Below, piece after piece: positions 1 to 64,000 of a stretch of 64,000 nucleotides of DNA. Positions within the stretch are counted from its first letter, which is position 1; each line of letters starts with the position of its first letter. A program made the translations under genes and the position numbers. This DNA comes from Rhodospirillaceae bacterium. Lineage in GTDB: Bacteria > Pseudomonadota > Alphaproteobacteria > Bin65. Below the pieces are notes generated by a model. That model was not told the DNA's origin and did no database searches. It saw only the letters and a program-made list of their open reading frames with translations. The stretch is taken from contig JAPPLJ010000050.1 of NCBI GenBank assembly GCA_028819475.1, positions 310,001 through 374,000 of the forward strand, written 5' to 3'.

Positions 1-490
1 GGCTGGCGTCGGGCGCATCGAAGCCCTGCTCGATATAGCCGCGCTTGCGGACGTTCCAGTCCGACGTCACCGAATCGGCCGGCGTGCTTTGCAGGAATTC
101 CTCCAGCTTCTCGGGCCCGAGGCGCATCAGCGTATGGCGATGCGAAGCCATGAAGGTGAGCGGGCCGCAGGCGCGGTGCACCTCCTCGTCAACCGCCTTG
201 GTCCAGCAGCGCATCTTCGCGCGCTGCACCGGATCGGCCGGGATCAGCGGCGGGTCGGGAAAGACCTCGTCGAGATATTCGCAGATCACGGTGGATTCGA
301 CGATGACCGTGCCGTCATGGACCAGAGTCGGCACCACGGCCTTGGGGTTGAGCTTGCGGTATTCCGGCGCGAACTGGTCGCCCTTGAGGATGTCCAGATA
401 ATGACCGGTCCACTCGAGCCCCTTTTCGGTCAGTGCCAGCCGCACCTTTGCGGCGCAGACCGACGATCCGTGGTGATACAGCTCCAGCAT
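1..490 (-). CDS. Glutathione S-transferase family protein (3' end outside window)
   Basis: The reverse strand encodes 163 residues from an ATG at 490 and runs off the left edge, so the C-terminal helical domain is incomplete. The thioredoxin-like N-terminal domain is recognisable: an SSVCAAKVRLAL motif near residue 9 places Ser/Cys at the catalytic position, VVPTLVHDG near residue 50 carries the cis-proline, and VESTVICEYLDE supplies the Glu-Ser pair that binds the glutathione gamma-glutamyl group. GSTs of this type conjugate or isomerise electrophiles in the cytosol; the substrate cannot be told from sequence. The next gene on this strand starts 1988 bp upstream and is not obviously linked. 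The family call is firm, the exact class is not. Confidence 0.85.
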   Translation of the reverse strand, partial: MLELYHHGSSVCAAKVRLALTEKGLEWTGHYLDILKGDQFAPEYRKLNPKAVVPTLVHDGTVIVESTVICEYLDEVFPDPPLIPADPVQRAKMRCWTKAVDEEVHRACGPLTFMASHRHTLMRLGPEKLEEFLQSTPADSVTSDWNVRKRGYIEQGFDAPDAS

Positions 491-636
491 CGTTTCCCTG
501 CCTAGCCTGTCGTTCCCGCTATGCGCCGACCCGCCTTCGGGCCCGGCGCGGCACTTCTGTACCAAAGACTCGCCGGATTGCAGAGGATTTCCGCGCCGCG
601 CCGCGATCCGCCGAATTCCGGACCCGCCGCGGGCCC

Positions 637-2478
637 TCAGTCGCCCAGCGTGAACACGTCGACCTCGCCGGCGCGGCCCTTGACGCGATGGCGGCCGGCC
701 GGCTTCGGCGCGAACTCCGGCCCCAGCCCGGCCGCGGTCTCGCCGCTGATCAGGATCGCGGTCTCGCTGCCTTCGGGACAGAGCGTCTTGCCGAGCTGCT
801 CGAGGCGCTGGCCGACATTCACCGCATCGCCGATGATCGTGTAGTTGATGCGGCCGGGCGAGCCGATGTTGCCGACCGTGGCGCTGCCCGAATGGATGCC
901 GATGCGGATGCCCAGCGGCGCCTCGCTCGCGGCCCGGCGCTGGACATTCTCCGCCCGGATGCCGTCGGCGATCGCCAATGCCGCCCGGCAGGCCCTCTCG
1001 GCGGCGTCGGGCTGCGCGTCCGGCGCGCCCCAGAAGGCCATCACGGAATCGCCGATGAACTTGTCAACCGTGCCGTCCTCGGCCTCGATGCAACCGGCGA
1101 CGATCTCGAAATGGCGGTTGACGAGGGCAGCAACCTCGGGCGCCGAAAGGTCTTCCGACACCGAGGAAAAGCCCGCGATGTCGGTAAACATGACGGTGAT
1201 CTCGCGCGCCGAGGAAATCGTGTCGTCCATCTCGCCGCGCTTCACGAGCCGCTCGACCACCTTCCGGGGAATGTAGAGCTCGAACCAGCGCAGGGCGCGC
1301 AGCATGGCGTTGAAGGATTTGGCCTGCTGGTCGAGTTCGCGGAACACGCTGCCCGGCAGGTCGCCGATCTCGCCGATGTTCAGATCGCGGACCTGCCCGG
1401 CCGCCGCGGAGAAACGCACGATGGGCCGGGCGATGCGCCGGCCGAGGATCACGGCGGCGACGATGGCCAGCAGCAGGGCGGCGACACCGATAGCGATCGA
1501 GACCGTCATCCGCCGCCACACAGTCGAGACATCGTCGATGTGGAAATAGGTGCCCACGATCAGCGGTTTCGGCCCGAAACCGTGCAGGCGGCGGAAGACG
1601 AAGATATATTCCTGATCGCCGATCCGGATCCTGTGGCCGTTCGTATCCTGCGCAAGCGGGGTGACGAGATCGAAGCGGCCTTCCTGCTGCCACATCGCCG
1701 CCAGAACGGGATCGCGGAAGTCCGTCAGACGGGGCAGAGGGTTCGCCACCGAGCCGCCCGGATAGCCGCGCGCCATCAGCGGATGGGCCAGAACGCGGTC
1801 GCGGCCGTACAGGATGAACCGGGTGCCCGGATCGGCCTTGCCGATCCTGCGGACGAAGGCCGACAGTTCCCGGATCGAGACGATCGCGACCACGGCCCCG
1901 ATCGGCCTGCCGTCGCGGCGGACGGGATGGACGAGGTTGAAGAAGGTTTTCTTGTGCTCATCGCGCCAGAGTGGCGCGACCCATTGCGGGTCCCCGGCCA
2001 ACATCGGGCGGTGTCGGCGGATCTGCGGGTCGCGCGACAGGTCGGCCTCGTGAACTTCGATATTTTCGCCTTCGCGCCGCGCGGCGGTCAACGCGACCAG
2101 CCGCTCGTCAAAAAAGGACACGGCCTCGATCTGCCGGACGCCGGCGAGGGCGCCGGTGAGCAGGCGGCCGAACGCCGCGCCGTCCTTCGGGTCGATCTCG
2201 CCCTTTTCGATTCGCCGCGCGATGAACCGCGCCTGGTCCTCGGCCGGGCGCAGGTGCTGTTCGAGGCGGGCCACCGCGTTGGCGATGCCCTGGTTGGCGT
2301 TCTGGCCCATCAGGGCGAACGTGTTCTTCCCCGCCAGCCAGACGCCGACGCCGAGCACGCTGCCGACCGAGACCAGGACGAGCAGGGAGATCGCCGTCGC
2401 GAGCGTGATCGTGATGGAGAAGCGCCCGTTCCAGCGCGCCGACGGGGGCGGTTCCGGGCTGTCGGATTTGAGCGGCAT
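637..2478 (-). CDS. Membrane class III adenylate/guanylate cyclase with extracytoplasmic sensor domain
   Basis: 613 aa. A first membrane segment (about residues 22-50) is followed by a roughly 270-residue periplasmic region that looks like a Cache sensor, a second membrane segment (about 326-346), a HAMP-like linker and a class III cyclase domain (about 425-613). Metal-binding aspartates are D433 (FTDIAGFSS) and D477 (VDKFIGDSVMAFWG). K473 and T547 sit at the base-selecting positions and favour ATP; N554 and R558 (DAVNVGQRLE) are the transition-state residues. The active site is therefore complete and the likely product is cAMP made in response to an external ligand. The gene stands alone. 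No cognate regulator is nearby, so the signal and target are unknown. Confidence 0.88.
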   Translation of the reverse strand: MPLKSDSPEPPPSARWNGRFSITITLATAISLLVLVSVGSVLGVGVWLAGKNTFALMGQNANQGIANAVARLEQHLRPAEDQARFIARRIEKGEIDPKDGAAFGRLLTGALAGVRQIEAVSFFDERLVALTAARREGENIEVHEADLSRDPQIRRHRPMLAGDPQWVAPLWRDEHKKTFFNLVHPVRRDGRPIGAVVAIVSIRELSAFVRRIGKADPGTRFILYGRDRVLAHPLMARGYPGGSVANPLPRLTDFRDPVLAAMWQQEGRFDLVTPLAQDTNGHRIRIGDQEYIFVFRRLHGFGPKPLIVGTYFHIDDVSTVWRRMTVSIAIGVAALLLAIVAAVILGRRIARPIVRFSAAAGQVRDLNIGEIGDLPGSVFRELDQQAKSFNAMLRALRWFELYIPRKVVERLVKRGEMDDTISSAREITVMFTDIAGFSSVSEDLSAPEVAALVNRHFEIVAGCIEAEDGTVDKFIGDSVMAFWGAPDAQPDAAERACRAALAIADGIRAENVQRRAASEAPLGIRIGIHSGSATVGNIGSPGRINYTIIGDAVNVGQRLEQLGKTLCPEGSETAILISGETAAGLGPEFAPKPAGRHRVKGRAGEVDVFTLGD

Positions 2479-2655
2479 GGCGGGTGTCAGCGTTCCGTCC
2501 GAAGCGAGAGGCCGGGCGCTGCCCGGGCGCCCCCGGTCATTCTAGCCCCGGTCATTCTACCGTTGAACGCCGGACGCGCGCGAGACCGGCGATGCTTCGG
2601 AAAATCCCCAGGGCAAAACGAACGGGCGCCACCGAACCTGACCGGAATTGCGCGA

Positions 2656-2732
2656 TGGTGACCCCAACGGGATTCGAACCCGTGTTTTCACCTTGAAAGG
2701 GTGACGTCCTGACCTGACTAGACGATGGGGTC
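2656..2732 (-). tRNA. tRNA-Glu (anticodon TTC)
   Basis: On the reverse strand the 7-bp acceptor arms GACCCCA (2732-2726) and TGGGGTC (2666-2660) pair. The anticodon stem TCACC/GGTGA closes a 7-nt loop CTTTCAA, giving anticodon TTC. The T arm contains GGTTCGAATCC, and the 3' CCA is encoded (2658-2656). It follows the cyclase gene on the opposite side of a 177-bp spacer. Confidence 0.96.
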
Positions 2733-2894
2733 GCGGTTTCGCGCGCCTCACCTATGGGCGAAGGCCGCGAAAATCAAGCGGGGCCGCGGGGCGGCGCCCG
2801 CCTCGCGACATTTTGTTGAAATCGGCGGCTGCCGTTTCCGGGCTAAACCGGGCCGCGACCGAACAGCCGCCGCCGCCGAAGGACCGCCCGCGCC

Positions 2895-3872
2895 ATGAAG
2901 ACCCGCATCACCGAAATGCTCGGCATCGAGCACCCGATCATCCAGGGCGGCATGCACTATGTCGGCTTCGCCGAACTGGCGGCGGCGGTCTCCAACGCCG
3001 GCGGCTTCGGCATCATCACCGGCCTCACCCAGGAAACGCCGGAAGACCTGGCGAAGGAAATCGTCCGCTGCCGCGGCATGACCGACAAGCCCTTCGGCGT
3101 CAATCTGACGATCCTGCCCTCGTTTCGCGACACGCCCTACGACGAATATATGGCGGCGATTATCGAAGGCGGCATCAAGGTGGTCGAGACCGCCGGGCGC
3201 AACCCGCAGCCGTTCCTGCCGCAGCTCAAGGAAAACGGCATCAAGGTCATCCACAAATGCACCTCGGTGCGCCATTCGCTCAAGGCGGAGGCGATCGGCT
3301 GCGACGCGGTTTCGGTCGACGGCTTCGAGTGCGGCGGCCATCCGGGCGAGGACGATATCCCGAACATGATCCTGCTGCCGCGGGCGGCCGACGAGCTGAC
3401 CATCCCGTTCGTCGCGTCCGGCGGCATGGCGGATGCGCGCAGCCTCGTCGCCTCGCTGGCGATGGGCGCGGACGGCATGAACATGGGCACCCGCTTCATC
3501 GCGACCAAAGAGGCGCCGGTCCACGATAGGGTGAAGCAGGCGATCGTCGCCGCGACGGAGCTGGACACAAGGCTGGTGATGCGGCCGCTGCGCAACACCG
3601 AGCGGGTGCTGACCAACGCGGCGGTGGAACGACTTCTGGAAAAGGAGCGGACCCTCGGCGACAGCATCCGGATCGACGACATCATGGACGAGGTGATGGG
3701 CGTCTATCCCAGGGTGATGCTCAAGGGCGACATGGATGCCGGCGCCTGGAGCTGCGGCCTGGTCGCCGGATTGATCCACGACATCCCGACCTGCAAGGAA
3801 CTGATCGACGGCATCATGGCCGAGGCCGAATTCCTGGTCCGCCGGCGGCTGGAAGGCATGCTGGCCGCCTGA
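2895..3872 (+). CDS. Nitronate monooxygenase / NPD family flavoprotein
   Basis: 325 aa TIM-barrel FMN enzyme. The N-terminus MLGIEHPIIQGGM and the phosphate-binding region VASGGMADARSLVASLAMGADG (about residues 174-195) are hallmarks of the NPD/nitronate monooxygenase family, which oxidises alkyl nitronates such as propionate 3-nitronate to carbonyl plus nitrite. GCDAVSVDGFECGGHPGED (about 135-153) carries the His found at the flavin site in many members. Some homologues are instead enoyl-reductase-like, so the substrate is uncertain. The gene is monocistronic, 162 bp downstream of and divergent from tRNA-Glu, and ends before the FNR-type site of the hemerythrin gene. Confidence 0.85.
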   Translation: MKTRITEMLGIEHPIIQGGMHYVGFAELAAAVSNAGGFGIITGLTQETPEDLAKEIVRCRGMTDKPFGVNLTILPSFRDTPYDEYMAAIIEGGIKVVETAGRNPQPFLPQLKENGIKVIHKCTSVRHSLKAEAIGCDAVSVDGFECGGHPGEDDIPNMILLPRAADELTIPFVASGGMADARSLVASLAMGADGMNMGTRFIATKEAPVHDRVKQAIVAATELDTRLVMRPLRNTERVLTNAAVERLLEKERTLGDSIRIDDIMDEVMGVYPRVMLKGDMDAGAWSCGLVAGLIHDIPTCKELIDGIMAEAEFLVRRRLEGMLAA

Positions 3873-3908
3873 ACCAAGGCGTGCGGCGGCAACCTGACCC
3901 ACCCCGTC

Positions 3909-3922
3909 TTGATTCACATCAA
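3909..3922 (+). promoter_or_regulatory. FNR/FixK-type operator
   Basis: TTGATTCACATCAA is a perfect TTGAT-N4-ATCAA palindrome, the consensus for Crp/Fnr-family regulators of the FNR/FixK/Anr group. It lies in the intergenic gap upstream of the hemerythrin-like gene, centred about 124 bp before its ATG. That leaves room for a class II promoter with a start near 3957 and a long leader. Binding is inferred from the motif only. Confidence 0.7.
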
Positions 3923-4039
3923 TGCGGCGCGCGCCCGCTTCAGCAACGATTCCCGCCTGAATGCCGAAACCGGGGCGTGCGTCCGGACCGCCCGGCGGAC
4001 GGGCGCACGCCCAACCGGAGTATTGCCCGGAGCATTGCC

Positions 4040-4729
4040 ATGTCGCAGGCCGCCCTCGATATCCTGAAACGGGAACACCGCGCGATCAGTGCGGTGCTGT
4101 TCTGCCTGAAGCACACGGTCGGCGAGGCGCGCAGGGGCGCGATCGTGCCGCCCTTCGCCATGATCCACGCCGTCCTGGATTACCTGACTTCCTTCCCGAA
4201 CCGGTTCCATCATCCCAAGGAGGATACCTACCTGTTTCCTGCGGTCCTGGCGCGCGCGCCGGATCTCGATCCGGTGATTTCCGAATTGCTGGCCCAGCAC
4301 GAGGAAGGCGAGGAACGGGTCAGCGACCTGAAGGACCGGGCCGCCGAACTGCAGACCCTGTGGAACGGACGCTGGCAGGGCGACGGCGCGGCCAAATTCG
4401 AGGCGTTCGCCGACGCCGTGGACAGTTACGTCGATTTCGAACGGGCGCACGGCCGCAAGGAAGGCGTCGAGGTCATGCCGCGGGCGCAGGAGGTGCTGAC
4501 CGAAGAAGACTGGGCCCCGATCGAGGCCGCTTTCAGCGCCAACGACGACCCGATCTTCGGCGAGGAGCCGCGCAGCCGCTTCGACAACCTCTATAGCCAG
4601 ATCGTCGCCCTCGCCCCCGCCCCGATGGGCTATGCCGAACGTGAGAAGCCGGAGAAGGCGCTGCCGAAGCCGGACTCGCCGCTCGAACAGGGCGCCCGCC
4701 AGAAGCTCCTGACCCTGAACTGGATTTGA
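4040..4729 (+). CDS. Hemerythrin HHE cation-binding domain protein
   Basis: 229 aa. The start chosen is the ATG at 4040, where the domain begins (MSQAALDILKREHRAI); an upstream in-frame ATG at 3881 would add 53 unconserved residues and bury the FNR-type site inside the gene. Candidate di-iron ligands are H13, H57/H58, E61 (HHPKEDTYLFP), H87 (AQHEEGEE), H137 and E141 (ERAHGRKEGVE), spaced as in HHE proteins. The family binds O2 or NO at a non-heme di-iron centre or serves in stress and iron handling. A perfect FNR-type box upstream suggests control by oxygen or NO. The C-terminal 60 residues are charged, proline-containing and of unknown role. Confidence 0.85.
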   Translation: MSQAALDILKREHRAISAVLFCLKHTVGEARRGAIVPPFAMIHAVLDYLTSFPNRFHHPKEDTYLFPAVLARAPDLDPVISELLAQHEEGEERVSDLKDRAAELQTLWNGRWQGDGAAKFEAFADAVDSYVDFERAHGRKEGVEVMPRAQEVLTEEDWAPIEAAFSANDDPIFGEEPRSRFDNLYSQIVALAPAPMGYAEREKPEKALPKPDSPLEQGARQKLLTLNWI

Positions 4730-4839
4730 TGGGCGAAACTCGCCTCTCGTTGACGATTATGGGGCGAATTTCGGGTTCGGCGACTGACGCGCAGTCCAAT
4801 ATGGATTATAACCAAGGACGACCGTCAGGAGCGCACGTC

Positions 4840-5127
4840 ATGGCCATGAAGAACCCGGTGCATCCCGGCGCCATCGTGCGCGAAGATTGCCTGAAGCCCC
4901 TCGGCCTGTCGGTCACGGAAGGGGCGAAGCGGCTCGGCGTCGGGCGCCAGACGCTCTCCAATCTGGTCAACGAAAAGGCAGCCGTATCGATCGAGATGGC
5001 CTACCGGCTGTCGAAGGCCTTCGGCTCGACGCCCGAGACCTGGCTCGGCATGCAACTGGCGTTCGATCTGTCCCGCTCCCGCGATCTGGAACGCAAGATC
5101 AAGATCGAACGAATTGCAGCAGCGTAG
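4840..5127 (+). CDS. higA: HigA family antitoxin / XRE-type regulator (orphan)
   Basis: 95 aa from ATG 4840, preceded by an AGGAG-like site in GTCAGGAGCGCACGTC. The start HPGAIVREDCLKPLGLSV and the helix-turn-helix GAKRLGVGRQTLSNLVN, followed by AVSIEMAYRLSKAFGSTPETWLGMQ, match HigA antitoxins closely. HigA normally neutralises the HigB mRNA endonuclease and represses its own operon. HigB usually lies just upstream, but only 110 bp separate this gene from the hemerythrin gene and no toxin-like reading frame is there or downstream, where tRNA-Leu follows 38 bp on. It may be a solitary antitoxin left from a lost pair, or an independent regulator. Confidence 0.85.
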   Translation: MAMKNPVHPGAIVREDCLKPLGLSVTEGAKRLGVGRQTLSNLVNEKAAVSIEMAYRLSKAFGSTPETWLGMQLAFDLSRSRDLERKIKIERIAAA

Positions 5128-5165
5128 AACGCCGACGGATTGCGGCGAGCGGCGCATCGGAAAGC

Positions 5166-5252
5166 TGGTGCCCGCTGCGAGACTTGAACTCGCACTCGCT
5201 TTCGCGAAAGGGATTTTAAGTCCCTCGTGTCTACCGATTCCACCAAGCGGGC
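5166..5252 (-). tRNA. tRNA-Leu (anticodon TAA)
   Basis: 87 nt on the reverse strand. Acceptor arms GCCCGCT (5252-5246) and AGCGGGC (5176-5170) pair. The anticodon stem AGGGA/TCCCT closes the loop CTTAAAA, giving TAA. A long class II variable arm (TTCGCGAAAGCGA) and the T loop GTTCAAGTC are present, and CCA is encoded (5168-5166). No integrase or att-like duplication was seen beside it. Confidence 0.96.
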
Positions 5253-5378
5253 CCGTGCCGCAGCCGGTTGCGGCGAAGGATAGGTAAGTCCTTTGTCCGG
5301 CGTTGCGCAACCGGCGCCGGGCCGGTAAGCCTCGGACGCACCCTGCCCGCCGCCCGCGAACGAACCGACCTGGCTCGA

Positions 5379-5618
5379 ATGGCCGATCCGCAAGACCCCT
5401 CCCCCGACGCGCTCCCCTGGTGGCGGCGGAAGGAGCCGGTCCAGCGCATCGGCTATGTCCTGTCGGCGGTCTGGATGGCCGGGATCGTGATCGCGACGAA
5501 CGGCGATACCGGGCATGTCCTGTTCGATTTCATCTTCACCGTGCCGCTCGCCGGCTGGATCATCGGCCTCGTCGTCGCCGCGCTGCTGCGGCGCGCGGAG
5601 AGAAACCGCAAACGGTAG
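5379..5618 (+). CDS. Small two-helix membrane protein, function unknown
   Basis: 79 aa from ATG 5379 (MADPQDPSPDALPWWRRKEP). Two hydrophobic stretches (about residues 24-40 and 48-68) are followed by a basic tail RRAERNRKR, which suggests two transmembrane helices with a cytoplasmic C-terminus. I do not recognise a family. The gene lies alone between tRNA-Leu and the convergent CinA-like gene, and codon use matches the GC-rich neighbours. Upstream in-frame starts exist from 5268, but they would overlap the tRNA flank and encode arginine-rich sequence without a visible domain. Confidence 0.55.
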   Translation: MADPQDPSPDALPWWRRKEPVQRIGYVLSAVWMAGIVIATNGDTGHVLFDFIFTVPLAGWIIGLVVAALLRRAERNRKR

Positions 5619-5652
5619 ACCGCGCGCCTTCGCCCGCCGGTCCGCTTAAGGT

Positions 5653-6414
5653 TCAATCGTCTTCCGGCACCGGTTTGCCGCCCAGCCCGGTCACCATGTC
5701 CGCCACCGCGGCATAGGCGGCGTCGAGCGCCGCCGGCTCGGTGCCGCGCAGCACCAGGCTCGTGCCGAATTTCCCTTCCCGGTAAAAGGGATAGCTGCCG
5801 ATGTCGATGCCGGGCCAGCGCTCCTGTATCTCCGCCAGGCCCCCGGCGACCGCGCCTTCCGGCAGATGGCAGCCCATCGCGCGCGACCGGACCGGCGCGC
5901 CGCCGATCAGCCGGTTCTGCAACGTGTCGGCCATCGCCCGCATGATCGAGGGCACGCCGGCCAGCACGAACACATTCTCCATCTGGAACCCCGGCGCGAC
6001 GGAGACGGAATTCTCGATTGGCACGGCGCCATCCGGGATGAAGCACATTTTCCGGCGCGACTCGTTGAATTCCTCCGGTGTCTCGTAGCGCGCCGCCATC
6101 AGCGCGAAGCTCTTGGGGTCCTTGACCAGCCCGACGCCGAAGGCCTTCGCGACGCTGGCCGCCGTGATGTCGTCGTGGGTCGGCCCGATGCCGCCGGTGG
6201 TGAAGACGTAGTCGAAGGCGCGGCGGCAATGGTTCACCGTCTCGACGATGGTCCGCTCGATATCGGGAATGACCCGCGCCTCGCGCAGCTGAATCCCCCA
6301 GCGGTTCAGCCTGCCGGCGAGATACTGGAGATTGGCGTCGCGCGTCCGCCCCGACAGGATCTCGTTGCCGATGACGATCAGGCAGGCGGTGTATTCGGTC
6401 TTGGTGCTGGACAT
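5653..6414 (-). CDS. CinA-like molybdopterin-binding domain protein
   Basis: 253 aa. The MoaB/Mog-like fold of the CinA N-terminal domain is clear: ACLIVIGNEILSGRTRDANLQ at the start, FTTGGIGPTHDDIT about residues 69-82, and VFVLAGVPSIMRAM about 147-160. The nicotinamide-nucleotide amidohydrolase (PncC) half of full-length CinA (about 420 aa) is absent, as in many short alphaproteobacterial homologues. Related proteins hydrolyse ADP-ribose or NADP-derived pyrophosphates or bind molybdopterin; which applies here is unknown. It is divergent from sfsA with a 156-bp shared upstream region. Confidence 0.85.
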   Translation of the reverse strand: MSSTKTEYTACLIVIGNEILSGRTRDANLQYLAGRLNRWGIQLREARVIPDIERTIVETVNHCRRAFDYVFTTGGIGPTHDDITAASVAKAFGVGLVKDPKSFALMAARYETPEEFNESRRKMCFIPDGAVPIENSVSVAPGFQMENVFVLAGVPSIMRAMADTLQNRLIGGAPVRSRAMGCHLPEGAVAGGLAEIQERWPGIDIGSYPFYREGKFGTSLVLRGTEPAALDAAYAAVADMVTGLGGKPVPEDD

Positions 6415-6570
6415 CTAATCCCGGTCGATGCGCCTTCGGTTGCGCGGCGGAGAATAGCGCCTCGGACGCGGCCTGCAACGGACAAGCCGCCAGCGGACTG
6501 AACCCGTCCCGCCCGGCGTCGGCCGCCGGGCCGCTTGCCGGCCCGAAGCGATCGCCATAAACCGGACGCC

Positions 6571-7287
6571 ATGCAATTCCCCGCTCCCCTGATCCGCGGC
6601 GCGCTGGTCCGGCGCTACAAGCGGTTCCTGGCCGATGTCGACCTGGAATCGGGCGGGCGGGTCGTCGCCCACTGTCCCAATCCCGGCTCGATGGCAGGAC
6701 TGGCGGAGCCGGGCGCCGAAGTCTGGCTGTCGCCGGCCGCCGGCCCGAAGCGCAAGCTGCGATGGACCTGGGAACTGGTGCGCGACGCCGATACCGGCAG
6801 CCTGGTCGGCATCAACACCGGCCGGGCGAACGCCGTTGTCGAAGAGGCGCTGCGCGCCGGACTGGTCGATCCCGCCCTCGCCGGGCCGTCGATCCGTCGG
6901 GAGGTCCGCTACGGCAGCGGTTCGCGGGTCGATTTCCTGCTCACCGGCGACGACGGCCGGCGCTGCTTCCTCGAAGTCAAGAGCGTGACCCTGCGCCGGT
7001 CGGCGGCGGCGCCCCATATCGGCGAATTTCCCGACGCGGTGACGGTGCGCGGCGCCCGGCACCTGCGCGAACTGGCGGCGGTCCGCGCCGGTGGCGACCG
7101 GGCCATGCTGCTCTATCTGGTGCAGCGCGGGGACTGCGAAGCGGTGCGCCTGGCCGCGGATATCGACCCGGCCTATGCGGAAGCGGCCCGGGATGCGCAG
7201 GCTGCCGGAGTCGACTTCCGCGCCGTCGATTGCCGGGTGACGCCGGAGGAGATCGCCGTGCGCCGGCCCTTGCCGGTCGGGATATGA
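6571..7287 (+). CDS. sfsA: DNA/RNA nuclease SfsA
   Basis: 238 aa from ATG 6571 (MQFPAPLIRGALVRRYKRFL). SfsA landmarks are present: HCPNPGSMAGL about residues 31-41, GINTGRANAVVEEAL about 81-95, SRVDFLL then CFLEVKSVTL about 132-143, and FPDAVTVRGARHLREL about 151-166. The C-terminal half carries a restriction-endonuclease-like core (D and ExK in VDFLL...LEVKS). The family was named for sugar fermentation stimulation in E. coli and later associated with nuclease activity; its physiological role is unsettled. It is followed 40 bp on by map in the common sfsA-map-radC order. Confidence 0.93.
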   Translation: MQFPAPLIRGALVRRYKRFLADVDLESGGRVVAHCPNPGSMAGLAEPGAEVWLSPAAGPKRKLRWTWELVRDADTGSLVGINTGRANAVVEEALRAGLVDPALAGPSIRREVRYGSGSRVDFLLTGDDGRRCFLEVKSVTLRRSAAAPHIGEFPDAVTVRGARHLRELAAVRAGGDRAMLLYLVQRGDCEAVRLAADIDPAYAEAARDAQAAGVDFRAVDCRVTPEEIAVRRPLPVGI

Positions 7288-7327
7288 GGTTTTAATTTTT
7301 CGCAGCGCAACATACTCTCCCGGCGCC

Positions 7328-8170
7328 ATGAGAACCGACGTCCTTTTCGACAAGACCGGCGGCTCCCGCACCTTGGTCAAGCTGCACGACGCCGCCGATT
7401 TCGACGGCATGCGCCGGGCCGGCCGCCTCGCAGCGGAAACCCTGGATTTCGTGACGCCCTATGTCGAGCCCGGCGTCACGACCGGCGAACTCGACCGGCT
7501 GTGCCACGACTTCATCCGCGACCACGGCGCGACCCCCGCGCCGCTCGGCTACCGCGGGTTCCCGAAATCGATCTGCACTTCGGTCAACCATGTCGTCTGC
7601 CACGGCATCCCGGACGAACGGAAAGTCCTGCGGAACGGCGATTCGCTGAATATCGACGTCACGGTGATCCTCGACGGCTGGCACGGCGACACCAGCCGCA
7701 TGTTCCCGGTCGGCCGGGTCGGCGTGCGGGTCGAGCGGCTGATCGAGGTCACCTGGGCGGCAATGATGAAAGGGATCGCGGCGGTGCGGCCGGGCGCCAC
7801 CCTCGGCGATATCGGCGCCGCAATCCAGACCTATACAGAGAGCCAGGGTTTCTCGGTCGTGCGCGACTTCTGCGGCCACGGCCTCGGCACGGTGTTCCAC
7901 GACGCGCCAAGCGTCCTGCACTATGGCGAGCCGGGCGCCGGACTCGTGCTCCAGGAAGGCATGTTCTTCACCATCGAGCCGATGATCAACGCCGGCGGCC
8001 CGGCGACGAAGATCCTGCAGGACGGCTGGACCGCCGTGACCCGCGACCGCAAGCTGTCCGCCCAGTTCGAACATTCCCTGGGCGTCACGGCGGACGGCCC
8101 GGAAATCTTCACCGGCTCGCCGCGCGGCTGGCAGAAGCCGCCCTACGAGCCGGCCGAACGCGCGGCCTGA
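7328..8170 (+). CDS. map: Type I methionine aminopeptidase
   Basis: 280 aa cytosolic dinuclear metalloenzyme that removes the initiator methionine from nascent proteins. Metal ligands are visible: Asp in LNIDVTVILDGWHGDTSRMF (about residues 107-125), His in CGHGLGTVFHDAPSV (about 181-195), Glu in MFFTIEPM (about 216-223), and Glu in SAQFEHSLGVT near 244. CTSVNHVVCHGIP contains the conserved substrate-pocket His. Length is slightly above the usual 255-275 because of a short N-terminal extension. It lies between sfsA and radC on the same strand and is likely co-transcribed with them. Confidence 0.97.
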   Translation: MRTDVLFDKTGGSRTLVKLHDAADFDGMRRAGRLAAETLDFVTPYVEPGVTTGELDRLCHDFIRDHGATPAPLGYRGFPKSICTSVNHVVCHGIPDERKVLRNGDSLNIDVTVILDGWHGDTSRMFPVGRVGVRVERLIEVTWAAMMKGIAAVRPGATLGDIGAAIQTYTESQGFSVVRDFCGHGLGTVFHDAPSVLHYGEPGAGLVLQEGMFFTIEPMINAGGPATKILQDGWTAVTRDRKLSAQFEHSLGVTADGPEIFTGSPRGWQKPPYEPAERAA

Positions 8171-8230
8171 ATTCCCCCCGAAGTGCATAAAATCGGTTGA
8201 AGTTTCCGGAACGTTCCGGGTATATATCCG

Positions 8231-9004
8231 ATGATGTTGCGCGATTTCGATCATTGCTGGCCGGAGTCCGGCCCGTGCAAGGGCGCGGAGAGCGCGCTGC
8301 ACCGCGACGCCGTGCCCGATTTCGATCCGAAGGACAAGTCCCTCGGCGGCCACAGGGAACGGCTGCGCCGCCGTTTCCTCGACCGCGGAGCGGACGCCCT
8401 GCCCGATTACGAGCTGCTGGAGCTGATCCTGTTCGCCGCCAGCCCGCGCGGCGACGTCAAGCCGGTGGCGAAGCGCCTGATTGCGGAGTTCGGCTCTCTC
8501 GGCAACGTGCTGGCCGCGAGCCCGGCCGACCTGTTGCGGACCGAGGGCATCGGCCCGGCCGCCGCGGCGGCGATCAAGGCGGCCGCGGCGGCGGGCGTAA
8601 GGCTGACGCGGCAGGAGGCGTCGGGCCGCCCGGTGCTCAACAACTACCGCAAGGTCGTCGGCTTCTGCCGCGCCGCCATGGGCCGGGAGCCGGTCGAGCA
8701 GTTCCGCGTGCTCTATCTCGACAAGCGGAACCGGATGATCGACGACGAGATCGTCCAGCGCGGCACGGTCGACCACACGCCGGTCTATCCGCGCGAAGTC
8801 GCGCACGGGGCGCTGAACCGGGGCGCGACGGCGGTCCTGCTGGTCCACAACCACCCGTCGGGCAACCCGGCGCCGAGCGAAGCGGACATCCGGATGACGA
8901 ATTCGCTGAAGGACGCCCTGGCGCCCATCGGCGTGGTCGTGCTCGACCACCTGATCGTCTCGGCCGAGGGCGACACTTCCTTCCGCTCGCTGGGGTTGCT
9001 GTAG
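8231..9004 (+). CDS. radC: RadC family JAB-domain protein
   Basis: 257 aa. A helix-hairpin-helix region (LAASPADLLRTEGIGPAAAA, about residues 94-113) precedes a JAMM/JAB metalloprotease-like domain with HNHPSGNPAPSEAD (about 211-224), the zinc-ligand motif of RadC/DUF2466. Despite the name, a DNA-repair role is not established for the family; the domain resembles deubiquitinase-type hydrolases. ATG 8231 was chosen because the protein aligns from MMLRDFD onward; an upstream start near 8197 is in another frame. The gene is 60 bp downstream of map and converges on ctaA with a 16-bp gap. Confidence 0.93.
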   Translation: MMLRDFDHCWPESGPCKGAESALHRDAVPDFDPKDKSLGGHRERLRRRFLDRGADALPDYELLELILFAASPRGDVKPVAKRLIAEFGSLGNVLAASPADLLRTEGIGPAAAAAIKAAAAAGVRLTRQEASGRPVLNNYRKVVGFCRAAMGREPVEQFRVLYLDKRNRMIDDEIVQRGTVDHTPVYPREVAHGALNRGATAVLLVHNHPSGNPAPSEADIRMTNSLKDALAPIGVVVLDHLIVSAEGDTSFRSLGLL

Positions 9005-9020
9005 AGCGTCCGCCCGGTGT

Positions 9021-10061
9021 TCAGACGCCTTGACCGCGCCGCCGCGCGGCGGCGTGCAGGACGGCGGCGGTGACCAGCAGCATGGCGCCGGCCTGGTGCA
9101 GCGCGGCCAGCCAGACCGGCGCGTACAGGAGCAGCGTCGCGATGCCGAGCGCCGTCTGAAGCAGCGCGGCGGCGAGCAGCCAACCGGCCCATCGCCGTTC
9201 CTCCGCGCCGCCCTGCCCGCGTGTCCGCCACCACAGGGCGAGGACGAGCAGGACGCTCAGGATCGCCAGAACCCTGTGGTTGAACTGCACCGCAACCGGA
9301 TTGGCGACGAATTCGGCAAGGCCGCCGCCCGGCCGCAGATAGTCCGCCGGCACCAATGCGCCGCCCATCAGCGGAAACGTGTTGTGGATTTTCCCGGCGT
9401 CGAGGCCGGCGACGAAGGCGCCGAACACGACGGTCAGCGCGATCGAACCGTAGGCGGCGACCGCCAGCCCGCTGCCGCCGGCCGCCGCATCGGCCGCCGG
9501 CCTTGCCGGCCGGTTCATCCGGGCGATCAGCCAGACGGTCCAGGCGTAGAGGATCATCGCCAGGGAGAGATGGGCAGCGAGCCGGTAGTGGCTGACCGAG
9601 GGCCGGTCGACCAGTCCGCTGGCGACCATGTACCAGCCGAGCGCGCCCTGCAGGCCGCCGAGGACGAACAGCGCGGCCAGCGGCGGGACCAGCCGGCGCG
9701 GCAGGCGGCGGCGCAGCAGCAGGATGACGAAGCCGGCCAGGAAGACGACGCCGATCAGCCGGCCGAACAGCCGGTGCAGATATTCCAGCCAGAAGATCGC
9801 CTTGAAGCCGCCGACGGTCAGGTCGGGGAAGACCTGCCGGTACTGCGGCGTCTCCCTGTAGAGGTCGAACAGCTGCTGCCAGGCGGAGTCGCCCATCGGC
9901 GGCAGCCAGCCGAACAGGGGCCGCCATTCGGTCATCGACAGACCGGATTCGGTCAGCCGGGTCAGCCCGCCGAGCGCGACCATGGCGAAGATCATCCCAG
10001 CCACCAGCAGAAGCCAGCGGCGGACGGACGGATGGACGGGAGCGTCGGCAGGCGCAAACAT
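9021..10061 (-). CDS. ctaA: Heme A synthase CtaA
   Basis: 346 aa integral membrane protein that oxidises the C8 methyl of heme O to heme A for aa3-type cytochrome oxidases. The start MFAPADAPVHPSVRRW at 10061 precedes the first helix; longer in-frame starts would run into the divergent ligase gene. Conserved CtaA blocks are GGLTRLTESGLSMTEWRP (helix 1 and loop, with the heme-region Glu), FWLEYLHRLFGR (heme-ligand His), ASHYR-like VSHYRLAAHLSLA, and VQFNHRVLA with AALHQAGAMLL (the second heme site). About eight transmembrane segments fit the family. Its presence implies an aerobic respiratory chain with heme A. Confidence 0.95.
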   Translation of the reverse strand: MFAPADAPVHPSVRRWLLLVAGMIFAMVALGGLTRLTESGLSMTEWRPLFGWLPPMGDSAWQQLFDLYRETPQYRQVFPDLTVGGFKAIFWLEYLHRLFGRLIGVVFLAGFVILLLRRRLPRRLVPPLAALFVLGGLQGALGWYMVASGLVDRPSVSHYRLAAHLSLAMILYAWTVWLIARMNRPARPAADAAAGGSGLAVAAYGSIALTVVFGAFVAGLDAGKIHNTFPLMGGALVPADYLRPGGGLAEFVANPVAVQFNHRVLAILSVLLVLALWWRTRGQGGAEERRWAGWLLAAALLQTALGIATLLLYAPVWLAALHQAGAMLLVTAAVLHAAARRRGQGV

Positions 10062-10139
10062 GCTGGCGGCGGGTCGGGGAGCGGAAGGATTGCAGGCGCG
10101 CCGTGTTGCGCGGTGAATCCGAAGATGTCCCTGTGCTAG

Positions 10140-10157
10140 AGCCGGGGAAACCCGGCT
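10140..10157 (+). promoter_or_regulatory. GAAA-tetraloop hairpin in the leader of the CoA ligase gene
   Basis: AGCCGGG-GAAA-CCCGGCT forms a perfect 7-bp stem closed by a GNRA tetraloop, 58 bp upstream of the CoA ligase ATG in the 154-bp divergent ctaA/ligase region. It may stabilise the mRNA leader or end upstream transcription; no U-tract follows. Function is inferred from structure only. Confidence 0.3.
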
Positions 10158-10215
10158 GCGCGATGCAATTCGCCGCGCGGCCCCGGCAACGCAACCGGTA
10201 TCGAGGAGCCGTGCG

Positions 10216-11796
10216 ATGGCTGCCCACACCGTCACCGTCACTCCGGACAGCGCTAACGGCGCCGCCCTCGATTTCGCGGCGCCGTTCAACGCCGCCGTGG
10301 CCTTCATCGACCGGCACATAGGGGAAGGCCGCAGCACCAAGTCCGCCATCCTGACGACGGCGGGCGAAGAGGTCAGCTACGGGCAACTGGCCATCGGGGT
10401 AAACCGGTACGGCAATGCCCTGAGGGGCCTCGGCATCGAAACCGGCGACCGGCTGCTGATGGTGGTGAAGGACTGCCCGGAATTCTTTTTCGTCTTCTGG
10501 GGCGCCATCAAGGCCGGCATCGTGCCGGTGCCGCTCAACACGCTGCTCACGGCGAAGGATTACCGCTACATGATCGACGATTCGGCGGCTGCCGCCATCG
10601 TCTGGTCGCCCGAGTTTGATGGCGCGGTGCGCGATGCGCTCGCGCAGGCGGACCACAAGCCGGCGCATCTGCTGCGGCAGGACCGGGCGGCGGCGCTGGC
10701 GGCGCAGGCCTCCGACGGCCTCGAACCGTATCCCAGCGAAGCCGGCGACGATTGTTTCTGGCTCTATTCCTCCGGCTCGACCGGCTTCCCGAAAGGCGCG
10801 ATCCACCGGCATCGCGACATGGTCGTGACCAGCCAGCAATACGGCGTGGACCTGCTCGGTGTCGGCGAGGACGATATCTGCTTCTCCGCCGCCAAGCTGT
10901 TCTTCGCCTACGGCCTGGCCAACTCCATGACCTTCCCGCTCTGGGTCGGCGCCACGGCGGTGCTGGCCGCCGAACGGCCGACGCCGCAGATGACTTTCGA
11001 CATTTTCGAGCGCTTCCGCCCAACGCTCTTTTTCGGCGTGCCGACGCTCTACGCCGCACAACTGGCGGCGATCGACGGCGGCGCGGCCTGCGACGTGGCG
11101 AGCGTCCGCTGGTGCGTCTCGGCCGGCGAGGCCCTGCCGGCCGACATCTTCCGGCGCTGGCGGGAAACGACCGGCACGACGATCCTGGACGGCATCGGCT
11201 CGACGGAGGCGTTGTACATCTTCATCTCCAACCGGCGCGATATCCAGAAACCGGGCACGAGCGGGCTTGTTATACCCGGCTACGAGGCGCGCATCGTCGG
11301 CGAGGACGGCGCGCCGGCCGCCGCCGGGGAAGCCGGCGCGCTGCAGATCCGGGGCGGCTCGACGGCGCGCGGCTACTGGAACCTGCCGGAAAAAACCGCG
11401 GCGACCATGCTGGACGGCGGCTGGCTCGATACCGGCGACACTTACAGGACCGACGAGGACGGCTGCTTCGTCTGCGAGGGCCGGTCCGACGACATGATGA
11501 AGGTCGGTGGCATCTGGACCTCGCCGGTCGAGATCGAGGCCTGCCTGATCGGCCATCCCAAGGTTCTGGAGGCGGCCATTGTCGCCCGCGACGACGAGGC
11601 CGGCCTCGTCAAGCCCGAAGCCTGGGTGGTGCGCGCCGACGGTGTGACCGACGACGAAGCGGCGCTACAGGAAGAACTGCATGGCCACGTCAAGGCCAGC
11701 CTGGCGCCCTACAAGTATCCGCGCTGGTGGAAATTCGTCGACGCACTGCCCAAGACCGCAACCGGCAAGATCCAGCGCTTCAAGCTGCGCGGTTAG
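10216..11796 (+). CDS. Benzoate-CoA ligase family AMP-forming acyl-CoA synthetase
   Basis: 526 aa, cytosolic. ATP plus an aromatic or related acid and CoA would give acyl-CoA, AMP and pyrophosphate. The P-loop YSSGSTGFPKG is at about residues 184-194, the A5 motif DGIGSTEALYIF near 330, the A7/A8 region GDTYRTDEDGCFVCEGRSDDM near 411-431, and the catalytic lysine is K518 (PKTATGK). Length and motif wording (GSTEALYIFISN, ARGYWN) fit the benzoate-CoA ligase family rather than acetyl- or fatty-acyl-CoA synthetases. A GAGGAG site precedes the ATG. The 4-hydroxybenzoyl-CoA reductase operon 3.3 kb downstream fits an aromatic-CoA role, but related ligases accept other acids. The 3' end overlaps the convergent dioxygenase gene by 17 bp. 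Confidence 0.83.
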   Translation: MAAHTVTVTPDSANGAALDFAAPFNAAVAFIDRHIGEGRSTKSAILTTAGEEVSYGQLAIGVNRYGNALRGLGIETGDRLLMVVKDCPEFFFVFWGAIKAGIVPVPLNTLLTAKDYRYMIDDSAAAAIVWSPEFDGAVRDALAQADHKPAHLLRQDRAAALAAQASDGLEPYPSEAGDDCFWLYSSGSTGFPKGAIHRHRDMVVTSQQYGVDLLGVGEDDICFSAAKLFFAYGLANSMTFPLWVGATAVLAAERPTPQMTFDIFERFRPTLFFGVPTLYAAQLAAIDGGAACDVASVRWCVSAGEALPADIFRRWRETTGTTILDGIGSTEALYIFISNRRDIQKPGTSGLVIPGYEARIVGEDGAPAAAGEAGALQIRGGSTARGYWNLPEKTAATMLDGGWLDTGDTYRTDEDGCFVCEGRSDDMMKVGGIWTSPVEIEACLIGHPKVLEAAIVARDDEAGLVKPEAWVVRADGVTDDEAALQEELHGHVKASLAPYKYPRWWKFVDALPKTATGKIQRFKLRG

Positions 11797-13009
11797 CGCG
11801 CTTTGCCCGGCGCAAGATCCGGATGCGGCTCAACACCTCCTCGCGCTCCATGTAGCAGCCCTTGAGCGCCCGCTCGCCGACCGCGTCGTCGAACGCCGTC
11901 CGGCCGTGCAGGACGCGCCGGTTATCGAAGACGACCAGGTCGCCGGGCGCGTAGTCGAAGGTCATGGCGAAACCTTCGCCGGCGGCGAGGGTCTGGAAGG
12001 CGCGCAGGCCGGCATAGGCCGCCTCGACATCGTCGAAATCGACGTTGAGCGGGCCGCGCAGAAAGGTCGTGGCGCGGATTTCGCGGGGATCGCCGTTCCC
12101 GTCCAGCACGACCAGCGGCGCGCGCCAGCGATAGTCCGTGGCCGGAGAGCGGTTTGTGAAGGTCCATTCGATCTGCGTGACCGCCCGCCACAGATCCGGA
12201 TCCGTCCGCCGGATGCGATCGGCCACGGCAAAGCCGTCGACATAGACGGCCCGCCCGCCCCGGGTCGTGTTGACCAGGCAATGCAGCAATTGCAGTCCGG
12301 GTTCGTATTCCCGGGTCGCCAGATCGGTGTGCGGCGCCAGGGCGCCGGCAAAATAGGCGTTGGAATCCGCGGCCTTGCGCGAGTCCGCCGGCGCGGTCTT
12401 CACGTCGAACAGGAAGCCGAAATTGGAGTTGCGGATCGTGCCGATGCGCTCGGCGACCCGTTGCACCGCCGTTTCGTCAGTCGGCACGCCGCGCAGGCGC
12501 ACGATGCCGAATTCCATCAGGGCTTCGAGCGCTTCCAGCAGGGCGCCGTCCCGGTCCATGCATGCCGGGCCGTCGAAGGTCGGCGGGGCTGCGAGGCGGC
12601 GGGGATCCCAGTGTGTCGGCGCGATGTCGCCGAGATCGTCGTGGCGGCCGTTGGAATAGTCGAGCGCGCGCAGCCAGCCAGGATGGTAGGCGACGGTCCG
12701 GCCTTCGGGCGCGAAGGTCACCTCGATGCTGCCGTTTTCCGCGACCGCGGCCGCCGATACGGCGAGGTCCGCCGGCAGGTCCCAGGGATGGCCGACCTGT
12801 TCGCGCGTGACCGGGCTGTGGGTGCCGGGTTCGGTCGCGTTGTCGCGTAGCCAGATCGCGTGATAGCGGCTGACCCTGCCGTCGTCCCACGCGACGGTGA
12901 CGATCCGGCCGTCCGTCGTGGCCCCGGCCGGCAGATGCTCGACCGGCCAGGTGTCGAAGTCCGGCGTCGGCGGCCAGGCCCGGCCCGAGTGCGCGTCCGT
13001 CCCCGTCAT
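11780..13009 (-). CDS. Gamma-butyrobetaine hydroxylase-like Fe(II)/2-oxoglutarate dioxygenase
   Basis: 409 aa. The N-terminal DUF971-like domain (about residues 30-120, with RYHAIWLRDNATEPGTHSP) followed by a TauD/TfdA double-stranded beta-helix is the architecture of gamma-butyrobetaine and trimethyllysine hydroxylases. The iron-binding triad is visible as H-x-D in LAPHTDLATREYEPG (about 226-240) and the distal His in VFDNRRVLHGRTAF (about 371-384), with downstream arginines for 2-oxoglutarate. The enzyme would couple O2 and 2-oxoglutarate to substrate hydroxylation, so it acts aerobically. Whether it makes carnitine is not established: no carnitine genes are adjacent, and the neighbouring CoA ligase overlaps it convergently. 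Confidence 0.85.
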   Translation of the reverse strand: MTGTDAHSGRAWPPTPDFDTWPVEHLPAGATTDGRIVTVAWDDGRVSRYHAIWLRDNATEPGTHSPVTREQVGHPWDLPADLAVSAAAVAENGSIEVTFAPEGRTVAYHPGWLRALDYSNGRHDDLGDIAPTHWDPRRLAAPPTFDGPACMDRDGALLEALEALMEFGIVRLRGVPTDETAVQRVAERIGTIRNSNFGFLFDVKTAPADSRKAADSNAYFAGALAPHTDLATREYEPGLQLLHCLVNTTRGGRAVYVDGFAVADRIRRTDPDLWRAVTQIEWTFTNRSPATDYRWRAPLVVLDGNGDPREIRATTFLRGPLNVDFDDVEAAYAGLRAFQTLAAGEGFAMTFDYAPGDLVVFDNRRVLHGRTAFDDAVGERALKGCYMEREEVLSRIRILRRAKRANRAA

Positions 13010-13133
13010 GGCTGCGTCCCGTTAACGCGAAGGCATGAAAGGCGCGCCCCTCTCGCGCCGTTCGCGGTCCAGGTCAAGCGAAATCGTCCGGCGGTGAAGT
13101 TCCCTGTGCCGCTCCGTTCGGTTCACTTCTCCC

Positions 13134-13252
13134 GTCATATCGACCGGAGCGGCCTGTAAGGCCGCGGAGCGGAGATATCTTTCCCGCGACGAGCCGGGGC
13201 GAGGCACCTGCGCGGAAAGATTTCTCCGCTCCCTTCGGTCGGTCGAAATGAC
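13134..13252. repeat. Dispersed palindromic element, copy R1 (subfamily A)
   Basis: 119 bp with inverted ends GTCATATCGACCG and CGGTCGAAATGAC and inner inverted arms GGAGATATCTTTCCCGCG and CGCGGAAAGATTTCTCC. Related elements occur at 35047, 54380 and 62142. R1 shares its central CCCGCG/CGCGG arms with the copy at 35047. It contains no reading frame and resembles a non-autonomous palindromic (REP/MITE-like) repeat. Confidence 0.85.
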
Positions 13253-13266
13253 GGATGAGAAATGAC

Positions 13267-13293
13267 GGGGCCGCGGTTGCGCTCCGCGGCCCC
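13267..13293 (-). terminator. Hairpin downstream of acyl-CoA dehydrogenase gene
   Basis: A perfect 10-bp stem GGGGCCGCGG/CCGCGGCCCC with a 7-nt loop lies 26 bp beyond the stop codon of the reverse-strand acyl-CoA dehydrogenase gene. Only a short T-containing run (GTCATTTCTC) follows on that strand, so it is a weak intrinsic terminator candidate or an RNA 3'-end stabiliser. Confidence 0.45.
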
Positions 13294-13318
13294 ACACGCA
13301 ATCGCGCGCTTTCGGCCT

Positions 13319-14467
13319 TCAGCCCCGACCGCCGAACAGGGCGCGGGAGATCACGACATTCTGAATCTCGTTGGCGCCGTCGAGATACTGGGCGATCTTG
13401 GCCCCGGCCAGATGGCGGGCGAGCGGATGGTCGTGGGTCAGGCCCCAGGCGCCCATCACCTGCATGCAGTCGTTGAGCCGGTCGAAGGCGACCCGCGTGG
13501 CGTATTTCTTGGCATGGGCCGCCAGCACCCTGCCGTCCGGATCGCCGGCGGCGAGCGCCGCGCCAGCCTTCGCAGCCAGCGCCGAGGCCGCTTCCAGTTC
13601 GCTGGCGGCGTCGGCCAGGATCCATTGGATGCCCTGCTTTTCCGTATTGCGCGTGCCGAACAGGGAGCGTTGCGAGACGAAGGCGATCGCCGCATCGAGC
13701 CCGGACCGCAGCATGCCGCAAGCGCTGTACGCGACGTTGACCCGCGCCAGGTCGATGCCCTCCATCGCGGCCGCAAAGCCGCGCCCGGCCGGAATGAAAT
13801 GGGCCGCTTCGTCAAGCTCCAGCCCGTCGAAGCGGAAACCGCCGGCGCCCAGGGCGTGGCCGCCGAGCATGGCGTAGGCCGGCAGGCGCTCGACGCCGGG
13901 CGCATCCGCCGCCGCCAGGAAGCAGGCGACGCCCCGGTGGCCCGCCGCCGGATCGGTCTGGGCGTAGATGCTGAGCAGGTCGGCGTGGGAGCCGCTGGTC
14001 ACCCAGGCCTTCTCGCCGTCGATGCGCCAGCCGCTTTCCGTCTTCGCCGCCGTCGTCTGCACGTTGGCGGCGTCGCTGCCGCCCTGCGGTTCGGTCAGCA
14101 GGAAGGCGCCGATGCGCCGCCCGGCGATCAGGTCCGGCAGGTGGGCAGTGTGATGGTACGGCGCGCCGTTGCGCGCGATGTTGCCGGCCAGGTTGTTGTG
14201 CACGACGAGGCTGAAGGCGAAGGCGAGGTCGCCGGCGGCCAGCACCTCCATGATGCGCGCCATCGCGAACAGGTCGAGGCCGGCCCCGCCCAGCTCTTCG
14301 GGCACCAGCAGGCCCATCAGCCCGGCCTCGGCCGCGGCCTCGAAGGCCTCGCGCGGCGCGCGCCGGTCGCGCTCCCACGCCGCGGCATGGGGGGCGACGG
14401 CCTCGGCGGCAAAGCGTCGGGCGGTCTCGATATAGCGGTCGGCTTTGGCGATGGAACCGGCGGACAT
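13319..14467 (-). CDS. Acyl-CoA dehydrogenase
   Basis: 382 aa FAD enzyme that introduces an alpha,beta double bond into an acyl-CoA and passes electrons to ETF. Family blocks are LMGLLVPEELGGAGLDLF (about residues 50-67), FLLTEPQGGSDAANVQT (about 118-134, flavin contact), GWRIDGEKAWVTSGSHADL (about 141-159), RSLFGTRNTEKQGIQW (about 263-278) and the C-terminal DGANEIQNVVISRALFG. The Glu that often acts as catalytic base in short-chain members cannot be assigned with certainty, so chain length or substrate is open. It is followed on the same strand by no close gene. An ordinary, intact member. Confidence 0.9.
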   Translation of the reverse strand: MSAGSIAKADRYIETARRFAAEAVAPHAAAWERDRRAPREAFEAAAEAGLMGLLVPEELGGAGLDLFAMARIMEVLAAGDLAFAFSLVVHNNLAGNIARNGAPYHHTAHLPDLIAGRRIGAFLLTEPQGGSDAANVQTTAAKTESGWRIDGEKAWVTSGSHADLLSIYAQTDPAAGHRGVACFLAAADAPGVERLPAYAMLGGHALGAGGFRFDGLELDEAAHFIPAGRGFAAAMEGIDLARVNVAYSACGMLRSGLDAAIAFVSQRSLFGTRNTEKQGIQWILADAASELEAASALAAKAGAALAAGDPDGRVLAAHAKKYATRVAFDRLNDCMQVMGAWGLTHDHPLARHLAGAKIAQYLDGANEIQNVVISRALFGGRG

Positions 14468-14550
14468 GGCAGCGGCCTCTTTCCGGCTATCGGGAGCGCC
14501 GCAACAAAGCCCGAAACGCGGGCCGGATCAAGGCACGGGGGTTGTCGCGC

Positions 14551-14922
14551 CTACGACGGCGTCATCAGGCCGATCACCGCGCCGCCGGGGTCCTGGACGA
14601 TGGCGATGCGGCCGACATTCGGGACGTCGAAGCAATCCTGGAGGACCGTGCCGCCAACGCCGGCGACCTTCGCGGCGGCGGCGTCGACATCGCCCACGGC
14701 GATATAGGCCATCCAGTGGTTCGGCATGTCCGGCGCGCCGGTTTTCGCCTTGTCCATGATGCCGGCGACCATCCTGTCGCCGGACCTGGCGACCGTGTAG
14801 GTGAAATTCGGCATCGGGACGTCGTCATAGGTCCAGCCGCAGACCTCGGCGAAAAACGCCTTGCAGTCCTCGACGTCGCCGGTGAGCAGTTCGTTCCAAT
14901 GGAAGGCGCCGTGGTCGGCCAT
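14551..14922 (-). CDS. VOC (glyoxalase/bleomycin resistance) family protein
   Basis: 123 aa from ATG 14922, preceded by GAGAGGAGACC, a strong ribosome site that decides against the longer ATG at 14979. Two beta-alpha-beta-beta-beta modules are suggested by FHWNELLTGDVEDCKAFF, YTVARSGDRMVAG and IAVGDVDAAAAKVAGVGG...IAIVQDPGGAVIGL. VOC proteins place metal ligands (His/Glu) at fixed strands; here H8 and E11 of the first strand and D112 near the end are candidates. The substrate is unknown. It is similar to proteins annotated as 27 kDa antigen or glyoxalase-like, and is separated by 83 bp from the acyl-CoA dehydrogenase gene on the same strand. Confidence 0.82.
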   Translation of the reverse strand: MADHGAFHWNELLTGDVEDCKAFFAEVCGWTYDDVPMPNFTYTVARSGDRMVAGIMDKAKTGAPDMPNHWMAYIAVGDVDAAAAKVAGVGGTVLQDCFDVPNVGRIAIVQDPGGAVIGLMTPS

Positions 14923-15047
14923 GAGCGGTCTCCTCTCGATAGGGAGAACCGGCTTATCCCGCGTGCCGGCGAGGGCCAAATGCCGATATCGTCACAGGCG
15001 CCGCCCTCAGTCGGGGCCGCCGGAACTGGCGGACATATTTAATTGAG

Positions 15048-15084
15048 GTGACAAATAATTTGTGTTACTGATTATTTGAATCAC
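15048..15084 (+). promoter_or_regulatory. AT-rich palindromic operator candidate upstream of the hcr-like operon
   Basis: In an otherwise GC-rich region, a sharply AT-rich patch contains the perfect 13-bp palindrome ACAAATAATTTGT (15051-15063) nested in an imperfect inverted repeat GTGACAAATAAT (15048-15059) / ATTATTTGAATCAC (15071-15084). It ends 30 bp before the first ATG of the hydroxybenzoyl-CoA reductase operon. This is a likely promoter/operator region for a dimeric repressor (MarR, TetR or GntR type); the regulator itself is not in the window. Confidence 0.5.
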
Positions 15085-15113
15085 TGCGCAAATCGGCGAC
15101 GGGAGCCGGACCG

Positions 15114-15641
15114 ATGGCGAAACGGATCGTCAGTTTCACCCTCAACGGGCGGGCGCATGACGGCGTCGTGCCGGACAACACCCTGCTGCTCGACTATCTG
15201 CGCGAAGGACTCGGCCTGACCGGCACCAAGACCGGCTGCGACGGCGGCGAATGCGGCGCCTGCACGGTGCTGGTCGACGGCCGCGCGCAGCTCTCCTGCC
15301 TCACCCTGGTCGGCCAGGTCGCCGGCACGTCGGTCGAGACGGTCGAGGGCCTGGCGCACAACGGCCGGCTGTCGGACGTGCAGGAAGGCTTCCACATGAA
15401 GCTGGGCGCACAGTGCGGCGCCTGCACGCCGGGCTTCGTCATGGCGACCGAGGCGCTGCTGCGCCGGAACCCGGCGCCGGACGACGACGACATCCGCGAG
15501 GCGCTGGGCAGCAACATCTGCCGCTGCACCGGCTACATCAAGATTCTGGATGCGGTGCACCACGCCGCGGCGCGCCGGCGGGGCGAGGAGCCGGCGCCCT
15601 ACCCGCCGCTTCCGGACCGGGTGGCGGACCGGGTGGCGTAA
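15114..15641 (+). CDS. hcrC: 4-Hydroxybenzoyl-CoA reductase-type gamma subunit, two [2Fe-2S] clusters
   Basis: 175 aa small subunit of a xanthine-oxidase-family molybdenum hydroxylase. It carries a plant-ferredoxin [2Fe-2S] motif (C42, C47, C50, C62 in GCDGGECGAC...LSC) and the second [2Fe-2S] motif (C101, C104, C136, C138 in CGACTPGF...CRCTGY). It shuttles electrons between FAD and the molybdopterin site. On its own it could belong to any CO- or xanthine-dehydrogenase-like enzyme. The assignment comes from the FAD subunit two genes downstream, which has the 4-hydroxybenzoyl-CoA reductase-specific cluster loop. The downstream gene begins 15 bp after the stop, with GGGGAGG in the gap. Confidence 0.85.
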   Translation: MAKRIVSFTLNGRAHDGVVPDNTLLLDYLREGLGLTGTKTGCDGGECGACTVLVDGRAQLSCLTLVGQVAGTSVETVEGLAHNGRLSDVQEGFHMKLGAQCGACTPGFVMATEALLRRNPAPDDDDIREALGSNICRCTGYIKILDAVHHAAARRRGEEPAPYPPLPDRVADRVA

Positions 15642-15656
15642 CGGGGAGGCGGAGCA

Positions 15657-18020
15657 ATGAACGAACAGGTCAAACCCGTCGATCCCGCCGCGGCCGAGCC
15701 GGTGCGCTCCATCGGCGAATACGTCCCGATGGTCGACGGGCCGGAGAAGGTTTCGGGCGCGGCGAAATACACCGCCGATTTCGTCGAGGGCGAGGCGCTG
15801 GAGGCCGCGATCCTGCGCAGCCCCTACGCCCATGCCGAAGTGCTTGAGGTCGATACTTCGGAAGCCGAGGCGATGCCGGGCGTCCGCGCCGTCGTGACCG
15901 GCGCGGACTGCGACAAGACCTTCGGCGTCCTGCCGATCGCGCGCGGCGAATACCCGCTGGCGCGCGACCGGGTGCGCTACAAGGGCGAGCCGGTCGCCGC
16001 CGTCGCGGCCGACGACATCCACATCGCCAAGGCGGCGGTCAAGAAGATCCGGATGAAGGTCAGGGAACTGCCGGCCTACTTCCGCTGCAAGGACGCCTAT
16101 GCCGAGGACGCCGTCGACCTGCACGAGCACCGGCCCGGCAACCTGGAGCGCGACGTGTTCTTCGAGCTCGGCGACGTCGAGGACGCCTTCGCCGGCTCGG
16201 ACCTGGTTATGGAGCGGAACTTCCATGCCGCCGAGGTCTGCCAGGCCCAGATGGAGATGCACAGCGCGCTGGTCTCCTATGATCCGCTGCGCGACCGGCT
16301 GACCTGCCAGTGCTCGACCCAGGTGCCCTACTACGTCCACCTGATGCTGGCCAAGGTGACCGGCATGGACCAGGGCCGCATCCGGGTCATCAAGCCCCAT
16401 GTCGGCGGCGGCTTCGGCGCCCGGACCGAGACGTTGCAGCCCGAACTGATCGCCGCCCTGCTCGCCCGCAAGATCGGCGGCGCGGTGCGGCTGCTGACGA
16501 CCCGGGAGGAGACCTTCATCACCCATCGCGGCCGGCCGGAGACCGACCTGCGGCTCAAGATCGGCATGGCGAAGGACGGCCGGATCACCGGCGTCGAGCT
16601 GGAGAACGACCAGCGCGGCGGCGCCCATTCGAGCTACGGCATCGTCACGATCCTCTATGCCGGCTCGCTGCTCTACGCGATCTACGACCTGCAGAATGTT
16701 CGCTATATCGGCCGGCGGGTGCTCACCAACACGCCGCCCTGCGGCGCCTTCCGCGGCCACGGCACGGTCAACACGCGCTTCGTGTTCGAATCACTGCTCG
16801 ACGAGATGGCGGAGGAACTGGGCCTCGACCCGATCGCGGTGCGGCGGCGCAACTATATCGAGGCGCCGGCCTTCACCCAGAACGACCTGATGATCAATTC
16901 CTACGGCCTGCCCGAATGCGTCGACTGGGTCGAGGAGGCGAGCGGCTGGAAGGAAAAGCGGGCAAAGGGCCTGCCCGATCCCGGGCCGGGCAAGAAGAAG
17001 GGCATCGGCTTTGCCGCCTCCCACTATATCTCCGGCGCCTCCAAGCCGGTGAACTGGACCGGCGAGCCACACGCGACGGTCAATCTCAAGCTGGACTGGG
17101 ACGGCGCGATCACCGTGCTGACCGGTGCTGCCGAGATCGGCCAGGGCTCGTCGACCCTGGTCGCGCAGATCACGGCCGACGTGCTCGGCCTGCCGATCGA
17201 CCGCATCCGGGTGATTGCGGCCGACAGCGAGGTCACGCCCAAGGACAACGGTTCCTATTCCTCCCGCGTCACCTTCTATGTCGGCAACGCGACGCTCGAA
17301 GCGGCCGTGAACCTGCGCAAGATCCTGGTCGAGGCGGCGGCGCGCAAGCTGGAGGCCAATCCCGAGGACATCGAGGTGCTGGGCGAATATTACCGCGCCG
17401 GCAGCCAGGATACCGGCATCCCCTTCCAGGAAGTGGTCATGGAAGCGCTGCGCGACACCGGCACGATCACGACCAAGGGCATCTACAACACGATCCCCGA
17501 GAGCTGGGGCGGCAAGAAATACCGCGGCGCCGCGATCGGCGGCACGATGGGCTTTTCCTACGCCGCCCAGGCGGTCGAGGTCACGGTCGACGAGACCAGC
17601 GGCGAGGTCACGGTCGACGATGTCTGGGTCGCCCACGATTGCGGCAAGGCGCTCAACCGGCTGACCGTCGAGGGCCAGGTCGAGGGCTCGGTCTGGATGG
17701 GCATGGGCCAGGCGCTGAGCGAGGAGACCGGCTACTACAACGGCCTCAACCTCGCCAACAACCTGCTCGACTACCGGGTGCCGACGATCCAGGATTCGCC
17801 GCCGATCCACACCCATATCGTCGAATCCAACGATCCCCACGGCCCCTATGGCGCCAAGGAGGCCGGCGAAGGCTCGCTCAGCAGCTTCATCCCGGCGGTC
17901 GCCAACGCGATTTACGACGCCACCGGCATACGCTTTCCCGACACGCCGATTACGCCGGACAAGGTGTTCCTCGCCCTCGAAAAGGCCGCCCGGTTCGGTG
18001 CCAAGAAGAAGGCCGCCTGA
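15657..18020 (+). CDS. hcrA: 4-Hydroxybenzoyl-CoA reductase-type alpha subunit, molybdopterin-binding
   Basis: 787 aa large subunit. It contains the aldehyde oxidase/xanthine dehydrogenase hammerhead domain (about residues 20-130) and the molybdopterin-binding domain with GGGFGART (about 258-265), a substrate-channel [13 protein letters not shown] block (about 363-375), [15 protein letters not shown] (about 490-504) and the catalytic-glutamate loop [13 protein letters not shown] (about 732-744). With the gamma and FAD subunits it forms a cytosolic hydroxylase/reductase. In 4-hydroxybenzoyl-CoA reductase the complex removes the para hydroxyl to give benzoyl-CoA. The stop TGA overlaps the next ATG (TGATG), which implies translational coupling. 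Substrate identity is inferred from the FAD subunit and the nearby benzoate-CoA-ligase-type gene. Confidence 0.85.
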
Positions 18021-19033
18021 TGGACGCGCTGCACGGTTTCGAGGTCATCCGGCCGGCGACGGTCGAGGAGGCACTGGCCGCCCGTCAGGCCCATCCGGAG
18101 AGCCGGATGATCGGCGGCGGCACCGACATCCTGGTCAACATCCGCCGCGGCATCGAGACGCCACCGGTGCTGATCGACACCAACGACCTGGCCGATCTCA
18201 AGAGCATCGACGTCAGCGAGAACGGCCTCGTCATCGGCGCCTCGATCCGGCTGTACGAGGTCGCCGAACACCCAGAAATCCGCCGCCTCTACCCGGCGGT
18301 CGCCCAAGCCGCCGGCTCGATCGCCGGGCCGACCCAGCGCAACATGGGCACGGTCGGCGGTAACATCTGCCTCGATACGCGCTGCATCTACTACAACCAG
18401 TCCGAATGGTGGCGCGAAGCCAACGACCACTGCCTGAAGACCGAACTGGGCGAGATGTGCCACGTCGCGCCCAAGTCGAAGGGCGTGTGCTTCGCGACCT
18501 ATTCCGGCGACCTCGCCCCGGCGATGCTGCTGTTCGGCGGCGAGATCGACCTGCTCGGCCCGGACGGCGCGCGCACGGTTTCGATGCGCGACTTCTTCAT
18601 CGGCTATTCGCGGCAGGACGGCTCGACCGGCGACGGCATCGACTATATGGCGATCCGGCCCGGCGAATTCGTGCTGCGCATCCGCGCCGCCGCGCCGGGC
18701 AACCTGATCTCGGGCTACGACAAGGTGCGCATCCGCCGCTCGATCGAGTATCCCGTGGCCGGCTGCGCGGCGGCGGTGGCGCGCGACGGCGACCGGCTCG
18801 CCGACCTGCGCATCGCGATCACCGGGACAAATCCGCGTCCGGTGTTCCTCGAAGGCGCGGCAGACCTGGCCGGCGGCGCGCTGGACGACGCAACGGTCCA
18901 GGGCATCGACGACCTGTGCAAGGACCAGCTCATGTCGATGAAGACCACCTTCACCCCCGGCCACTACCGCCGCCGCGTCGCGACCAAGATGGCGATACGG
19001 CTGGTGCGGGAGCTGTTCGAAGGGGCGGCCTGA
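18020..19033 (+). CDS. hcrB: 4-Hydroxybenzoyl-CoA reductase-type beta subunit, FAD and extra [4Fe-4S]
   Basis: 337 aa CoxM-like FAD subunit: IGGGTDILVN (about residues 31-40) and NMGTVGGNICLDTR (about 108-121) bind FAD. Its special feature is an inserted loop of about 40 residues holding C122, C138, C147 and C157 (RCIYYNQSEWWREANDHC, GEMCHVAPKSKGVC). Ordinary xanthine-dehydrogenase FAD subunits lack this. 4-Hydroxybenzoyl-CoA reductases use such a loop for a [4Fe-4S] cluster that lets low-potential electrons flow backwards for reductive dehydroxylation. This is the strongest evidence for the operon's function. The last 43 codons recur, diverged, at 26637-26765. Confidence 0.87.
   Translation: MDALHGFEVIRPATVEEALAARQAHPESRMIGGGTDILVNIRRGIETPPVLIDTNDLADLKSIDVSENGLVIGASIRLYEVAEHPEIRRLYPAVAQAAGSIAGPTQRNMGTVGGNICLDTRCIYYNQSEWWREANDHCLKTELGEMCHVAPKSKGVCFATYSGDLAPAMLLFGGEIDLLGPDGARTVSMRDFFIGYSRQDGSTGDGIDYMAIRPGEFVLRIRAAAPGNLISGYDKVRIRRSIEYPVAGCAAAVARDGDRLADLRIAITGTNPRPVFLEGAADLAGGALDDATVQGIDDLCKDQLMSMKTTFTPGHYRRRVATKMAIRLVRELFEGAA
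18905..19033 (+). repeat. Direct repeat, left copy (3' end of hcrB-like gene)
   Basis: The last 43 codons of the FAD-subunit gene are repeated, gap-free and in the same orientation, at 26637-26765. 37 of the 42 encoded residues are identical, with several synonymous differences. The two copies bracket the Ugp-type transporter cluster. Confidence 0.88.
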
Positions 19034-19237
19034 GAAACAACCGTAATTTCCTTTGACTCCGGCGCCGCGCTGTCCGATTAGGCGTGGCCGCACCGGCCGG
19101 CGGAGACGCCGGTTTCCGGGAAAGCGACCGTCCAAGCGCCGCGCCCCGAAAGCCGTTACCACGTTGACGTATTCGCCTGGCGGTCACGCATGATACAGTC
19201 GCGAATGTTTCACGATTCTACCCGCATAACGTAACCG

Positions 19238-20311
19238 ATGGCCGCCATAGAGTTGACCGAAGTTACCAAGTCCTGGGGCAGGACAGTCGCCGTCGGCGAT
19301 ATTTCGTTCACGGTAGACAGCGGTACTTTCGTCGTCCTGCTCGGGCCTTCCGGATGCGGGAAGTCGACCACTCTGCGGATGATCGCCGGTCTTGAGGAGA
19401 TGACGTCCGGAAAGGTGATGATCGACGGCCGAGACATGTCCCATGAGCCGCCGTCGGCACGCCGGGTATCCATGGTGTTCCAGTCCTACGCGTTGTTTCC
19501 GCATCTGGATACCCGCCAGAACATCCTGTTCGGCCTCAAGGTGCGCAGGGTCGAGCGGGCGGAGCAGGAGCGCCGCCTGGCGCAGGTCGCCGAAATGGTC
19601 GGACTGGACCGGCTTCTGGACCGCAAGCCGTCCCAACTGTCCGGGGGCCAGCGCCAGCGGGTGGCCCTGGCCCGGGCCATCGTCGCGGAGAATTCCATCT
19701 GCCTGATGGACGAACCGCTCTCCAATCTGGACGCGAAATTGCGGCACGAAATGCGGGTGGAGATCCGCGCGCTCCAGGAGCGCCTCGGGATGACGGTCGT
19801 TTACGTCACCCACGATCAGACCGAAGCGATGAGCATGGCCGACAAGGTTATCCTGATGCGCGAAGGCCGGATCGAGCAAACCGGCACGCCGGACCGCCTC
19901 TACGACCGCCCGTCGACGAAGTTCTGCGCGGAATTCATCGGCACGCCGCCCATGAACATCCTGCGGCTTTCCGACGCCGGAGGCGCCGCCGTCATCGCCG
20001 GGAGCGACGGACCTGCCGTCGTCGCCGGTTCGGGCGACGGCTACGAATTGGGCGTGCGCCCGGAGCATATCGGGGTTGCGGCGTCGGGCGGCGTTCCGGC
20101 AACCGTCGACTCTTGCGACTATCTGGGAGCCGATACGATCGTTTCGGCGCAAATCGGTGCGCAGGAGGTGTTGGTACGGACGCCCGGAAGGTTCGGATTT
20201 GCTTCCGGAGCAACCATCGGCCTGACATGGTCGGCGGACGACACCCACATCTTCAATTCCGGGAATGGCCGCCGTGAGCAGGGCGCTGCGGCGCTTTCGG
20301 TCACCGCTTGA
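19238..20311 (+). CDS. ugpC: UgpC-like ABC transporter ATPase
   Basis: 357 aa. Walker A GPSGCGKST (residues 36-44), Q-loop VFQSYALFPHLD, signature LSGGQRQRVALARA (about 136-149), Walker B ICLMDEPLSNLDAKLR and the switch His in YVTHDQTEAMSMAD are intact. A C-terminal TOBE-like regulatory region (about 240-350) is present, as in UgpC/MalK-type ATPases for sugars and glycerol phosphate. It powers the permease pair encoded downstream. It opens a seven-gene co-directional run. Third-codon positions look less GC-biased than in the flanking genes, which suggests separate ancestry. The 204-bp upstream gap contains TTGACG-like hexamers but no convincing promoter or Pho box. Confidence 0.88.
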   Translation: MAAIELTEVTKSWGRTVAVGDISFTVDSGTFVVLLGPSGCGKSTTLRMIAGLEEMTSGKVMIDGRDMSHEPPSARRVSMVFQSYALFPHLDTRQNILFGLKVRRVERAEQERRLAQVAEMVGLDRLLDRKPSQLSGGQRQRVALARAIVAENSICLMDEPLSNLDAKLRHEMRVEIRALQERLGMTVVYVTHDQTEAMSMADKVILMREGRIEQTGTPDRLYDRPSTKFCAEFIGTPPMNILRLSDAGGAAVIAGSDGPAVVAGSGDGYELGVRPEHIGVAASGGVPATVDSCDYLGADTIVSAQIGAQEVLVRTPGRFGFASGATIGLTWSADDTHIFNSGNGRREQGAAALSVTA

Positions 20312-20405
20312 CCGAATTCGGCGCACGCCCGGACCGCACGATGCAAAAATTGACCGAACGGAAACCGGCATCACGGTTTTCGTTCACCACGACGAGGAGA
20401 AGGAA

Positions 20406-21692
20406 ATGTTCCGAAAATTGAAAGCCCTGATCGGCGGCGCTGCGCTTGCGCTCGGCCTTTCGATGAACGCACCGGGCGCCGGCGCGGTCGAGTTGACCAT
20501 GTACTATCCGGTTGCCGTGGGCGGTCCGCTGACGAAGATCGTCGACAGCATGGTCGCGGACTTCATGAAGGCCAACCCGGATATCAAGGTCAACGCCATC
20601 TATGCCGGCAACTACAACGACGCGCGAATCAAGGCTCTGGCGGCCCTGAAGAGCGGCAAACCGGCCCAGCTGTCGGTTATGTTTTCGATCGACATTTACG
20701 AGCTTATCGAACAGGGAGCCATTGTCGCTTTCGACGATATCGTCGAGACGGCGGAAGAAAAAACCTGGCTCAAGAAGTTCTATCCGTCCCTGATGGAAAA
20801 CGGCATGACCCAGGGCAAAGTCTGGGGCATTCCGTTCCAGCGTTCGACGATCGTCATGTACTACAACAAGGACGCTTTCCGCGACGCCGGCCTCGATCCC
20901 GCAAAAGCCCCGGAGACCTGGGACGAGCTGGTTTCGATGGGCAAGAAGCTGGTGAAAAAGAGCGGCGATCAGACCGTACGCTGGGGCGCCATGATTCCGT
21001 CCACCGGCTATCCCTACTGGATGTTCGGCGCCCTGACCAAGCAGAACGGCCAGGTCCTGATGAACGCCGACGGCAACAAGACCTTCTTCGACGCGCCGGC
21101 TACCGTCGAAGCGCTACAGTTCTGGCGCGATCTGGGCAACAAGCACGGCGTCATGCCGTCGGGCACCATCGAGTGGGGAACGCTCCGCAAGAATTTCCTC
21201 GAAGGCAAGACCGCCATTATGTGGCATTCGACGGGCAACCTCACCGTAGTCAAGAACAAGGCCAAGTTCGACTTCGGCGTTGCCATGCTGCCGGCCAAGA
21301 AGAGCCGCGGAACGCCGACCGGCGGCGGCAACTTCTACATTTTCAAGAAAAGCTCTCCGGCCGAGCGCAAGGCGGCCATGAAGCTCATCCGGTTCCTGAC
21401 CGAACCTGGTCGGACAGCGGAATGGAGCATGAAAACGGGTTACATCGGCACGCGTCCGGACGCGTATCAGACGGAAGCCCTGAAAAAATACGTCGCCGGC
21501 TTCCCGCCCGCCGCGGTGGCCCGCGACCAGCTCAAATTCGCGACGGCGGAGCTTTCGACCTACCAGACCGGTCGCGTCCGGAAGCTGCTGGACGATGCCA
21601 TTCAGGCAACTCTGGTCGGTAAGAAGTCGGCCAAAGATGCGCTCGGCTCGGCCCAGAAACAGGCGGACAGGCTGTTGAAGCGCTATCGCTAG
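20406..21692 (+). CDS. ugpB: UgpB-like periplasmic substrate-binding protein
   Basis: 428 aa from ATG 20406, preceded by GAGGAGAAGGA, so the longer frame from 20265 is rejected. A Sec signal peptide covers about residues 1-27 (KALIGGAALALGLSMNAPGA, cut near AGAVE). Features in common with E. coli UgpB are YAGNYNDARIKALAALKSG, STIVMYYNKDAFRDAGLDP, NKAKFDFGVAMLP, AEWSMKTGYIG and a C-terminal GKKSAKDALGSAQKQADRLL. UgpB binds glycerol-3-phosphate and glycerophosphodiesters. The ligand here is inferred from these similarities and from the downstream GlpD and phosphodiesterase-like genes. Confidence 0.87.
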   Translation: MFRKLKALIGGAALALGLSMNAPGAGAVELTMYYPVAVGGPLTKIVDSMVADFMKANPDIKVNAIYAGNYNDARIKALAALKSGKPAQLSVMFSIDIYELIEQGAIVAFDDIVETAEEKTWLKKFYPSLMENGMTQGKVWGIPFQRSTIVMYYNKDAFRDAGLDPAKAPETWDELVSMGKKLVKKSGDQTVRWGAMIPSTGYPYWMFGALTKQNGQVLMNADGNKTFFDAPATVEALQFWRDLGNKHGVMPSGTIEWGTLRKNFLEGKTAIMWHSTGNLTVVKNKAKFDFGVAMLPAKKSRGTPTGGGNFYIFKKSSPAERKAAMKLIRFLTEPGRTAEWSMKTGYIGTRPDAYQTEALKKYVAGFPPAAVARDQLKFATAELSTYQTGRVRKLLDDAIQATLVGKKSAKDALGSAQKQADRLLKRYR

Positions 21693-21761
21693 AACGACTG
21701 TCGCAGCGGCCCCGAAACGCTGTCTGGCGTTTACGGGCCGCCGCCTTTCGCCGTCGCTCCC

Positions 21762-22646
21762 ATGAGACGATCCCCTTCAAGCATGAACCAGGTATACGGC
21801 TGGCTCCTGCTGACGCCGGCCGCAATTTTATTGATCGCCTTTACCTATTACCCCGCGGTTGCAACGCTCGGTCAGAGTTTCTTCTCCGCCGGCACGGCAT
21901 TGAAACCCTCCGTATTCGTCGGCGTCGAAAACTACAGCTTCATGCTCGACGACGAGGTCTTCTGGCAGGTCCTGAAGAATAACCTCTGGTATGCCGTCGG
22001 CACCATTCCCGCGAGCATCGCCATCGCCCTGCTGATGGCGGTCTGGGTGAACGGAAAACTGCCCCTCCGCGGTTTCATTCGCATGAGTTACTTCACGCCG
22101 ACCGTTTTGCCGATGATCGCGGTCGCCAATATCTGGCTGTTCTTCTACACGCCGCAGATCGGGCTGATCGATCAGGTCGCCGGCGTTCTGGGATTGACGA
22201 CCTACAACTGGTTGGGAGACCCGGATACGGTGCTGACCTGCATCATCGTTATGACGATCTGGAAGGAAGCCGGCTTTTTCATGATTTTCTATCTGGCGGC
22301 GCTGCAATCGCTGCCGCCCGAACTCGAGGAAGCGGCGAAACTGGAGGGCGCCGGCCGCTGGTATTACTTCCGGCGGGTCGTTTTTCCCTTGCTGATGCCC
22401 ACGACGCTGTTCGTATTGATCAACGCGATCATCAATTCCTTCAAGCTGGTCGATCAGCTTTTTATCCTGACCAAGGGAGGGCCCGACAACGCCAGTTCCC
22501 TGTTGCTGTATTACATCTACGAGGTCGCGTTCAGCTTTTTCGATCAGGCCTACGCCTCGACCCTGACCGTCGTGCTTCTGGTCAGCCTCGCGGTTATCGC
22601 GATCGGCCAGTTCGTGTTCCTGGACAAGCGGATCCATTATCGATGA
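21762..22646 (+). CDS. ugpA: UgpA-like ABC transporter permease
   Basis: 294 aa inner-membrane permease with about six transmembrane segments. The EAA loop is EEAAKLEGAGRWYYFRRVVFPLLMPT (about residues 189-214), the contact site for the ATPase. AIMLIAFTYYPAVATLGQSFF-like sequence forms the first helix and a periplasmic stretch follows. The start is either ATG 21762 or ATG 21783; neither has a strong ribosome site, and the first retains three more basic residues before helix 1. The stop overlaps the ATG of the next permease (ATGA), as is usual for the two halves of a heterodimeric transporter. Confidence 0.87.
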   Translation: MRRSPSSMNQVYGWLLLTPAAILLIAFTYYPAVATLGQSFFSAGTALKPSVFVGVENYSFMLDDEVFWQVLKNNLWYAVGTIPASIAIALLMAVWVNGKLPLRGFIRMSYFTPTVLPMIAVANIWLFFYTPQIGLIDQVAGVLGLTTYNWLGDPDTVLTCIIVMTIWKEAGFFMIFYLAALQSLPPELEEAAKLEGAGRWYYFRRVVFPLLMPTTLFVLINAIINSFKLVDQLFILTKGGPDNASSLLLYYIYEVAFSFFDQAYASTLTVVLLVSLAVIAIGQFVFLDKRIHYR

Positions 22647-23464
22647 GACGGCGCGCCGTCAGCATCCGGGACGGGGTGGAAGCCGGCGCCGCCTGGCTGC
22701 TCGCCGCCATCTGGCTGCTGCCGCTCCTCTATGCCTTCTGGAGCGCCTTTCACCCGTCGGAATATGCGGTCCGGTTCGAACTTCTGGCGCCGCTCACGCT
22801 GGACAATTTCCGCGAAGCCTGGTCGCAGGCGCCCTTCGCGCGTTACTACCTCAACACATTTCTTCTGGTGTCGTCGATCCTGGCGGCCCAGTTCGTCCTC
22901 TGCACCCTGGCCGCCTACGCTTTCGCGCGGTTCGAGTTCCGCGGCCAGAACATCGCCTTCGCCCTCGTCCTGGTCCAGTTGATGATCATGCCGGAGGTGC
23001 TGATCGTCGAGAACTACAGGACCATGAGCCAGCTGGATCTGGTCGATACCATCACCGGCATCGGCCTGCCCTACATGGCAAGCGCGTTCGGTATTTTCCT
23101 GCTGCGGCAGACCTTCAAGACCGTCCCGAAGGAACTGGAGGAGGCCGCCCGGGTCGAAGGCTGCAATGCGCTGCAGATCCTCTGGAAAGTCTATGTGCCG
23201 CTCGCCCGCCCCACCTACATCGCCTACGGCCTGGTTTCCGTAAGCTATCACTGGAACAATTTCCTGTGGCCGCTGGTCATCACCAACTCCGTGACGACCC
23301 GACCGCTGACCGTTGGACTGGCCATATTTGGCGCGCCGGAATCGGGCGTTGAATGGCCGATCATCACTGCCGGCACGCTGCTCGCCGTCGCGCCCCTGCT
23401 GATCGCCTTCCTGCTGTTCCAGCGCCAGTTCGTGCAATCGTTCATGCACGCCGGAATCAAATGA
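22643..23464 (+). CDS. ugpE: UgpE-like ABC transporter permease
   Basis: 273 aa second permease. Helix 1 is AAWLLAAIWLLPLLYAFWSAF (about residues 14-34), and the EAA loop ELEEAARVEGCNALQILWKVYVPLARP lies about 166-192. About six membrane helices fit the MalG/UgpE group. It pairs with the upstream permease to form the channel. Both ends are translationally coupled: its ATG overlaps the ugpA stop, and its own stop overlaps the ATG of the EEP-family gene. The last gene is therefore part of the transporter operon rather than a chance neighbour. Confidence 0.88.
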   Translation: MRRRAVSIRDGVEAGAAWLLAAIWLLPLLYAFWSAFHPSEYAVRFELLAPLTLDNFREAWSQAPFARYYLNTFLLVSSILAAQFVLCTLAAYAFARFEFRGQNIAFALVLVQLMIMPEVLIVENYRTMSQLDLVDTITGIGLPYMASAFGIFLLRQTFKTVPKELEEAARVEGCNALQILWKVYVPLARPTYIAYGLVSVSYHWNNFLWPLVITNSVTTRPLTVGLAIFGAPESGVEWPIITAGTLLAVAPLLIAFLLFQRQFVQSFMHAGIK

Positions 23465-24309
23465 CGACCGTCGTCAGCTGGAACATACAGGCCGGCCTCG
23501 GCGTCGACGGGCGGGTCGATCTGGACCGCATCGCCGGTGTGATCGCCACCCTGGCCGATGCCGATGTGATTTGCCTGCAAGAGGTCGAGTGCCCGGGCGA
23601 CCCGGGCTCCGGGGTCGATCAGTTCGCCGCGATTGCAGACCTGTTTTCGCGCCATGCCGCCATCGAAGGGCCCTGTGTCCAGCGTGCGGCCGGGCGTGAG
23701 GAATACCGTTTCGGCAACATGGTGCTGTCGCGATTACCCGTATTGAGCGTCTTCCGCCACCATCTGCCCTGGCCGGCGGCGCCGGGCGTGAAGCACATGC
23801 CGCGGCAAGCGACCGAGGTCACGGTCGAAACGCCTGCCGGCCCCCTGCGGGTGGTCACCACGCATCTGGAGTATCACTCTGTCGCGCACCGCCGGGCCCA
23901 GGTTGCGCGCCTGCGCGAACTGCATGTCGAGGCCGCCGCCCAGGAGAGGAACCCGGCCGAGGCGCACGCGGCCGGCCCCTATGCCGGCCCGGTGCGGCCC
24001 GCCACGTCGGTAACCTGTGGCGACTTCAACATGAGCGTAGAAGCGCAGGAGTACGCGGCCATGCTGGAGTCCTTCGACGATGGTGCGCCGGGACTGATCG
24101 ACGCTTGGTCCGGGCTGTATCCGGGCCGCCCGCACGATCCCACCTGCGGGGTATTTGACCGCGTACAATGGCCGGCGGGGCCGCATTGCCGGGATTTCTT
24201 TTTCGTAACCGAGAATTTGCTGCCGCGTCTCGTATCCCTGTCGGTCGATCTGGAGACCGATGCTTCGGACCACCAGCCGCTGGCGCTGACTCTCGACGAT
24301 ACCGGCTGA
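23461..24309 (+). CDS. Endonuclease/exonuclease/phosphatase (EEP) family hydrolase in ugp operon
   Basis: 282 aa from ATG 23461, sharing an ATGA overlap with ugpE. All EEP catalytic motifs are present: N8 (SWNIQ), E41 (CLQEVE), H135 (TTHLEYHS), D188/N190 (CGDFNM), D245 (CRDFFFV) and D270/H271 (SDHQPL). The family cleaves phosphodiesters or phosphomonoesters with Mg2+ and includes sphingomyelinases, inositol-phosphatases and nucleases. There is no signal peptide, so the protein is cytosolic. Its coupling to an Ugp-type transporter and to glpD suggests it hydrolyses imported glycerophosphodiesters to glycerol-3-phosphate, the job done by the unrelated UgpQ in E. coli. That substrate is inference. 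Confidence 0.82.
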   Translation: MTTVVSWNIQAGLGVDGRVDLDRIAGVIATLADADVICLQEVECPGDPGSGVDQFAAIADLFSRHAAIEGPCVQRAAGREEYRFGNMVLSRLPVLSVFRHHLPWPAAPGVKHMPRQATEVTVETPAGPLRVVTTHLEYHSVAHRRAQVARLRELHVEAAAQERNPAEAHAAGPYAGPVRPATSVTCGDFNMSVEAQEYAAMLESFDDGAPGLIDAWSGLYPGRPHDPTCGVFDRVQWPAGPHCRDFFFVTENLLPRLVSLSVDLETDASDHQPLALTLDDTG

Positions 24310-24315
24310 GGCGGA

Positions 24316-25833
24316 GTGCCTGAGAACGGAAAGATCCACGACCTGGCGGTCGTCGGCGGCGGTATCAACGGTGTCGGAATTGCCCGCGACGCGGCGGGCC
24401 GCGGCCTCTCTGTGCTGCTCGTCGAGGCCGGCGATCTCGCCGGCGGCACCTCGTCGGCCAGTTCGAAACTGATCCACGGCGGTCTGCGTTATCTCGAGCA
24501 CGGGCAACTCCGGCTCGTCCGCGATGCCCTGAGGGAGCGCGAGGTGCTGATGGCCAACGCGCCGCACCTCGTGCAGCCGCTACGCTTCGTGCTGCCGCAT
24601 GTGCCCGCCATGCGGCCGCGGCCGCTGATCCGCCTCGGCCTCTTCCTGTACGACCGCCTGGCGCGCCGGCGTGCCATTCCGGGTTCCACCGGAGTCGATC
24701 TGTCGTCGTCGCCCTTGGGAGCACCCTTACGCCGGAAATACAGCCGTGGATTCTCCTACTGGGATTGCTGGGTCGACGACGCCCGGCTAGTGACTATCAA
24801 CGCCCGCGCTGCTGCCGAACGCGGCGCCGAAATCCTTACCCGCACGTCCTGCGTCGCGGCAGATCGGCTGGAGGGCCACTGGCGTCTGCGGCTGCGCGAT
24901 GAGGCCTCCGGCGAGGCCCTCGAGGCCCGGGCGCGCGCCCTGGTCAACGCAGCCGGCCCCTGGGTCGGACGGGTCGCCGACTCGATCGATACCGGCAGCG
25001 CCGCTGCTGCCGGTCCCCGGATTCGGCTCGTGAAGGGCAGCCATATCGTCGTACCTCGAATCGTCGGCGCGGACGCTGCCTACATCCTTCAGAACGACGA
25101 CCGTCGCGTCGTCTTCCTTCTGCCATTCGAGGACCGTTTCTCGCTGATCGGTACGACCGACGTGCCGTTCGAGGGGGATGCCGGCGGGATCGCGATCGAT
25201 GCGGCCGAAACGCAATATCTGATCGCTGCCGTCAGCGGTTTCCTGAAGCGGCCGCCCGCGGCGGCGGATGTCGTATGGTCTTTCTCCGGCGTTCGGCCGC
25301 TTTACGAGGACGACAAATCCGCGCCCGCATCCGCAGTCACCCGGAATTACCGGCTCGAACTGGAGGGCGGCGGAGACCGGCCGCCCTTGCTGACTGTCAT
25401 GGGAGGCAAACTCACCACATTCCGCCGCCTTGCCGAGGATGCCGTGGACCGGCTGGCGCCGCACCTCGCACCGGCCGGCGAGCGCTGGACCGCGTCGGCG
25501 CCCCTGCCGGGAGGCGACCTGCCGGCCTCCGACGGCGCGGCCTTCGTCGACGACCTGGCCCACCGGTACGACCGGTTCGACAGGGCATACCTGGTCCGCC
25601 TCGTCCGCCGCCACGGTCGCATTGCCGAGGATGTCCTGGGCGATGCACGCAGCCCGCAGGACATGGGCCGGCATGTCGGCGCCGACCTGTACGAGCGGGA
25701 GGTTCTGCACATGGCCGCCAACGAGTGGGCCCGCCGACCCGAGGACGTGCTATGGCGCCGGACCAAGACCGGCGTTCATCTCTCGACGGCCGAAAGAGAG
25801 GCTGCGGCTGAAGCCCTGGCGGGGATGCTGTGA
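24316..25833 (+). CDS. glpD: FAD-dependent glycerol-3-phosphate dehydrogenase
   Basis: 505 aa, starting at GTG 24316 six bases after the EEP stop with GAGGCGGA upstream. The Rossmann dinucleotide motif VVGGGINGVGIARDAAGRG (about residues 10-28) and the GlpD signature TSSASSKLIHGGLRYLEHGQLRLVRDA begin the FAD domain. LIGTTDVPFEG (about 274-284) and VWSFSGVRPLYEDD (about 318-331) belong to the substrate domain, followed by GGKLTTFRRLAEDAVD. The membrane-associated enzyme oxidises glycerol-3-phosphate to dihydroxyacetone phosphate and reduces ubiquinone. Its place at the end of an Ugp-type transporter operon closes a route from imported glycerophosphate to glycolysis. Confidence 0.94.
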   Translation: MPENGKIHDLAVVGGGINGVGIARDAAGRGLSVLLVEAGDLAGGTSSASSKLIHGGLRYLEHGQLRLVRDALREREVLMANAPHLVQPLRFVLPHVPAMRPRPLIRLGLFLYDRLARRRAIPGSTGVDLSSSPLGAPLRRKYSRGFSYWDCWVDDARLVTINARAAAERGAEILTRTSCVAADRLEGHWRLRLRDEASGEALEARARALVNAAGPWVGRVADSIDTGSAAAAGPRIRLVKGSHIVVPRIVGADAAYILQNDDRRVVFLLPFEDRFSLIGTTDVPFEGDAGGIAIDAAETQYLIAAVSGFLKRPPAAADVVWSFSGVRPLYEDDKSAPASAVTRNYRLELEGGGDRPPLLTVMGGKLTTFRRLAEDAVDRLAPHLAPAGERWTASAPLPGGDLPASDGAAFVDDLAHRYDRFDRAYLVRLVRRHGRIAEDVLGDARSPQDMGRHVGADLYEREVLHMAANEWARRPEDVLWRRTKTGVHLSTAEREAAAEALAGML

Positions 25834-26636
25834 CCGCACCGAGATCCATCGCCGAATGGCCGGCCGCCGGGCGCAGCAGCGTCCTCGGCGTGTTCACCGA
25901 TATCGATGACACGTTGACCACCGGCGGACGGATCCCCGCCGCCGTCTTCCGCGCCATCGAGGATCTGCGGGACGCCGGCCTGTTGATCGTCCCGGTGACC
26001 GGCCGGCCGGCGGGCTGGTGCGACCTGATCGCGCGAACCTGGCCAGTCGACGCCGTCGTGGGCGAAAACGGCGCCCTAGCCTTCCGCTACGACGGGGAGG
26101 CAAAACGGATGAGGCGCCTCTATGCCGATTCGGCGCCTGTGCGCGCCGGGAAGAGGCAACGCCTCGAACGGGTGCGCGACGCGATCCTGGACCGGGTGCC
26201 GGGCACGCGCGTTTCCGCCGATCAATCCTATCGGGAAACCGACCTCGCCATCGATATCGCCGAAGATGTGCCGCGCCTCCACGAAACCGCCGTCGAACGG
26301 ATCGTTGCCATATTCGAGGAACACGGCGCGACCGCCCGGATAAGCTCGATTCACGTCAACGGCTGGTTCGGCGACTACAGCAAACTGAGCATGACCCGCC
26401 GCATGATGTCGGAGTTTTTCGGCGTCGATCTGGACGCCGCGAAATCGGCCTACGCGTTTATCGGGGATTCGCCGAACGACGCGCCCATGTTCGACTTTTT
26501 TCCCGCCGCGATAGGCGTCGCCAACCTGCGCGACCTTGCGCATCGGTGCCCGAGCCTGCCGAAGTGGATCACCGAAGCGCCGCGATCCAGGGGCTTCATC
26601 GAACTGGCCGAAGCCATTCTCGCTGCCGAAGCATAA
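25830..26636 (+). CDS. HAD-superfamily IIB phosphatase
   Basis: 268 aa from GTG 25830, overlapping the glpD stop (GTGA). Motif I is VFTDIDDTLT with nucleophile D24 and acid/base D26; motif II is VPVTGRPAG; the C2-type cap begins around VGENGALAF; motif IV is IGDSPNDAPMF near residue 213. This group (HAD-IIB) includes mannosyl-3-phosphoglycerate, sucrose-phosphate and trehalose-phosphate phosphatases and Cof-like sugar phosphatases. Coupling to glpD and the Ugp-type transporter suggests a small phosphorylated polyol or phosphoglycosyl substrate. Its TAA stop is followed at once, in the same frame, by the hcrB-like fragment, so the operon's end coincides with a recombination joint. Confidence 0.85.
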   Translation: MTAPRSIAEWPAAGRSSVLGVFTDIDDTLTTGGRIPAAVFRAIEDLRDAGLLIVPVTGRPAGWCDLIARTWPVDAVVGENGALAFRYDGEAKRMRRLYADSAPVRAGKRQRLERVRDAILDRVPGTRVSADQSYRETDLAIDIAEDVPRLHETAVERIVAIFEEHGATARISSIHVNGWFGDYSKLSMTRRMMSEFFGVDLDAAKSAYAFIGDSPNDAPMFDFFPAAIGVANLRDLAHRCPSLPKWITEAPRSRGFIELAEAILAAEA

Positions 26637-26765
26637 ATCGACCTGTACAGCAAGAACCAGCTTATGTCGATGAAGACCACATTTACCCCCGGCCATTACC
26701 GCCGCCGCGTGGCGACGAAGATGGCGATCCGGCTGGTGCACGAGTTGTTCGAAGGAGCGGCCTGA
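26637..26765 (+). pseudogene. Truncated hcrB-like FAD-subunit 3' end (right direct repeat)
   Basis: 43 codons including TGA encode 42 residues. They read LMSMKTTFTPGHYRRRVATK and then a tail ending LFEGAA, identical at 37 of 42 positions to the C-terminus of the FAD subunit at 18020-19033. The fragment starts directly after the TAA of the HAD phosphatase gene and in its frame, with no start codon or ribosome site of its own. It is a non-functional remnant of a duplicated or second hcrB-like gene whose body was lost or replaced. Confidence 0.9.
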
Positions 26766-26776
26766 CGCAATCTACC

Positions 26777-27169
26777 TCAACGAAATCTTTGTCTATTCGG
26801 TAACGGCGGAAAATCGCTTTCGTGCACAATCTCAAGAGTGACTTGGTCGACAGGTATCACCCGCTCGATCGTTGCCGTCGCGTAAGGATACGAATGCACT
26901 CGATCCGGTTTTGTGAATCGAACGACTACTCTGATGAATCCGTCTTCTTGTTCAAGTGATAGAATCGGTTCGAAATCCGGAGCGCTACTGAAGTTGCCAG
27001 CACCTCGCTCATTGTAGAATCGTGCTACTTGCCTGTCCCTGCTGTTGATATCCGGCTTGGTCGTACTGTCGGGGTTCTTCCGCACCGCCACGATCACGGC
27101 GCCGCGCCCGTACCTCGCATGGTAAAGATCGTGTGCGTCGAGCAGAGAGGGGTCAATTAGTTTCCGCAT
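26777..27169 (-). CDS. Hypothetical protein, atypical composition
   Basis: 130 aa from ATG 27169, preceded by GGAGAG seven bases upstream; an ATG nine codons earlier (27196) lacks such a site. I recognise no family. The N-terminus MRKLIDPSLLDAHDLYHARYGRG is followed by a region rich in beta-prone residues (RVVVRFTKPDRVHSYPYATA) and a proline-rich end. There are no membrane segments or cysteine clusters. Codon use is far more AT-rich than in the neighbours (ATT, AAT, TTC/TTT mixed, AGA), so recent acquisition is likely. It sits directly beyond the hcrB fragment, at the edge of the transporter cluster, facing back toward it. Confidence 0.5.
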   Translation of the reverse strand: MRKLIDPSLLDAHDLYHARYGRGAVIVAVRKNPDSTTKPDINSRDRQVARFYNERGAGNFSSAPDFEPILSLEQEDGFIRVVVRFTKPDRVHSYPYATATIERVIPVDQVTLEIVHESDFPPLPNRQRFR

Positions 27170-27253
27170 ACATTGCTCTCCAATAATTCGGATCAATCCG
27201 GTCTATTGATCTTTCTCAGTAAGAACGGAACTGCTCAGACTTTCCGTCACCTT

Positions 27254-28165
27254 TTACCCCGACGACACGCCCGTGCGGTGGCGGAACAGGGCGCGGTCGC
27301 GGGTCAGGCCGAAGATGCTCGCGAAGACGATGCCGGTGCCGACCCAGACCCAGATGTCGGGCCACTCGGCGAACAGGATCAGCCCGGCGACCGCCGCGAA
27401 GGGCATGCGCAGGAAATCGAACGGCCCGGAGAAGCTGGCGTCGGCCGCGGCGATGGCGCGCGCCAGGGAGTATTGCGCCCCGGTGCCGAGGAAGGCGATC
27501 GCGACGACCCAGTGCAGGTCGCTCCATTGCGGAACATACGAATTGTAGACGAACGGCAGCGCCGCGACGGCGGCGATCATCAGGTTTGTCCAGCCGACGA
27601 TCCGGCTCGCCGGCTCGGTGCGCGAAAGATGCTTGTTGATCGCCGAGCTGCTGGCGAACAGCACCGCCGATGCCAGCGCCGTCAGCGCCGCGATCTGGAT
27701 GACCGCGGCCCCGGGCCTGAGGATCACGACGATGCCGGCGAACCCCACGCCGATCGCCGCCCAGCGGACCAGCGACACCTTCTCGCCGAGGAACATGCCG
27801 GCCAGCAGGGCAAGGAAGATCGGTGTCGTCCCGCTGAGCACGGTCGCCTCGGCCATCGGCATCCAGGTCAGGGCGAAGTAGAAGCAGGTCTGGGCGCTGA
27901 AAATGAACACGCCGCGCAGGACGAACCAGGGCATCGCCTTGCGCAGCGGCCCGCCGTGCCCCATCCGGCCGGCGCGCCGGATCAGCGGCAGCATCACGGC
28001 GACGGACAGCAGCCCGCGATAGAAGGACAGGTCGGAGATCGGCACCCGGCCCTCCAGCATGCGCACGCAAACCGCGACCAGGCTCCACAGCGTGACCGCG
28101 AGTATCATCCACAGGGCGGCTTGCAGGCGCCGTTCGGGCGCAACCGCTAACGGAGGTTCAGCCAC
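27254..28165 (-). CDS. EamA (DMT superfamily) transporter
   Basis: 303 aa inner-membrane protein with about ten hydrophobic helices arranged as two EamA repeats: the first from ALWMILAVTLWSLVAVCVRML to about residue 145, the second from about 150 to 290. PMAEATVLSGTTPIFLALLAG ends the first repeat and is typical of the family, and FLGTGAQYSLARAIAAADASF is its counterpart in the second. DMT proteins export or exchange metabolites, often amino acids, nucleotides or drugs; the substrate cannot be predicted. The gene is followed by a VOC gene on the same strand, with 27 bp between the VOC start side and its own stop side reversed in order, so linkage is plausible but unproven. Confidence 0.88.
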   Translation of the reverse strand: MAEPPLAVAPERRLQAALWMILAVTLWSLVAVCVRMLEGRVPISDLSFYRGLLSVAVMLPLIRRAGRMGHGGPLRKAMPWFVLRGVFIFSAQTCFYFALTWMPMAEATVLSGTTPIFLALLAGMFLGEKVSLVRWAAIGVGFAGIVVILRPGAAVIQIAALTALASAVLFASSSAINKHLSRTEPASRIVGWTNLMIAAVAALPFVYNSYVPQWSDLHWVVAIAFLGTGAQYSLARAIAAADASFSGPFDFLRMPFAAVAGLILFAEWPDIWVWVGTGIVFASIFGLTRDRALFRHRTGVSSG

Positions 28166-28192
28166 GGCGCGGTCTTCAGCGTGAACGGGCGC

Positions 28193-28609
28193 TCAGGTCG
28201 AAGGGCCTTTCAGCTCGACCGTGTTGCCCTCCGGGTCCGTCAGATAGATCGACGGCCCGTAGCCGGTCGCGCCGTAGCGGACCGCCGCCGCCTCCACGTC
28301 GCAGCCGCGCGCTTCCAGTGCGCTGCGGATCGCCGCCTCGTCCCACGGATCGACCAGCAGGCAGAAATGGTCCTGGTTGTGGCCCTCCGGCCCCGGCGCC
28401 GGCCCCTTCTGCCGGCCGATCGGCCCGTCGACGGGCGCGAAGTCGATCAGCGCGTCCCCGGCGCGCATCTGCCAGAGGCCGATATCCTCCTGGACCTTCT
28501 CGAGCGTGCAGCCGAGCACGTCGCCGTAATAGCGCAGCATGACGTCAATATCCCGGACGCGCAGGACGATATGGTCCAGCCCTTTAATCGGTATCGGATT
28601 TTCGGCCAT
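28193..28609 (-). CDS. VOC family (glyoxalase-like) protein
   Basis: 138 aa from ATG 28609 (MAENPIPIKGLDHIVLRVRD), 13 bp after the stop of the acyl-CoA dehydrogenase gene upstream on this strand, so it is likely in the same operon. Metal-ligand candidates are H13 (LDHIVLRV), H75-region His in HNQDHFCLLVDP and E132 in DPEGNTVELKGP, the usual H-H-E set of glyoxalase and extradiol-dioxygenase-like VOC enzymes. Function within an acyl-CoA pathway is unknown; methylmalonyl-CoA epimerase-like or dioxygenase roles are possible but not shown. A longer frame to 28654 would overlap the upstream gene and adds no domain. Confidence 0.82.
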   Translation of the reverse strand: MAENPIPIKGLDHIVLRVRDIDVMLRYYGDVLGCTLEKVQEDIGLWQMRAGDALIDFAPVDGPIGRQKGPAPGPEGHNQDHFCLLVDPWDEAAIRSALEARGCDVEAAAVRYGATGYGPSIYLTDPEGNTVELKGPST

Positions 28610-28622
28610 CCGGTGCCCTCTT

Positions 28623-29759
28623 TCAGCCGGCCCTGCCGCCGGCGAGGCCGGCAAAGCGATCGAGATGGTGATCGGCGTCGCCGAACAGGCTGCCGATCAT
28701 GGTGATGCGCTTGAAGAAGGCACTGATCGGCATTTCCCTTGTCATGCCCATGCCGCCGTGCATCTGGATCGCTTCCTGGCCGACCAGCTTGCCCTTTTCG
28801 CCCGCATAAGCCTTGGCCGCCGAGGCCGCCCGCGCCGCCGCCGGCCCGCCGCCCGCCGCGGCGCGCACGGCCGCCATATAGGCCATCGACTGGGTCTGCT
28901 CCTTGTGAATGAACATCTCGGCCATGCGGTGCTGCAAGACCTGGAAGGACGACAGCGGCACGCCGAACTGCTTGCGCGTGCCGATATATTCCCGTGTCTG
29001 GCTCACCAGCGCCTCCATCACGCCGGCGGCCTCGCAGCACAGCACGGCCGTGGCCGCATCGATTGCCGGTTCCAGCAGCGCCATGCCGTCGTCGACTTCG
29101 CCGAGCACGGCGTCGCTGCTCGCCCTGACTCCGGAAAGCGTCACTTCGGCGGCCCGGCCGTCGTCCATCGTCCTGTAGGGCCGCAGGACAATGCCCTCGG
29201 CGCCGGCCTGCAGGAGGAACAGGCTGATGCCGCGCGCTTCGGTCTGCCCGCCCGCGGTGCGCGCCGGCACGATCAGCCGGTCGGCGGACGGCGCGTTGAA
29301 AACGACGGCCTTTTGCCCGCTCAGCACATAGTCGCCGCCGCTTCGCTCCGCCTTCGTCGCCACATCGTGGAGCGCATAGCGCGCCTGCGGTTCGGCGAAG
29401 CCGGTGGCAAGCTGGAGGTTGCCGGCAATCAGCGCCTCAAGCAGATCGTTCCGACCGGCGCGGGCCAGCAGTCCGCCGCCGAGCACGACCGTCCAGAGAT
29501 AGGGCTCGACCGCCAGCCCCTTGCCCAGGCCCTCCGCGATCAGCCCGGCCTCGACCGGCCCGCCGCCATAGCCTCCCGCGCTTTCGCCGAACGGCACGCC
29601 GAGCCAGCCCAGTTCGGCGAATCTGGACCAGTTCTCCGCGCTCCAGCCGCGCTCGCTCTCGGCCAGACGTGTGCGGACGTCGAAGCCGTAGTCGCGCTCG
29701 ACGAACCGGTCGACGCTTTCCTGGAGCAGCCTCTGTTCGTCGGTCAGGGCAAAGGGCAT
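28623..29759 (-). CDS. Acyl-CoA dehydrogenase, small-subunit type of a paired enzyme
   Basis: 378 aa. The start MPFALTDEQRLLQESVDRFVERDYGFD and blocks GWLGVPFGESAGGYGGGPVEA, YIGTRKQFGVPLSSFQVLQHRMAEMF and IQMHGGMGMTREMPISAFFKRI mark an acyl-CoA dehydrogenase of the group that pairs with a larger partner, as in pimeloyl-CoA dehydrogenase PimC/PimD. FAD-contact residues are less complete in one subunit of such heterotetramers. It lies 61 bp downstream of a second, longer acyl-CoA dehydrogenase gene on the same strand, supporting one heteromeric enzyme acting on a bulky or dicarboxylic acyl-CoA. The substrate is unknown. Confidence 0.87.
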   Translation of the reverse strand: MPFALTDEQRLLQESVDRFVERDYGFDVRTRLAESERGWSAENWSRFAELGWLGVPFGESAGGYGGGPVEAGLIAEGLGKGLAVEPYLWTVVLGGGLLARAGRNDLLEALIAGNLQLATGFAEPQARYALHDVATKAERSGGDYVLSGQKAVVFNAPSADRLIVPARTAGGQTEARGISLFLLQAGAEGIVLRPYRTMDDGRAAEVTLSGVRASSDAVLGEVDDGMALLEPAIDAATAVLCCEAAGVMEALVSQTREYIGTRKQFGVPLSSFQVLQHRMAEMFIHKEQTQSMAYMAAVRAAAGGGPAAARAASAAKAYAGEKGKLVGQEAIQMHGGMGMTREMPISAFFKRITMIGSLFGDADHHLDRFAGLAGGRAG

Positions 29760-29820
29760 GGAATCGTCCCGTCAGCGAAATCGGGCAGCGGCGTCACGAA
29801 TCCGCCGGGGTCCGGCGCGC

Positions 29821-31017
29821 CTAGAAGCCCAGCACCATCTTGGAGATGATGCCGCGCTGGACCTCGTTGGAGCCGCCGTAGATCGAGGTCTTGCGCAGGT
29901 TGAAATAGGCCGGCGACAGGCTGACCGCATAGTCCGGCCCCACCGACGGTTCGTTCCAGCCGAATTCGCGGGCTTCGGGCGTATCGGGATGGCTGTAGTA
30001 GCCGATCGCCTCCATCAGCAGCTCGCCGAGCTCCTGCTGCAGCTCCGTCGCGCGGATTTTCAGCAGCGAGGCTTCCGGGCCCGGCACGCGGCCGGCGCTC
30101 TCGGCCGAGACGATGCGCAGCAGGGTCATTTCGAGGGCCATCAGGTCGATCTCGGCCCGCGCGATCTTCTCGCGGAAGCGCGGATCCTCGATCAGCGGCG
30201 CGCCGTCCTTCTGTTCCGCCGCCGCGATTTCCGTCAGCTTTTCGAGTTGCGCCTTGGAGCGGCCGATCTCGGCGATGCTCGTGCGCTCGTGGCCGAGCAG
30301 GAACTTGGCGATGGTCCAGCCCTTGTTCTCCGGGCCGACCCGGTTGGAGACCGGTACGACGACATCGTCGAAGAACACCTCGTTGACCTCGTGGCCGCCC
30401 TCCATGGTAATTATCTGCTTCACCGCGATGCCGGGCGTCGTCATGTCGATCAGCAGGAAGGAGATACCCTCCTGCTTCTTGACCGTGTCGTCGGTGCGCA
30501 CCAGGCAGAAAATCCAGTCCGCCCAGTGGGCCGCCGTCGTCCAGGTCTTCTGGCCGTTGACGATGTAATTGTCGCCGTCGCGCACCGCCCGCGTCTTGAG
30601 CGAGGCGAGGTCCGAGCCGGCGCCCGGTTCGGAATAGCCCTGGCACCACTGGATCTCCGAACTCGCGATCTTCGGCAGATGCTGCGCCTTCTGCTCGTCG
30701 CTGCCGAAGGCCTGGATCACCGGGCCGACCATCTTCAGGCCGAAGGGCATGAGGCGCGGACAATGGTTGCGGCCGGTCTCCTCCTCAAAGATGTGGCGCT
30801 GCATCGGCGTCCAGTCCGGCCCGCCATATTCGACTGGCCAGCCCGGCGCGCCCCAGCCGTTGGCGTGCAGGATCCGGTGCCAGTTGACATGGTCTTCCCT
30901 GGTGAGCTTCAGGCCGCGGCGCACCTTTTCGCGGGTATCCGACGGCAGGCTCCGGTCAATGAAGGCTCTGACCTCGTCGCGGAAGGCCCCGTCTTCGGCG
31001 CTGATATCGAGATCCAT
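29821..31017 (-). CDS. Acyl-CoA dehydrogenase, large-subunit type of a paired enzyme
   Basis: 398 aa from ATG 31017 (MDLDISAEDGAFRDEVRAFI), preceded by GGGAGGAAGG; an upstream ATG at 31122 is rejected. Conserved blocks are GAPGWPVEYGGPDWTPMQRHIFEEE, WCQGYSEPGAGSDLASLKTRA (flavin and substrate loop), IVNGQKTWTTAAHWADWIF, FLLGHERTSIAEIGRSKA and SIYGGSNEVQRGIISKMVLGF at the end. This wording is typical of the large partner in PimC/PimD-like or steroid-side-chain heteromeric acyl-CoA dehydrogenases. It heads an apparent three-gene reverse-strand operon with the small subunit and a VOC protein, divergent from an SDR gene across 119 bp. Confidence 0.9.
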   Translation of the reverse strand: MDLDISAEDGAFRDEVRAFIDRSLPSDTREKVRRGLKLTREDHVNWHRILHANGWGAPGWPVEYGGPDWTPMQRHIFEEETGRNHCPRLMPFGLKMVGPVIQAFGSDEQKAQHLPKIASSEIQWCQGYSEPGAGSDLASLKTRAVRDGDNYIVNGQKTWTTAAHWADWIFCLVRTDDTVKKQEGISFLLIDMTTPGIAVKQIITMEGGHEVNEVFFDDVVVPVSNRVGPENKGWTIAKFLLGHERTSIAEIGRSKAQLEKLTEIAAAEQKDGAPLIEDPRFREKIARAEIDLMALEMTLLRIVSAESAGRVPGPEASLLKIRATELQQELGELLMEAIGYYSHPDTPEAREFGWNEPSVGPDYAVSLSPAYFNLRKTSIYGGSNEVQRGIISKMVLGF

Positions 31018-31136
31018 GCCTTCCTCCCTGCGCGATAAGGCCCGGCCCGGCGGCGTTGCAAACCGCAACCGGCCGGTTGATTCGTCGGGCATCGGATTAT
31101 AGGAAGCGCCAGAACGTTGCAACCGGACACATCCCG

Positions 31137-31916
31137 ATGAAATACGACGACCTGTTCCGCCTCGACGGCAAGGTGGCCCTGATTACCGGCTCCTCGAAGG
31201 GCATCGGCCGGGCGACCGCGGAAGCGATGGCGGCGCAGGGCGCCAAGGTCGTGATCTCCAGCCGCAAGCTGGACAAGTGCGAGGAGGTCGCCGAATCGAT
31301 CCGGAACGAGGGCGGCGACGCCGTCGCCGTCGCCTGCAACATCTCCCACAAGGACCAGCTACAGGCGCTGGCCGACCGCGCCAACGACCGTTACGGGCGG
31401 ATCGACATCCTGGTCTGCAACGCGGCGGTCAACCCCTATTTCGGCACGCTGCAGGACCTGCCCGACGAAGCCTACGAGAAGACGACCGGCGCCAACCTGC
31501 GCTCCAACATCTGGCTGTGCCAGATGGTGATTCCCCAGATGGCCGAGCGCAAAGACGGCGCGGTCATCATCGTCTCCTCGACCGGCGGGCTGAAGGGCAC
31601 GCGCTACCTCGGCATCTACGGCATCACCAAGGCCGCCGATTCGGCGCTCGTCCGCAACCTCTCGGTCGAATGGGGCGACCGGAACGTGCGGGTCAACGCC
31701 ATCGCGCCCTCGATCATCAAGACCGACATGGCGCGCGCCCTGTGGGAGAACGAGGAGATCTACAATTCCGCCGTAAAGCATTATCCGCTCAAGCGCATCG
31801 GCTCCGTCGAGGAGGTCGCCGGCGCGGCGGTCTTCCTCGCCTCGAAGGCCGGCAGCTTCACCACCGGCCACACCCTCGTCGTCGACGGCGGCTCGACCAT
31901 CAGCGGGGAGTTCTAG
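31137..31916 (+). CDS. SDR family oxidoreductase
   Basis: 259 aa from ATG 31137. Classical short-chain dehydrogenase: TGxxxGIG cofactor motif ITGSSKGIGRATAEAM (about residues 16-31), NAAV near 92, catalytic Ser in IIVSSTGGLKG (about 142-152) and YxxxK in YGITKAAD (about 160-167). ISSRKLDKCEE after beta-2 suggests preference for NADP(H). The C-terminus FTTGHTLVVDGGSTISGEF is typical of 3-hydroxyacyl or ketoreductase-type SDRs. It is divergently oriented to the acyl-CoA dehydrogenase operon and may share its control. The substrate is not predictable. Confidence 0.9.
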   Translation: MKYDDLFRLDGKVALITGSSKGIGRATAEAMAAQGAKVVISSRKLDKCEEVAESIRNEGGDAVAVACNISHKDQLQALADRANDRYGRIDILVCNAAVNPYFGTLQDLPDEAYEKTTGANLRSNIWLCQMVIPQMAERKDGAVIIVSSTGGLKGTRYLGIYGITKAADSALVRNLSVEWGDRNVRVNAIAPSIIKTDMARALWENEEIYNSAVKHYPLKRIGSVEEVAGAAVFLASKAGSFTTGHTLVVDGGSTISGEF

Positions 31917-31933
31917 GGGTTGCGGGGGCGCGT

Positions 31934-32047
31934 CCCTCGATACGGCGCGCAAGCGCGCCTACTCGGGATGAGGGGTATGGTGTTCGAACTACTACATTCA
32001 CCCTCACCCTGAGTAGCCCCGGCCCCCGGCCGGGGCGTATCGAAGGG
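31934..32047. repeat. Inverted pair of short palindromic repeats (BIME-like)
   Basis: Two imperfect copies of one unit lie head-to-head. The first is 31934-31975 (CCCTCGATACGGCGC ... CTACTCGGGATGAGGG). The second, on the opposite strand, is 32001-32047 (reverse complement begins CCCTTCGATACGCCCC and ends CTACTCAGGGTGAGGG). Each unit is itself a GC-rich hairpin. The pair fills the gap between the convergent SDR and DUF1194 genes, a typical site for REP/BIME-type elements that shape 3' mRNA ends. Confidence 0.8.
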
Positions 32048-32122
32048 CACGAAGTGCCGTTAAAACTTCCAAAAACTCTGCCAAGCGTATTAAAAAATTA
32101 ATTCATCATTTCAATAGATTAT

Positions 32123-32833
32123 CTATCGTTTTTCAAGCATCGCGATTTCCCGGACCAGCTTGCTCAGGATCACTTCCTCGAACGGCGTCCGCTCGTCTGC
32201 CGTCATGACGAAGGCGCCGGGTCCGCCGATGACCTCCATCCGGTAATGCTCCTCCAGCGGCACGCCGAAACTGGGACGGAAGCTGGTGCCGGTGCGGGTC
32301 TTGATCGCCAGGCCGTTGATCGTGATGCCGGCTTCGAGCGCCGCGGCCCGCACGACCTGCAACGGCGGTCCGTTGATCTGCGGGCCGTCGCCGGAAATGT
32401 CGATGATCTTCTGCTTGCCTTCGTAGGCGTTGGAGCGGATCTGCTTCGTCGAATAGGCGATGGCGGCGCTGATCGAATTGTAGCCCCAGACCTTGCGCGG
32501 CGCCGCGACCAGCCGGTCGGCGAAGGCCTTCGCCGTCGCCGCATCCCGGATCACCGTCCAGTCGACGATGGTTTCGACCGATTCCGGCGCGCCCCATTCG
32601 ACGAACAGGACGGCGATCCTGCGGAATTCGCCGCCGCGGATCGCGTTGAGAACGAGCGGATGGGTTATCGCCCGCGCATACCCCTTCCGCTGCAACTGGA
32701 ATTCGATATCGTCGATCGAGCCCGACCCGTCGACCGCCAGAACCAGCTCGACATCGACCTTTTCCGTCGCAGCAGCGGGCGCCGCGGCCAGCGGAGCGAG
32801 CAGCAGGGCGCACAGCAGGGCGAGCCTTCTCAT
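32123..32833 (-). CDS. Exported DUF1194 (von Willebrand factor A-like) protein
   Basis: 236 aa from ATG 32833, which places a typical signal peptide first (RRLALLCALLLAPLAAAPAAA, cleavage near residue 22). VELVLAVDGSGSIDDIEF (about 27-44) has the DxSxS metal-ion-dependent adhesion site of vWA folds, with IDISGDGPQ (about 142-150) as the later acidic position. The pattern matches DUF1194, periplasmic proteins of alphaproteobacteria with unknown function, probably protein-binding. An upstream ATG at 32875 would add 14 residues before the signal peptide and overlap the next gene. No partner gene is adjacent. Confidence 0.85.
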   Translation of the reverse strand: MRRLALLCALLLAPLAAAPAAATEKVDVELVLAVDGSGSIDDIEFQLQRKGYARAITHPLVLNAIRGGEFRRIAVLFVEWGAPESVETIVDWTVIRDAATAKAFADRLVAAPRKVWGYNSISAAIAYSTKQIRSNAYEGKQKIIDISGDGPQINGPPLQVVRAAALEAGITINGLAIKTRTGTSFRPSFGVPLEEHYRMEVIGGPGAFVMTADERTPFEEVILSKLVREIAMLEKR

Positions 32834-32856
32834 GCTGCAACCTACCATAAATCCGC

Positions 32857-34965
32857 TCAGCGCGCCTCGGCCCATTCGCGGAAGGTCGTCCCCTGCCCCG
32901 CGATCTCGCGCAGCAGCGGGGCCGGTTCCAGCCAGTCGGGATCGCAGGTCCGGGCATAGTGCTCCAGCCGCTCCAGGACATGGGCCGGGCCGATCTCGTC
33001 GGCCCAGTGCATCGGCCCGCCGCGATAGCGCGGGAAGCCGTAGCCGTAGATCCAGATCAGGTCGATATCGAGCGGCCGGGCGGCGATGCCCTCGGCGAGC
33101 AGCTTCGCGCCCTCGTTGATGAGCGGATACAGGCAGCGCTCGAGGATCTCGTCGTCGGAAACGTCCCGCCGTTCAATGCCGAGATCGGCCGACGCCTGCT
33201 CGATCAATGCCGTCACCTCGGCATTGGGCTGTGGTGTGCGGCTGCCCTCCGCGTAGTCGTACCAGCCCTTCCGGGTTTTCTGGCCGTAGCGGCCGAGATG
33301 GTAAATCGCGTCGGCGATCTTCGATTCGCGCTTGTTGGTCGGGCCGAATTTCTTGAGCCGCTCCTGGCGCACAAGGTAGCCGACGTCGACGCCGGCGAGA
33401 TCCCCCATGGCGAACGGCCCCATCGGCAGGCCGAAATCGTAGATCACCCGGTCGACGTCCTGGGGCAGCGCGCCCTCCTCGATCAGGAAATTGGCCTGCC
33501 GGCTGTACTGGTAGAGCATCCGGTTGCCGACGAAGCCGTCGCACACGCCGCACATCACGCCGACCTTGCCGATCCGGGGCGACAGCTTCATCGCGGTCTG
33601 GGCGGTCTCGTCCGACGTCTTCGCGCCGCGCACGATCTCGATCAGCCGCATGACGTTGGCCGGGCTGAAGAAATGGGTGCCGACCACGGCCTCGGGCCGC
33701 GCCGTCGCGTCGGCGATCTCGTCGACGTCGAGGGTCGAGGTGTTGGTCGCCAGCACCGCGCCCTCCTTGCAGACGACGTCCAGCGTGCCGAACACCTCCT
33801 TCTTGATGTCCATATTCTCGAACACCGCCTCGATGACGATGTCGCAGTCGGCGATGTCGTCATAGCCCGTCACACCGGAGATCAGGCCCATGCGCCGGTC
33901 CATCGCCTCCTGGCTCAGCCGGCCCCGGGAGACCGTCGCGGCATAGTTGCCGGCGACGATCCCCAGGCCCTTTTCCAGCGCCTCCGGGCTCGTCTCCAGG
34001 ACCTTCACCGGGATCCCCGCGTTGGCGAAGTTCATCGCGATGCCGCCGCCCATGGTACCGCAGCCGATCACCGCGGCCTGCTCTATCGTCGCGGCCGGCG
34101 TGTCCTTCGGGATCGATGGATGGCGCGCCGCCTGGCGGTCGGAGAAGAAGACGTGGCGCATGGCGCGCGCTTCCGGGGTGCCCTGGCATTCCCGGAACAC
34201 CTCCCGCTCCGCCTTGACCGCCTCGTCGTAGGGCAGGACGATCTTGGCGACCGCGTCGACCGCCTTGAAGCGGGCTTCGAAGCCGCGCCAGCGCCGGGCC
34301 ATGCCATTTTTATAGTCGTCGAAGAAGCCGTCGGGGATGTCGCCGATCTTCGAACCGTCCTCGCGCAGCTTCTTCGGCGGCCGGGCCAGCGCCATCGCCG
34401 CCGCGGCCTCGACCGGATCGTCCTCGATGGCCTCGACGATGCCGAGTTCGAGCGCCCTGGCCGCCGGCACGAGGTCGCCGCTGACGATCATGTCGAGCGC
34501 ATTCCTGAGGCCGGCGAGCCGCGGCAGCCGCTGGGTGCCCGTGGCCCCCGGAATCGTGCCGATATTGACCTCCGGCAGGCCGAGCCGCGCCTTCGGGCCG
34601 GCGACCCGGAAGTGGCAGCCCAGCGCGACCTCGAGCCCGCCGCCCGCAGCCGGTCCGTTGACCGCGGCGACCACCGTCTTGCGGCAGTCCTCGATGGCGT
34701 GGACCCCGTCGGTCAGGCTCGGCACGCCCGGCGGGTTCGGCTGGCCGAACTGGCGGATGTCGGCGCCGGCGATGAAAGCCCGGCCGGCGCCGGTGAGCAC
34801 CACGCCCTTTACCGCCGGGTCGGCGTCGATGGCGCGCATCGTGTCGTGCAGCTGCTGCCGCATTTCCCAGCCGATCGCGTTGACCGGCGGGTTGTTCAGG
34901 GTGACGACGCGCACGCCGTCCGGCCGGTCACGGGTTTCGACGACCGTCTTCGTATCTGTGGTCAT
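32857..34965 (-). CDS. Bifunctional enoyl-CoA hydratase / 3-hydroxyacyl-CoA dehydrogenase (FadJ/FadB type)
   Basis: 702 aa. The N-terminal crotonase domain (about residues 1-190) has AFIAGADIRQFG (oxyanion hole) and LGLPEVNIGTIPGATGTQRLPRL with the catalytic glutamates. A linker leads to the NAD-binding 3-hydroxyacyl-CoA dehydrogenase domain: VIGCGTMGGGIAMNFANAG (about 299-317), ATNTSTLDVDEIA, and GTHFFSPANVMRLIEIV with the catalytic His-Glu pair. The C-terminal domain carries DRVIYDFGLPMGPFAMGDLAG. It performs two successive steps of beta-oxidation on acyl-CoAs. It is surrounded by acyl-CoA dehydrogenases but no thiolase lies in the window. Confidence 0.94.
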   Translation of the reverse strand: MTTDTKTVVETRDRPDGVRVVTLNNPPVNAIGWEMRQQLHDTMRAIDADPAVKGVVLTGAGRAFIAGADIRQFGQPNPPGVPSLTDGVHAIEDCRKTVVAAVNGPAAGGGLEVALGCHFRVAGPKARLGLPEVNIGTIPGATGTQRLPRLAGLRNALDMIVSGDLVPAARALELGIVEAIEDDPVEAAAAMALARPPKKLREDGSKIGDIPDGFFDDYKNGMARRWRGFEARFKAVDAVAKIVLPYDEAVKAEREVFRECQGTPEARAMRHVFFSDRQAARHPSIPKDTPAATIEQAAVIGCGTMGGGIAMNFANAGIPVKVLETSPEALEKGLGIVAGNYAATVSRGRLSQEAMDRRMGLISGVTGYDDIADCDIVIEAVFENMDIKKEVFGTLDVVCKEGAVLATNTSTLDVDEIADATARPEAVVGTHFFSPANVMRLIEIVRGAKTSDETAQTAMKLSPRIGKVGVMCGVCDGFVGNRMLYQYSRQANFLIEEGALPQDVDRVIYDFGLPMGPFAMGDLAGVDVGYLVRQERLKKFGPTNKRESKIADAIYHLGRYGQKTRKGWYDYAEGSRTPQPNAEVTALIEQASADLGIERRDVSDDEILERCLYPLINEGAKLLAEGIAARPLDIDLIWIYGYGFPRYRGGPMHWADEIGPAHVLERLEHYARTCDPDWLEPAPLLREIAGQGTTFREWAEAR

Positions 34966-35046
34966 GAGTTCGATTCCTTGCGGTCTTTCACGCCTTCCTG
35001 GCCGTCATATCGGCCGGAAGGAGTTTCCCATCGTCGCCCCATCGTC

Positions 35047-35166
35047 GTCATATCGACCGGAGCGGACCGCAGGTCCGCGGAGTGGAGATATCTTTCCCGC
35101 GCAGAGCAGGGATCGGAGCGCCGCGCGGGAAAGATTTCTCCGCTCGCTGCGCTCGGTCGAAATGAC
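35047..35166. repeat. Dispersed palindromic element, copy R2 (subfamily A)
   Basis: 120 bp with ends GTCATATCGACCG and CGGTCGAAATGAC and inner arms GGAGATATCTTTCCCGCG / CGCGGGAAAGATTTCTCC. It is in the same orientation as the 13134 copy and closely alike. A solitary partial left end (GTCATATCGGCCGGAAGGAG) precedes it at 35003. It occupies the 259-bp gap between the bifunctional beta-oxidation gene and the acyl-CoA dehydrogenase upstream of it on the same strand. Confidence 0.85.
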
Positions 35167-35224
35167 GGGAATGGGCATGGATTCGGTCGCAACGACGGGA
35201 AGGAGCATCGGTTAGAGTTGCGCG

Positions 35225-36430
35225 CTACAAATGCTTGCCGATCTCCATCCGGGCGATCTGGGCCTTGTGGACCTCGTCCGGGCCGTCGGCAAACCGGAGA
35301 ATCCGGCCGACCGACCAGAGTTTCGGCAGGATGGTGTCCTCGGTCAGGCCGCAGGCGCCGTGGACCTGCATGGCCCGGTCGGCGACGCGCAGCAGCATGT
35401 TCGGCGCCGCCACCTTGATCGCCGCGATTTCCAGCCGCGCGGCCTTGTTGCCGACCGTGTCCATCATGTGGGCGGCGTTGAGCGTGAGCAGCCGGGACTG
35501 GTCGATGTCGATCCGGCTCTCGGCGATCCAGTCGCGGATCAGCCCCTGGTCGATCACGCGGGTGCCGAAGGTCGTGCGGTCGGCGGCGCGCCGGACCATC
35601 AGTTCCAGCGCCCGTTCGGCCATGCCGATCATGCGCATGCAATGGTGGATGCGGCCGGGGCCGAGGCGCCCCTGCGCAATCTCAAAACCGCGGCCTTCGC
35701 CGAGCAGCATGTTGGAGGCCGGCACCCGGACGTCCTCGAAGGTCACTTCCCAGTGGCCCTCCGGCGCGTCGTCGAAGCCCATGACCGGCAGGAAGCGGTG
35801 GATCGTGATGCCCGGCGTGTCCGGCTCGACCAGGATCTGCGACTGCTGGTTGTAGCGCGGCGCCTCGGGATCGGACTTGCCCATGACGATCCAGATCTTC
35901 GTGCGCTTGTCGCCGGCGCCGGAGGCCCACCATTTGCGGCCGTTGATGACATACTCGTCGCCGTCGCGGCGGATCTCGGTCTGGATGTTGGTGGCGTCGG
36001 ACGAGGCGACGTCCGGCTCGGTCATGCAGAAGGCGGAGCGGATTTCGCCGGCGAGCAGCGGCTTCAGCCATTTCTCCTTCTGCGCCTCGGTGCCGTAGCG
36101 GGTGAACACCTCCATGTTGCCGGTATCCGGCGCCGAGCAGTTGCAGGATTCCGGCGCCAGATGGGGCGAGCGGCCAAGGACTTCGCACAGATGGGCGTAT
36201 TCCAGATTGGTCAGCCCGGCGCCCAGGTCGCTCTCGGGCAGGAACAGGTTCCACAGGCCGCGCTTCTTCGCCTCGGCCTTGAGCTCGTTCAGGACCGGCG
36301 GCGCGTCCCAGCGGTCGCCTTCATTGTGCTGTTCCTCGTAGACCGCCTCGCTCGGGTAGATGCGGCGGTCCATGAAGTCGAGCAGATTGTCCTTCAGCTC
36401 CTGCGCGCGCGGCGTCAGATCGCGAAGCAT
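35225..36430 (-). CDS. Acyl-CoA dehydrogenase (ACAD10/11-like)
   Basis: 401 aa. The sequence [37 protein letters not shown] (about residues 111-147), [18 protein letters not shown], the long [25 protein letters not shown] block and [27 protein letters not shown] identify the acyl-CoA dehydrogenase group related to mammalian ACAD10/ACAD11, which handles long or 2-methyl-branched acyl-CoAs. The C-terminus [34 protein letters not shown] carries the conserved adenine-contact residues. It is transcribed toward the bifunctional hydratase/dehydrogenase gene, with repeat R2 between them, so co-transcription is possible. The exact substrate is unknown. Confidence 0.9.
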
Positions 36431-36546
36431 GGGCGGTCTCCCCGGAAATCCCGTATCTCGAAGTCGTCGATTTGCAGTCGGGGCGGACCCTATCGCCCGC
36501 GCCGGTCAATGACCAGCGGCAAGGACGCGCGGGCGGTGGCGGGGGA

Positions 36547-36924
36547 TTACCATCGCCGGTCGATGGCGATGTCGTCGAAAACCCTGTCAAGCGATACCAG
36601 CGCGCACGTCTCCAGACGCGCTTGGGCCGCGAGCAGACGATCCCAGGGATCACGGTGATCCCAATCGAGATGCGCGGCGTACTCTGCGTGGTCGTGGGAG
36701 ATGGCTAGTTCCTCGACAGCATTGCGTCTGAGCGCCGCCCGCAATTCCTGCGGCGGCAGGACGACACGACGGCGCCGGGCCTTCAGTTCAATCTCATAGA
36801 TCGAAACTGCGCTGACCAGCACGTCGTTCGACTGGTCGAAGATCAAGCTCCGCGCGGATTTGGAAAGTCTTTTGTCGCCTGCCATCCACCAGTACGCGGC
36901 ATGGCTATCGAGAAGCAGCTTCAC
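36547..36924 (-). CDS. PIN-domain toxin of a type II TA pair
   Basis: 125 aa. PIN-domain acidic residues are at D6 (LLLDSHAAYWW), the Glu in SAVSIYEIELKARR near residue 44, D91/D95 (WDHRDPWDRLLAAQA) and D112 (LVSLDRVF). The wording LLLDSHAAYW and RDPWDRLLAAQA is typical of the PIN toxins that pair with Phd/YefM-type antitoxins. Such toxins cut RNA. Its ATG overlaps the antitoxin stop by four bases (ATGA), so the two are translationally coupled, antitoxin first. An intact pair. Confidence 0.9.
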   Translation of the reverse strand: MKLLLDSHAAYWWMAGDKRLSKSARSLIFDQSNDVLVSAVSIYEIELKARRRRVVLPPQELRAALRRNAVEELAISHDHAEYAAHLDWDHRDPWDRLLAAQARLETCALVSLDRVFDDIAIDRRW

Positions 36925-37202
36925 GGCGACGCCTTGCGCCCGCGCCAGATTCCCAGATTGTCGCTGTAGTCGCCGGCATCGATCGCCGCCTGGTCCGCGT
37001 CGTCGCCGTCGAACAGGTCGCCGGGCAGGTTCAGATGGGCCAGCGGCGCGATTTCCCGATGGGCGGGCCCGGACGGCGGAACGAGCCGGGCCTGTGGCTC
37101 GCCGCCCTTGGTGATAGAGATTTCTTCACCGGCCTTGGCCCGGGCCAGAAGCGCCGAGAAATTCGCCCGCGCCTCGGCCGTTTTGTATGTGGTGGACGAC
37201 AT
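36921..37202 (-). CDS. Phd/YefM family antitoxin
   Basis: 93 aa from ATG 37202. The N-terminus TYKTAEARANFSALLARAKAGEEISITKGGEPQARLVP is a clear Phd/YefM DNA-binding domain. The C-terminal half (about residues 60-93, acidic DGDDADQAAIDAGDY) is the likely toxin-wrapping tail. It would neutralise the PIN toxin encoded immediately downstream and repress the operon by binding its promoter. A palindrome 63 bp upstream of the start (37265-37279) is a candidate operator. A longer in-frame ATG at 37331 is rejected because the added residues have no domain and cover the palindrome. Confidence 0.9.
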   Translation of the reverse strand: MSSTTYKTAEARANFSALLARAKAGEEISITKGGEPQARLVPPSGPAHREIAPLAHLNLPGDLFDGDDADQAAIDAGDYSDNLGIWRGRKASP

Positions 37203-37264
37203 GAACGGCCTCCGTGTTTTTGGCCTGGACCAGTTCTCCGGGCCGGCGCCCGGCCGGTTGCAAT

Positions 37265-37279
37265 CTATGTACAACATAG
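37265..37279. promoter_or_regulatory. Palindromic operator candidate of the Phd/PIN operon
   Basis: CTATGT-ACA-ACATAG is a perfect inverted repeat, extended imperfectly by flanking TGCAA/TTGCA. It is AT-rich in a GC-rich setting and lies upstream of the antitoxin gene. Phd/YefM proteins bind short TGTACA-like palindromes, so autoregulation through this site is likely. Confidence 0.55.
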
Positions 37280-37384
37280 TTGCACAAATGCAAACCGGCG
37301 GTGCGGCGGCGCAATGACGCCCGGAGGGCATCGGGACATCGCTTCATTTGTCCCGGTAAAGGGTACCGACCCGGCGCGCGGGGC

Positions 37385-38449
37385 CTATCCGCGATACACC
37401 AGCCGGATCTGCTGCTGCGTCCGTTCGAGGCGGACGCCCTTTGCCCATTGCGCCGAATAGGGGGTCGCCGGGCGGAAATCCGGGATGCGCAGCCACAGGC
37501 GCCACAGCACGCGCCTGCGCTCCGGCTCCGGCCAGTCCTCGAAGGCGGTCCGCGTGTGCAGCGCCGTGTAGTTGTTGAGGAACTGGATGTCGCCGCGCTC
37601 GAACCGCATCGCGGCGTGGTGCTCCTCTGCCAGGTCCGACATGAACTCGATAGCCTCGCACTGACGGGCCGTCATGTCCGGCGCGTCCGGCAGAGCATGG
37701 CCCTTGATCATGTGTTGCGGACCGAACGCGATGCACAATTTGCCGTCGAGGAAATTGAACGCCGGGCTCTCATAGTACGGTAGCTCGCCGGCCTCCATCT
37801 CGCCGTGCTTGGTCCAGCAATAGGGCTGCGTCAGCGCCTCGAACAGGTCCGGGCGGCGGCGCAGCACCTCGTTGTACAGCCGGACCGAACTGACGATCTT
37901 CGACAGGCCGCCGGACTTCGCCGTGCGCAGGCACAGCAGCCCGACCGCGTCGGTCTGGTCGCAGTGATAGTCCATCGTCGCGCTGGTCTGGTAGCCGCGG
38001 TGCCGCGGATGGTCGTAGTCGCGCCCGGCGTCGAGCACATGGCCGATCATGTCGCCTTCGGGGTTGTTGGACTGGGCGGCGCCCATGTGCAGCCCCATCG
38101 CCCAGTAGACGACGGCGGTTTCCATGAGCGACAGCTCGTCCAGCGGCAGACCGCGGTAGAGCGCAATGCCCGGCCCGTCGCGCAGCAGGCCGAGCATGGC
38201 CTCGACCGTATCGGCGAAGGGGCCGAGGTCGAAATCGCTGCGGCCTGCATCGAGCAGCCGGTTCGGATCGCCGCCCAGCCGTGCCGCGGCGGCGCGCGCC
38301 ATATCGACCAGATGGGCGGTCTCGGCGGCGGTCGCGTCGAGGCGCCAGTCGCTCCGGGCGGTCAGGTCCGCGCCGGTCCAGTCCGCCGGATCGGCGACGG
38401 GCCGGCCCGGGACGGCGACGGGTCGGGCGCTGGCGCTCACCTCGTTCAT
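37385..38449 (-). CDS. TauD/TfdA family Fe(II)/2-oxoglutarate dioxygenase
   Basis: 354 aa from ATG 38449. The facial triad is visible: H-x-D in SATMDYHCDQTDAVGLLCL (about residues 172-190) and the distal His in FLNNYTALHTRTAFED (about 305-320), followed by RRRVLWRLWLR with the 2-oxoglutarate-binding arginine. The enzyme would hydroxylate an organic substrate with O2 and 2-oxoglutarate; hydroxylation can trigger loss of sulfite, aryloxyacetate chains or other groups in this family, but none can be assigned here. Members with this wording (GLLCLRTAKSGGLSKIVSS) are common uncharacterised alphaproteobacterial proteins. It is divergent, by 113 bp, from the haloacid-dehalogenase-like gene. Confidence 0.87.
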   Translation of the reverse strand: MNEVSASARPVAVPGRPVADPADWTGADLTARSDWRLDATAAETAHLVDMARAAAARLGGDPNRLLDAGRSDFDLGPFADTVEAMLGLLRDGPGIALYRGLPLDELSLMETAVVYWAMGLHMGAAQSNNPEGDMIGHVLDAGRDYDHPRHRGYQTSATMDYHCDQTDAVGLLCLRTAKSGGLSKIVSSVRLYNEVLRRRPDLFEALTQPYCWTKHGEMEAGELPYYESPAFNFLDGKLCIAFGPQHMIKGHALPDAPDMTARQCEAIEFMSDLAEEHHAAMRFERGDIQFLNNYTALHTRTAFEDWPEPERRRVLWRLWLRIPDFRPATPYSAQWAKGVRLERTQQQIRLVYRG

Positions 38450-38562
38450 GCTGCTCCTCCGCAGAAGGTTCGCAACCTCACTATCCCTATCGGAAATGGC
38501 TTGCAACGCCGCCGGTCGCGCGGCACATGCCCGGCGCATACCCCTTGCAGCGAGACCCGACC

Positions 38563-39288
38563 ATGCGTCTGACCGATTTCAAGGCCCTCACTTTCGATTG
38601 CTACGGCACCCTGATCGACTGGGAGGCCGGCATGATCGCAGCTCTCAAGCCGCTGACCGGCCGTGTGGACCGGGCGCTCGGCCGGAACGAGATTCTGGAG
38701 GCCCACGCCTTCCAGGAATCGACGGCCCAGCGGACCAGCCCGGCCAAGCCCTACCCGGAACTCCTCGCCGTGGTCTACAAGCGCCTTGCCGAGGAATGGG
38801 GCGTCCCGGCAAGCTGGGAGGAGTGCCTCGCCTACGGCGCGTCGGTCAAGGACTGGCCCGCCTTCGACGACAGCGCGGAATCGCTGCATTATCTGAAGCG
38901 GCATTACAAATTGATCGTCCTGTCGAACGTCGACAACGCCAGCTTCGCCCACTCCAACCGCAAGCTGGAGGTCGACTTCGACGCCATCTACACCGCCGCC
39001 GACATCGGTTCCTACAAGCCGGCCCCGCGCAACTTCGAATACATGCTCGAGCAGCTCGCCCGCCACGGCGTCGGCAAGGACGACATCCTCCACACGGCGG
39101 AGAGCCTGTTCCACGATCACGGGCCGGCCAACGATTTCGGCCTCGCCAACTGCTGGATCTACCGCCGCCACGGCGAGGCCGGGGCCGGCGCGACCATGCC
39201 GCTCGCCGAACGGCCACGCACCGATTTCATGTTCCACTCCCTGGCCGACTTCGTCGCGGCCCACAAGGCGGAACTGGCGGCAGCATAG
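38563..39288 (+). CDS. Haloacid dehalogenase type II-like HAD hydrolase
   Basis: 241 aa from ATG 38563. Motif I is LTFDCYGTLIDWEAGM with nucleophile D12. Motif II is IVLSNVDNASF (about residues 120-130) and motif III/IV GSYKPAPRNFEYML (about 148-161) with the conserved Lys. The FDCYGTLIDWE sequence and the absence of a second Asp two residues after D12 resemble L-2-haloacid dehalogenases more than phosphatases, but many such proteins are not proven dehalogenases. It precedes the transglutaminase-like gene by 78 bp in the same direction and may belong to that operon. Confidence 0.82.
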   Translation: MRLTDFKALTFDCYGTLIDWEAGMIAALKPLTGRVDRALGRNEILEAHAFQESTAQRTSPAKPYPELLAVVYKRLAEEWGVPASWEECLAYGASVKDWPAFDDSAESLHYLKRHYKLIVLSNVDNASFAHSNRKLEVDFDAIYTAADIGSYKPAPRNFEYMLEQLARHGVGKDDILHTAESLFHDHGPANDFGLANCWIYRRHGEAGAGATMPLAERPRTDFMFHSLADFVAAHKAELAAA

Positions 39289-39307
39289 CGCCGCGCCCCG
39301 GTTTCGT

Positions 39308-39335
39308 TTGACGCGCCGGGACGAGGCGTTAGGTT
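39308..39335 (+). promoter_or_regulatory. Possible sigma-70 promoter of the double-[4Fe-4S]/ligase operon
   Basis: TTGACG (39308-39313) and TAGGTT (39330-39335) are separated by 16 bp in the gap before the transglutaminase-like gene. The -35 hexamer is close to consensus, the -10 weak (three of six matches). It would start transcription about 25 bp before the GTG start codon at 39367. Confidence 0.35.
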
Positions 39336-39366
39336 TCCCCTACTTCGATCAAGGGGGAGCGAGGGC

Positions 39367-40131
39367 GTGACGGATCCGTTGATCTTCGAGAAGGAACCGC
39401 AGGACGGCGTGCCGCTGGCCGACGCGGAGCCGCCGGCCTTTCTGGAACCGACCTGGTATATGGATTTCGACGAACCGGACGTGCAGGATTATGCAGAGCG
39501 CAACGCCGGCGACGCGCCCGACCATCTCGGCAAGGCGGTCAACCTGTTCTACGCCATCCGGGACGATTTCCTCTATTCGCCCTATTCCATCCCGATCGAC
39601 CGGGCGGAATACAAGGCGAGCGCCCTGATCCGGCGCGGCAGCGGCTGGTGCGTGCAGAAATCGCTGGCGATGGTGGCCTGCTGCCGCCATCTCGGCATCC
39701 CGGCCCGGGTCGGCTATGCGGACGTCAAAAACCACCTGACGACGCCCAAGCTGCGCGACGCCATGGGCACCGACATCTTCTCCTATCACGGCTATGCCGA
39801 TATCTGGCTCGAGGGACAGTGGGTGAAAGCGACGCCGGTGTTCAACCGCACCCTGTGCGAGAAGGCGCGGGTCAAGCCGCAGGAGTTCGACGGCCGGGGC
39901 GACGCCCTGTTCCAGGAATACGACGCCGCCGGCCGCCGCCACATGGAATATCTCCAGGATCGGGGTATTTACAGCGACATTCCCTTCCACGAAATCATGA
40001 CCGACTTCGCCTGGCGCTATCCGAAATACAAGGAGGAGCAGTGGAATCTCGGCGGCTCGGATCCCGAGAGCTTCGCCGACGACGCCGCGGGCCACGCCCA
40101 GCCGGAGACCGGCGCCGGAAAAGCGGCCTGA
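39367..40131 (+). CDS. Transglutaminase-like cysteine protein
   Basis: 254 aa from GTG 39367, with GGGGGAGCGAGGG ahead. The transglutaminase-like fold is recognised by GSGWCVQKSLAMVACCRHLGIPARVGYADV, where C95 is the candidate nucleophile, and by H141 in SYHGYADIWLEGQWVKATPVFN. The third residue of the triad, usually Asp in a D-P-T context, is replaced here by T156-P, so catalysis may differ or be lost. Family members are proteases, amidases or non-catalytic scaffolds. It is followed two bases later by the first double-[4Fe-4S] gene (TGAGCATG), so tight coupling with a redox pathway is the main clue to its role. Confidence 0.8.
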   Translation: MTDPLIFEKEPQDGVPLADAEPPAFLEPTWYMDFDEPDVQDYAERNAGDAPDHLGKAVNLFYAIRDDFLYSPYSIPIDRAEYKASALIRRGSGWCVQKSLAMVACCRHLGIPARVGYADVKNHLTTPKLRDAMGTDIFSYHGYADIWLEGQWVKATPVFNRTLCEKARVKPQEFDGRGDALFQEYDAAGRRHMEYLQDRGIYSDIPFHEIMTDFAWRYPKYKEEQWNLGGSDPESFADDAAGHAQPETGAGKAA

Positions 40132-40133
40132 GC

Positions 40134-41183
40134 ATGCCGGACGGCGCCGCCGCTCCGGAAATGACGGCCGAACGGGTCAAGGCCCTCGCCGCGGGCCTGG
40201 GCGCCGACCTTGTCGGCATCGCCAGCGCCGAAACGCTCAACGCCTTCCCGCCCGACCCGCGCTGGCCCCAGACGCCGGACCGGGTCTCGCCCCACGTCAA
40301 GTCCGTGGTCGCCATCGTCCAGCACATCCCGGTCGCCGCCTTCCGGGCCAAGACCAACATCGCCGTCCAGTATATCGACATGCTGGTGCTGCGCCGGATG
40401 GACCGGATCGCCTTCCGGATCGCCGAGGCGCTGGAGGACGCCGGCCATCCCTCCTTCGTCACGGCAGCGCAGGAGACCGACTGGAACCTGAAGCGGGCCA
40501 GTTACGGCCGGCTCTCGACCCGCCATCTCGGCATCGAGGCCGGGCTCGGCACCTTCGGACTCGAGGTCAACATCCTGACGCCGGAATACGGGCCGCGGGT
40601 CTATCTCACCGGCATCCTCACCGAGGCCGAGCTGGAGCCGGACGAGATCCTGACCGAGCAGGTCTGCATCGGCGAAAGCTGTTCGCGCTGCCTGTATTCC
40701 TGCCCGTCCGACGCGGTGCGCCATTTCGGCATCGACAAGCGCGAATGCGCGACCGAGGCCCAGGAATTCGGCTACGCCCAGATCACCGGCTTCTTCGACC
40801 GCTATATCGGCCTCGACCGGGAGCGGAAGCGCGATTTCAACAAGAGCCGCGGCGTGTTCGGCTTCTGGCAGGGGCTGCTGCGGGTCGTCGGCTCGTTCGG
40901 CGACTGCCCGCGCTGCCTGGCGGTCTGCCCGGTCGGCAACGACTATCACGCCTACCTCGCCGACGTGCAGAAGTTCATCCCCGAGAAGACGCCGCAAAAG
41001 GTCGAAAAGGCCAAGGCCTTCAAGCAGGCGCGCAAGGACGGCGCCGAGATCGACGGGCTCAACGACTGGAACGAACGCTGGGTCGGCCCGGAGGGCTACA
41101 AGGGCATGGTCGCGCGCCAGGTCCAGGCGTTCAAGAAAGCCCAGCGCGAGCGCGAGGCGGCGGCTGCCGGAGCGGAGGACTGA
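40134..41183 (+). CDS. QueG/reductive-dehalogenase-like double-[4Fe-4S] protein, copy A
   Basis: 349 aa from ATG 40134. The first half (about residues 11-170, with LGADLVGIASAETLN, HLGIEAGLGTFGLEVNILTP and PRVYLTGILTEAEL) resembles the cobalamin-binding region shared by epoxyqueuosine reductase QueG and reductive dehalogenases. The second half has ferredoxin-type cysteines C178, C183, C186, C190 (CIGESCSRCLYSCP) and C258, C261, C265 (CPRCLAVCPVG), plus C205. There is no twin-arginine signal and no membrane anchor, unlike respiratory dehalogenases. The C-terminal 70 residues are rich in Lys/Ala and probably helical. It is cytosolic, likely a low-potential reductive enzyme, and a paralogue of the next gene. 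The substrate is unknown. Confidence 0.8.
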   Translation: MPDGAAAPEMTAERVKALAAGLGADLVGIASAETLNAFPPDPRWPQTPDRVSPHVKSVVAIVQHIPVAAFRAKTNIAVQYIDMLVLRRMDRIAFRIAEALEDAGHPSFVTAAQETDWNLKRASYGRLSTRHLGIEAGLGTFGLEVNILTPEYGPRVYLTGILTEAELEPDEILTEQVCIGESCSRCLYSCPSDAVRHFGIDKRECATEAQEFGYAQITGFFDRYIGLDRERKRDFNKSRGVFGFWQGLLRVVGSFGDCPRCLAVCPVGNDYHAYLADVQKFIPEKTPQKVEKAKAFKQARKDGAEIDGLNDWNERWVGPEGYKGMVARQVQAFKKAQREREAAAAGAED

Positions 41184-41187
41184 CCCC

Positions 41188-42174
41188 GTGGCGGTTTCCG
41201 TCTTCCAGGAGGCCCTGACCGCGGCCGACATCAAGGCGAAGGCGCGCGAACTCGGCGCCGACCTGGCCGGCATCGCCGACAGCGCCGAGATCAACGCCAA
41301 CCCGCCCGACCCGGCCGACCCGCGCATTCCGGCCGACATCTCGGACTACGACGCCGACCGGGTGATCGTGCTGGCCAAACGGCTGTCGGCCGGCGTGACG
41401 CGCATCCCGCGCTGGGACGAGCGGCACAAATATTACAACGACGAACTGACCATGACGACGCTCGAGGAGATCGCCCTCGAGCTGGTGCTGTGGCTGGAAG
41501 CGAAAGGCTGGCCGGCCCTCATCGTGCCGCCGACCCATGTCGATCCCTGGCGCTACCGCGGCGATCCCGGCGAGCCGATGAAGCCGCTGCTCTCCCTCGA
41601 CCATTGCGCCGTCGAGGCCGGGCTCGGCACCCTCGGTCTGAACCTGCAGCTGCTGACGCCGGAATACGGCCCGCGGGTGATGCTCGCCGGCGTGCTCTGT
41701 TCGGCGCCGGTCGAGTGCGACAGCCGGACGGAAACCGCCCTGTGCAAGGGGCCGGAATGCGGGCGCTGCCTGCGCACCTGCCCGGGCGACGTCGTCGGCC
41801 ACTGGGACCGCGACTGGGCGGGCTGCGACAAGTTCCGCGCGCCCCACGGCTTCCATCATCTGACCGACTTCATGGACCGGATGCTCGACGCCGAACCGGC
41901 GCAGCAGAAATCCATGTTGCGCTCGGAAGACACCTTCGACCTGTGGCAGTCGATCCTGCGCGGCGCCGGCGCGATCACCGGCTGCCGGCGCTGCCAGGAC
42001 GTCTGCCCGGTCGGCGCGGATTTCGAGCGCATGATCGGCGATTCGCTCGACGACATGCCCGAGGACAGCGAAGAAAAGCGGGCGCGGCTCGCCGGCTATG
42101 CGGAAGCCGAAGCGGCCGGGCCGATGCCGGAGGGCTACGAAGCGCAGAAACGCTGGATCGGCCGGTTCGCATGA
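41188..42174 (+). CDS. QueG/reductive-dehalogenase-like double-[4Fe-4S] protein, copy B
   Basis: 328 aa from GTG 41188, four bases after copy A. It is collinear with copy A: ELGADLAGIADSAEINANPPDP near the start, CAVEAGLGTLGLNLQLLTPEYGPRV (about residues 140-164), then C186, C191, C194, C198 (CKGPECGRCLRTCP) and C266, C269, C273 (CRRCQDVCPVG), with C213 matching C205 of copy A. Every cysteine is shifted by exactly eight residues, so the two arose by duplication and both keep complete cluster sites. Copy B has extra substrate-side sequence (TRIPRWDERHKYYNDELTM). The stop overlaps the ATG of the PaaK-like gene. A heterodimer or two consecutive reductases are equally possible. Confidence 0.8.
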   Translation: MAVSVFQEALTAADIKAKARELGADLAGIADSAEINANPPDPADPRIPADISDYDADRVIVLAKRLSAGVTRIPRWDERHKYYNDELTMTTLEEIALELVLWLEAKGWPALIVPPTHVDPWRYRGDPGEPMKPLLSLDHCAVEAGLGTLGLNLQLLTPEYGPRVMLAGVLCSAPVECDSRTETALCKGPECGRCLRTCPGDVVGHWDRDWAGCDKFRAPHGFHHLTDFMDRMLDAEPAQQKSMLRSEDTFDLWQSILRGAGAITGCRRCQDVCPVGADFERMIGDSLDDMPEDSEEKRARLAGYAEAEAAGPMPEGYEAQKRWIGRFA

Positions 42175-43460
42175 CCCTTGCGTTCCCGAAGTCCCAGGCC
42201 GAAATCGACGCCATCCGGCGGGAGCGGATGCGCGCCGCCGCCGAGGCCGCGCTCCGCGCGCCGCTCCATCGCAAACGCCTGCCGGCCGACCTCGATCTCG
42301 ACCGCATCCACGAGCCGGACGAATGGCGGCGCATCCCGATCCTCGACAAGGAGGAGCTGCGCGCCCTCTCCCCGCGCGCGTTCATGACCGACTTCAACAT
42401 CGCGCCGCGCGAGGACATCGAGGAATACTGGCGATCCGGCGGCTCGACCGGCAAGCCGCTGTTCTATCCGCGCACCTTCCGGGACATGGAGTTCATGTTC
42501 GAGGGCTTCCGGCGCGGCATCCATCTCGCCGGTGTCCGCGCGGGCGACACGGCGCACATCTCCTACCCGCTCGGCATCCATCCGGTCGGCCATGTCAGCG
42601 CCCGGGTCTGCCAGCAGATGGGCGTCGGGGTGAACTGGGCCGGCGCCGGCGCCAACACGCCCTCGGCGGTCCAGGTCGAGCTGATCGACCAGATGCGGCC
42701 GACGGTCTGGATGGGCATGCCCGGCTATGCGCTCCATCTGGCGAATCTCGCCGAGGCCGCGGGCTTCGACCTGAAGAACTCCTCCGTAGAGAAAATCCTG
42801 TGCTGCGCCGAGCCGCTTTCCGCCGCCAAGCGGGCCAAGATCGAGAGCATGTGGGGCGCCACCGTCTACGACGGCTTCGGCATGACCGAGATGTGCATGA
42901 TGGGCGCGGAAGACGAGCTGCACGACGGCTTCCGCATGTGGACCGACATGTTCCACCTCGAAGTGCTGGACCCGGAGAGCCATGAGCCGGTCGGCCCCGG
43001 CGAGGAAGGCGTGCTGGTCTCCACGGCCCTGTGGAACGTCAACGCCACGCCCTTCATCCGCTGGAATTCCGGCGACCTCGTGGTCTGGCGCTCGATTGAA
43101 GCGGAAGGCGACGGCTACAGCGTCTTCCCGCGCCTCAAGCACGCCCACCGCACGGCCGGCTTCTTCAAGGTCCGCGGCATCAACATCACGCACGGGGACT
43201 TCGAGGATTTCATGTTCGCCATGGCGGGCGTGCAGGACTTCAAGTGCGAGGCGCTGGCCGGCCCGGACGCGCTCGACGTGCTGCGCGTGTCCTACGAGGC
43301 CCGGAAGGAGGCGGACGCCGACGCATTGGCGGCCCAACTGTCCGAGAAGATCCGCACCGTCTTCGAACTGCGCCCCGAACTGGTCCAGCTCGACCTCGGC
43401 ACGCTGGCCCGCGAATTCGAAGGCGCCGTGAAAGCGCCACGGTTTCAGGACCGGCGGTAG
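42171..43460 (+). CDS. Phenylacetate-CoA ligase (PaaK)-like AMP-forming enzyme
   Basis: 429 aa from ATG 42171 (ATGA overlap with copy B). The P-loop RSGGSTGKPLFYP (about residues 88-100), YDGFGMTEMCMMGAED (about 235-250, adenine-binding) and GDLVVWRSI (about 305-313) mark the PaaK/CapK branch of adenylate-forming enzymes, which activate aryl or phenylacetyl acids as CoA thioesters. The usual C-terminal catalytic lysine region is represented by AGFFKVRGINITHGDFEDF. The length equals that of true PaaK. Coupling to two low-potential Fe-S reductase-like proteins suggests an aryl-CoA or other acyl-CoA that is then reduced, as in reductive aromatic pathways; this is inference. Confidence 0.84.
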   Translation: MTLAFPKSQAEIDAIRRERMRAAAEAALRAPLHRKRLPADLDLDRIHEPDEWRRIPILDKEELRALSPRAFMTDFNIAPREDIEEYWRSGGSTGKPLFYPRTFRDMEFMFEGFRRGIHLAGVRAGDTAHISYPLGIHPVGHVSARVCQQMGVGVNWAGAGANTPSAVQVELIDQMRPTVWMGMPGYALHLANLAEAAGFDLKNSSVEKILCCAEPLSAAKRAKIESMWGATVYDGFGMTEMCMMGAEDELHDGFRMWTDMFHLEVLDPESHEPVGPGEEGVLVSTALWNVNATPFIRWNSGDLVVWRSIEAEGDGYSVFPRLKHAHRTAGFFKVRGINITHGDFEDFMFAMAGVQDFKCEALAGPDALDVLRVSYEARKEADADALAAQLSEKIRTVFELRPELVQLDLGTLAREFEGAVKAPRFQDRR

Positions 43461-43466
43461 GCGGCG

Positions 43467-43901
43467 TCAATCGACCAGCGGGTTGCGAGTGGCGAGGCCG
43501 GGAAAACGGCCGAAGTCCCGGTCAGCGGTCCAGAGCTCCGATACTCCGTGGGCGAGGCAAAGCGCAGCAATCCGCGCATCGTGCACCGCCGGGCCGCGGA
43601 CCCGTCCCGCCAGAAGCTGCGCCTTCAATACCGTCCAGTGCGCGCTGGTTTCCGCAAGCAGACGGACAGCCGGGGAAGCGAGCCAGACCTCGACCTGGTC
43701 CAACGCCTGCGTGATCGTGGAGGGCGGGTCGTAGATCGCCGGATGGGAGGCGACGGCGATGAACTCGTGCACGCAGGGCCAGGGCAGCCCCCAAGGCGCG
43801 CGCCCTTCCGCAAGCCGCCGGAGGCAGGCCCGCGCGGGCCCGTGCCGGTCCGAGTCGGCGCGGTGGGCGTAGACCAGGATATTGGTGTCGACCGCGATCA
43901 A
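43467..43901 (-). CDS. vapC: VapC-like PIN-domain ribonuclease toxin
   Basis: 144 aa if started at TTG 43901, whose bases overlap the antitoxin stop (TTGA) and which is preceded by GGGCGGGGAAG. An alternative ATG at 43943 would add 14 residues read through the antitoxin gene. PIN acidic residues are D4 (AVDTNILVYAH), Glu in CVHEFIAVAS, Asp in AVHDARIAAL and Asp in TADRDFGRFP. This is the classical VapC set for Mg2+-dependent RNA cleavage. It is transcribed after its antitoxin, and its 3' end lies six bases from the end of the convergent PaaK-like gene. Confidence 0.88.
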   Translation of the reverse strand: MIAVDTNILVYAHRADSDRHGPARACLRRLAEGRAPWGLPWPCVHEFIAVASHPAIYDPPSTITQALDQVEVWLASPAVRLLAETSAHWTVLKAQLLAGRVRGPAVHDARIAALCLAHGVSELWTADRDFGRFPGLATRNPLVD

Positions 43902-44155
43902 CTTCCCCGCCCGGCATAGGCGGCGTCGCGGATCCGGTCCCAAATCCGGTCTTGGCCGGCCTCGCGAAACGCAGCCTGCAAGCCCCGGCCGCCGACGCTG
44001 GCGTCGCGCAGGGTAAACGGTGCCGGCGCCTGCCCGGCGCGCAGCACCTCGATCAGGCCCCGTTCGACGAGCGAACGGAAGGTGACGCCCTCCTGCGCCA
44101 TGTAGGCCTTCACCTCTTCGGCGAGACCGTCGGAAATTTCCACCGTGGTTTTCAT
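43898..44155 (-). CDS. vapB: VapB-like ribbon-helix-helix antitoxin
   Basis: 85 aa. MKTTVEISDGLAEEVKAYMAQEGVTFRSLVERGLIEVL has the pattern of a ribbon-helix-helix DNA-binding domain, and the C-terminal region (FREAGQDRIWDRIRDAAYAGRG) is the likely toxin-binding tail. It would inhibit the adjacent PIN toxin and repress its own operon. Two nested palindromes start directly before its ATG (44156-44213). The pair lies between the PaaK-like gene and recJ and is the second intact TA pair near the 37-43 kb cluster. Confidence 0.88.
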   Translation of the reverse strand: MKTTVEISDGLAEEVKAYMAQEGVTFRSLVERGLIEVLRAGQAPAPFTLRDASVGGRGLQAAFREAGQDRIWDRIRDAAYAGRGS

Positions 44156-44213
44156 ACCGTACTCCCGTTATCCGGGATATGGGAACCCATATATATGGCT
44201 ACGGGCGTACGGT
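44156..44213. promoter_or_regulatory. Nested palindromic operator of the VapBC-like operon
   Basis: The outer inverted repeat is ACCGTACTCCCGT (44156-44168) and ACGGGCGTACGGT (44201-44213), 12 of 13 positions matching. The inner one is a perfect ATATGGG-AA-CCCATAT (44177-44192). Both abut the antitoxin ATG and are the only AT-containing dyads in the 103-bp gap to recJ. They are likely binding sites for the VapBC complex, with the inner site possibly overlapping the promoter. Confidence 0.6.
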
Positions 44214-44258
44214 GTCTATCCCGGCCGCATCGGGGATGGCGCAAGCGCCGCGCCGGCG

Positions 44259-46073
44259 TCACCCTGCAATGACAGCCCCGTCGTCGATCAGAAACTGGAC
44301 GTCCTCGCGGCCCTTCCAGTCGTCGGCGCGCAGCTTGCCGGCGAGGTGAAGCGCGCCGCCGCCCGCCTTGAGCAGGGCGTCGCCGAGCGGCTCGCCGAGG
44401 CTGCGGAAGGCGATGGCCTTGAGCCGCCCGCCCTGCGCGTCCGCGAGGAAACAGCGGACGTGGTTGTCGCCGACGACATCGGCCTTGGCGATCCGCGCGC
44501 CGGAAAGCGCGAAGCGGGGCTCCGGATTGCCCGCGCCGAACGGCCCGACCCGGTCGATCTGCTCCTGGAGCGCGCGGGTGGCCGCGGACGGCGTCAGCAC
44601 CGCGTCGATCCCCAGCGTGCGCACAGCGCCGGCCGTCGCCACCGCGCGCTCGACACGTTCGCACAAGAAGCCGTGCAGCGCCTCGACCTTGCCCGCTTCG
44701 ACGGTGAGGCCGGCCGCCATCCGGTGGCCGCCGCCGTTCACCAGCAGGCCGGCCTGGCGCGCGGCGATCACGGCGGCGCCAAGGTCGACCCCGGCGATCG
44801 AGCGGCAGGAGCCCTTGCCGGCCGCGCCGTCCAGCCCGACGACGCAGGCCGGCCGGTTGGTCCGCTCGACGATCCGCGACGCCACGATGCCGATCACGCC
44901 GGGATGCCAGCCCTCGCCCGCGACCAGGACGAGGGGCTGCCCTTCGGCCGCCTGCGCCTCGGCGTCGCCCAGCGCCGCAGCGAGCACGGCCTTTTCGATA
45001 TCCCTCCGCTCGGTGTTGAACCTGTCGAGCTCTTCGGCGAGCCGCCGGGCCTCGGCCGGATCGTCGGTGGTCAGCAGCCGGGCGCCAAGATCGGCCCGCC
45101 CGACCCTGCCGCCGGCGTTGACCCGGGGCCCGAGCAGGAAACCGGCGTGATAGGCGCCGGGCGCGCTCGCCATCCGCGCCACGTCGGCCAGGGCCCGCAA
45201 TCCGAGGTTGCGCCGCCGGGCCATGACCTTCAGCCCCTGCGCGACCAGCACCCGGTTCAGGCCCCGCAGCGGCACGACATCGCAGACCGTCCCGAGCGCG
45301 ACCAGATCGAGCAGCCCGATCAGGTCGGGTTCCGGCTGCCCCTCGAACCGGCCGCGTTCGCGCAGCGCGCGGTTGAGCGCGACCAGCAGCAGGAAGGTCA
45401 CGCCGACCGCGGCGAGCGCCGTGTGCGGGCTGTCCTCGTCCAGCCGGTTCGGGTTGACGACCGCGACCGCCGGCGGCAGCGCCGGCTCGGCGACATGATG
45501 ATCGAGCACGACGACGTCGAGCTCGGCGGACTGCGCCGCGGCCAGCGGCTCGTGCGCCGAAATTCCGCAATCGACCGTCAGGACCAGCCGGATGCCCTCT
45601 TCCTGCAGGCGCAGCAGGGCGTCGGCGTTGGGGCCGTAGCCCTCGGCAATCCGGTCCGGCACATAAAGGCGCAGCGGTGTACCGAGTTCGGCGAAATACC
45701 GGTGCAGGAGCGCCGCCGAGGTCGCTCCGTCGACATCGTAGTCGCCGAACACGGCCGTCGGCTCCCTGTTTTCCAGGGCGGCAACGATCCGCTCGACCGC
45801 GGCGTCCATGTCCCGGAGATGCGACGGGTCCGGCAATGCGGCCTTCAGGCTCGGCTCGAGAAAGTCCTCCGCCGTCTCCGGCGTCACGCCGCGGTTCGCC
45901 AGCAGGCGGCCGACGATGTCCGGGAGATCGAGACGCTGTGCCAGTGCCATCCCCAGGCGTTCGTCGGCTTCCGGCGCGCCGGAGGTGCGCGGCTGCCAGC
46001 GCCGGCCGCCGAGCGACCGTTCGACTCCCAGAAGCGCGGGCAGGACCGCCGGTTGCGGGGCGCTGTCAGGCAT
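44259..46073 (-). CDS. recJ: Single-stranded-DNA-specific exonuclease RecJ
   Basis: 604 aa 5'-3' ssDNA exonuclease used in recombination and mismatch repair. The DHH-superfamily motifs are present: AVFGDYDVDGATSAAL (about residues 104-119, motif I), VVVLDHHVAEPALP (about 192-205, the DHH motif), and the DHHA1 domain with VNGGGHRMAAGLTVE (about 436-450). The C-terminal OB-like region contains ADVVGDNHVRCFLAD, and the protein ends near WKGREDVQFLIDDGAVIAG. Length is standard. It is the last gene of the reverse-strand series hom-glpX-recJ, an order seen in many alphaproteobacteria. Confidence 0.96.
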   Translation of the reverse strand: MPDSAPQPAVLPALLGVERSLGGRRWQPRTSGAPEADERLGMALAQRLDLPDIVGRLLANRGVTPETAEDFLEPSLKAALPDPSHLRDMDAAVERIVAALENREPTAVFGDYDVDGATSAALLHRYFAELGTPLRLYVPDRIAEGYGPNADALLRLQEEGIRLVLTVDCGISAHEPLAAAQSAELDVVVLDHHVAEPALPPAVAVVNPNRLDEDSPHTALAAVGVTFLLLVALNRALRERGRFEGQPEPDLIGLLDLVALGTVCDVVPLRGLNRVLVAQGLKVMARRRNLGLRALADVARMASAPGAYHAGFLLGPRVNAGGRVGRADLGARLLTTDDPAEARRLAEELDRFNTERRDIEKAVLAAALGDAEAQAAEGQPLVLVAGEGWHPGVIGIVASRIVERTNRPACVVGLDGAAGKGSCRSIAGVDLGAAVIAARQAGLLVNGGGHRMAAGLTVEAGKVEALHGFLCERVERAVATAGAVRTLGIDAVLTPSAATRALQEQIDRVGPFGAGNPEPRFALSGARIAKADVVGDNHVRCFLADAQGGRLKAIAFRSLGEPLGDALLKAGGGALHLAGKLRADDWKGREDVQFLIDDGAVIAG

Positions 46074-46096
46074 GGACGGCGATTTCGTCTTCGGGT

Positions 46097-47074
46097 CTAC
46101 AGATCGGGTGCCGCCTTGCGCTGGAAGTTGTGGGTCGCCTCGATGGTCCGGACGGTGCCGGACTTCGAGCGCATGACGATCGAATGGGTCGCCGCGCCGG
46201 TGCCCCAGCGGCGCACGCCGCGCACCATGGAGCCATCGGTGACACCCGTGGCGGCGAACATGACGTCGCCGTGCGCCATGTCGTCCAGACCGTAGACCCG
46301 GTTCTGGTCCTCTATCCCGGCCTGGCGCCCGCGCCGGCGCTCGTCGTCGTTGCGAAACAGCAGCCGCCCCTGCATCTGGCCGCCGATGCAGCGCAGCGCC
46401 GACGCCGCCAGAACGCCCTCGGGCGCGCCGCCGGTGCCGAGATAGATGTCTGTGCCGCTGTCCGGCTTCGAGGTGGCGATGACGCCGCTCACGTCGCCGT
46501 CGGAGATCAGTTTGATGCGCGCGCCGGCCTCCCGGACCTTCGCAATCAGTTCGGCATGGCGCGGTCGGTCGAGGATGCAGGCGACGAGATCCTGCACCGT
46601 GACGCCCTTGGCTTCGGCGAGCGCCTGCAGGTTGGCGGCCGGTTCGGCGTCGATATCGACCAGCCCATCGGGCAGGCCGCCGCCGACCGCGATCTTGTCC
46701 ATGTAAACGTCCGGCGCGTGGAGGAAGCCGCCCTCCTGCGCCATGGCGATGACGGCCAGCGCGTTCTCCGTGCCCTTCGCGGTGATCGTCGTGCCTTCGA
46801 GCGGGTCGAGCGCGATATCGACCTTGGGGCCGCCGGCCCCGACCCTCTCGCCGATAAACAGCATCGGCGCCTCGTCGCGCTCGCCCTCGCCGATCACGAC
46901 GGTGCCGTCGATCGACAGCACGTTCAGCGCCTTGCGCATCGCGTCGACCGCGGCCTGGTCGGCGGCCTTCTCGTCGCCGCGCCCCATCAGGCGCGAGGCC
47001 GCCAGCGCTGCCGCCTCGGTCACCCGGACCGCTTCGAGCGCCAGATTGCGCTCCAGCACGTCTCCTTCAGCCAT
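46097..47074 (-). CDS. glpX: Class II fructose-1,6-bisphosphatase GlpX
   Basis: 325 aa from ATG 47074 (MAEGDVLERNLALEAVRVTE). Class II Li+-sensitive phosphatase motifs are GRGDEKAADQAAVDAMR (about residues 32-48), VVIGEGERDEAPMLFIGE (about 56-73, metal ligands) and DIALDPLEGTT (about 84-94). TDIYLGTGGAPEGVLAASAL (about 193-212) is also family-specific. The enzyme releases phosphate from fructose-1,6-bisphosphate in gluconeogenesis and, in some bacteria, from sedoheptulose-1,7-bisphosphate. The start is 26 bp after the hom stop, so co-transcription with hom and recJ is likely. A longer ATG at 47113 overlaps hom. Confidence 0.96.
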   Translation of the reverse strand: MAEGDVLERNLALEAVRVTEAAALAASRLMGRGDEKAADQAAVDAMRKALNVLSIDGTVVIGEGERDEAPMLFIGERVGAGGPKVDIALDPLEGTTITAKGTENALAVIAMAQEGGFLHAPDVYMDKIAVGGGLPDGLVDIDAEPAANLQALAEAKGVTVQDLVACILDRPRHAELIAKVREAGARIKLISDGDVSGVIATSKPDSGTDIYLGTGGAPEGVLAASALRCIGGQMQGRLLFRNDDERRRGRQAGIEDQNRVYGLDDMAHGDVMFAATGVTDGSMVRGVRRWGTGAATHSIVMRSKSGTVRTIEATHNFQRKAAPDL

Positions 47075-47099
47075 TCCCCAGCGTTCCCCTTGCCGTCTC

Positions 47100-48392
47100 T
47101 CAGGAGTCCTCAATGCGGATCAGGCAGGGCTCCTCCAGGACCGTCTCCAGCCCGCCGATCCGGACCAGCGCCCGCTTCAGCGCCGCCTCGCCGCCCTCGT
47201 GGGTCGTCAGCACGACCGGCACCGCATCGTCCGGCGCCCGGCCGCGCTGGAAGACGTTTTCCAGCGACACCTGCTCGTCGCGCAGGGCGGCCGCGATATC
47301 GGCCATCACGCCCGGCCGGTCGCGCACGATCAGCCGGACATAGAAGGCGCCGCGCCTGGCTTCGGGATCGGCCCGCCGCAGCGGTTTCAGCGCCGCGGCC
47401 GGAATGCCGAAGGCCGGCAGCGCCCGGCCGCGCGCGATGTCGACGATATCGGCGACGACGGCCGAGGCGGTCGGCCCGGCGCCGGCGCCCCGGCCCTCGT
47501 AGGTCGTATCCTCCGCAGCGTCCGACTGCACCGTGACGGCGTTGTAGACCCCGTCGACCGCGCCGAGCGGCGAGGTGCGCCGGACCATGCAGGGTTCGAC
47601 GCACTGCTCAATCCCGGAGTCCGTCAGGGCGCCGATGCCGAGCAGTTTGATGCGGTAGTCGAGTTCCCCGGCGAAGGCGATATCGACCGGCCGGACCTTG
47701 CGGATGCCGGCGATCGAGACGCCGGCGAAATCGACGGTCACGCCGAACGCCAGGCTGGTCAGGATGGCGAGCTTGTGGGCGGCGTCGATCCCGTCGACAT
47801 CGAAGCTGGGATCGGCCTCGGCATAACCGAGCTGTTGCGCCTCTTCGAGAACCTCTTCGAACGGGCGGCCGCTGCGGCGCATGTCGGTGAGGATATAGTT
47901 GCAGGTGCCGTTCAGAATGCCGACGACCCGGCCGATCCGGTTGCCGGCCAGGCCTTCTCGCATCGCCTTGACGATCGGGATGCCGCCGGCGACGCCGGCC
48001 TCGAACGACAGGGCGACCCCGGCGGAATCGGCCTGCGCGGCGAGCGCCGCGCCGTGTTCGGCGATCAGCGCCTTGTTGGCGGTGACGACGTGCTTGCCGG
48101 CGGCGAGCGCGGCTTCGACGGCGGATTTCGCCGGCCCGTCGGCGCCGCCGATCAGCTCGACGAAGACCTCGTGGCCGCCGGCCCCGGCCAGGGCGACCGG
48201 ATCGTCGTACCAGGTTGCGCCAGCGAGATCGACGCCGCGGTCCTTCGCCCGGTCGCGCGCGCAGACCGCCGCGACGGTCAGCCGGCGGCCGGCCCGGGCG
48301 GCGATCAGGTCGCCGTTGCGCTGCAGGAGGTCCACCACGCCGGCGCCGACCGTTCCGAGGCCGGCCACGGCAAGTCTGATCTCGTCGCTCAC
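47100..48392 (-). CDS. hom: Homoserine dehydrogenase
   Basis: 430 aa. The N-terminal NAD(P)-binding domain has LAVAGLGTVGAGVVDLLQRNG (about residues 7-27). The catalytic domain has FEAGVAGGIPIVKAMREG (about 130-147) and ILNGTCNYILTDM, ending the dimerisation and substrate site at AYAEADPSFDVDGIDAAHK-like LGYAEADPSFDVDGIDAAHK. An ACT domain (about 350-430, VRLIVRDRPGVMADIAAAL) probably senses threonine. It converts aspartate semialdehyde to homoserine for threonine and methionine synthesis. It follows the aminotransferase gene by 42 bp on the same strand. Confidence 0.96.
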   Translation of the reverse strand: MSDEIRLAVAGLGTVGAGVVDLLQRNGDLIAARAGRRLTVAAVCARDRAKDRGVDLAGATWYDDPVALAGAGGHEVFVELIGGADGPAKSAVEAALAAGKHVVTANKALIAEHGAALAAQADSAGVALSFEAGVAGGIPIVKAMREGLAGNRIGRVVGILNGTCNYILTDMRRSGRPFEEVLEEAQQLGYAEADPSFDVDGIDAAHKLAILTSLAFGVTVDFAGVSIAGIRKVRPVDIAFAGELDYRIKLLGIGALTDSGIEQCVEPCMVRRTSPLGAVDGVYNAVTVQSDAAEDTTYEGRGAGAGPTASAVVADIVDIARGRALPAFGIPAAALKPLRRADPEARRGAFYVRLIVRDRPGVMADIAAALRDEQVSLENVFQRGRAPDDAVPVVLTTHEGGEAALKRALVRIGGLETVLEEPCLIRIEDS

Positions 48393-48434
48393 TTCACCCC
48401 GCCCGGAGGAACGCCACCCGGAACGCGCGGCCGG

Positions 48435-49631
48435 TCAGGCGCCGGCCGCATCGCCGGAAAGGAATGCCTTGATGTTGCGGACCGCCTGCCGGATGCGCTG
48501 CGTGTTCTCGACCAGCGCGACCCGGAGATGGCCCTCGCCATACTCGCCGAATCCGATGCCCGGCGATACCGCGACTTTTGCCTCGCCGAGCAGCAGTTTG
48601 GCAAATTCCATCGACCCCATGTTCGCAAAGCGCGGCGGCAGCGGCACCCAGGCGAACATGGTGGCCGGCGGGCTCGGGACGTCCCACCCGGCCGCCGCCA
48701 GCCCTTCGACCAGAACGTCGCGCCGCCGCCGGTACAGTTCCCGGAACTCGGCCACGCAATCCTGCGGGCCGTTCAGCGCCGCCGTGGCCGCAACCTGGAT
48801 CGGCGTGAAGGCGCCGTAATCGACGTAGGATTTCACATGGGCGAGCGCCTGGACCAGCCGTTCGTTGCCGACGGCGAAGCCGAGCCGCCAGCCCGGCATG
48901 GAATAGGTCTTGCTGAGCGACTGGAACTCGATGGCGATATCCCGGGCGCCGGGCACTTCCAGGATGGAGGGCGGCGGTTCGCCGTCGAAATAGATTTCCG
49001 CATAGGCGAGGTCGGAAACGATGAGCAGGTCGTTGCGGCGGCAGAAATCGACGACCTCCCGGTAGAAATCGAGATCGACGACCTGGGCCGTCGGGTTCGA
49101 CGGGAAGTTCAGGATCAGGGCGGTCGGCGGCGGCACCGAGTGGCGCACCGCCCGGTCCAGCTCGCGGAGATAATCGTGCGCCGGAGTCAGCGGCAGATGG
49201 CGGATCGAGGCGCCGGCGATGATGAAGGCATAGCTGTGGATCGGGTAGGTCGGGTTCGGCGCGATAATCATGTCGCCCGGCGCGACGATGGCCTGGGCCA
49301 GATTGACGAAGCCCTCCTTGGAGCCGAGGTTGACGACGACCTCCCGCTCCGGATCGACTGTCACGTTGTGGCGCCGCTCGTAGTAGGCGGCGACCGCCCG
49401 GCGCAGCCCGGGAATGCCGCGCGAGGTCGAATAGCGGTGGGTCCGCGGATTGCGGACGGTCTCGACCAGCTTGTCGACGATGTGGGCCGGCGTCGCGCTG
49501 TCCGGGTTGCCCATGCCGAAGTCGATGATGTCCTCGCCGGCCGCCCGCGCCCGGTGCTTCATCGCGTTGACCTCGGCGAACAGGTAGGGCGGCAGGCGCT
49601 TGAGGCGGTAGAAGGGTTCGGCGGGCGTCAC
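48435..49631 (-). CDS. Class I aminotransferase (AlaC / LL-diaminopimelate aminotransferase-like)
   Basis: 398 aa PLP enzyme. The N-terminus FYRLKRLPPYLFAEVNAMKHRARAAGEDIIDFGMGNPD is typical of AlaC-like proteins. The PLP lysine lies in FQSLSKTYSMPGWRLGFAVG (about residues 230-249), with the cofactor contacts NFPSNPTAQVVD (about 178-189) and SDLAYAEIYFDG. Homologues upstream of hom in alphaproteobacteria are variously called LL-diaminopimelate aminotransferase or alanine-synthesising AlaC; sequence alone does not decide. It shares an apparent operon with hom, glpX and recJ, consistent with amino-acid biosynthesis from aspartate or pyruvate. Confidence 0.9.
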   Translation of the reverse strand: MTPAEPFYRLKRLPPYLFAEVNAMKHRARAAGEDIIDFGMGNPDSATPAHIVDKLVETVRNPRTHRYSTSRGIPGLRRAVAAYYERRHNVTVDPEREVVVNLGSKEGFVNLAQAIVAPGDMIIAPNPTYPIHSYAFIIAGASIRHLPLTPAHDYLRELDRAVRHSVPPPTALILNFPSNPTAQVVDLDFYREVVDFCRRNDLLIVSDLAYAEIYFDGEPPPSILEVPGARDIAIEFQSLSKTYSMPGWRLGFAVGNERLVQALAHVKSYVDYGAFTPIQVAATAALNGPQDCVAEFRELYRRRRDVLVEGLAAAGWDVPSPPATMFAWVPLPPRFANMGSMEFAKLLLGEAKVAVSPGIGFGEYGEGHLRVALVENTQRIRQAVRNIKAFLSGDAAGA

Positions 49632-49665
49632 CGGCCGGCGGTCCCGTTGCGGCGCGGAAAGCGGG

Positions 49666-50352
49666 CTACTGCCTGGGCGCCCGTCCGCCGGACATGTAGA
49701 TATCGACCCGCGAGGCCGTCCCCTTGCCCCTGCGGACGCGGATCTTGTTCGCCGGCACGCCCACGGTCGTCAGGCCGGTCTTGACGGCCTGCGCCCGAGC
49801 GAGCGCCGTCGCCGCGGATTCGCCCCTGCCGGCCCGGCCGATCAGGGTCAGCGTGCTGTTCAGCAGATTCTGGACCTGCGCGATGCGCACGATCTTGCGG
49901 CCGCTGCCCGGCGGCAGCCCGGTGCCCTTGCCGCGGAACGCGACCGCGGCGATGAAGCCGGAGCGCACGAGCCGGACGCCGTCGACGGTCCTGACCTTTG
50001 CCTCCTCCCTCGCGCTGCCGGGCCGGAAGATCTCGGCGCGCACATCGCTGTCGGTCACCTTGTCCGGCGCCCCGCCATAGCCGGCCCGGGGCCCGCCACC
50101 TTCCAGGTAGCGGGCGTTGCGCCGGTCGGCGAACAGGCCCTCCTGGATCTGCATGCGCTGGCGCCGGGTTTCCCCCTCGGGCTTGTCGGGAACCGTCGCC
50201 AGTTTCGGGAACGGCTTGTCGGCGCCGGGAGACTCGCCCTTTTCCGGGCTCGCGCAGGCGCCCAAAGCGGTCAGGGCGGCGGCCAGGACGGTTGCCAGGG
50301 CGGCCAGTCTCATTCTGCGCGGGACGGACATTTTCGGCTCGGCGACAATCAT
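49666..50352 (-). CDS. Lipoprotein of unknown function
   Basis: 228 aa from ATG 50352, with GGAG nine bases ahead; a second ATG seven codons on (50331) lacks such a site. After a basic stretch (MSVPRRMRLAAL), a hydrophobic segment ends in the lipobox LTALGAC, so the mature protein starts at that Cys and is membrane-anchored, probably in the outer membrane. The mature part is charged with an RMQIQEGLFADRRNARY block (about 94-110). The C-terminal 70 residues (LTLIGRAGRGESAATALARAQAVK ... VPANKIRVRRGKGTASRVDIYM) resemble OmpA-C/peptidoglycan-associated domains, without the full peptidoglycan-binding motif. No exact family is recognised. Confidence 0.72.
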   Translation of the reverse strand: MIVAEPKMSVPRRMRLAALATVLAAALTALGACASPEKGESPGADKPFPKLATVPDKPEGETRRQRMQIQEGLFADRRNARYLEGGGPRAGYGGAPDKVTDSDVRAEIFRPGSAREEAKVRTVDGVRLVRSGFIAAVAFRGKGTGLPPGSGRKIVRIAQVQNLLNSTLTLIGRAGRGESAATALARAQAVKTGLTTVGVPANKIRVRRGKGTASRVDIYMSGGRAPRQ

Positions 50353-50670
50353 GATCGAAGCTCCGTATGCCGGCCGCCGGGCGAACCGCGCGCCGGCCGT
50401 GCGACACAGAACTGGTAGCATATCCTGCCCGCTGCAAGCCAACGGCCAGAGTATTCGGCCGGCGCGCCGCGCTGTGCGTCAACCCGTCGCCGCCCGGCGG
50501 ACATCCGGTCATCCTGCCGGAGAAATTCCGCAGTATACCTAACCGGAATCGCCCGCTTCCCGGACCCGCCGGCACGGGATCGCGATCGGCCCGGCCGGGC
50601 CGCGCACCCGCATGAAGGGCCTCGTTCGCCCCGGGAAAAATGAATTTGGGGACGGATAAGGATTTGCGCC
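50353..50670. other. Divergent gap between lipoprotein gene and phaC
   Basis: 318 bp without a credible gene. It should hold both promoters. A perfect 16-bp self-complementary run CGGCCCGGCCGGGCCG lies at 50587-50602, about 70 bp before phaC, and AAGGA precedes the phaC ATG by eight bases. No clear -35/-10 pair could be assigned. Confidence 0.6.
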
Positions 50671-52482
50671 ATGACCGAACCGCGTACCGACGCCGCACCG
50701 CCCGACATGGCTGCCGCCGCCGAGCAGTTCGCCTCCATCGCCGAGCGCAGCCAGAAGATCGTCGAGGATTTTCTGGCGTCGCAGAAGGAGGACGGCCTGC
50801 AGGACCCGGATCCGCTCAAGGTCGGCGGCGCATTCTTCGAGCTGACCCGGCACATGATGGCCGATCCCGCCCGGCTGTGGGAGATGCAGACCCGGTTCTG
50901 GTCGGACTATGCCGAGCTGTGGACCGATGCGGCGCGGCGCATGACGGGCGCCGCGGCGGATAGCTCGGCGGCCAAGCCGAACATCGCGCCCGAGGCCGGA
51001 GACCGGCGCTTCAAGGACGCGGCATGGACCGACAACGCGGCCTTCGAATTCATCAAGCAATCCTACCTGCTGGCGTCGCGGCACATCCAGAAATCGGTCG
51101 CCGAGACCGAGGGCCTGGACGACCACACCGCCCACAAGGTGGAATTCTTCACCAATCAGTGGATCGACGCGATGGCGCCGACCAACTTCGCGGCGACCAA
51201 CCCCGAAGTCCTGCGCGCAACCGTCGAATCGAAGGGCGAGAACCTGGTCAACGGACTGAACAACCTGCTGACCGACCTGGAGCGCGGCAAGGGCCGGCTC
51301 GCCATCCGCATGACCGACGACACCAAGTTCGAGGTCGGCGAGAACGTCGCCGCCTCCAGGGGTTCGGTCGTGTTCGAGAACGACCTGATGCAGCTCATCC
51401 AGTACGCCCCGTTGACCGAAAAAGCGTACAGGGCGCCGCTGCTGATCGTCCCGCCGTGGATCAACAAGTTCTACATCCTCGACCTGCGCGATTCGAATTC
51501 CTTCATCCGCTGGGCGGTCTCGAAGGGCCACACGGTCTTCGTGATTTCCTGGGTCAATCCGGATTCGAAGCTCGCGGACAAGACCTTCGAGGACTATCTC
51601 GCCGAGGGCCCGCTGGCCGCGATGGACGCCATCGAGCGGGCGACCGGCGAAAAGCAGCTCAACATGATCGGCTATTGCCTGGGCGGCACGCTGACCGCCT
51701 GCACGATGGCCCATCTGGCGAACAGCGGCCGGGCCGGCCGGGTGAAGAGCGTGACCTATTTCACCACCCTGGTCGATTTCAAAAATGCCGGCGACCTGTG
51801 CGTCTTCATCGACGAGGAGCAGCTGAAGGGCCTGGAGCAGCGCATGGCCAAGCGCGGCTATCTCGAAGGCAAGGAGATGGCGAACACCTTCAACATGCTG
51901 CGCGCCAACGACCTGATCTGGTCCTTCGTCATCAACAACTACCTGCTCGGCAAGGACCCCTTCCCCTTCGACCTGCTGTACTGGAATTCCGACGCCACGC
52001 GCATGCCGGCGGCCATGCACATGTTCTACCTGCGCAACATGTACCAGCGGAACCTTATGGTCGAACCGGGCGCCATCGACCTGCTGGGCACGCCGATCGA
52101 CCTCGGCGCGGTCGAGGCGCCGACCTTCATCCTGTCGACGAAGGACGATCATATCGCGCCCTGGAAGGCGACCTATTCGGGCACGCAGCTCTATGGCGGG
52201 CCGGTGAAGTTCTGCCTCAGCGGCTCGGGCCACATCGCCGGTGTGGTCAACCCGGAAGGCTCGGAAAAATACGGCTACTGGACCAATCCGAAGCACCCGG
52301 CGGACCCCGAAAAATGGTTCGCCGGCGCGAAGCAGCATGAAGGCTCCTGGTGGCCGGAATGGCAGCGCTGGATTTCCCGCAAGACCGGCGGCAAGGTCGA
52401 CGCGCGCCAGCCGGGAGACGGCGATCTCGCCATCATCGAGCCGGCGCCCGGCCGCTACGTCAAGGTCCGCGCAACGGATTAG
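50671..52482 (+). CDS. phaC: Class I poly(3-hydroxyalkanoate) synthase
   Basis: 603 aa polymerising (R)-3-hydroxyacyl-CoA into PHA storage granules. The lipase-like box MIGYCLGGT holds nucleophile C336; the catalytic Asp lies in LSTKDDHIAPW (D492/D493) and the His in GSGHIAGVVNP (H521). The N-terminal PhaC domain (about residues 60-230) includes FFTNQWIDAMAPTNFAATNPEVL, characteristic of class I enzymes that work without PhaE or PhaR. Length is typical. No phaA, phaB or phasin gene is adjacent, but the acyl-CoA dehydrogenase and hydratase genes in the window could supply hydroxyacyl-CoA. It is followed 30 bp on by a small cupin gene in the same direction. Confidence 0.95.
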   Translation: MTEPRTDAAPPDMAAAAEQFASIAERSQKIVEDFLASQKEDGLQDPDPLKVGGAFFELTRHMMADPARLWEMQTRFWSDYAELWTDAARRMTGAAADSSAAKPNIAPEAGDRRFKDAAWTDNAAFEFIKQSYLLASRHIQKSVAETEGLDDHTAHKVEFFTNQWIDAMAPTNFAATNPEVLRATVESKGENLVNGLNNLLTDLERGKGRLAIRMTDDTKFEVGENVAASRGSVVFENDLMQLIQYAPLTEKAYRAPLLIVPPWINKFYILDLRDSNSFIRWAVSKGHTVFVISWVNPDSKLADKTFEDYLAEGPLAAMDAIERATGEKQLNMIGYCLGGTLTACTMAHLANSGRAGRVKSVTYFTTLVDFKNAGDLCVFIDEEQLKGLEQRMAKRGYLEGKEMANTFNMLRANDLIWSFVINNYLLGKDPFPFDLLYWNSDATRMPAAMHMFYLRNMYQRNLMVEPGAIDLLGTPIDLGAVEAPTFILSTKDDHIAPWKATYSGTQLYGGPVKFCLSGSGHIAGVVNPEGSEKYGYWTNPKHPADPEKWFAGAKQHEGSWWPEWQRWISRKTGGKVDARQPGDGDLAIIEPAPGRYVKVRATD

Positions 52483-52512
52483 GGCGCGAGCAAACCCCGA
52501 CCGGAGGAGACC

Positions 52513-52806
52513 ATGAGCGAACTGAAAGCGGTGCCGACCGTGATGATCGAGGACGAGCGGGTCCGCGTGACCGAGTGGCGCTTCGCCCCCGGCGCGGCGA
52601 CCGGCTACCACGTCCACGAACACGATTACGTCGTCGTGCCGATCACCACCGGAACCCTGCGCCTGGTCGAGCCCGACGGCACGCGCGACTCCGAACTCGA
52701 GGTCGGCAAGCCCTACAACCGGCCGCGCGGCGTCGCCCACGACGTGATCAACGCCAACGACTACGAGTTCGCCTTCATCGAGATTGAACTGCTCGAGAAC
52801 CGCTGA
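52513..52806 (+). CDS. Small cupin-domain protein
   Basis: 97 aa single-domain cupin. The start MSELKAVPTVMIEDERVRVTEWRFAPG leads to cupin motif 1 TGYHVHEHDYVVVPITTGTLRL (about residues 33-54; H37, H39 and Glu/Asp metal ligands) and motif 2 PYNRPRGVAHDVINAND (about 70-86; His ligand). It could bind a metal and a small ligand, or stabilise the fold only. GGAGGAG precedes the ATG. The 30-bp gap after phaC suggests co-transcription, but a role in PHA metabolism is unproven. Confidence 0.85.
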   Translation: MSELKAVPTVMIEDERVRVTEWRFAPGAATGYHVHEHDYVVVPITTGTLRLVEPDGTRDSELEVGKPYNRPRGVAHDVINANDYEFAFIEIELLENR

Positions 52807-52808
52807 CC

Positions 52809-52830
52809 GGCGGGGTGCAGCGGCCCCGCC
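52809..52830. terminator. Bidirectional hairpin between convergent cupin and SDR genes
   Basis: GGCGGGG (52809-52815) pairs with CCCCGCC (52824-52830) around an 8-nt loop, directly after the cupin stop and just before the convergent SDR stop. The position fits a shared transcription end, but neither strand has a U-tract, so intrinsic termination is uncertain. Confidence 0.35.
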
Positions 52831-52834
52831 CCGC

Positions 52835-53659
52835 TCACACCATCAGCCGGCCGCCGTTGATGTAGAGGGTCTGGCCGGTCATGAAGCGGGCCTTTTCCGA
52901 CAGCAGGAACAGGACCGGCCCGACGATATCGTCGGTCACCGCGATCCGGCCGAGCGGAATCGTCGCCAGCATGGCCGAGTTGTCCATGCCGGCCGGAAAA
53001 TCCTGCTCGTTCTTCGGCGTCACGTCGCCGCCGCGCCCGGTGCCGCCGCGCAGGAAGGCGGTATCGACCGCGCCCGGCGCGATGCAGTTGGCCCGCACCT
53101 CCGGCGCATTCTCCTTCGCCAGCCCCTTGGCAAGCGCGATGATGCCCGCCTTGGCCGCCGAATAGGTGCCGGTGGTCTTCTCCACCAGGGTCGCCAGACC
53201 CGAGGCGGCGAACACCATGCCCGAGGCGTTGCCGGTCTCGCCCGCCCCCTTGCGCAGCATCGGCAGCGCCGCCCTGACCGCCAGGAAGGCCGAGCGGAGG
53301 TTGACCGACAGCGCCTCGTCGATCTCGGCCGCCGTCATGTCCTCGACCGGCTTGGGCGGCGACATGTAGCCCGGCAGATGGACCAGCCCGTCGAGCGCGC
53401 CGCCCCAGATACCGGCCAGGGCCTCGAACGCCCGGTCGGCGCCGTCGTTGTCCCGCGCGTCGTAGGGCAGCGTCTCGACCCCCGCGGGCGGCGTATGGCG
53501 CTCCAGCGAGCCCGGGAGGTCGATGACCGCGACCTTGAGCCCTTCGGCGACCGCCACCTCGGTCAGCCGCTTGCCGATGCCGCCGCAGCCGCCGGTGATG
53601 GCGAGGCGGTAGCCGGCGGCCGGCGCGAGGCGGGAGAAATCGGGAGTCGGGAGCGTCAT
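52835..53659 (-). CDS. SDR family oxidoreductase
   Basis: 274 aa. Cofactor motif ITGGCGGIGKRLTEVAV (about residues 19-35), VIDLPGSL after beta-2 (Asp suggests NAD preference), active-site Tyr/Lys in GTYSAAKAGIIALAKG (about 163-178), and C-terminal FMTGQTLYINGGRLMV. The region GMVFAASGLATLVEKTTG places Ser/Ala at the usual Ser position (AASG), so the catalytic Ser should be checked. A stretch DGLVHLPGYMSPPKPVEDM replaces the usual NNAG motif, a variant typical of this branch. Its ATG overlaps the stop of the carbonic-anhydrase-like gene (ATGA), so the two form a unit. Confidence 0.87.
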   Translation of the reverse strand: MTLPTPDFSRLAPAAGYRLAITGGCGGIGKRLTEVAVAEGLKVAVIDLPGSLERHTPPAGVETLPYDARDNDGADRAFEALAGIWGGALDGLVHLPGYMSPPKPVEDMTAAEIDEALSVNLRSAFLAVRAALPMLRKGAGETGNASGMVFAASGLATLVEKTTGTYSAAKAGIIALAKGLAKENAPEVRANCIAPGAVDTAFLRGGTGRGGDVTPKNEQDFPAGMDNSAMLATIPLGRIAVTDDIVGPVLFLLSEKARFMTGQTLYINGGRLMV

Positions 53660-54201
53660 CGCAAGTCCTTTCCGTCAGCCTTGATCACCCTGTGTTCCTG
53701 CGCCAGACGCGCGTAGTGGCGCGCGCCTTCGCGCAGCGCCTCCAGGGTGTCCTCGTCCAGCTCGCGCATGAATTTCGCCGGCCGGCCGGACCAGAGCTGG
53801 CCGGCCGGAATCACCTTGCCCGGCGTGACCAGGGAGCCGGCGGCGACCATCGCGCCCGGCTCGACCGTGACGCCGTCCATCAGGCAGCTCTGCATCCCGA
53901 TGGTGGCACGGTCGCCGATGGTGCAGCCGTGGAGCAGGCACTGGTGGCCGATCAGCACCTCGTCGCCGACGATGGTCGGGTATTTTTTGCTGTCGACATG
54001 GATCGTGCTGTTGTCCTGCAGGTTGCTGCCGCGGCCGATCCGCACCCTGTTGACGTCGCCGCGCACCGTGCAGCCGTACCAGACGCTGCTGCCCGGCCCG
54101 ATCCGCACGTCGCCGATGATCGCGGCGTTCGGCGCGATGAAGGCGGTGTCCGCGATGTCCGGTTCGACGCCGCGGAACGGCAGGATGACGGGCTGGTTCA
54201 T
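53656..54201 (-). CDS. Gamma-class carbonic anhydrase-like protein
   Basis: 181 aa from ATG 54201 (MNQPVILPFRGVEPDIAD). A left-handed parallel beta-helix of hexapeptide repeats is evident (IAPNAAIIGDVRIGPGSSVWYGCTVRGD). The metal-binding histidines lie in STIHVDS (about residue 67), VLIGHQCLLHGCTIG (about 84 and 89), as in gamma carbonic anhydrases and the related PaaY/YrdA/CaiE proteins. A longer frame upstream runs into the repeat R3 and is rejected. The PaaY relatives act as thioesterases in aromatic catabolism, so carbonic anhydrase activity is not certain. The stop overlaps the SDR start, indicating a two-gene operon. Confidence 0.9.
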   Translation of the reverse strand: MNQPVILPFRGVEPDIADTAFIAPNAAIIGDVRIGPGSSVWYGCTVRGDVNRVRIGRGSNLQDNSTIHVDSKKYPTIVGDEVLIGHQCLLHGCTIGDRATIGMQSCLMDGVTVEPGAMVAAGSLVTPGKVIPAGQLWSGRPAKFMRELDEDTLEALREGARHYARLAQEHRVIKADGKDLR

Positions 54202-54203
54202 GA

Positions 54204-54258
54204 GCGGTCGGGGGCGGTCGGTTTTGCGGCCGGGGCGGTCGGAAGATCGGGCGGTCGT
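54204..54258. repeat. Short degenerate tandem repeats, GCGGTCGG unit
   Basis: Five near-copies of GCGGTCGG begin at 54204, 54214, 54227 (GCGGCCGG), 54235 and 54251 (GCGGTCGT). Spacing is irregular (8-16 bp). The array is immediately upstream of the carbonic anhydrase-like gene and makes one strand G-rich. It may be mere low-complexity sequence. Confidence 0.4.
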
Positions 54259-54379
54259 GTGCGCCGGCCGTGTTACGCCGGCAGCCCGGCGGCGGCAAGC
54301 CCCGCGGGAGGCAATGCCGTTTGCGCGAGGAACACACTTGGACCCTCTCGGTCGCGCCGGACCGAACCTGTTCCTCCCC

Positions 54380-54510
54380 GTCATTTCGACCGGAGCGGCG
54401 CAGCCGCGAAGTGGAGAAATCTTTCCGGAACAGTGCTTTTGACCAAGCACAGCAGGTGAAAGAATTCTCCGCTCCGCCCCGGATGAATCCGGGGCTCCGG
54501 TCGAAATGAC
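54380..54510. repeat. Dispersed palindromic element, copy R3 (subfamily B)
   Basis: 131 bp with ends GTCATTTCGACCG and CGGTCGAAATGAC, left arm GTGGAGAAATCTTTCCG and right arm GAATTCTCCGCTCCG. The centre CAGTGCTTTT...AAGCAC is shared with the copy at 62142 and differs from the subfamily A copies. R3 and the 62142 copy flank the imuA-imuB-dnaE2 cassette in the same orientation. Confidence 0.85.
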
Positions 54511-54588
54511 GGGACAGGGGATCGACGCCGGCCGACACGAAAAATCAAACTGAGACACGACCGGCTTTCGAGTCGACTTGCATTATTT

Positions 54589-54614
54589 ATTCTCGTATTG
54601 TTCTATAAATGTAC
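54589..54614 (+). promoter_or_regulatory. LexA-like (GTTC-N7-GTTC type) half-sites upstream of imuA
   Basis: ATTC-N7-GTTC (54589-54603) and GTTC-N7-GTAC (54600-54614) overlap; each has one mismatch to the alphaproteobacterial SOS box GTTC-N7-GTTC. They lie in a sharply AT-rich stretch 34-59 bp before the imuA ATG at 54648, exactly where a LexA site is expected for this cassette. Two further GTTC words follow at 54617 and 54621. Confidence 0.55.
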
Positions 54615-54647
54615 GTGTTCGTTCTTGCGAAAAGGAAACCGCCGCCG

Positions 54648-55502
54648 ATGTCGACCGCCGCCACGCTGCACCGGCTGCGCGACCGGATCCGCCGGCTGGA
54701 ACAGGGTTGTCCGGCGCCGGCCGCGCCGGGCAGCGGCGCAGCGGGCGGGGATACGGCCGCCCTGCCCGCCGCCCCGGGCGAAATCGTCCCGCTCGGCCTG
54801 CCGGCGATCGATGCGGCGCTGCCCTGGGGCGGGCTGCCGCGCGGCGCGGTGCACGAGATCCTGTGCGGCGATCCGGGGGACGGCGCGCCGACGGCCTTCC
54901 TGCTGGCGCTGATCGGGCGGCAGAAGGCCGCCGGCCATGCCGGGCCGGTCCTGTGGGTCAGCTGCCGGCGCGACCTGTTCGCCCCGGCCCTGCCGGTCTA
55001 TGGCTGCGATCCGGCGGATTTCCTGTTCGTGCGCTGCCGCAGCGGGGAAGAGGTGCTGTGGGCGATGGAGGACGGACTGCGCTGCCCGGCGCTCGCCGCC
55101 GTCGCCGGCGATGTCGGGGCGCCGGACTTTTCGGCGACCCGCCGCCTGCAACTCGCCGCCGGCCGGGGCGGCGTGCCCCTGTTCCTGCACCGGCCCCTGT
55201 ACGGGTCCCTGCATCGGGCGAAAAAGGCAACGGAACACAGGATAGGCAAAGGCGGCGCCCTGGCGCCCTCGGCCGCCGTTACCCGCTGGGCCGCGGCTGC
55301 CCGGCTGTCCGACCCGGCCGATCCCTCGACCGGTTTCGGGGCGCAGACCGGCGACCCGGCCTGGACGGTGCATCTGCACCGCTGCCGGGGCGGGCGGCCC
55401 GGCCGCTGGCCGGTTGTCTGGAACCGGCGGCAACAGGCGTTCGAGCCGGCGGCAGCAGGCGCGCTTCACCAGGCGCGGGACCGGGTGTGGGCAGGGGCAT
55501 GA
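54648..55502 (+). CDS. imuA: ImuA, SOS mutasome RecA-like subunit
   Basis: 284 aa from ATG 54648 with AAAAGGA ahead; the in-frame ATG at 54609 would overlap the LexA-like sites. A Leu/Arg-rich start (LHRLRDRIRRLEQG) precedes a RecA/SulA-like core: LGLPAIDAALPWGGLPRGAVHEILCGDPGDG (about residues 47-77), then VLWVSCRRDLFAPALPVYG and a long hydrophobic strand region. The Walker A lysine is replaced (CGDPGDGAPTAF), usual for ImuA. With ImuB and DnaE2 it carries out damage-induced translesion mutagenesis. LexA-type half-sites upstream indicate SOS control. Confidence 0.87.
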   Translation: MSTAATLHRLRDRIRRLEQGCPAPAAPGSGAAGGDTAALPAAPGEIVPLGLPAIDAALPWGGLPRGAVHEILCGDPGDGAPTAFLLALIGRQKAAGHAGPVLWVSCRRDLFAPALPVYGCDPADFLFVRCRSGEEVLWAMEDGLRCPALAAVAGDVGAPDFSATRRLQLAAGRGGVPLFLHRPLYGSLHRAKKATEHRIGKGGALAPSAAVTRWAAAARLSDPADPSTGFGAQTGDPAWTVHLHRCRGGRPGRWPVVWNRRQQAFEPAAAGALHQARDRVWAGA

Positions 55503-56041
55503 TATCCGGCCCTCGGCAGGGCGCTCCGGATACCGTCGGGCCGGCCGGCAGGGTCGCCGATAACGGTGTGTTGTTCGATTCCAGACCGCCGCACCATGAA
55601 GTAACGATCATTCAAGATTGGACCAACGCGGCGGAGACCGATGCCGCGGCCAAACGGCCCGACGGCGGCCCGCGGAAAGCGCCGGACGATCCGCGACCCG
55701 CACGCACGCCATCGGTTGCCGGGTCGGCCTCTGGCCGGCGGAATTTCCGGCGCGCCCGGCCGCAAAACAGACGGCCGGATCGACGCCGGCGGCCGGTTCG
55801 GTCGTCGGTTTGTCCCGATTCGGTCTTGGGAGCCGGTATACAATCGACAGCCCCGGCAAAGCATTCCCGGGGTTTGACATGATCGCCGGCATCCGGCGCA
55901 AGCCCAGGGTCTGCAAGGACTCCGGTGGAAACCTGGCCGGCCGTTCCGGGCCAAACGGCCTGTTTGTATCCAGTATCCTGAATAGCATGAACCGGCTGTT
56001 CGACCGGTTAAAGGCGCCGGCATCACGGCGGAGAGCCTGCC
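55503..56041. other. Unusually long gap inside the imuA-imuB cassette
   Basis: 539 bp separate imuA from imuB, genes that normally overlap or nearly touch. Six-frame reading gives only arginine/proline-rich frames without a domain or ribosome site. It has an inverted repeat CCCCGG...CCGGGG around 55848 and an AACCGG-N8-CCGGTT hairpin (55990-56009) shortly before imuB. Composition is somewhat less GC-rich than in the genes. Nothing identifies its origin. Confidence 0.6.
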
Positions 56042-57772
56042 ATGCCGCGTGACCTGTTCGACGGCCGGACCGGTGCCCGGTTCCGTTCGGGGGCGGCCGG
56101 CCGGCGCATCCTCTACTGCTGGCTGCCCTGCTTCGCGACCGACCGGATCGCGCGGCGGCGGCCGGCGCTGGCGGTGCGGCCCGTCGCGATCGTCCGGCAC
56201 GACCGCGGCCGGCGCATCGCGGTGGCGGTCAACGGCCCGGCCGGCCGGAGCGGCGTGCGGCCCGGCCAGAGCCTGGCGGACGCGCGCAGCCTGTGCCCCG
56301 CCCTCAAAGCGGTCGAGGCCGACCCGGCGGCCGACAGCCGCCTGCTGTTGCACCTGGCGCGCTGGTGCACGCGCTACACGCCCTGGGTCGCGCCGGAAGC
56401 GCCGGCGGAAGACGATCCGCCCGCCCCCGCTCAATCCGAGACTGCCTTGCTGCTCGACATCAGCGGGTGCGCCCATCTGGCGGGCGGCGAGGAAATGCTT
56501 TCAGGAAACCTTGCCAACCGATTGGAAGATTTCGGTTTTACCGTTCGCTGCGCGGTTGCCGATACGCCGGGCGCCGCCCGGGCCTGGGCGCGACACGGCG
56601 ATCCGCTGCACCCCGTCATTCCGGAAGGCGCGCAGGCCGATTGGCTGAAGCCCCTGCCCGCCGCCGCCCTGCGCCTGCGCGACGCGGACGCCGAGACCCT
56701 GACGCGCCTCGGCATCGCCACGGTCGGCGACCTCATGGCCCTGCCCCGCGCCGCCGTCGCCAACCGCTTTCCGGCCGGCCGGGCCGCCGGCGTGCTGGAG
56801 CGGCTGGACCGGGTCCTCGGCATTGCGCCGGAGAGCATCGCGCCGCTGCCGCCGCCGGCGGACTACAGCGTGCGCCAGCACTATGCCGAGCCGGTCGGCA
56901 CGCCGGAGGGCATGACCGCCGCCTTCGAACGGCTGCTGCTCGCGCTCGCCCGCAGGCTGGAAGCCGCCGGCCTAGGCGCCCGGCAGCTCGAGTTCGCCAT
57001 CGTCCGCGCCGACGATACGCTGGACAGCGCGCGCATCGGGGTCAGCCGCCCGAGCCGCGATCCGGCCCATCTGGCGCGCCTGTTCGCGCCCCGGCTCGAA
57101 AGTCTGGACCCGGATCCGGGAATTGAAACGGTCGTTCTAAGGGCCGTCTCGGTCGAACCCTTCATCGTGGAACAGAAGGCAATTCAGAAGGTTAGCCGTC
57201 GAAGTCCGGTCGGGACATTACACGAAAAACGGCGCGGCCTGCCGATTCCGCAGGACCGGGCGGATTTGAGCCAGGTCGACACCCTGATCGACCGGCTGGC
57301 CAACCGGCTGGGCCGCGCGGCGGTCCTGCGCGCCCTGCCCTGCGAGACCGCCCTGCCCGAAACCCAGACCCGCTATGCGCCGGCGCTCGACCTGCGGGCC
57401 GGCAATCCGGCGTCCGGCTGGACCGCCTGGCAGAGCCCGGACCGTCTGGCCGGCCCGGCCCTGCCGGTGCGCCTGCTGGAAGCGCCAGAGCCGGTCGAGG
57501 CGGCGGCCGAGGCCGTGCCGGGCCGGTTCGCCTGGCGCCGCCGGGTCTGGCGGGTCATCGCGGACGAAGGCCCGGCCCGCCGCCTCGGCCGCTGGTGGCA
57601 CGGCGAAACCGCGATCCGCGACTACTGGCAGGTCGCGGCGGTCCCCGCCGAGGCTTCGGGCGGTATTCCAGACGATATTCCGGACGGGGCCGCGCCGGTC
57701 CGCCTCTGGCTGTACCGCGACCCGGCGGCCGGCCCGGCAAACCGATGGTCGGTCCACGGGCTGATGGGGTGA
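56042..57772 (+). CDS. imuB: ImuB, catalytically inactive Y-family polymerase-like mutasome protein
   Basis: 576 aa. The Y-polymerase fold starts at RILYCWLPCFATDRIARRRP, where active DinB-type enzymes have the catalytic Asp (IDMDCFFA); it is Trp/Leu here. The second motif LLLDISGCAHLAGGEEML (about residues 133-150) also lacks the catalytic Asp-Glu pair. This loss is characteristic of ImuB, which acts as a hub linking DnaE2 to the beta clamp. The palm/finger region TLTRLGIATVGDLMALPR (about 220-237) contains helix-hairpin-helix sequence. Length is above the usual 480-520 because of extra C-terminal sequence. A canonical QLxLF-type clamp motif was not found by eye. The partner dnaE2 lies 1.0 kb downstream, beyond an insertion. 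Confidence 0.87.
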   Translation: MPRDLFDGRTGARFRSGAAGRRILYCWLPCFATDRIARRRPALAVRPVAIVRHDRGRRIAVAVNGPAGRSGVRPGQSLADARSLCPALKAVEADPAADSRLLLHLARWCTRYTPWVAPEAPAEDDPPAPAQSETALLLDISGCAHLAGGEEMLSGNLANRLEDFGFTVRCAVADTPGAARAWARHGDPLHPVIPEGAQADWLKPLPAAALRLRDADAETLTRLGIATVGDLMALPRAAVANRFPAGRAAGVLERLDRVLGIAPESIAPLPPPADYSVRQHYAEPVGTPEGMTAAFERLLLALARRLEAAGLGARQLEFAIVRADDTLDSARIGVSRPSRDPAHLARLFAPRLESLDPDPGIETVVLRAVSVEPFIVEQKAIQKVSRRSPVGTLHEKRRGLPIPQDRADLSQVDTLIDRLANRLGRAAVLRALPCETALPETQTRYAPALDLRAGNPASGWTAWQSPDRLAGPALPVRLLEAPEPVEAAAEAVPGRFAWRRRVWRVIADEGPARRLGRWWHGETAIRDYWQVAAVPAEASGGIPDDIPDGAAPVRLWLYRDPAAGPANRWSVHGLMG

Positions 57773-57833
57773 AAACGGGTTGAAATGAAGCTACTTACTG
57801 CCGGATTTGACTAGACTTTTTGAGGAAACGACG

Positions 57834-58070
57834 ATGGCCACGCTGACGATCCGCAACCTGGACGACAAAACCGTCGAACGGCTGAAACACCAAGCCCGCC
57901 AGAACGGGCGCTCGCTCCAGGCCGAGGTGCGCCATATCCTGAACAACGCCGCCCAAACCCTGACCAAAAAGGAATTCTGGGCGCGGGCCGATGCGATCGC
58001 CGCAATGACGCCGCGCGATATCGAGCAGACCGACAGCGTCACCCTGCTGAGGGAGGAGCGGGACTGCTGA
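57834..58070 (+). CDS. FitA-type ribbon-helix-helix antitoxin (orphan)
   Basis: 78 aa from ATG 57834, with TGAGGAAACG ahead. MATLTIRNLDDKTVERLKHQARQNGRSLQAEVRHIL is the classic FitA/Arc-type ribbon-helix-helix start. The C-terminal half (LTKKEFWARADAIAAMTPRDIEQTDS) is the toxin-binding tail. FitA partners encode a PIN toxin whose ATG overlaps the antitoxin stop (TGATG). That exact overlap is present, but the next frame is a transposase. The toxin has therefore been lost or replaced, leaving a lone antitoxin in the imuB-dnaE2 gap. Confidence 0.85.
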   Translation: MATLTIRNLDDKTVERLKHQARQNGRSLQAEVRHILNNAAQTLTKKEFWARADAIAAMTPRDIEQTDSVTLLREERDC

Positions 58071-58711
58071 TGACGCCACCCAAAGCAAATTCCCCGGATT
58101 TTGTAGGGGAGGGTTTCAAACCCTCCCCTACGGCGATTGGCGTCCCTGCGGCGGTCGGCGATGCCGGAACATCGCCTTTCCCGCGCCGCAGGCCGACCCG
58201 CCTGCCCGGTTACGATTATGCGACGCCGGGAGCCTATTTCGTCACGACATGCACCGATGGTTACCGATGCCTGTTCGGCCGCGTCGAAGACGGCATCTGG
58301 CGACCGAACCGGCTCGGCGGGATTGTCGAGGAATGCTGGCTACAGTTGCGGACGCATTACCCGGCCATCGAACTTGACGAATTCGCCGTCATGCCGAACC
58401 ATTTTCATGGCGTGGTTCATCTTCGGGACGGCGCGCCGTCGCTTGTCGAGCTGGTGCGCGGCTTCAAGACATTCTCCGCCCGGCGGATAAACGCCGTCCG
58501 GCATTCCCCGCGCACCAGGGTCTGGCAACGCAGCTTCCATGACCGGATCATCCGTTCCGATGCCGATCTCCAGCGTATCCGGGCATATATTTTCGATAAT
58601 CCCGGCAATTGGGGCAAAAGCCGGCCCGATAGCAGCCCCGAATTCGTAGGGGAGGGTTTGAAACCCTCCCCTACAGCGGCCGGCGCCCCTGCGGCGGTCA
58701 GAGGCGATTGA
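58070..58711 (+). CDS. REP-associated tyrosine transposase (RAYT)
   Basis: 213 aa. The IS200-like Y1/HUH domain is intact: GYDYATPGAYFVTTCTDGYRCLFG (about residues 48-70), H111-F-H113 in VMPNHFHGVVHL, FKTFSARRIN, and the probable nucleophile Y173 in RIRAYIFDNPGNW. RAYTs are domesticated single-strand transposases that spread or process REP hairpins. The two flanking REP palindromes are inside the reading frame: residues 12-21 and 193-202 are translated REP sequence (FVGEGFKPSPT and FVGEGLKPSPT). The ATG overlaps the FitA stop. If this ATG is used the enzyme has unusual REP-encoded tails; an internal start is possible but no good candidate was seen. Confidence 0.85.
   Translation: MTPPKANSPDFVGEGFKPSPTAIGVPAAVGDAGTSPFPRRRPTRLPGYDYATPGAYFVTTCTDGYRCLFGRVEDGIWRPNRLGGIVEECWLQLRTHYPAIELDEFAVMPNHFHGVVHLRDGAPSLVELVRGFKTFSARRINAVRHSPRTRVWQRSFHDRIIRSDADLQRIRAYIFDNPGNWGKSRPDSSPEFVGEGLKPSPTAAGAPAAVRGD
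58103..58131. repeat. REP palindrome, left copy
   Basis: A perfect 14-bp stem GTAGGGGAGGGTTT / AAACCCTCCCCTAC around a single C. The palindrome lies within the 5' part of the RAYT reading frame. It recurs with a one-base change at 58646. A similar GGCGTCCCTGCGGCGGTC follows both copies, so the repeat unit is longer than the hairpin. Confidence 0.92.
58646..58674. repeat. REP palindrome, right copy
   Basis: Same 14-bp arms as the left copy with G in place of the central C, and followed by GGCGCCCCTGCGGCGGTC, near-identical to the sequence after the left copy. The two REPs, in the same orientation, delimit the RAYT module (58103-58674). Confidence 0.92.
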
Positions 58712-58736
58712 TGCCGTCCTTCCGACCACCTCCCTT

Positions 58737-58754
58737 ACATTTCCTGACATTTCC
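58737..58754 (+). repeat. Short direct repeat before dnaE2
   Basis: ACATTTCC-TG-ACATTTCC is a two-copy, 10-bp-period repeat in the 72-bp gap between RAYT and dnaE2, about 30 bp before the dnaE2 ATG. It is more AT-rich than its surroundings and could be a regulatory site. It does not match the SOS box. Confidence 0.35.
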
Positions 58755-58783
58755 CGACAGTCCGGCGGCGGTGGGAGGACGTC

Positions 58784-61700
58784 ATGCCCTTTGACAGCCG
58801 CCCCGGCCCGGGCCCCGTCCCGGCCTATGCCGAATTGCAGGTGACGACGAATTTCAGCTTCCTGCGCGGCGGTTCGCACCCGGAGGAGCTGGTGATGCGG
58901 GCGGCGGAGCTGGGCTACCGCGCGATCGGCATCGCCGACCGCAACACGCTGGCCGGCGTCGTCCGGGCCCACAGCGCGGCCAAACGGGCCGGACTCACGC
59001 TGCTGGTCGGCGCCCGCCTCGACCTGCAGGACGGCATCAGCCTGCTGTGCTTCCCGCAGGACAAGCCCGCCTACGCCCGCCTCTCCGGCCTGCTCACCCT
59101 GGGCAAGCGCCGGGCGGAGAAGGGCGACTGCCATCTCCGGCTCGCCGACCTGCCGGACCTTGCCGGGAGCCAGTGCATCGTGGTGCTGCCGCCCGACGGG
59201 ATTCCGGAATGCGACCCGCCGGACCGCGCCGCCGGCGGCGACGGTTTTCCCTTTATTCTCAAGCGCATCTCCGGTCTTTTTCAGGGCAATACCTGGCTTG
59301 CGGCGAGCTGCCTGTATCGCGGCGACGACGCCAGGCGGCTCGACCGGCTGGCCGGGCTGGCGGCGGCGGCCGGGGTGCCGCTGGTGGCGACCAACGACAT
59401 CCACTACCACGTCCCGGCGCGCAGGCCGCTCCAGGACGTGCTGACCTGCATCCGCGAACACTGCACCCTGGACGAAGCCGGCTTCCGCCTGTTCGACAAT
59501 GCCGAACGCCATCTCAAACCCCCGCAGGAGATGGCGAACCTGTTCCATACGTACCCGTATGCTATCCACCAACAGTCTGAAATCGTTGAGAAAATATCGT
59601 TTTCGCTCGATCAATTAAAATATGTCTACCCGGTCGATCCGATTCCCGAAGGAAGGACCCCTCAACAAGAACTGGAACGGCTGACATGGCGCGGCGCGGC
59701 CGAACGCTACGGCCGCCGCGTCCCGGATCGGGTCCGGGCGGCCCTGGAGCACGAACTGGCGCTGATCGGCCAGCTCGGCTACGCGCCCTATTTCCTGACG
59801 GTGCACGATATCGTGCGCTTCGCCCGCGGGCGGAAGATCCTGTGCCAGGGCCGCGGCTCGGCGGCCAATTCCGCGGTCTGCTACTGCCTCGGCATCACCG
59901 CGGTCGACCCCGGCAAGGTCGACCTGCTGTTCGAGCGCTTCGTCTCGGCCGAGCGCAACGAGCCGCCGGATATCGACGTCGATTTCGAGCATGAGCGGCG
60001 CGAGGAGGTCATCCAGTATATTTATGGCAAATACGGCCGCCACCGCGCCGGGCTGACCGCGACCGTCGTCTCCTACCGGCCGCGCAGCGCGATCCGCGAG
60101 GTCGGCAAGGCGCTCGGCCTGTCGGAGGATACGGTCGACATCCTGGCCCGCACGGTCTGGGGCTGGAGCGACGACGGCCTCAAGCCCGAATATATCCGGC
60201 AGACCGGGCTCGACCCGGCCGATCCCACCCTGCGCCGCGCCCTGCTACTGGCGCTCGAACTGGTCGGCTTCCCGCGCCACCTGTCCCAGCACACCGGCGG
60301 CTTCGTCATCACCGACGGGCCGCTGCACGCGCTGGCGCCGATCGAGAATGCGGCGATGGAGGACCGCACGGTCGTCGAGTGGGACAAGGACGATCTCGAT
60401 ACGCTCGGCATCCTCAAGATCGACGTGCTGTCCCTCGGCATGCTGACCTGCATCCGCAAGGGCTTCGACCTGCTGGCCCGGCACTACGGCCGGCGCCACG
60501 ACCTCGCCACCGTGCCGGCCGACGATTCCGCGGTCTACGACATGATCTGCAAGGCCGACACGCTGGGCGTGTTCCAGATCGAGAGCCGGGCCCAGATGTC
60601 CATGCTGCCGCGCCTCAAGCCGCGGGATTTCTACGACCTGGTGATCGAGGTCGCGATCGTCCGGCCCGGCCCGATCCAGGGCGACATGGTCCATCCCTAT
60701 CTGCGCCGGCGCAACGGCGAGGAGAGAGTCGAATTCCCGTCCAGGGAGCTGGAAGACGTGCTGGGCAAGACGCTGGGCGTGCCGCTGTTCCAGGAACAGG
60801 CGATGAAAGTCGCCATCGTCGCCGCCGGGTTTACCCCGTCCGAGGCCGACCAGTTGCGCCGCGCCATGGCGACCTTCCGCAAGACCGGCAAGATCCACGG
60901 CTTCCGCACCAAGATGGTCGAGGGCATGGTCGCCCGCGGCTACGAGCGCGACTTCGCCGAGCGCTGCTTCCGGCAGATCGAGGGCTTCGGCGACTACGGC
61001 TTTCCGGAAAGCCACGCCGCCAGCTTCGCCCTGCTGGTCTATGTCTCGGCCTGGCTCAAATGCCATTATCCGGCGGCCTTCGCCTGCGCCCTGCTGAACA
61101 GCCAGCCGATGGGCTTCTACGCCCCGGCCCAGATCGTGCGCGACGCCCGCGAGCACGGCGTCGAGGTGCGGCCGGTCGACGTCAACCGCAGCGGCTGGGA
61201 CAACATGCTGGAGCCCGGCGCGGACGGCGCCATGGCCCTGCGCCTCGGCTTCCGCCAGGTCAAGGGGCTGCGCGAGGAGGCGATGGAGCGCTTGGTCACG
61301 GCGCGCGGCAACGGCTATCCGGACCCGTGGACCCTGTGGCGCCGCGCCGGCCTGCCGGCGGCGGTGCTGGAGCGGCTGGCCCGGGCCGACGCCTTCGGCT
61401 CGCTCGGGCTCGACCGGCGGCGGGCCTTATGGGCGGTGCGGCGCTTCCGGCCGGCCGCACTGCCCCTGTTCGCGGCGATGGACGAGGACGAGCAGCCCGG
61501 CGATCCGCCGGCCGCGCTGCCGGCGATGACGCTGGGCGAGCAGGTGGTGGACGACTACGCCAGCGTGCGCATGACCCTGCGGGCGCATCCGCTCGCCCTG
61601 CTGCGCGGCGAGGCGCCGTTCGACCGGGCGACGCGGCACGGCGACCTGCCCGGCTGCCGCAACGGCCAGCGGGTCGAGGTCGCCGGCCTGGTGCTGATCC

Positions 61701-62077
61701 GCCAGCGGCCGGGCACGGCCAAGGGCGTCGTGTTCATGACCCTGGAGGACGAGACGGGTGCGGCCAACGTCATCGTCTGGCCCCATGCGCTGGAGCGCTA
61801 CCGGCCGGTCGTGATGGGCGCCCGGCTGGTCCGGGTCGCGGGCGAGGTCCAGAAGGAGGGCCTCGTCATCCACATCGTCGCGCGCCGGCTGGAGGACCTG
61901 TCCGTCCGGCTCGACGGGCTGGGCCGGCTCGATGCCACTTTCGACCCGGCCTTCGAAAACGCGCTGGCCCGCGCCGACGAAATCGCCCGCGAGGCCCGCG
62001 ATCCGCGCGACCCGAAGCGCGACCCCCGCCGCGACCGCCTGCACAAACGGATGTACCCGTCGCGGGATTTCCATTGA
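58784..62077 (+). CDS. dnaE2: Error-prone DNA polymerase III alpha subunit DnaE2
   Basis: 1097 aa. The PHP domain begins YAELQVTTNFSFLRGGSHPEELV (about residues 16-38) and the polymerase palm carries the catalytic aspartates in PDIDVDFEHERREEVI (D398, D400) and D547 in GILKIDVLSLGML. Fingers/HhH and an OB domain follow (RVEVAGLVLIRQRPGTAKGVVFMTLEDE, about 965-990). The start MPFDSRPGPG and length are typical of DnaE2, not the longer replicative DnaE (about 1160 aa). DnaE2 extends past lesions with ImuA and ImuB, causing induced mutation. The polymerase looks intact. A short AT-rich patch encodes residues about 255-300. Confidence 0.95.
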   Translation: MPFDSRPGPGPVPAYAELQVTTNFSFLRGGSHPEELVMRAAELGYRAIGIADRNTLAGVVRAHSAAKRAGLTLLVGARLDLQDGISLLCFPQDKPAYARLSGLLTLGKRRAEKGDCHLRLADLPDLAGSQCIVVLPPDGIPECDPPDRAAGGDGFPFILKRISGLFQGNTWLAASCLYRGDDARRLDRLAGLAAAAGVPLVATNDIHYHVPARRPLQDVLTCIREHCTLDEAGFRLFDNAERHLKPPQEMANLFHTYPYAIHQQSEIVEKISFSLDQLKYVYPVDPIPEGRTPQQELERLTWRGAAERYGRRVPDRVRAALEHELALIGQLGYAPYFLTVHDIVRFARGRKILCQGRGSAANSAVCYCLGITAVDPGKVDLLFERFVSAERNEPPDIDVDFEHERREEVIQYIYGKYGRHRAGLTATVVSYRPRSAIREVGKALGLSEDTVDILARTVWGWSDDGLKPEYIRQTGLDPADPTLRRALLLALELVGFPRHLSQHTGGFVITDGPLHALAPIENAAMEDRTVVEWDKDDLDTLGILKIDVLSLGMLTCIRKGFDLLARHYGRRHDLATVPADDSAVYDMICKADTLGVFQIESRAQMSMLPRLKPRDFYDLVIEVAIVRPGPIQGDMVHPYLRRRNGEERVEFPSRELEDVLGKTLGVPLFQEQAMKVAIVAAGFTPSEADQLRRAMATFRKTGKIHGFRTKMVEGMVARGYERDFAERCFRQIEGFGDYGFPESHAASFALLVYVSAWLKCHYPAAFACALLNSQPMGFYAPAQIVRDAREHGVEVRPVDVNRSGWDNMLEPGADGAMALRLGFRQVKGLREEAMERLVTARGNGYPDPWTLWRRAGLPAAVLERLARADAFGSLGLDRRRALWAVRRFRPAALPLFAAMDEDEQPGDPPAALPAMTLGEQVVDDYASVRMTLRAHPLALLRGEAPFDRATRHGDLPGCRNGQRVEVAGLVLIRQRPGTAKGVVFMTLEDETGAANVIVWPHALERYRPVVMGARLVRVAGEVQKEGLVIHIVARRLEDLSVRLDGLGRLDATFDPAFENALARADEIAREARDPRDPKRDPRRDRLHKRMYPSRDFH

Positions 62078-62141
62078 GGGTTTCGAGACGGCCACGCCCC
62101 ACCTGTCATTTCGACCGGAACGGCCAAGCCGATTCCTCCCC

Positions 62142-62261
62142 GTCATTTCGACCGACCGAAGGGAGTGGAGAAATCTTTCCGCTACAGTGCTTTGGTCCTC
62201 GCACTGTGCAGAAAAGATATCTCCGCTCCGCAGTCCTTCGGACTGCTCCGGTCGATATGAC
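62142..62261. repeat. Dispersed palindromic element, copy R4 (subfamily B)
   Basis: 120 bp with ends GTCATTTCGACCG and CGGTCGATATGAC, left arm GTGGAGAAATCTTTCCG and centre ACAGTGCTTT, as in the copy at 54380. A solitary left end (GTCATTTCGACCGGAACGG) precedes it at 62105. It lies 65 bp after dnaE2 and 57 bp before the P450 gene end. Confidence 0.85.
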
Positions 62262-62317
62262 GGGCGAGGGCGAAAAACCCCGAATGGACAATCCCGAATT
62301 AAAGGAGAATGCGATTG

Positions 62318-63718
62318 TCACGACGCGCGGCGGCTGAGCCTGACGAGCAGGTTTTCGGGCATCATGGTGAAGGCGTGCTTTTCCTCGATCGGACGCGCCG
62401 GGAACGCGGGCTCGACGTCGAAATTGCGGCAGAACATCGCGAGCACGGTGCGGATCTGGAGCAGGGCGAGACTGCGGCCCGGACAGAAACGCGGCCCGGA
62501 GCCGAACGGAATGAAGGCGTCGGTATCGTGCGGGCATCCCCGCGCCTCGCCCGCCAGCCACCGTTCGGGATCGAAGCGGGTTCCGTCGCCGAAATTGCCG
62601 TCCTGCATCGCGATATGGCGGTTCAGCGCCATGACCATGGTGCCGCGCGGGATCCTGTGGCCCAGAATCTCCGCATCCTCGACCGGCTCCAGCGAGTTCA
62701 CCGGGGCGACCGGCTTGAGACGCATCGACTCGTTGCAGACGGCGTCGAGGAACGGAAACCGCTCGACCTGCTCCGGCTCTTCGACGGCCGGCGCCGGCGC
62801 GATCGCATCGTCGACCTCGGCACGGGCGCGGGCGAAATGCTCCGGATGCTGCATGAAGCCGTGCACGGTCCAGGCGATGGTGTGCGCGGTGGTGTCCTCG
62901 CCCGCGAGCAGCAGGGTGCAGACATTGGCGAAAATGTCGGCGTCGGAAAACCTGCCGCGGCCGTCCTCGCCGGCGGCGATGATCGCCTCCAGAAAGTTCG
63001 ACGGCGAGTCGCGAAGCGCCGGATTCGCGCGGATGCGCTCCCGGGCCTCGCCGATGATCCCGTTCACCTCGGTCCGGAGCCCGGCAAGCGCGCGGTCGAG
63101 CGCACGGTCGGCCGGCAGGCGGACATACCGCCACCAGGCGAGCGGTGCATTGATGCGCCGATGGACCATCGGGAAAACCCGGTCGAGATGGCGCTGGATG
63201 ACCGGCCCCTCGGTCTCGACCGTGTTGAAGTCGATGCCGAACGCGAGCTGCGCGGTCACATCCACGGTCAGGCGCATCAGATCGCGGCACAGGTCCGTCG
63301 TCTCGCCGGCATCGGCGGCGCGCTCCCATTTCCGTTGCAGGCGGCCGACGGCGACCGCGAGCTTGGGAAAGAACGGCCGGACCCGCGCCGCGTTGAGCCC
63401 CGCGGCGACCAGGCCGCGATGCCGCCGCCAGTCCCGGCCCTCGGCGGCGAACACGCCGAGCATGCCGATTTCCCCCGCCACCGCCTCGATCGCCCGCCAG
63501 CGCCGGAACTTTCCGGGCCGCTCGCGGTGCACCTGCCGGACGGCAGCGGCGTCCGACACCGCCGCCACGCGGATGGGACCCAGCCGCGCCCGGTAGAGCG
63601 GCCCGTAGCGGTCGGCCCAGCGCTCAAGGGTGAGGTGCAGCCGGTTCAGGCGGATCTGGTGCAGGTTGCCGATGACCGGCAGGGCGGGCGGACCGTCGAG
63701 ATCCCTATAGGTCTTCAT
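62318..63718 (-). CDS. Cytochrome P450
   Basis: 466 aa from ATG 63718; a longer ATG at 63745 adds nine residues. The heme-binding loop FGSGPRFCPGRSLALLQ (Cys about residue 410), I-helix oxygen-activation motif AGEDTTAHTI (about 278-287) and ExxR in NESMRLKPVAP (about 325) are all present, with a PIP-like proline-rich N-terminus GPPALPVIGNLHQI. There is no membrane anchor, so it is a soluble bacterial type that needs separate ferredoxin and reductase, which are not in the window. The substrate is unknown. It is transcribed toward repeat R4, and downstream of a partial acyl-CoA dehydrogenase gene on the same strand. Confidence 0.92.
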   Translation of the reverse strand: MKTYRDLDGPPALPVIGNLHQIRLNRLHLTLERWADRYGPLYRARLGPIRVAAVSDAAAVRQVHRERPGKFRRWRAIEAVAGEIGMLGVFAAEGRDWRRHRGLVAAGLNAARVRPFFPKLAVAVGRLQRKWERAADAGETTDLCRDLMRLTVDVTAQLAFGIDFNTVETEGPVIQRHLDRVFPMVHRRINAPLAWWRYVRLPADRALDRALAGLRTEVNGIIGEARERIRANPALRDSPSNFLEAIIAAGEDGRGRFSDADIFANVCTLLLAGEDTTAHTIAWTVHGFMQHPEHFARARAEVDDAIAPAPAVEEPEQVERFPFLDAVCNESMRLKPVAPVNSLEPVEDAEILGHRIPRGTMVMALNRHIAMQDGNFGDGTRFDPERWLAGEARGCPHDTDAFIPFGSGPRFCPGRSLALLQIRTVLAMFCRNFDVEPAFPARPIEEKHAFTMMPENLLVRLSRRAS

Positions 63719-63794
63719 GCGACGTCTTCCGTGCCGCAGGGCCACGCGAGGCCGCGTCTCGGCTGCAACCCGCCGCGGAGCGCCGGGCGGCGGC

Positions 63795-64000
63795 TTACAA
63801 CGTCCGCGCGATCAGTTCCTTCATGATCTCGTTGGTGCCGCCGTAGATTTTCTGCACCCTTGCGTCGGCATACATGCGCGAGATCGGGAATTCGTCCATG
63901 TAGCCGTAGCCGCCGAACAGCTGCAGGCACTCGTCGATCACCTCGTTCTGCTTCTGGGCGCACCACCATTTGACCATTGCGGCGGTCGTGACGTCGAGCT
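63795..64000 (-). CDS. Acyl-CoA dehydrogenase, C-terminal part (start outside window)
   Basis: The reverse strand gives the last 67 residues, entering from beyond the right edge. The C-terminal acyl-CoA dehydrogenase signature CLQLFGGYGYMDEFPISRMYADARVQKIYGGTNEIMKELIART is complete: LFGGYGYMDEFP is the conserved helix turn and IYGGTNEI contacts the adenine of FAD across the dimer. The stop is 76 bp before the P450 start on the same strand, so co-transcription is possible. Subfamily and substrate cannot be told from this fragment. Confidence 0.9.
   Translation of the reverse strand, partial: LDVTTAAMVKWWCAQKQNEVIDECLQLFGGYGYMDEFPISRMYADARVQKIYGGTNEIMKELIARTL

Follow-up and report, generated by a model that had tools for sequence, protein, structure and literature searches.

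An FNR-type box conserved upstream of a gene for a hemerythrin-like protein with a RIC-type ligand set in an alphaproteobacterium

Results

Organization of the locus

The DNA analyzed here (the window) is a 64,000-nt stretch of a Rhodospirillaceae genome (G000; 4.48 Mb, 72 contigs) from a lineage which we take to be sponge-associated Alphaproteobacteria. Its hemerythrin-like gene and the elements in front of it are listed in Table 1. The coding region begins with ATG 4040 and its product is the only one in the genome that matches PF01814 at E ≤ 0.001. The sequence-only reading, in which the box precedes a single di-iron candidate gene, was borne out. Upstream of the box, an NMO-family gene (2895-3872) ends 36 nt before it. 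On the downstream side, there is a HigA-family antitoxin gene (4840-5127, TIGR02607 match), which is followed by a tRNA-Leu on the opposite strand (5166-5252).

A longer reading frame starting at GTG 3881 would place the box inside the coding region. We rejected this start because conservation of the N-terminus sets in at 4040 and because the frame is not kept in the stretch between box and ATG, which measures 117, 104, 78, 78, 133, and 105 nt in six members of the genus. The leader can fold into a very stable G+C-rich hairpin, and in the nearest relative (G001), we found a matching stem that is paired though differing. In G002 and G003, the leader has a length of 78 nt and the hairpin is missing; for G004 and G005, folding is strong but takes another form. 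The hairpin was rejected as a conserved RNA element, as its stem is matched in the nearest relative only. Since the stem differs or is absent in the other genus members, it is probably not essential.

Table 1. Features of the hemerythrin-like gene and its upstream region (positions in the window)
Feature	Position	Strand	Basis
FNR-type box TTGATTCACATCAA	3909..3922	+	exact, unique in window, 3 in genome vs 0 for control pattern, kept at orthologous genes
Predicted -10 hexamer AACGAT, start 23 nt after box end	3945..3950	+	phasing over 29 loci; inferred
Inferred transcription start, box centered at -41.5 (class II)	3957	+	geometry inference
G+C-rich leader hairpin	3973..4012	+	-36.2 kcal/mol for 48-nt stretch
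Likely ribosome-binding site GGAG, 7 nt before ATG	4029..4032	+	sequence
Hemerythrin-like (HHE) di-iron protein, 229 aa	4040..4729	+	PF01814 E=4.7e-13 over residues 5-134; residue conservation

The box and its frequency

The box is an exact palindrome (TTGAT-TCAC-ATCAA), and a pattern scan confirmed that it is the only exact TTGAT-N4-ATCAA site of the window, as had been noticed before. With up to two mismatches allowed, the window contained 15 sites, one of them exact (shuffles: mean 7.5, maximum 15). For the whole genome, we counted three exact sites and none for the reversed control pattern, which works out at about 0.04 exact sites for every 64 kb. The looser pattern TTGAYN4RTCAA gave 8 sites versus 2 for its control.

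Conservation of the box upstream of orthologous genes

When 60 related genomes (own genome excluded) were searched, 11 of them yielded a protein match, including five of six from the same genus and three of four from other genera of the family. The genus member without a match (G006) is 96% complete. An exact TTGAYN4RTCAA site was present upstream in all six genus loci (own locus included, L034-L038 being taken as the G001-G005 loci and counted once) and in all three loci that represent other genera of the family. The spacer bases and the distance between box and ATG vary among these loci.

Across the class, 385 genomes were searched with a profile, which gave 39 matches in 33 of them. Four of these matches belong to the own genus, and the 35 others (examined as 26 plus 9 loci) gave, together with the three family loci, a set of 38 non-genus alphaproteobacterial loci. 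When the 250 bp preceding the profile match were examined, 13 of the 38 loci proved to carry an exact box. For one locus or more (L085 among them), the profile match starts within the gene itself. Sites with one mismatch or none were detected at 22 loci, and at the other 16 the best site had at least two mismatches. In 200 dinucleotide-preserving shuffles, which take the 38 loci as independent and ignore their relatedness, the corresponding means were 0.03 for exact sites (maximum 1) and 0.74 for sites with up to one mismatch (maximum 3). Control stretches of equal size further upstream and inside the genes contained no exact site (0/37, 0/37, 0/38, and 0/38), and the four stretches together gave a single site within one mismatch. 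At the level of families, exact sites occurred in 9 of 22 non-genus groups, with the other genera of the own family treated as one group.

A phylum-wide search produced 39 rows, four of which had already been counted and nine of which came without a locus and were left out. Among the remaining 26 loci (25 from other classes, 1 alphaproteobacterial), four carried an exact site and 12 a site within one mismatch, and for resampled sequence the means were 0.035 and 0.79, respectively. At least two mismatches were found at 14 of these loci, including eight of the nine loci of the large family f203, none of which has an exact site. Six plasmid loci were read from 31 plasmid records; two had an exact box, three a site with one mismatch and one had none. 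Both exact boxes are betaproteobacterial, and two of the three one-mismatch sites lie 190 and 218 nt away. Judged from these counts, the link between box and gene is common across loci but not universal. At one locus (L091, G193:C82:62078-63315), the hemerythrin-like gene is repeated in tandem, and an exact box stands at the first copy only.

Promoter geometry

We next consider the position of the box relative to the -10 element. For this purpose, we selected 29 loci in which a box is present; L072, L085, L104, and L105, which have one mismatch, and the loci of the phylum-wide search were not part of the set. At the selected loci, a TATAAT-like hexamer scored best at an offset of 23 nt after the box end. 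It reached 2.48 of 6 matches there, whereas the 55 offsets averaged 1.25 (sd 0.31), and offset 28 was second (2.03). When the genus was excluded (23 loci), offset 23 was still the best one (2.43) with offset 28 close to it (2.26). The hexamer of the present gene is weak, with three of six matches to TATAAT. In class II FNR promoters, a spacing of 23 nt to the -10 element corresponds to a site centered at -41.5, and the geometry observed would fit a promoter of this class.

Properties of the encoded protein

The Pfam search assigned a single domain to the protein (PF01814 Hemerythrin, 50.2 bits, cut-off 25.3), which starts at residue 5 and supports the proposed di-iron (HHE) class. Neither a ScdA_N domain nor a fused output domain was found by Pfam, and known hemerythrin sensors differ in the latter respect. 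None of the NCBIfam models matched the protein at E up to 0.1.

Six ligand-type residues (H13, H57, E61, H87, H137, E141) can be recognized, and the C-terminal part carries DW and DPxFG motifs. We aligned 48 proteins (own protein, 21 of the 26 class loci and the 26 loci of the phylum-wide search; L085, L086, L088, L089, L090, and nine further class loci were left out). It can be seen from this alignment that H13, H57, H137, and E141 are present in all 48 sequences and E61 and H87 in 45 each. The published ligand set of YtfE comprises H84, H129, E133, H160, H204, and E208 (PMC9268430). The histidines are spaced by 44, 30, and 50 residues here and by 45, 31, and 44 residues in YtfE. Thus, the four-His, two-Glu set conforms to the YtfE/RIC pattern as judged from motif and spacing against the published positions and not from direct alignment. 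Beside H87, there is Q86 where YtfE has E159, and 28 of the 48 relatives have E at this position. The classical O2-carrier motif is described as H-HxxxE-HxxxH-HxxxxD with five histidines (PMC9388753), and the present protein deviates from it with E at position 91 and G at position 142. Because of the missing ScdA_N domain, the lack of an NCBIfam match, Q86 and the deviation from the five-His motif, the protein appears to combine a RIC-like site with membership in neither the RIC nor the classical hemerythrin family. Structure prediction from six close sequences gave a mean pLDDT of 54, which is too low to confirm the fold, and a sequence search of solved structures returned one weak hit (2p0n, E=0.73).

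Crp/FNR proteins and other genes with boxes

The genome encodes one PF00325 protein (255 aa, L012:7456-8223), which carries C20, C23, C31, and C119 as well as an ETVSR helix. Its best solved relative is FNR (9qlt, 2.8e-28), and in the alignment C20, C23, and C119 fall on cysteines of FNR, whereas C31 is displaced by two residues (x7, not x5). We take the x7 spacing to be a working variant for the [4Fe-4S] cluster of FNR. The best NCBIfam match of this protein is FnrL with 160 bits, below the model cut-off of 300. Two further Crp/FNR proteins scored above the Pfam cut-off, both with E-x-x-SR, and one of them is DNR-like (L015:5159-5959; best match 3dkw, 1.4e-27). A search for fnr, fixK, or dnr genes had been proposed as a check of FNR-type control, and it turned up an fnr gene and a DNR-like gene.

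The fnr gene is adjoined by a convergent Usp gene, and 47 nt separate the longest frame of the latter from an exact box upstream. A DUF2189 gene and ccoN, which belongs to a cbb3 oxidase, are arranged divergently, and the region between them contains another box (TTGACTTATATCAA). The third exact site, TTGATATAAATCAA (L002:1501-1514; G000:C50:169269-169282), precedes a solute-binding protein gene. It also precedes a Cys/Met metabolism gene, provided that this gene starts at an ATG beyond the box; the longest frame of the gene takes in the box. The palindromic site of TTGATATAAATCAA occurs once each in G002, G003, and G004. Of the other four looser sites, L019:1501-1514 (G000:C20:99695-99708) is located 163 nt upstream of a dehydrogenase E1 (PF00676) gene, in the gap between genes, and is possibly an FNR link to pyruvate oxidation. 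The L017 site falls within the end of one frame and is followed 12 nt later by a binding-protein gene, the L020 site lies within a permease gene, and the L018 site has no coding-like frame close by.

Discussion

Proposed mechanism and alternative explanations

The conservation of the box, the promoter geometry and the fnr gene strongly support the FNR-type control that the sequence-only reading had put forward. We consider it likely that the gene is switched on at low O2 by FNR acting as class II activator and that it encodes a candidate di-iron protein with a RIC-type site. At low oxygen, FNR with an intact [4Fe-4S] cluster would dimerize and bind the box. From its position near -41.5, bound FNR would recruit RNA polymerase to the predicted -10 element and the start near 3957. 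Transcription of the gene would then give a four-helix HHE protein, predicted to hold two iron ions in a YtfE/RIC-type site and to lack the N-terminal domain of RIC proteins. This product would share a low-oxygen program with the cbb3 oxidase and a Usp protein. The regulation of the gene is thus well supported by these comparisons and its chemistry less settled. O2 binding or scavenging, which may support or protect low-oxygen respiration, appears to be the leading candidate for its role, though we hold this view with some reserve, and chemistry with NO or in the repair of Fe-S centers comes only slightly behind it. The sequence by itself gives no preference for any one of O2 delivery, O2 sensing, and NO defense.

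Three other explanations have to be weighed against FNR activation at low O2. The palindrome might be a chance match and the gene might stand outside FNR-type control, since the genome density of exact sites leaves room for a chance site in the window. We regard this as very improbable in view of the sites at orthologues, with exact ones in 9 of 22 non-genus groups and controls near zero, and of the phased -10 hexamer downstream of the box. The box might instead mainly serve a DNR-like regulator, and the protein might be a YtfE/RIC-like factor of NO defense or Fe-S repair. An NO-responsive regulator could bind the box in place of FNR because there are two more Crp/FNR proteins with E-x-x-SR, one of them DNR-like. 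The YtfE-type ligand set with its nearly equal spacing fits this explanation, as do the lack of a globin-family match in the genome, so that no flavohemoglobin was found, and the description of RICs as answering to NO-responsive factors (PMC9268430). However, we found no NirK match in the genome, and its two heme-copper oxidase matches are of the ccoN and CtaD types with no NorB among them. No own source of NO was therefore seen in these searches, which covered NirK and NorB-type proteins. Moreover, boxes are otherwise found at low-oxygen genes (ccoN, Usp), the ScdA_N domain is absent and Q86 replaces E159 of YtfE, although E prevails at this position in the relatives. On balance, we judge this explanation unlikely, but worth serious attention.

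It is less likely still that the protein is a classical O2-carrying bacteriohemerythrin, which feeds the cbb3 oxidase like Mhr of P. aeruginosa. Mhr is described as Anr-controlled and as epistatic to the cbb3 oxidases (PMC12403760), and the genes with a box in the present genome include ccoN. The carrier motif is, however, broken at positions 91 and 142, no NCBIfam model matches, and for a P. aeruginosa mhr mutant, one study reports no significant difference in microoxic growth (PMC12403760). O2 chemistry as such may nevertheless apply to the present protein because Myxococcus proteins with the same residue set (H-HxxxE-H-HxxxE) are reported to bind O2 in vitro, which was the case for four of five purified proteins (PMC12753109). 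Activation by FNR of a gene for a RIC-type-site protein is the explanation we prefer.

Relation to known systems

Hemerythrins controlled by FNR or Anr have already been published, and the nearest precedents are Mhr of P. aeruginosa and the FNR regulon of Candidatus Accumulibacter. Mhr resembles the present case in its hemerythrin class and in its activation by an FNR-type O2 sensor (Anr) together with a cbb3 oxidase, but according to its description, by which we set the two proteins apart, it reversibly binds O2, whereas the protein studied here lacks the five-histidine motif (PMC12403760). In Candidatus Accumulibacter, the genes reported with an FNR motif include hemerythrin, uspA, and cco, and their transcripts are described as going up in the anaerobic stage (PMC6446978). 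This is another organism, and the likeness holds at the level of the hemerythrin name. The present protein has the four His and two Glu of YtfE/RIC in corresponding places and similarly spaced (PMC9268430) but differs in the absence of ScdA_N and in the replaced E159. The E. coli ytfE gene is presented there as NsrR-repressed and without a recognized FNR site, in contrast to the FNR-type box found here. MXAN_5531 of Myxococcus xanthus and its relatives are single-domain proteins with H-HxxxE-H-HxxxE, and one of them is assigned to a low-oxygen regulon together with cbb3 (PMC11841059, PMC12753109); in that case, however, NmpR and not FNR is reported to bind.

Looser parallels, at the level of the hemerythrin-like annotation, are the predicted HcpR regulons, which often hold hemerythrin-like genes under an FNR-like regulator (PMC1274295), and Magnetospirillum, where several hemerythrin-like genes are reported to be raised without oxygen (PMC9549626). 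Another study lists a hemerythrin gene among the PhaR targets. In the main text (supplements excluded) of a study on alphaproteobacterial FnrN/FixK regulons, the word hemerythrin is absent (PMC4999443), and judged by title, we found no literature on hemerythrin in alphaproteobacterial sponge symbionts. The gene is a conserved candidate FNR target in a lineage whose named relatives are metagenome bins, and from the comparison of loci, many alphaproteobacterial families seem to place hemerythrin-like proteins of the RIC type under FNR-type control.

Possible association with Usp proteins

The least expected part of the analysis is an apparent, repeated tie to Usp proteins. On plasmid pAZKH of Azoarcus sp. 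KH32C (L105:5542-6567), a Usp domain (residues 1-145) is fused to a hemerythrin-like domain (residues 158-292). Variovorax paradoxus has a Usp gene divergent from the hemerythrin-like gene with an exact box in between, in G010 a Usp-matching frame ends just before the box, and in the own genome the Usp gene beside fnr is boxed as well. We put forward, as a speculation to which we give rather little weight, that these proteins form a proteobacterial family, as yet without a name, whose di-iron members (RIC-type site, DPxFG tail) are activated by FNR. Its members would partner low-oxygen Usp proteins and would protect or repair iron centers labile to O2 or NO, possibly including the cluster of FNR itself. 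If the Usp link holds, it could serve as a starting point for learning the function of low-oxygen Usp proteins.

Other observations in the window and the genome

The DNR-like regulator (L015:5159-5959) occurs in a genome without a match for NirK or a NorB-type oxidase. The anaerobic-type enzymes that had been expected elsewhere in the window were found in part. At 15114-18020, a [2Fe-2S] protein gene is accompanied by a gene for the alpha subunit of 4-hydroxybenzoyl-CoA reductase (TIGR03194, above cut-off), and a gene of the benzoate-CoA ligase family is located nearby (10216-11796). The same window also encodes a P450, a TauD-type dioxygenase, and COX15/CtaA, which do not fit that expectation. 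By annotation, the genes at 15114-18020 represent a step of aromatic metabolism of the anaerobic type, which here shares the window with the P450 and the dioxygenase.

Follow-up and report, generated by a model that had tools for sequence, protein, structure and literature searches.

A tandem pair of class-III cobalamin/[4Fe-4S]-type proteins with a PaaK-like ligase, candidates for a reductive step in aerobic aromatic degradation

The window (64,000 nucleotides of a Rhodospirillaceae bacterium, contig JAPPLJ010000050.1) contains a tandem pair of paralogues, RdhX1 and RdhX2 (hereafter X1 and X2), which are distantly related to the cobalamin enzymes QueG and RdhA, form clades of their own and are followed by a PaaK-like acid-CoA ligase. 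To our knowledge, only dehalogenases and epoxyqueuosine reductases have been characterised among the class-III cobalamin enzymes. X1 and X2 would represent a third clade, whose own active-site residues, obligate pairing and constant CoA-ligase partner predict new corrinoid chemistry in oxygen-using bacteria. We give about even chances to the reading that the pair is a heterodimeric cobalamin/[4Fe-4S] reductase removing a ring substituent from a CoA-activated aromatic acid, probably of the 2-amino- or 2-hydroxy- type, and feeding aerobic aryl-CoA pathways. X1-X2 probably helps oxygen-using bacteria to degrade aromatic compounds.

The initial annotation described four genes that overlap or nearly touch, and an open reading frame check confirmed this arrangement: positions 39367-43460 hold closely packed genes for a transglutaminase-like protein, X1, X2 and the PaaK-like ligase (Table 1). 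The first two are 2 bases apart and X1 and X2 4 bases apart; X2 starts with GTG, and the start of the ligase gene overlaps the end of X2 (ATGA).

Table 1 Features of the module and its upstream neighbours (positions in the window)
Feature	Position	Strand	Length	Remarks
TauD/TfdA-type Fe(II)/2-oxoglutarate dioxygenase	37385..38539	-		PF02668 103.6 bits
Haloacid dehalogenase (HAD) type II	38563..39288	+	241 aa	TIGR01428 157.6 bits, cut-off 125.4
Transglutaminase-core protein	39367..40131	+	254 aa	Pfam PF01841 51.8 bits
RdhX1, class-III cobalamin/[4Fe-4S]-type protein (binding predicted)	40134..41183	+	349 aa	
RdhX2, tandem paralogue of X1	41188..42174	+	328 aa	Architecture as X1
PaaK-like AMP-forming acid-CoA ligase	42171..43460	+	429 aa	AMP-binding PF00501

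The gene order is not unique to this genome but recurs in others (73 locus groups). X1 and X2 are adjacent throughout, with a median gap of 1 base, and are fused into one protein once (L113), indicating that they are obligate partners. The PaaK-like ligase gene lies directly behind X2 in 52 of the 73 groups (median gap 3 bases) and nearby in 6 more, which supports the proposed link between the paralogues and an aryl-CoA-type ligase. Because its score with the PaaK equivalog model TIGR02155 (138 bits) is far below the cut-off of 646, the ligase was assigned to a distinct subfamily, PaaK-like rather than PaaK. Additionally, the same genome carries a second X1-X2 pair (G000:C4:11329-13343; 62% and 64% identical) with a benzoate-CoA-ligase-family gene immediately upstream, and a further, more divergent X1-X2-like tandem pair at C63, beside a PaaK that is 48% identical.

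The other neighbours are less constant. The transglutaminase gene, which had been tied to the module, does adjoin it here, but it is an accessory, adjoining X1-X2-PaaK in only 8 of the 73 groups and in two different gene orders. Its candidate catalytic residues are C95 and H141, with T156 or N160 as the third member instead of the usual Asp (C95, H141 and N160 are conserved across 12 homologues), and a sequence search for a solved relative found none. The HAD and TauD genes upstream are real, but the gene maps show them next to the module in congeneric loci only (L063, L064, L067 and L068), outside the conserved unit; both were considered as possible pathway steps and dismissed as neighbours typical of the genus. 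The cluster of L072 also has a type II HAD, which scores close to the cut-off (123 bits).

Both X1 and X2 matched QueG and reductive dehalogenases (RDases) in a sequence search, a PDB profile search and hhalign, a resemblance beyond chance. Specifically, the profile search linked X1 to QueG and PceA, hhalign aligned X1 over its full length to QueG and the RDases, and X1 and X2 aligned to each other over the full length with an E value of 4.5e-73. The cysteines of X1 (178/183/186/190/205/258/261/265) and X2 (186/191/194/198/213/266/269/273) are, as first noticed, offset by exactly eight residues at all eight positions, and all are invariant in 68 X1 and 68 X2 homologues, bar one ambiguous X at C261. 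They are predicted to ligate two [4Fe-4S] clusters per protein. The class-III relationship and two-cluster architecture proposed earlier are supported by the homology searches and the conserved cysteines. In the tree, X1 and X2 form two well-supported clades outside both the QueG and RDase families (support of the X2 clade: 100/99).

The active-site tyrosine above the corrin in class-III enzymes (QueG Tyr101, PceA Tyr246; PMC4646009) falls in the hhalign-equivalent column of X1 Y80 (67/68) and X2 Y83 (64/68); X1 Y157 is also conserved in the 68-homologue alignment. Moreover, X1-X2 retain the N-terminal domain as well as the GLGT/TPE.GPR region, and hhalign matches these to the part of RDases and QueG that binds cobalamin. 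AlphaFold predictions from 10-row alignments reached pLDDT values of 50 (X1) and 46 (X2), a confidence at which the pocket is not visible; for both proteins the cobalamin pocket is a prediction argued from sequence.

The genomic surroundings point to aromatic degradation. X1-X2 genes recur in aerobic CoA-dependent aromatic degradation clusters with genes for AbmA/salicylyl-CoA hydroxylase, the benzoate-CoA-ligase family (within the locus in 17 of the 73 groups), a PaaA-like diiron oxygenase, gentisate dioxygenase and kynureninase, so the earlier statement that the module fits no known pathway was too strong. All 50 X1 genomes encode an AbmA-like enzyme (NF006101, AbmA/salicylyl-CoA 5-hydroxylase) at E <= 1e-60, 41 of them with a score above the cut-off. 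The present genome has a full-length copy (C30:194103-196352; 1090 bits, cut-off 1078), and C30 also holds a full AbmA-type cluster. AbmA was found in 11/11 X1 genomes versus 71/385 in the same even class sample (p 4e-9 by genome and 2.7e-5 by genus, uncorrected for shared ancestry and genome size, in a test chosen after AbmA had been seen near 15 loci). BoxB was intended as a specificity control, yet it co-occurred with X1 (46/50 genomes, a count for X1 genomes only). In related genera of the window's own family, the operon runs on into arylformamidase and kynureninase; kynureninase is not universal (30/50 X1 genomes), so the source is not tryptophan alone. An IorA-like ferredoxin oxidoreductase is encoded downstream in L129, and CobS is encoded in the genome. 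No cobalamin riboswitch was found in the window and five other loci, and no X1 homologue was found on plasmids. The neighbourhoods vary between genomes, and a single substrate may not fit all. Carriers of X1 comprise a sponge-dwelling bacterium and many marine, soil and groundwater relatives; Amorphus coralli DSM 19760 and Tateyamaria sp. ANG-S1 are apparently cultured.

Because TIGR00276 (QueG) is the best named family by HMM, one or both copies could be taken for the tRNA epoxyqueuosine reductase QueG. However, X1 and X2 reach only 50.5 and 30.3 bits against a cut-off of 200, whereas a check for a canonical QueG elsewhere in the genome found one scoring 442 bits (C30:119419). The catalytic Asp130 of QueG (FVDTAP motif) was seen in 15/16 class QueGs inspected, the remaining one not being captured by the search pattern, but it is replaced by T110 in 63/68 X1 and has no equivalent in X2. 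With QueG in a separate clade and its C-terminal repeat domain missing from both proteins, this identity is refuted in practice and its probability is negligible. An oxygen-tolerant dehalogenase with a changed active site, whose substrates would be halogen-bearing aromatic acids, free or as CoA esters (such as brominated anthranilates formed from sponge bromotryptophans via kynureninase), is unlikely but deserves more weight. Close relatives are sponge-associated, true RDases occur in the same genome and directly behind X2 in L117 (scored) and L130 (gene map), and related clusters contain kynureninase and type II haloacid dehalogenase. Against this, X1 and X2 score 33.5 and 15.8 bits with TIGR02486 (RdhA; cut-off 160), branch apart from RDases, and occur in many genomes from groundwater and soil. 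Furthermore, dehalogenases have a Tyr-Lys/Arg dyad, whose Lys/Arg (PceA R305, NpRdhA K488) occurs in all 11 RDases inspected; 68/68 X1 have Tyr in its place (GPRVY), and it was not found in the 68 X2 homologues, 66 of which have Met/Ile/Leu/Val. Since this half of the proton-donor dyad is missing, dehalogenation is not specially supported; of the cytosolic reduction or dehalogenation of a CoA ester envisaged by the initial annotation, the reductive step is what the sequences still suggest.

As X1-X2 have neither the Asp of QueG nor the Lys/Arg of RDases, the proton-donor chemistry known from class-III enzymes cannot be transferred to them directly. The incomplete active sites, the ferredoxin motifs that partly define the nearest families and the absence of a pocket from the low-confidence models would also suit iron-sulfur electron-transfer or activating proteins that supply another aryl-CoA pathway enzyme without corrinoid turnover. 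We consider this rather improbable, as both proteins retain the class-III tyrosine together with the regions matching the cobalamin-binding part of the two known families. An ATP-independent dearomatisation of an aryl-CoA would agree with the CoA-ester context, the reductive fold, the low-potential donor gene in L129 and the ring-oxygenase genes (AbmA and BoxB) of the same genomes, but AbmA and Box already dearomatise using oxygen, and the known cobalamin chemistry of the family is carbon-halogen and epoxide C-O cleavage rather than ring reduction (PMC4646009), which makes it very improbable.

For the preferred reading, removal of a ring substituent, we propose that X1 pairs with X2 in a cytosolic heterodimer of the third class-III clade, each subunit carrying cob(II/I)alamin and two [4Fe-4S] clusters. 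The neighbouring PaaK-like ligase would esterify an aromatic acid with CoA. Low-potential electrons would reach the corrinoid by way of the clusters, and the corrinoid would reductively remove an amino, hydroxyl or halogen substituent from the ring. The product would then be passed on to the cell's own aerobic aryl-CoA pathways of the AbmA or Box type; 2-aminobenzoyl-CoA, salicyloyl-CoA and benzoyl-CoA are its likeliest identities. Cobalamin binding, the CoA-ester substrate and the reaction are inferred in this scheme, while the homology, cysteines, tyrosine, altered active-site positions, gene order, fusion and genome co-occurrence are read from the sequences. If true, it would explain the reductive trimming of aromatic acids before oxygenative ring opening in some marine, sponge-associated and groundwater bacteria. 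In Azoarcus evansii, the 2-aminobenzoyl-CoA pathway comprises the AbmG ligase, the AbmA monooxygenase/reductase and an anaerobic 2-aminobenzoyl-CoA reductase activity, and the reduction to benzoyl-CoA is given as an activity with the gene unnamed (review, PMC4539516). More speculatively, and with a probability we hold to be low, X1-X2 could define a functional class of its own among cobalamin/iron-sulfur enzymes, the third in all and the first to be heterodimeric, which would reductively deaminate or dehydroxylate aryl-CoA esters and might underlie reductions of the 2-aminobenzoyl-CoA to benzoyl-CoA type. The pair was undescribed in the open-access papers searched on QueG/RdhA with CoA ligases, anthranilate, aerobic PaaK clusters and sponge symbionts, a weak absence.

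Compared with known systems, X1-X2 resembles QueG (5D08, 5D6S; TIGR00276) in its cytosolic nature, similar size, eight-cysteine plan and Tyr101 equivalent, but it is a tandem pair in a catabolic gene context and a separate clade, lacking the Asp130 equivalent and the C-terminal repeat domain. The RDases (NpRdhA 4RAS, PceA 4UQU; TIGR02486) share the N-terminal cobalamin-type domain, two [4Fe-4S] motifs, the class-III tyrosine and the G-L-G and (T)PE.GPR motifs, whereas X1-X2 consists of two obligate paralogues of ~340 aa without the dyad Lys/Arg or a fused reductase and has a CoA ligase as constant partner. That ligase has PaaK (2Y27) and 2-hydroxyisobutyryl-CoA synthetase (6HDW) as its nearest solved structures and shares their fold family and AMP-binding motifs, but it falls far under the PaaK equivalog cut-off and its acid substrate is putative. 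The Azoarcus evansii pathway is similar in that essentially all X1 genomes have an AbmA homologue; in contrast, the X1-X2 pair is absent from the AbmA pathway descriptions found, and the module adds a PaaK-like ligase of another subfamily.

The four-gene module proposed in the initial annotation was found in the window at the coordinates in the table. The paralogy claimed for RdhX1 (X1) and RdhX2 (X2) also held, since the proteins align end to end with each other (E 4.5e-73), and each has eight cysteines at a constant offset of eight residues. These cysteines were invariant but for one ambiguous residue among 68 homologues per protein. Profiles of 68 sequences each matched the known structures of QueG and PceA, and additionally NpRdhA in the case of X2; profile-profile alignments with QueG and dehalogenase profiles spanned the N-terminal module and the cluster region. 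Cobalamin binding by X1 and X2 is predicted from homology. The suggested search for a cobalamin pathway found CobS, which shows only a capacity to make or salvage cobalamin. Toxin-antitoxin-like pairs flank the module region.

Coordinates of the module, its flanks and related loci
Feature	Location	Strand
Phd/YefM antitoxin with PIN-like neighbour	window 36547-37331	
Transglutaminase-like gene	window 39367-40131	+
X1	window 40134-41183	+
X2	window 41188-42174	+
PaaK-like AMP-forming ligase	window 42171-43460	+
PIN toxin with small antitoxin-like ORF	window 43467-44155	
Divergent tandem pair of QueG-like 'Y' proteins and 110-aa small protein	L047:7343-11028 (G000:C63)	
True reductive dehalogenase (177 bits, cut-off 160) starting a cluster with CoA ligase, 'Y'-type QueG-like protein and 656-aa fusion protein	L048:7908-13655 (G000:C30, ~27.9-33.7 kb)	
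AbmA cluster, complete-looking	L204:8071-16403 (G000:C30, ~194-202 kb)	
Reductive dehalogenase-like gene	G000:C21:43243-43782	
Reductive dehalogenase-like gene	G000:C67:10586-11152	
X1 and X2 fused in one 684-aa ORF, then CoA-ligase-like gene	L113:3811-5865	
Reductive dehalogenase (179 bits, cut-off 160) directly 3' of X2	L117:10048-11406	
Reductive dehalogenase directly 3' of X2	L130:10047-11405	

One scan of genome contigs yielded 80 loci, or 73 groups after near-identical ones were joined; genes in related loci were called with a codon-score script, without standard annotation, and some neighbours were labelled by eye. The gene order indeed recurs across genomes: X2 directly follows X1 (median gap 1 base; 73 groups), and the same PaaK-like ligase is the next gene on the same strand in 52/73 groups, separated by a median of 3 bases; in another 6/73 it occupies a different place in the locus. 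The transglutaminase-like gene occurred in two positions, upstream of X1 (5/73 groups) or downstream of the ligase (3/73). The family is rare (11/385 class genomes, 6/276 genera), and among its carriers are Alphaproteobacteria, bins labelled Betaproteobacteria and a few others. Judged by record titles, they come from soil, groundwater, seawater and sponges.

Liv-type ABC transporters (substrate-binding protein in 18/73 groups), a benzoate-CoA-ligase-family enzyme (17/73), enoyl-CoA hydratase (15/73) and AbmA/salicylyl-CoA 5-hydroxylase (15/73) recur near X1-X2. Some neighbours occurred in single clusters: gentisate dioxygenase, PaaA-like diiron proteins, a subunit resembling indolepyruvate ferredoxin oxidoreductase, and a true reductive dehalogenase. 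Gentisate dioxygenase-like genes lie close by in L117 and L130. The operon extends further in relatives of the window's own family, where it also encodes kynureninase (316 bits against a cut-off of 246) and arylformamidase (298 bits against 223). By eye, a MetE-like methyltransferase family protein adjoins X1-X2(-PaaK) in L083, L084, L088 and L103, with a small cupin beside the module in three of them.

The window's own genome (G000) holds a second X1-X2 copy (contig C4), flanked on one side by a member of the benzoate-CoA-ligase family (502 bits, cut-off 375) and on the other by FAS1-dehydratase/MaoC-like and PaaA-like genes; in same-genus counterparts, thiolase-like and ferredoxin-reductase-like genes follow (by eye). 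A PaaK-like ligase transcribed divergently from the 'Y' pair of L047 is 48% identical to the window's ligase. L048, whose 656-aa protein fuses a small 108-aa family to a second CoA ligase, is another case of dehalogenase-type proteins tied to CoA ligases. The C21 and C67 genes belong to G000 as well, and one of them sits in a 758-aa frame, a length resembling the reductase-fused NpRdhA type. The AbmA cluster encodes an AbmA-like protein, a benzoate-CoA-ligase-family enzyme, acyl-CoA dehydrogenase, enoyl-CoA hydratase, MarR, SDR and a Rid protein.

All 50 X1 genomes tested had an AbmA-like match at E <= 1e-60, and 41/50 exceeded the strict cut-off, most of the rest being close to this threshold or truncated at a contig end. 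In an even class sample, AbmA at E <= 1e-180 was present in 71/385 genomes, including 11/11 X1 genomes (hypergeometric test, p 4e-9 when genomes are counted and 2.7e-5 when genera are; the test was picked after AbmA had been seen near 15 loci, and the p-values ignore ancestry and genome size). The dependence was not reciprocal, with X1 in 11/71 AbmA genomes, consistent with an accessory step supplying the AbmA pathway. Among the X1 carriers, to which both counts are confined, 46/50 genomes had BoxB and 30/50 kynureninase.

We propose that the PaaK-like ligase would convert an aromatic acid to its aryl-CoA, from which an X1-X2 heterodimer with corrinoid and iron-sulfur clusters would reductively remove a ring substituent (NH2, OH or halogen), and that the product would pass to AbmA or Box enzymes. 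AbmA, the Rid-family proteins in AbmA clusters (by eye in L129) and kynureninase all point towards anthranilate-type substrates. Azoarcus evansii converts anthranilate to benzoyl-CoA anaerobically via a ligase and a 2-aminobenzoyl-CoA reductase, for which the relevant passages of a review (PMC4539516) give no gene name. As a candidate, short of an assignment, X1-X2 may represent the type of enzyme behind such chemistry.

Both proteins might instead be QueG or reductive dehalogenases, and they share the active-site tyrosine of all class-III enzymes (QueG Tyr101, PceA Tyr246; Payne et al., PMC4646009), which aligns with Y80 in X1 (67/68 homologues) and Y83 in X2 (64/68). However, no curated family claims either protein: X1 and X2 scored 50.5 and 30.3 bits against the QueG model (cut-off 200) and 33.5 and 15.8 bits against the reductive dehalogenase model (cut-off 160). 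The idea that one copy is simply QueG was further contradicted by a separate canonical QueG (442 bits) in the genome. In the maximum-likelihood tree, X1 (support 98/99), X2 (100/99) and the tandem family 'Y' (100/99) were divided from QueG and the dehalogenases by a 99/97 branch, with the deep branching order uncertain because long branches meet there. We therefore rejected both identities, which the active-site residues, matched from sequence alone, also oppose. QueG has Asp130 (Asn272 in PceA) and is without Arg305 of PceA (Payne et al., PMC4646009), while the dehalogenase NpRdhA pairs Y426 with K488 in a Y-K/R dyad (PMC10463259); Lys or Arg occupied the R305/K488 position, located by counting along GPR.(R/K) in PDB alignments, in 11/11 dehalogenases inspected. 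In contrast, X1 has Thr at the QueG Asp position (63/68), and the R305/K488 position is Tyr in 68/68 X1 and Met/Ile/Leu/Val in 66/68 X2.
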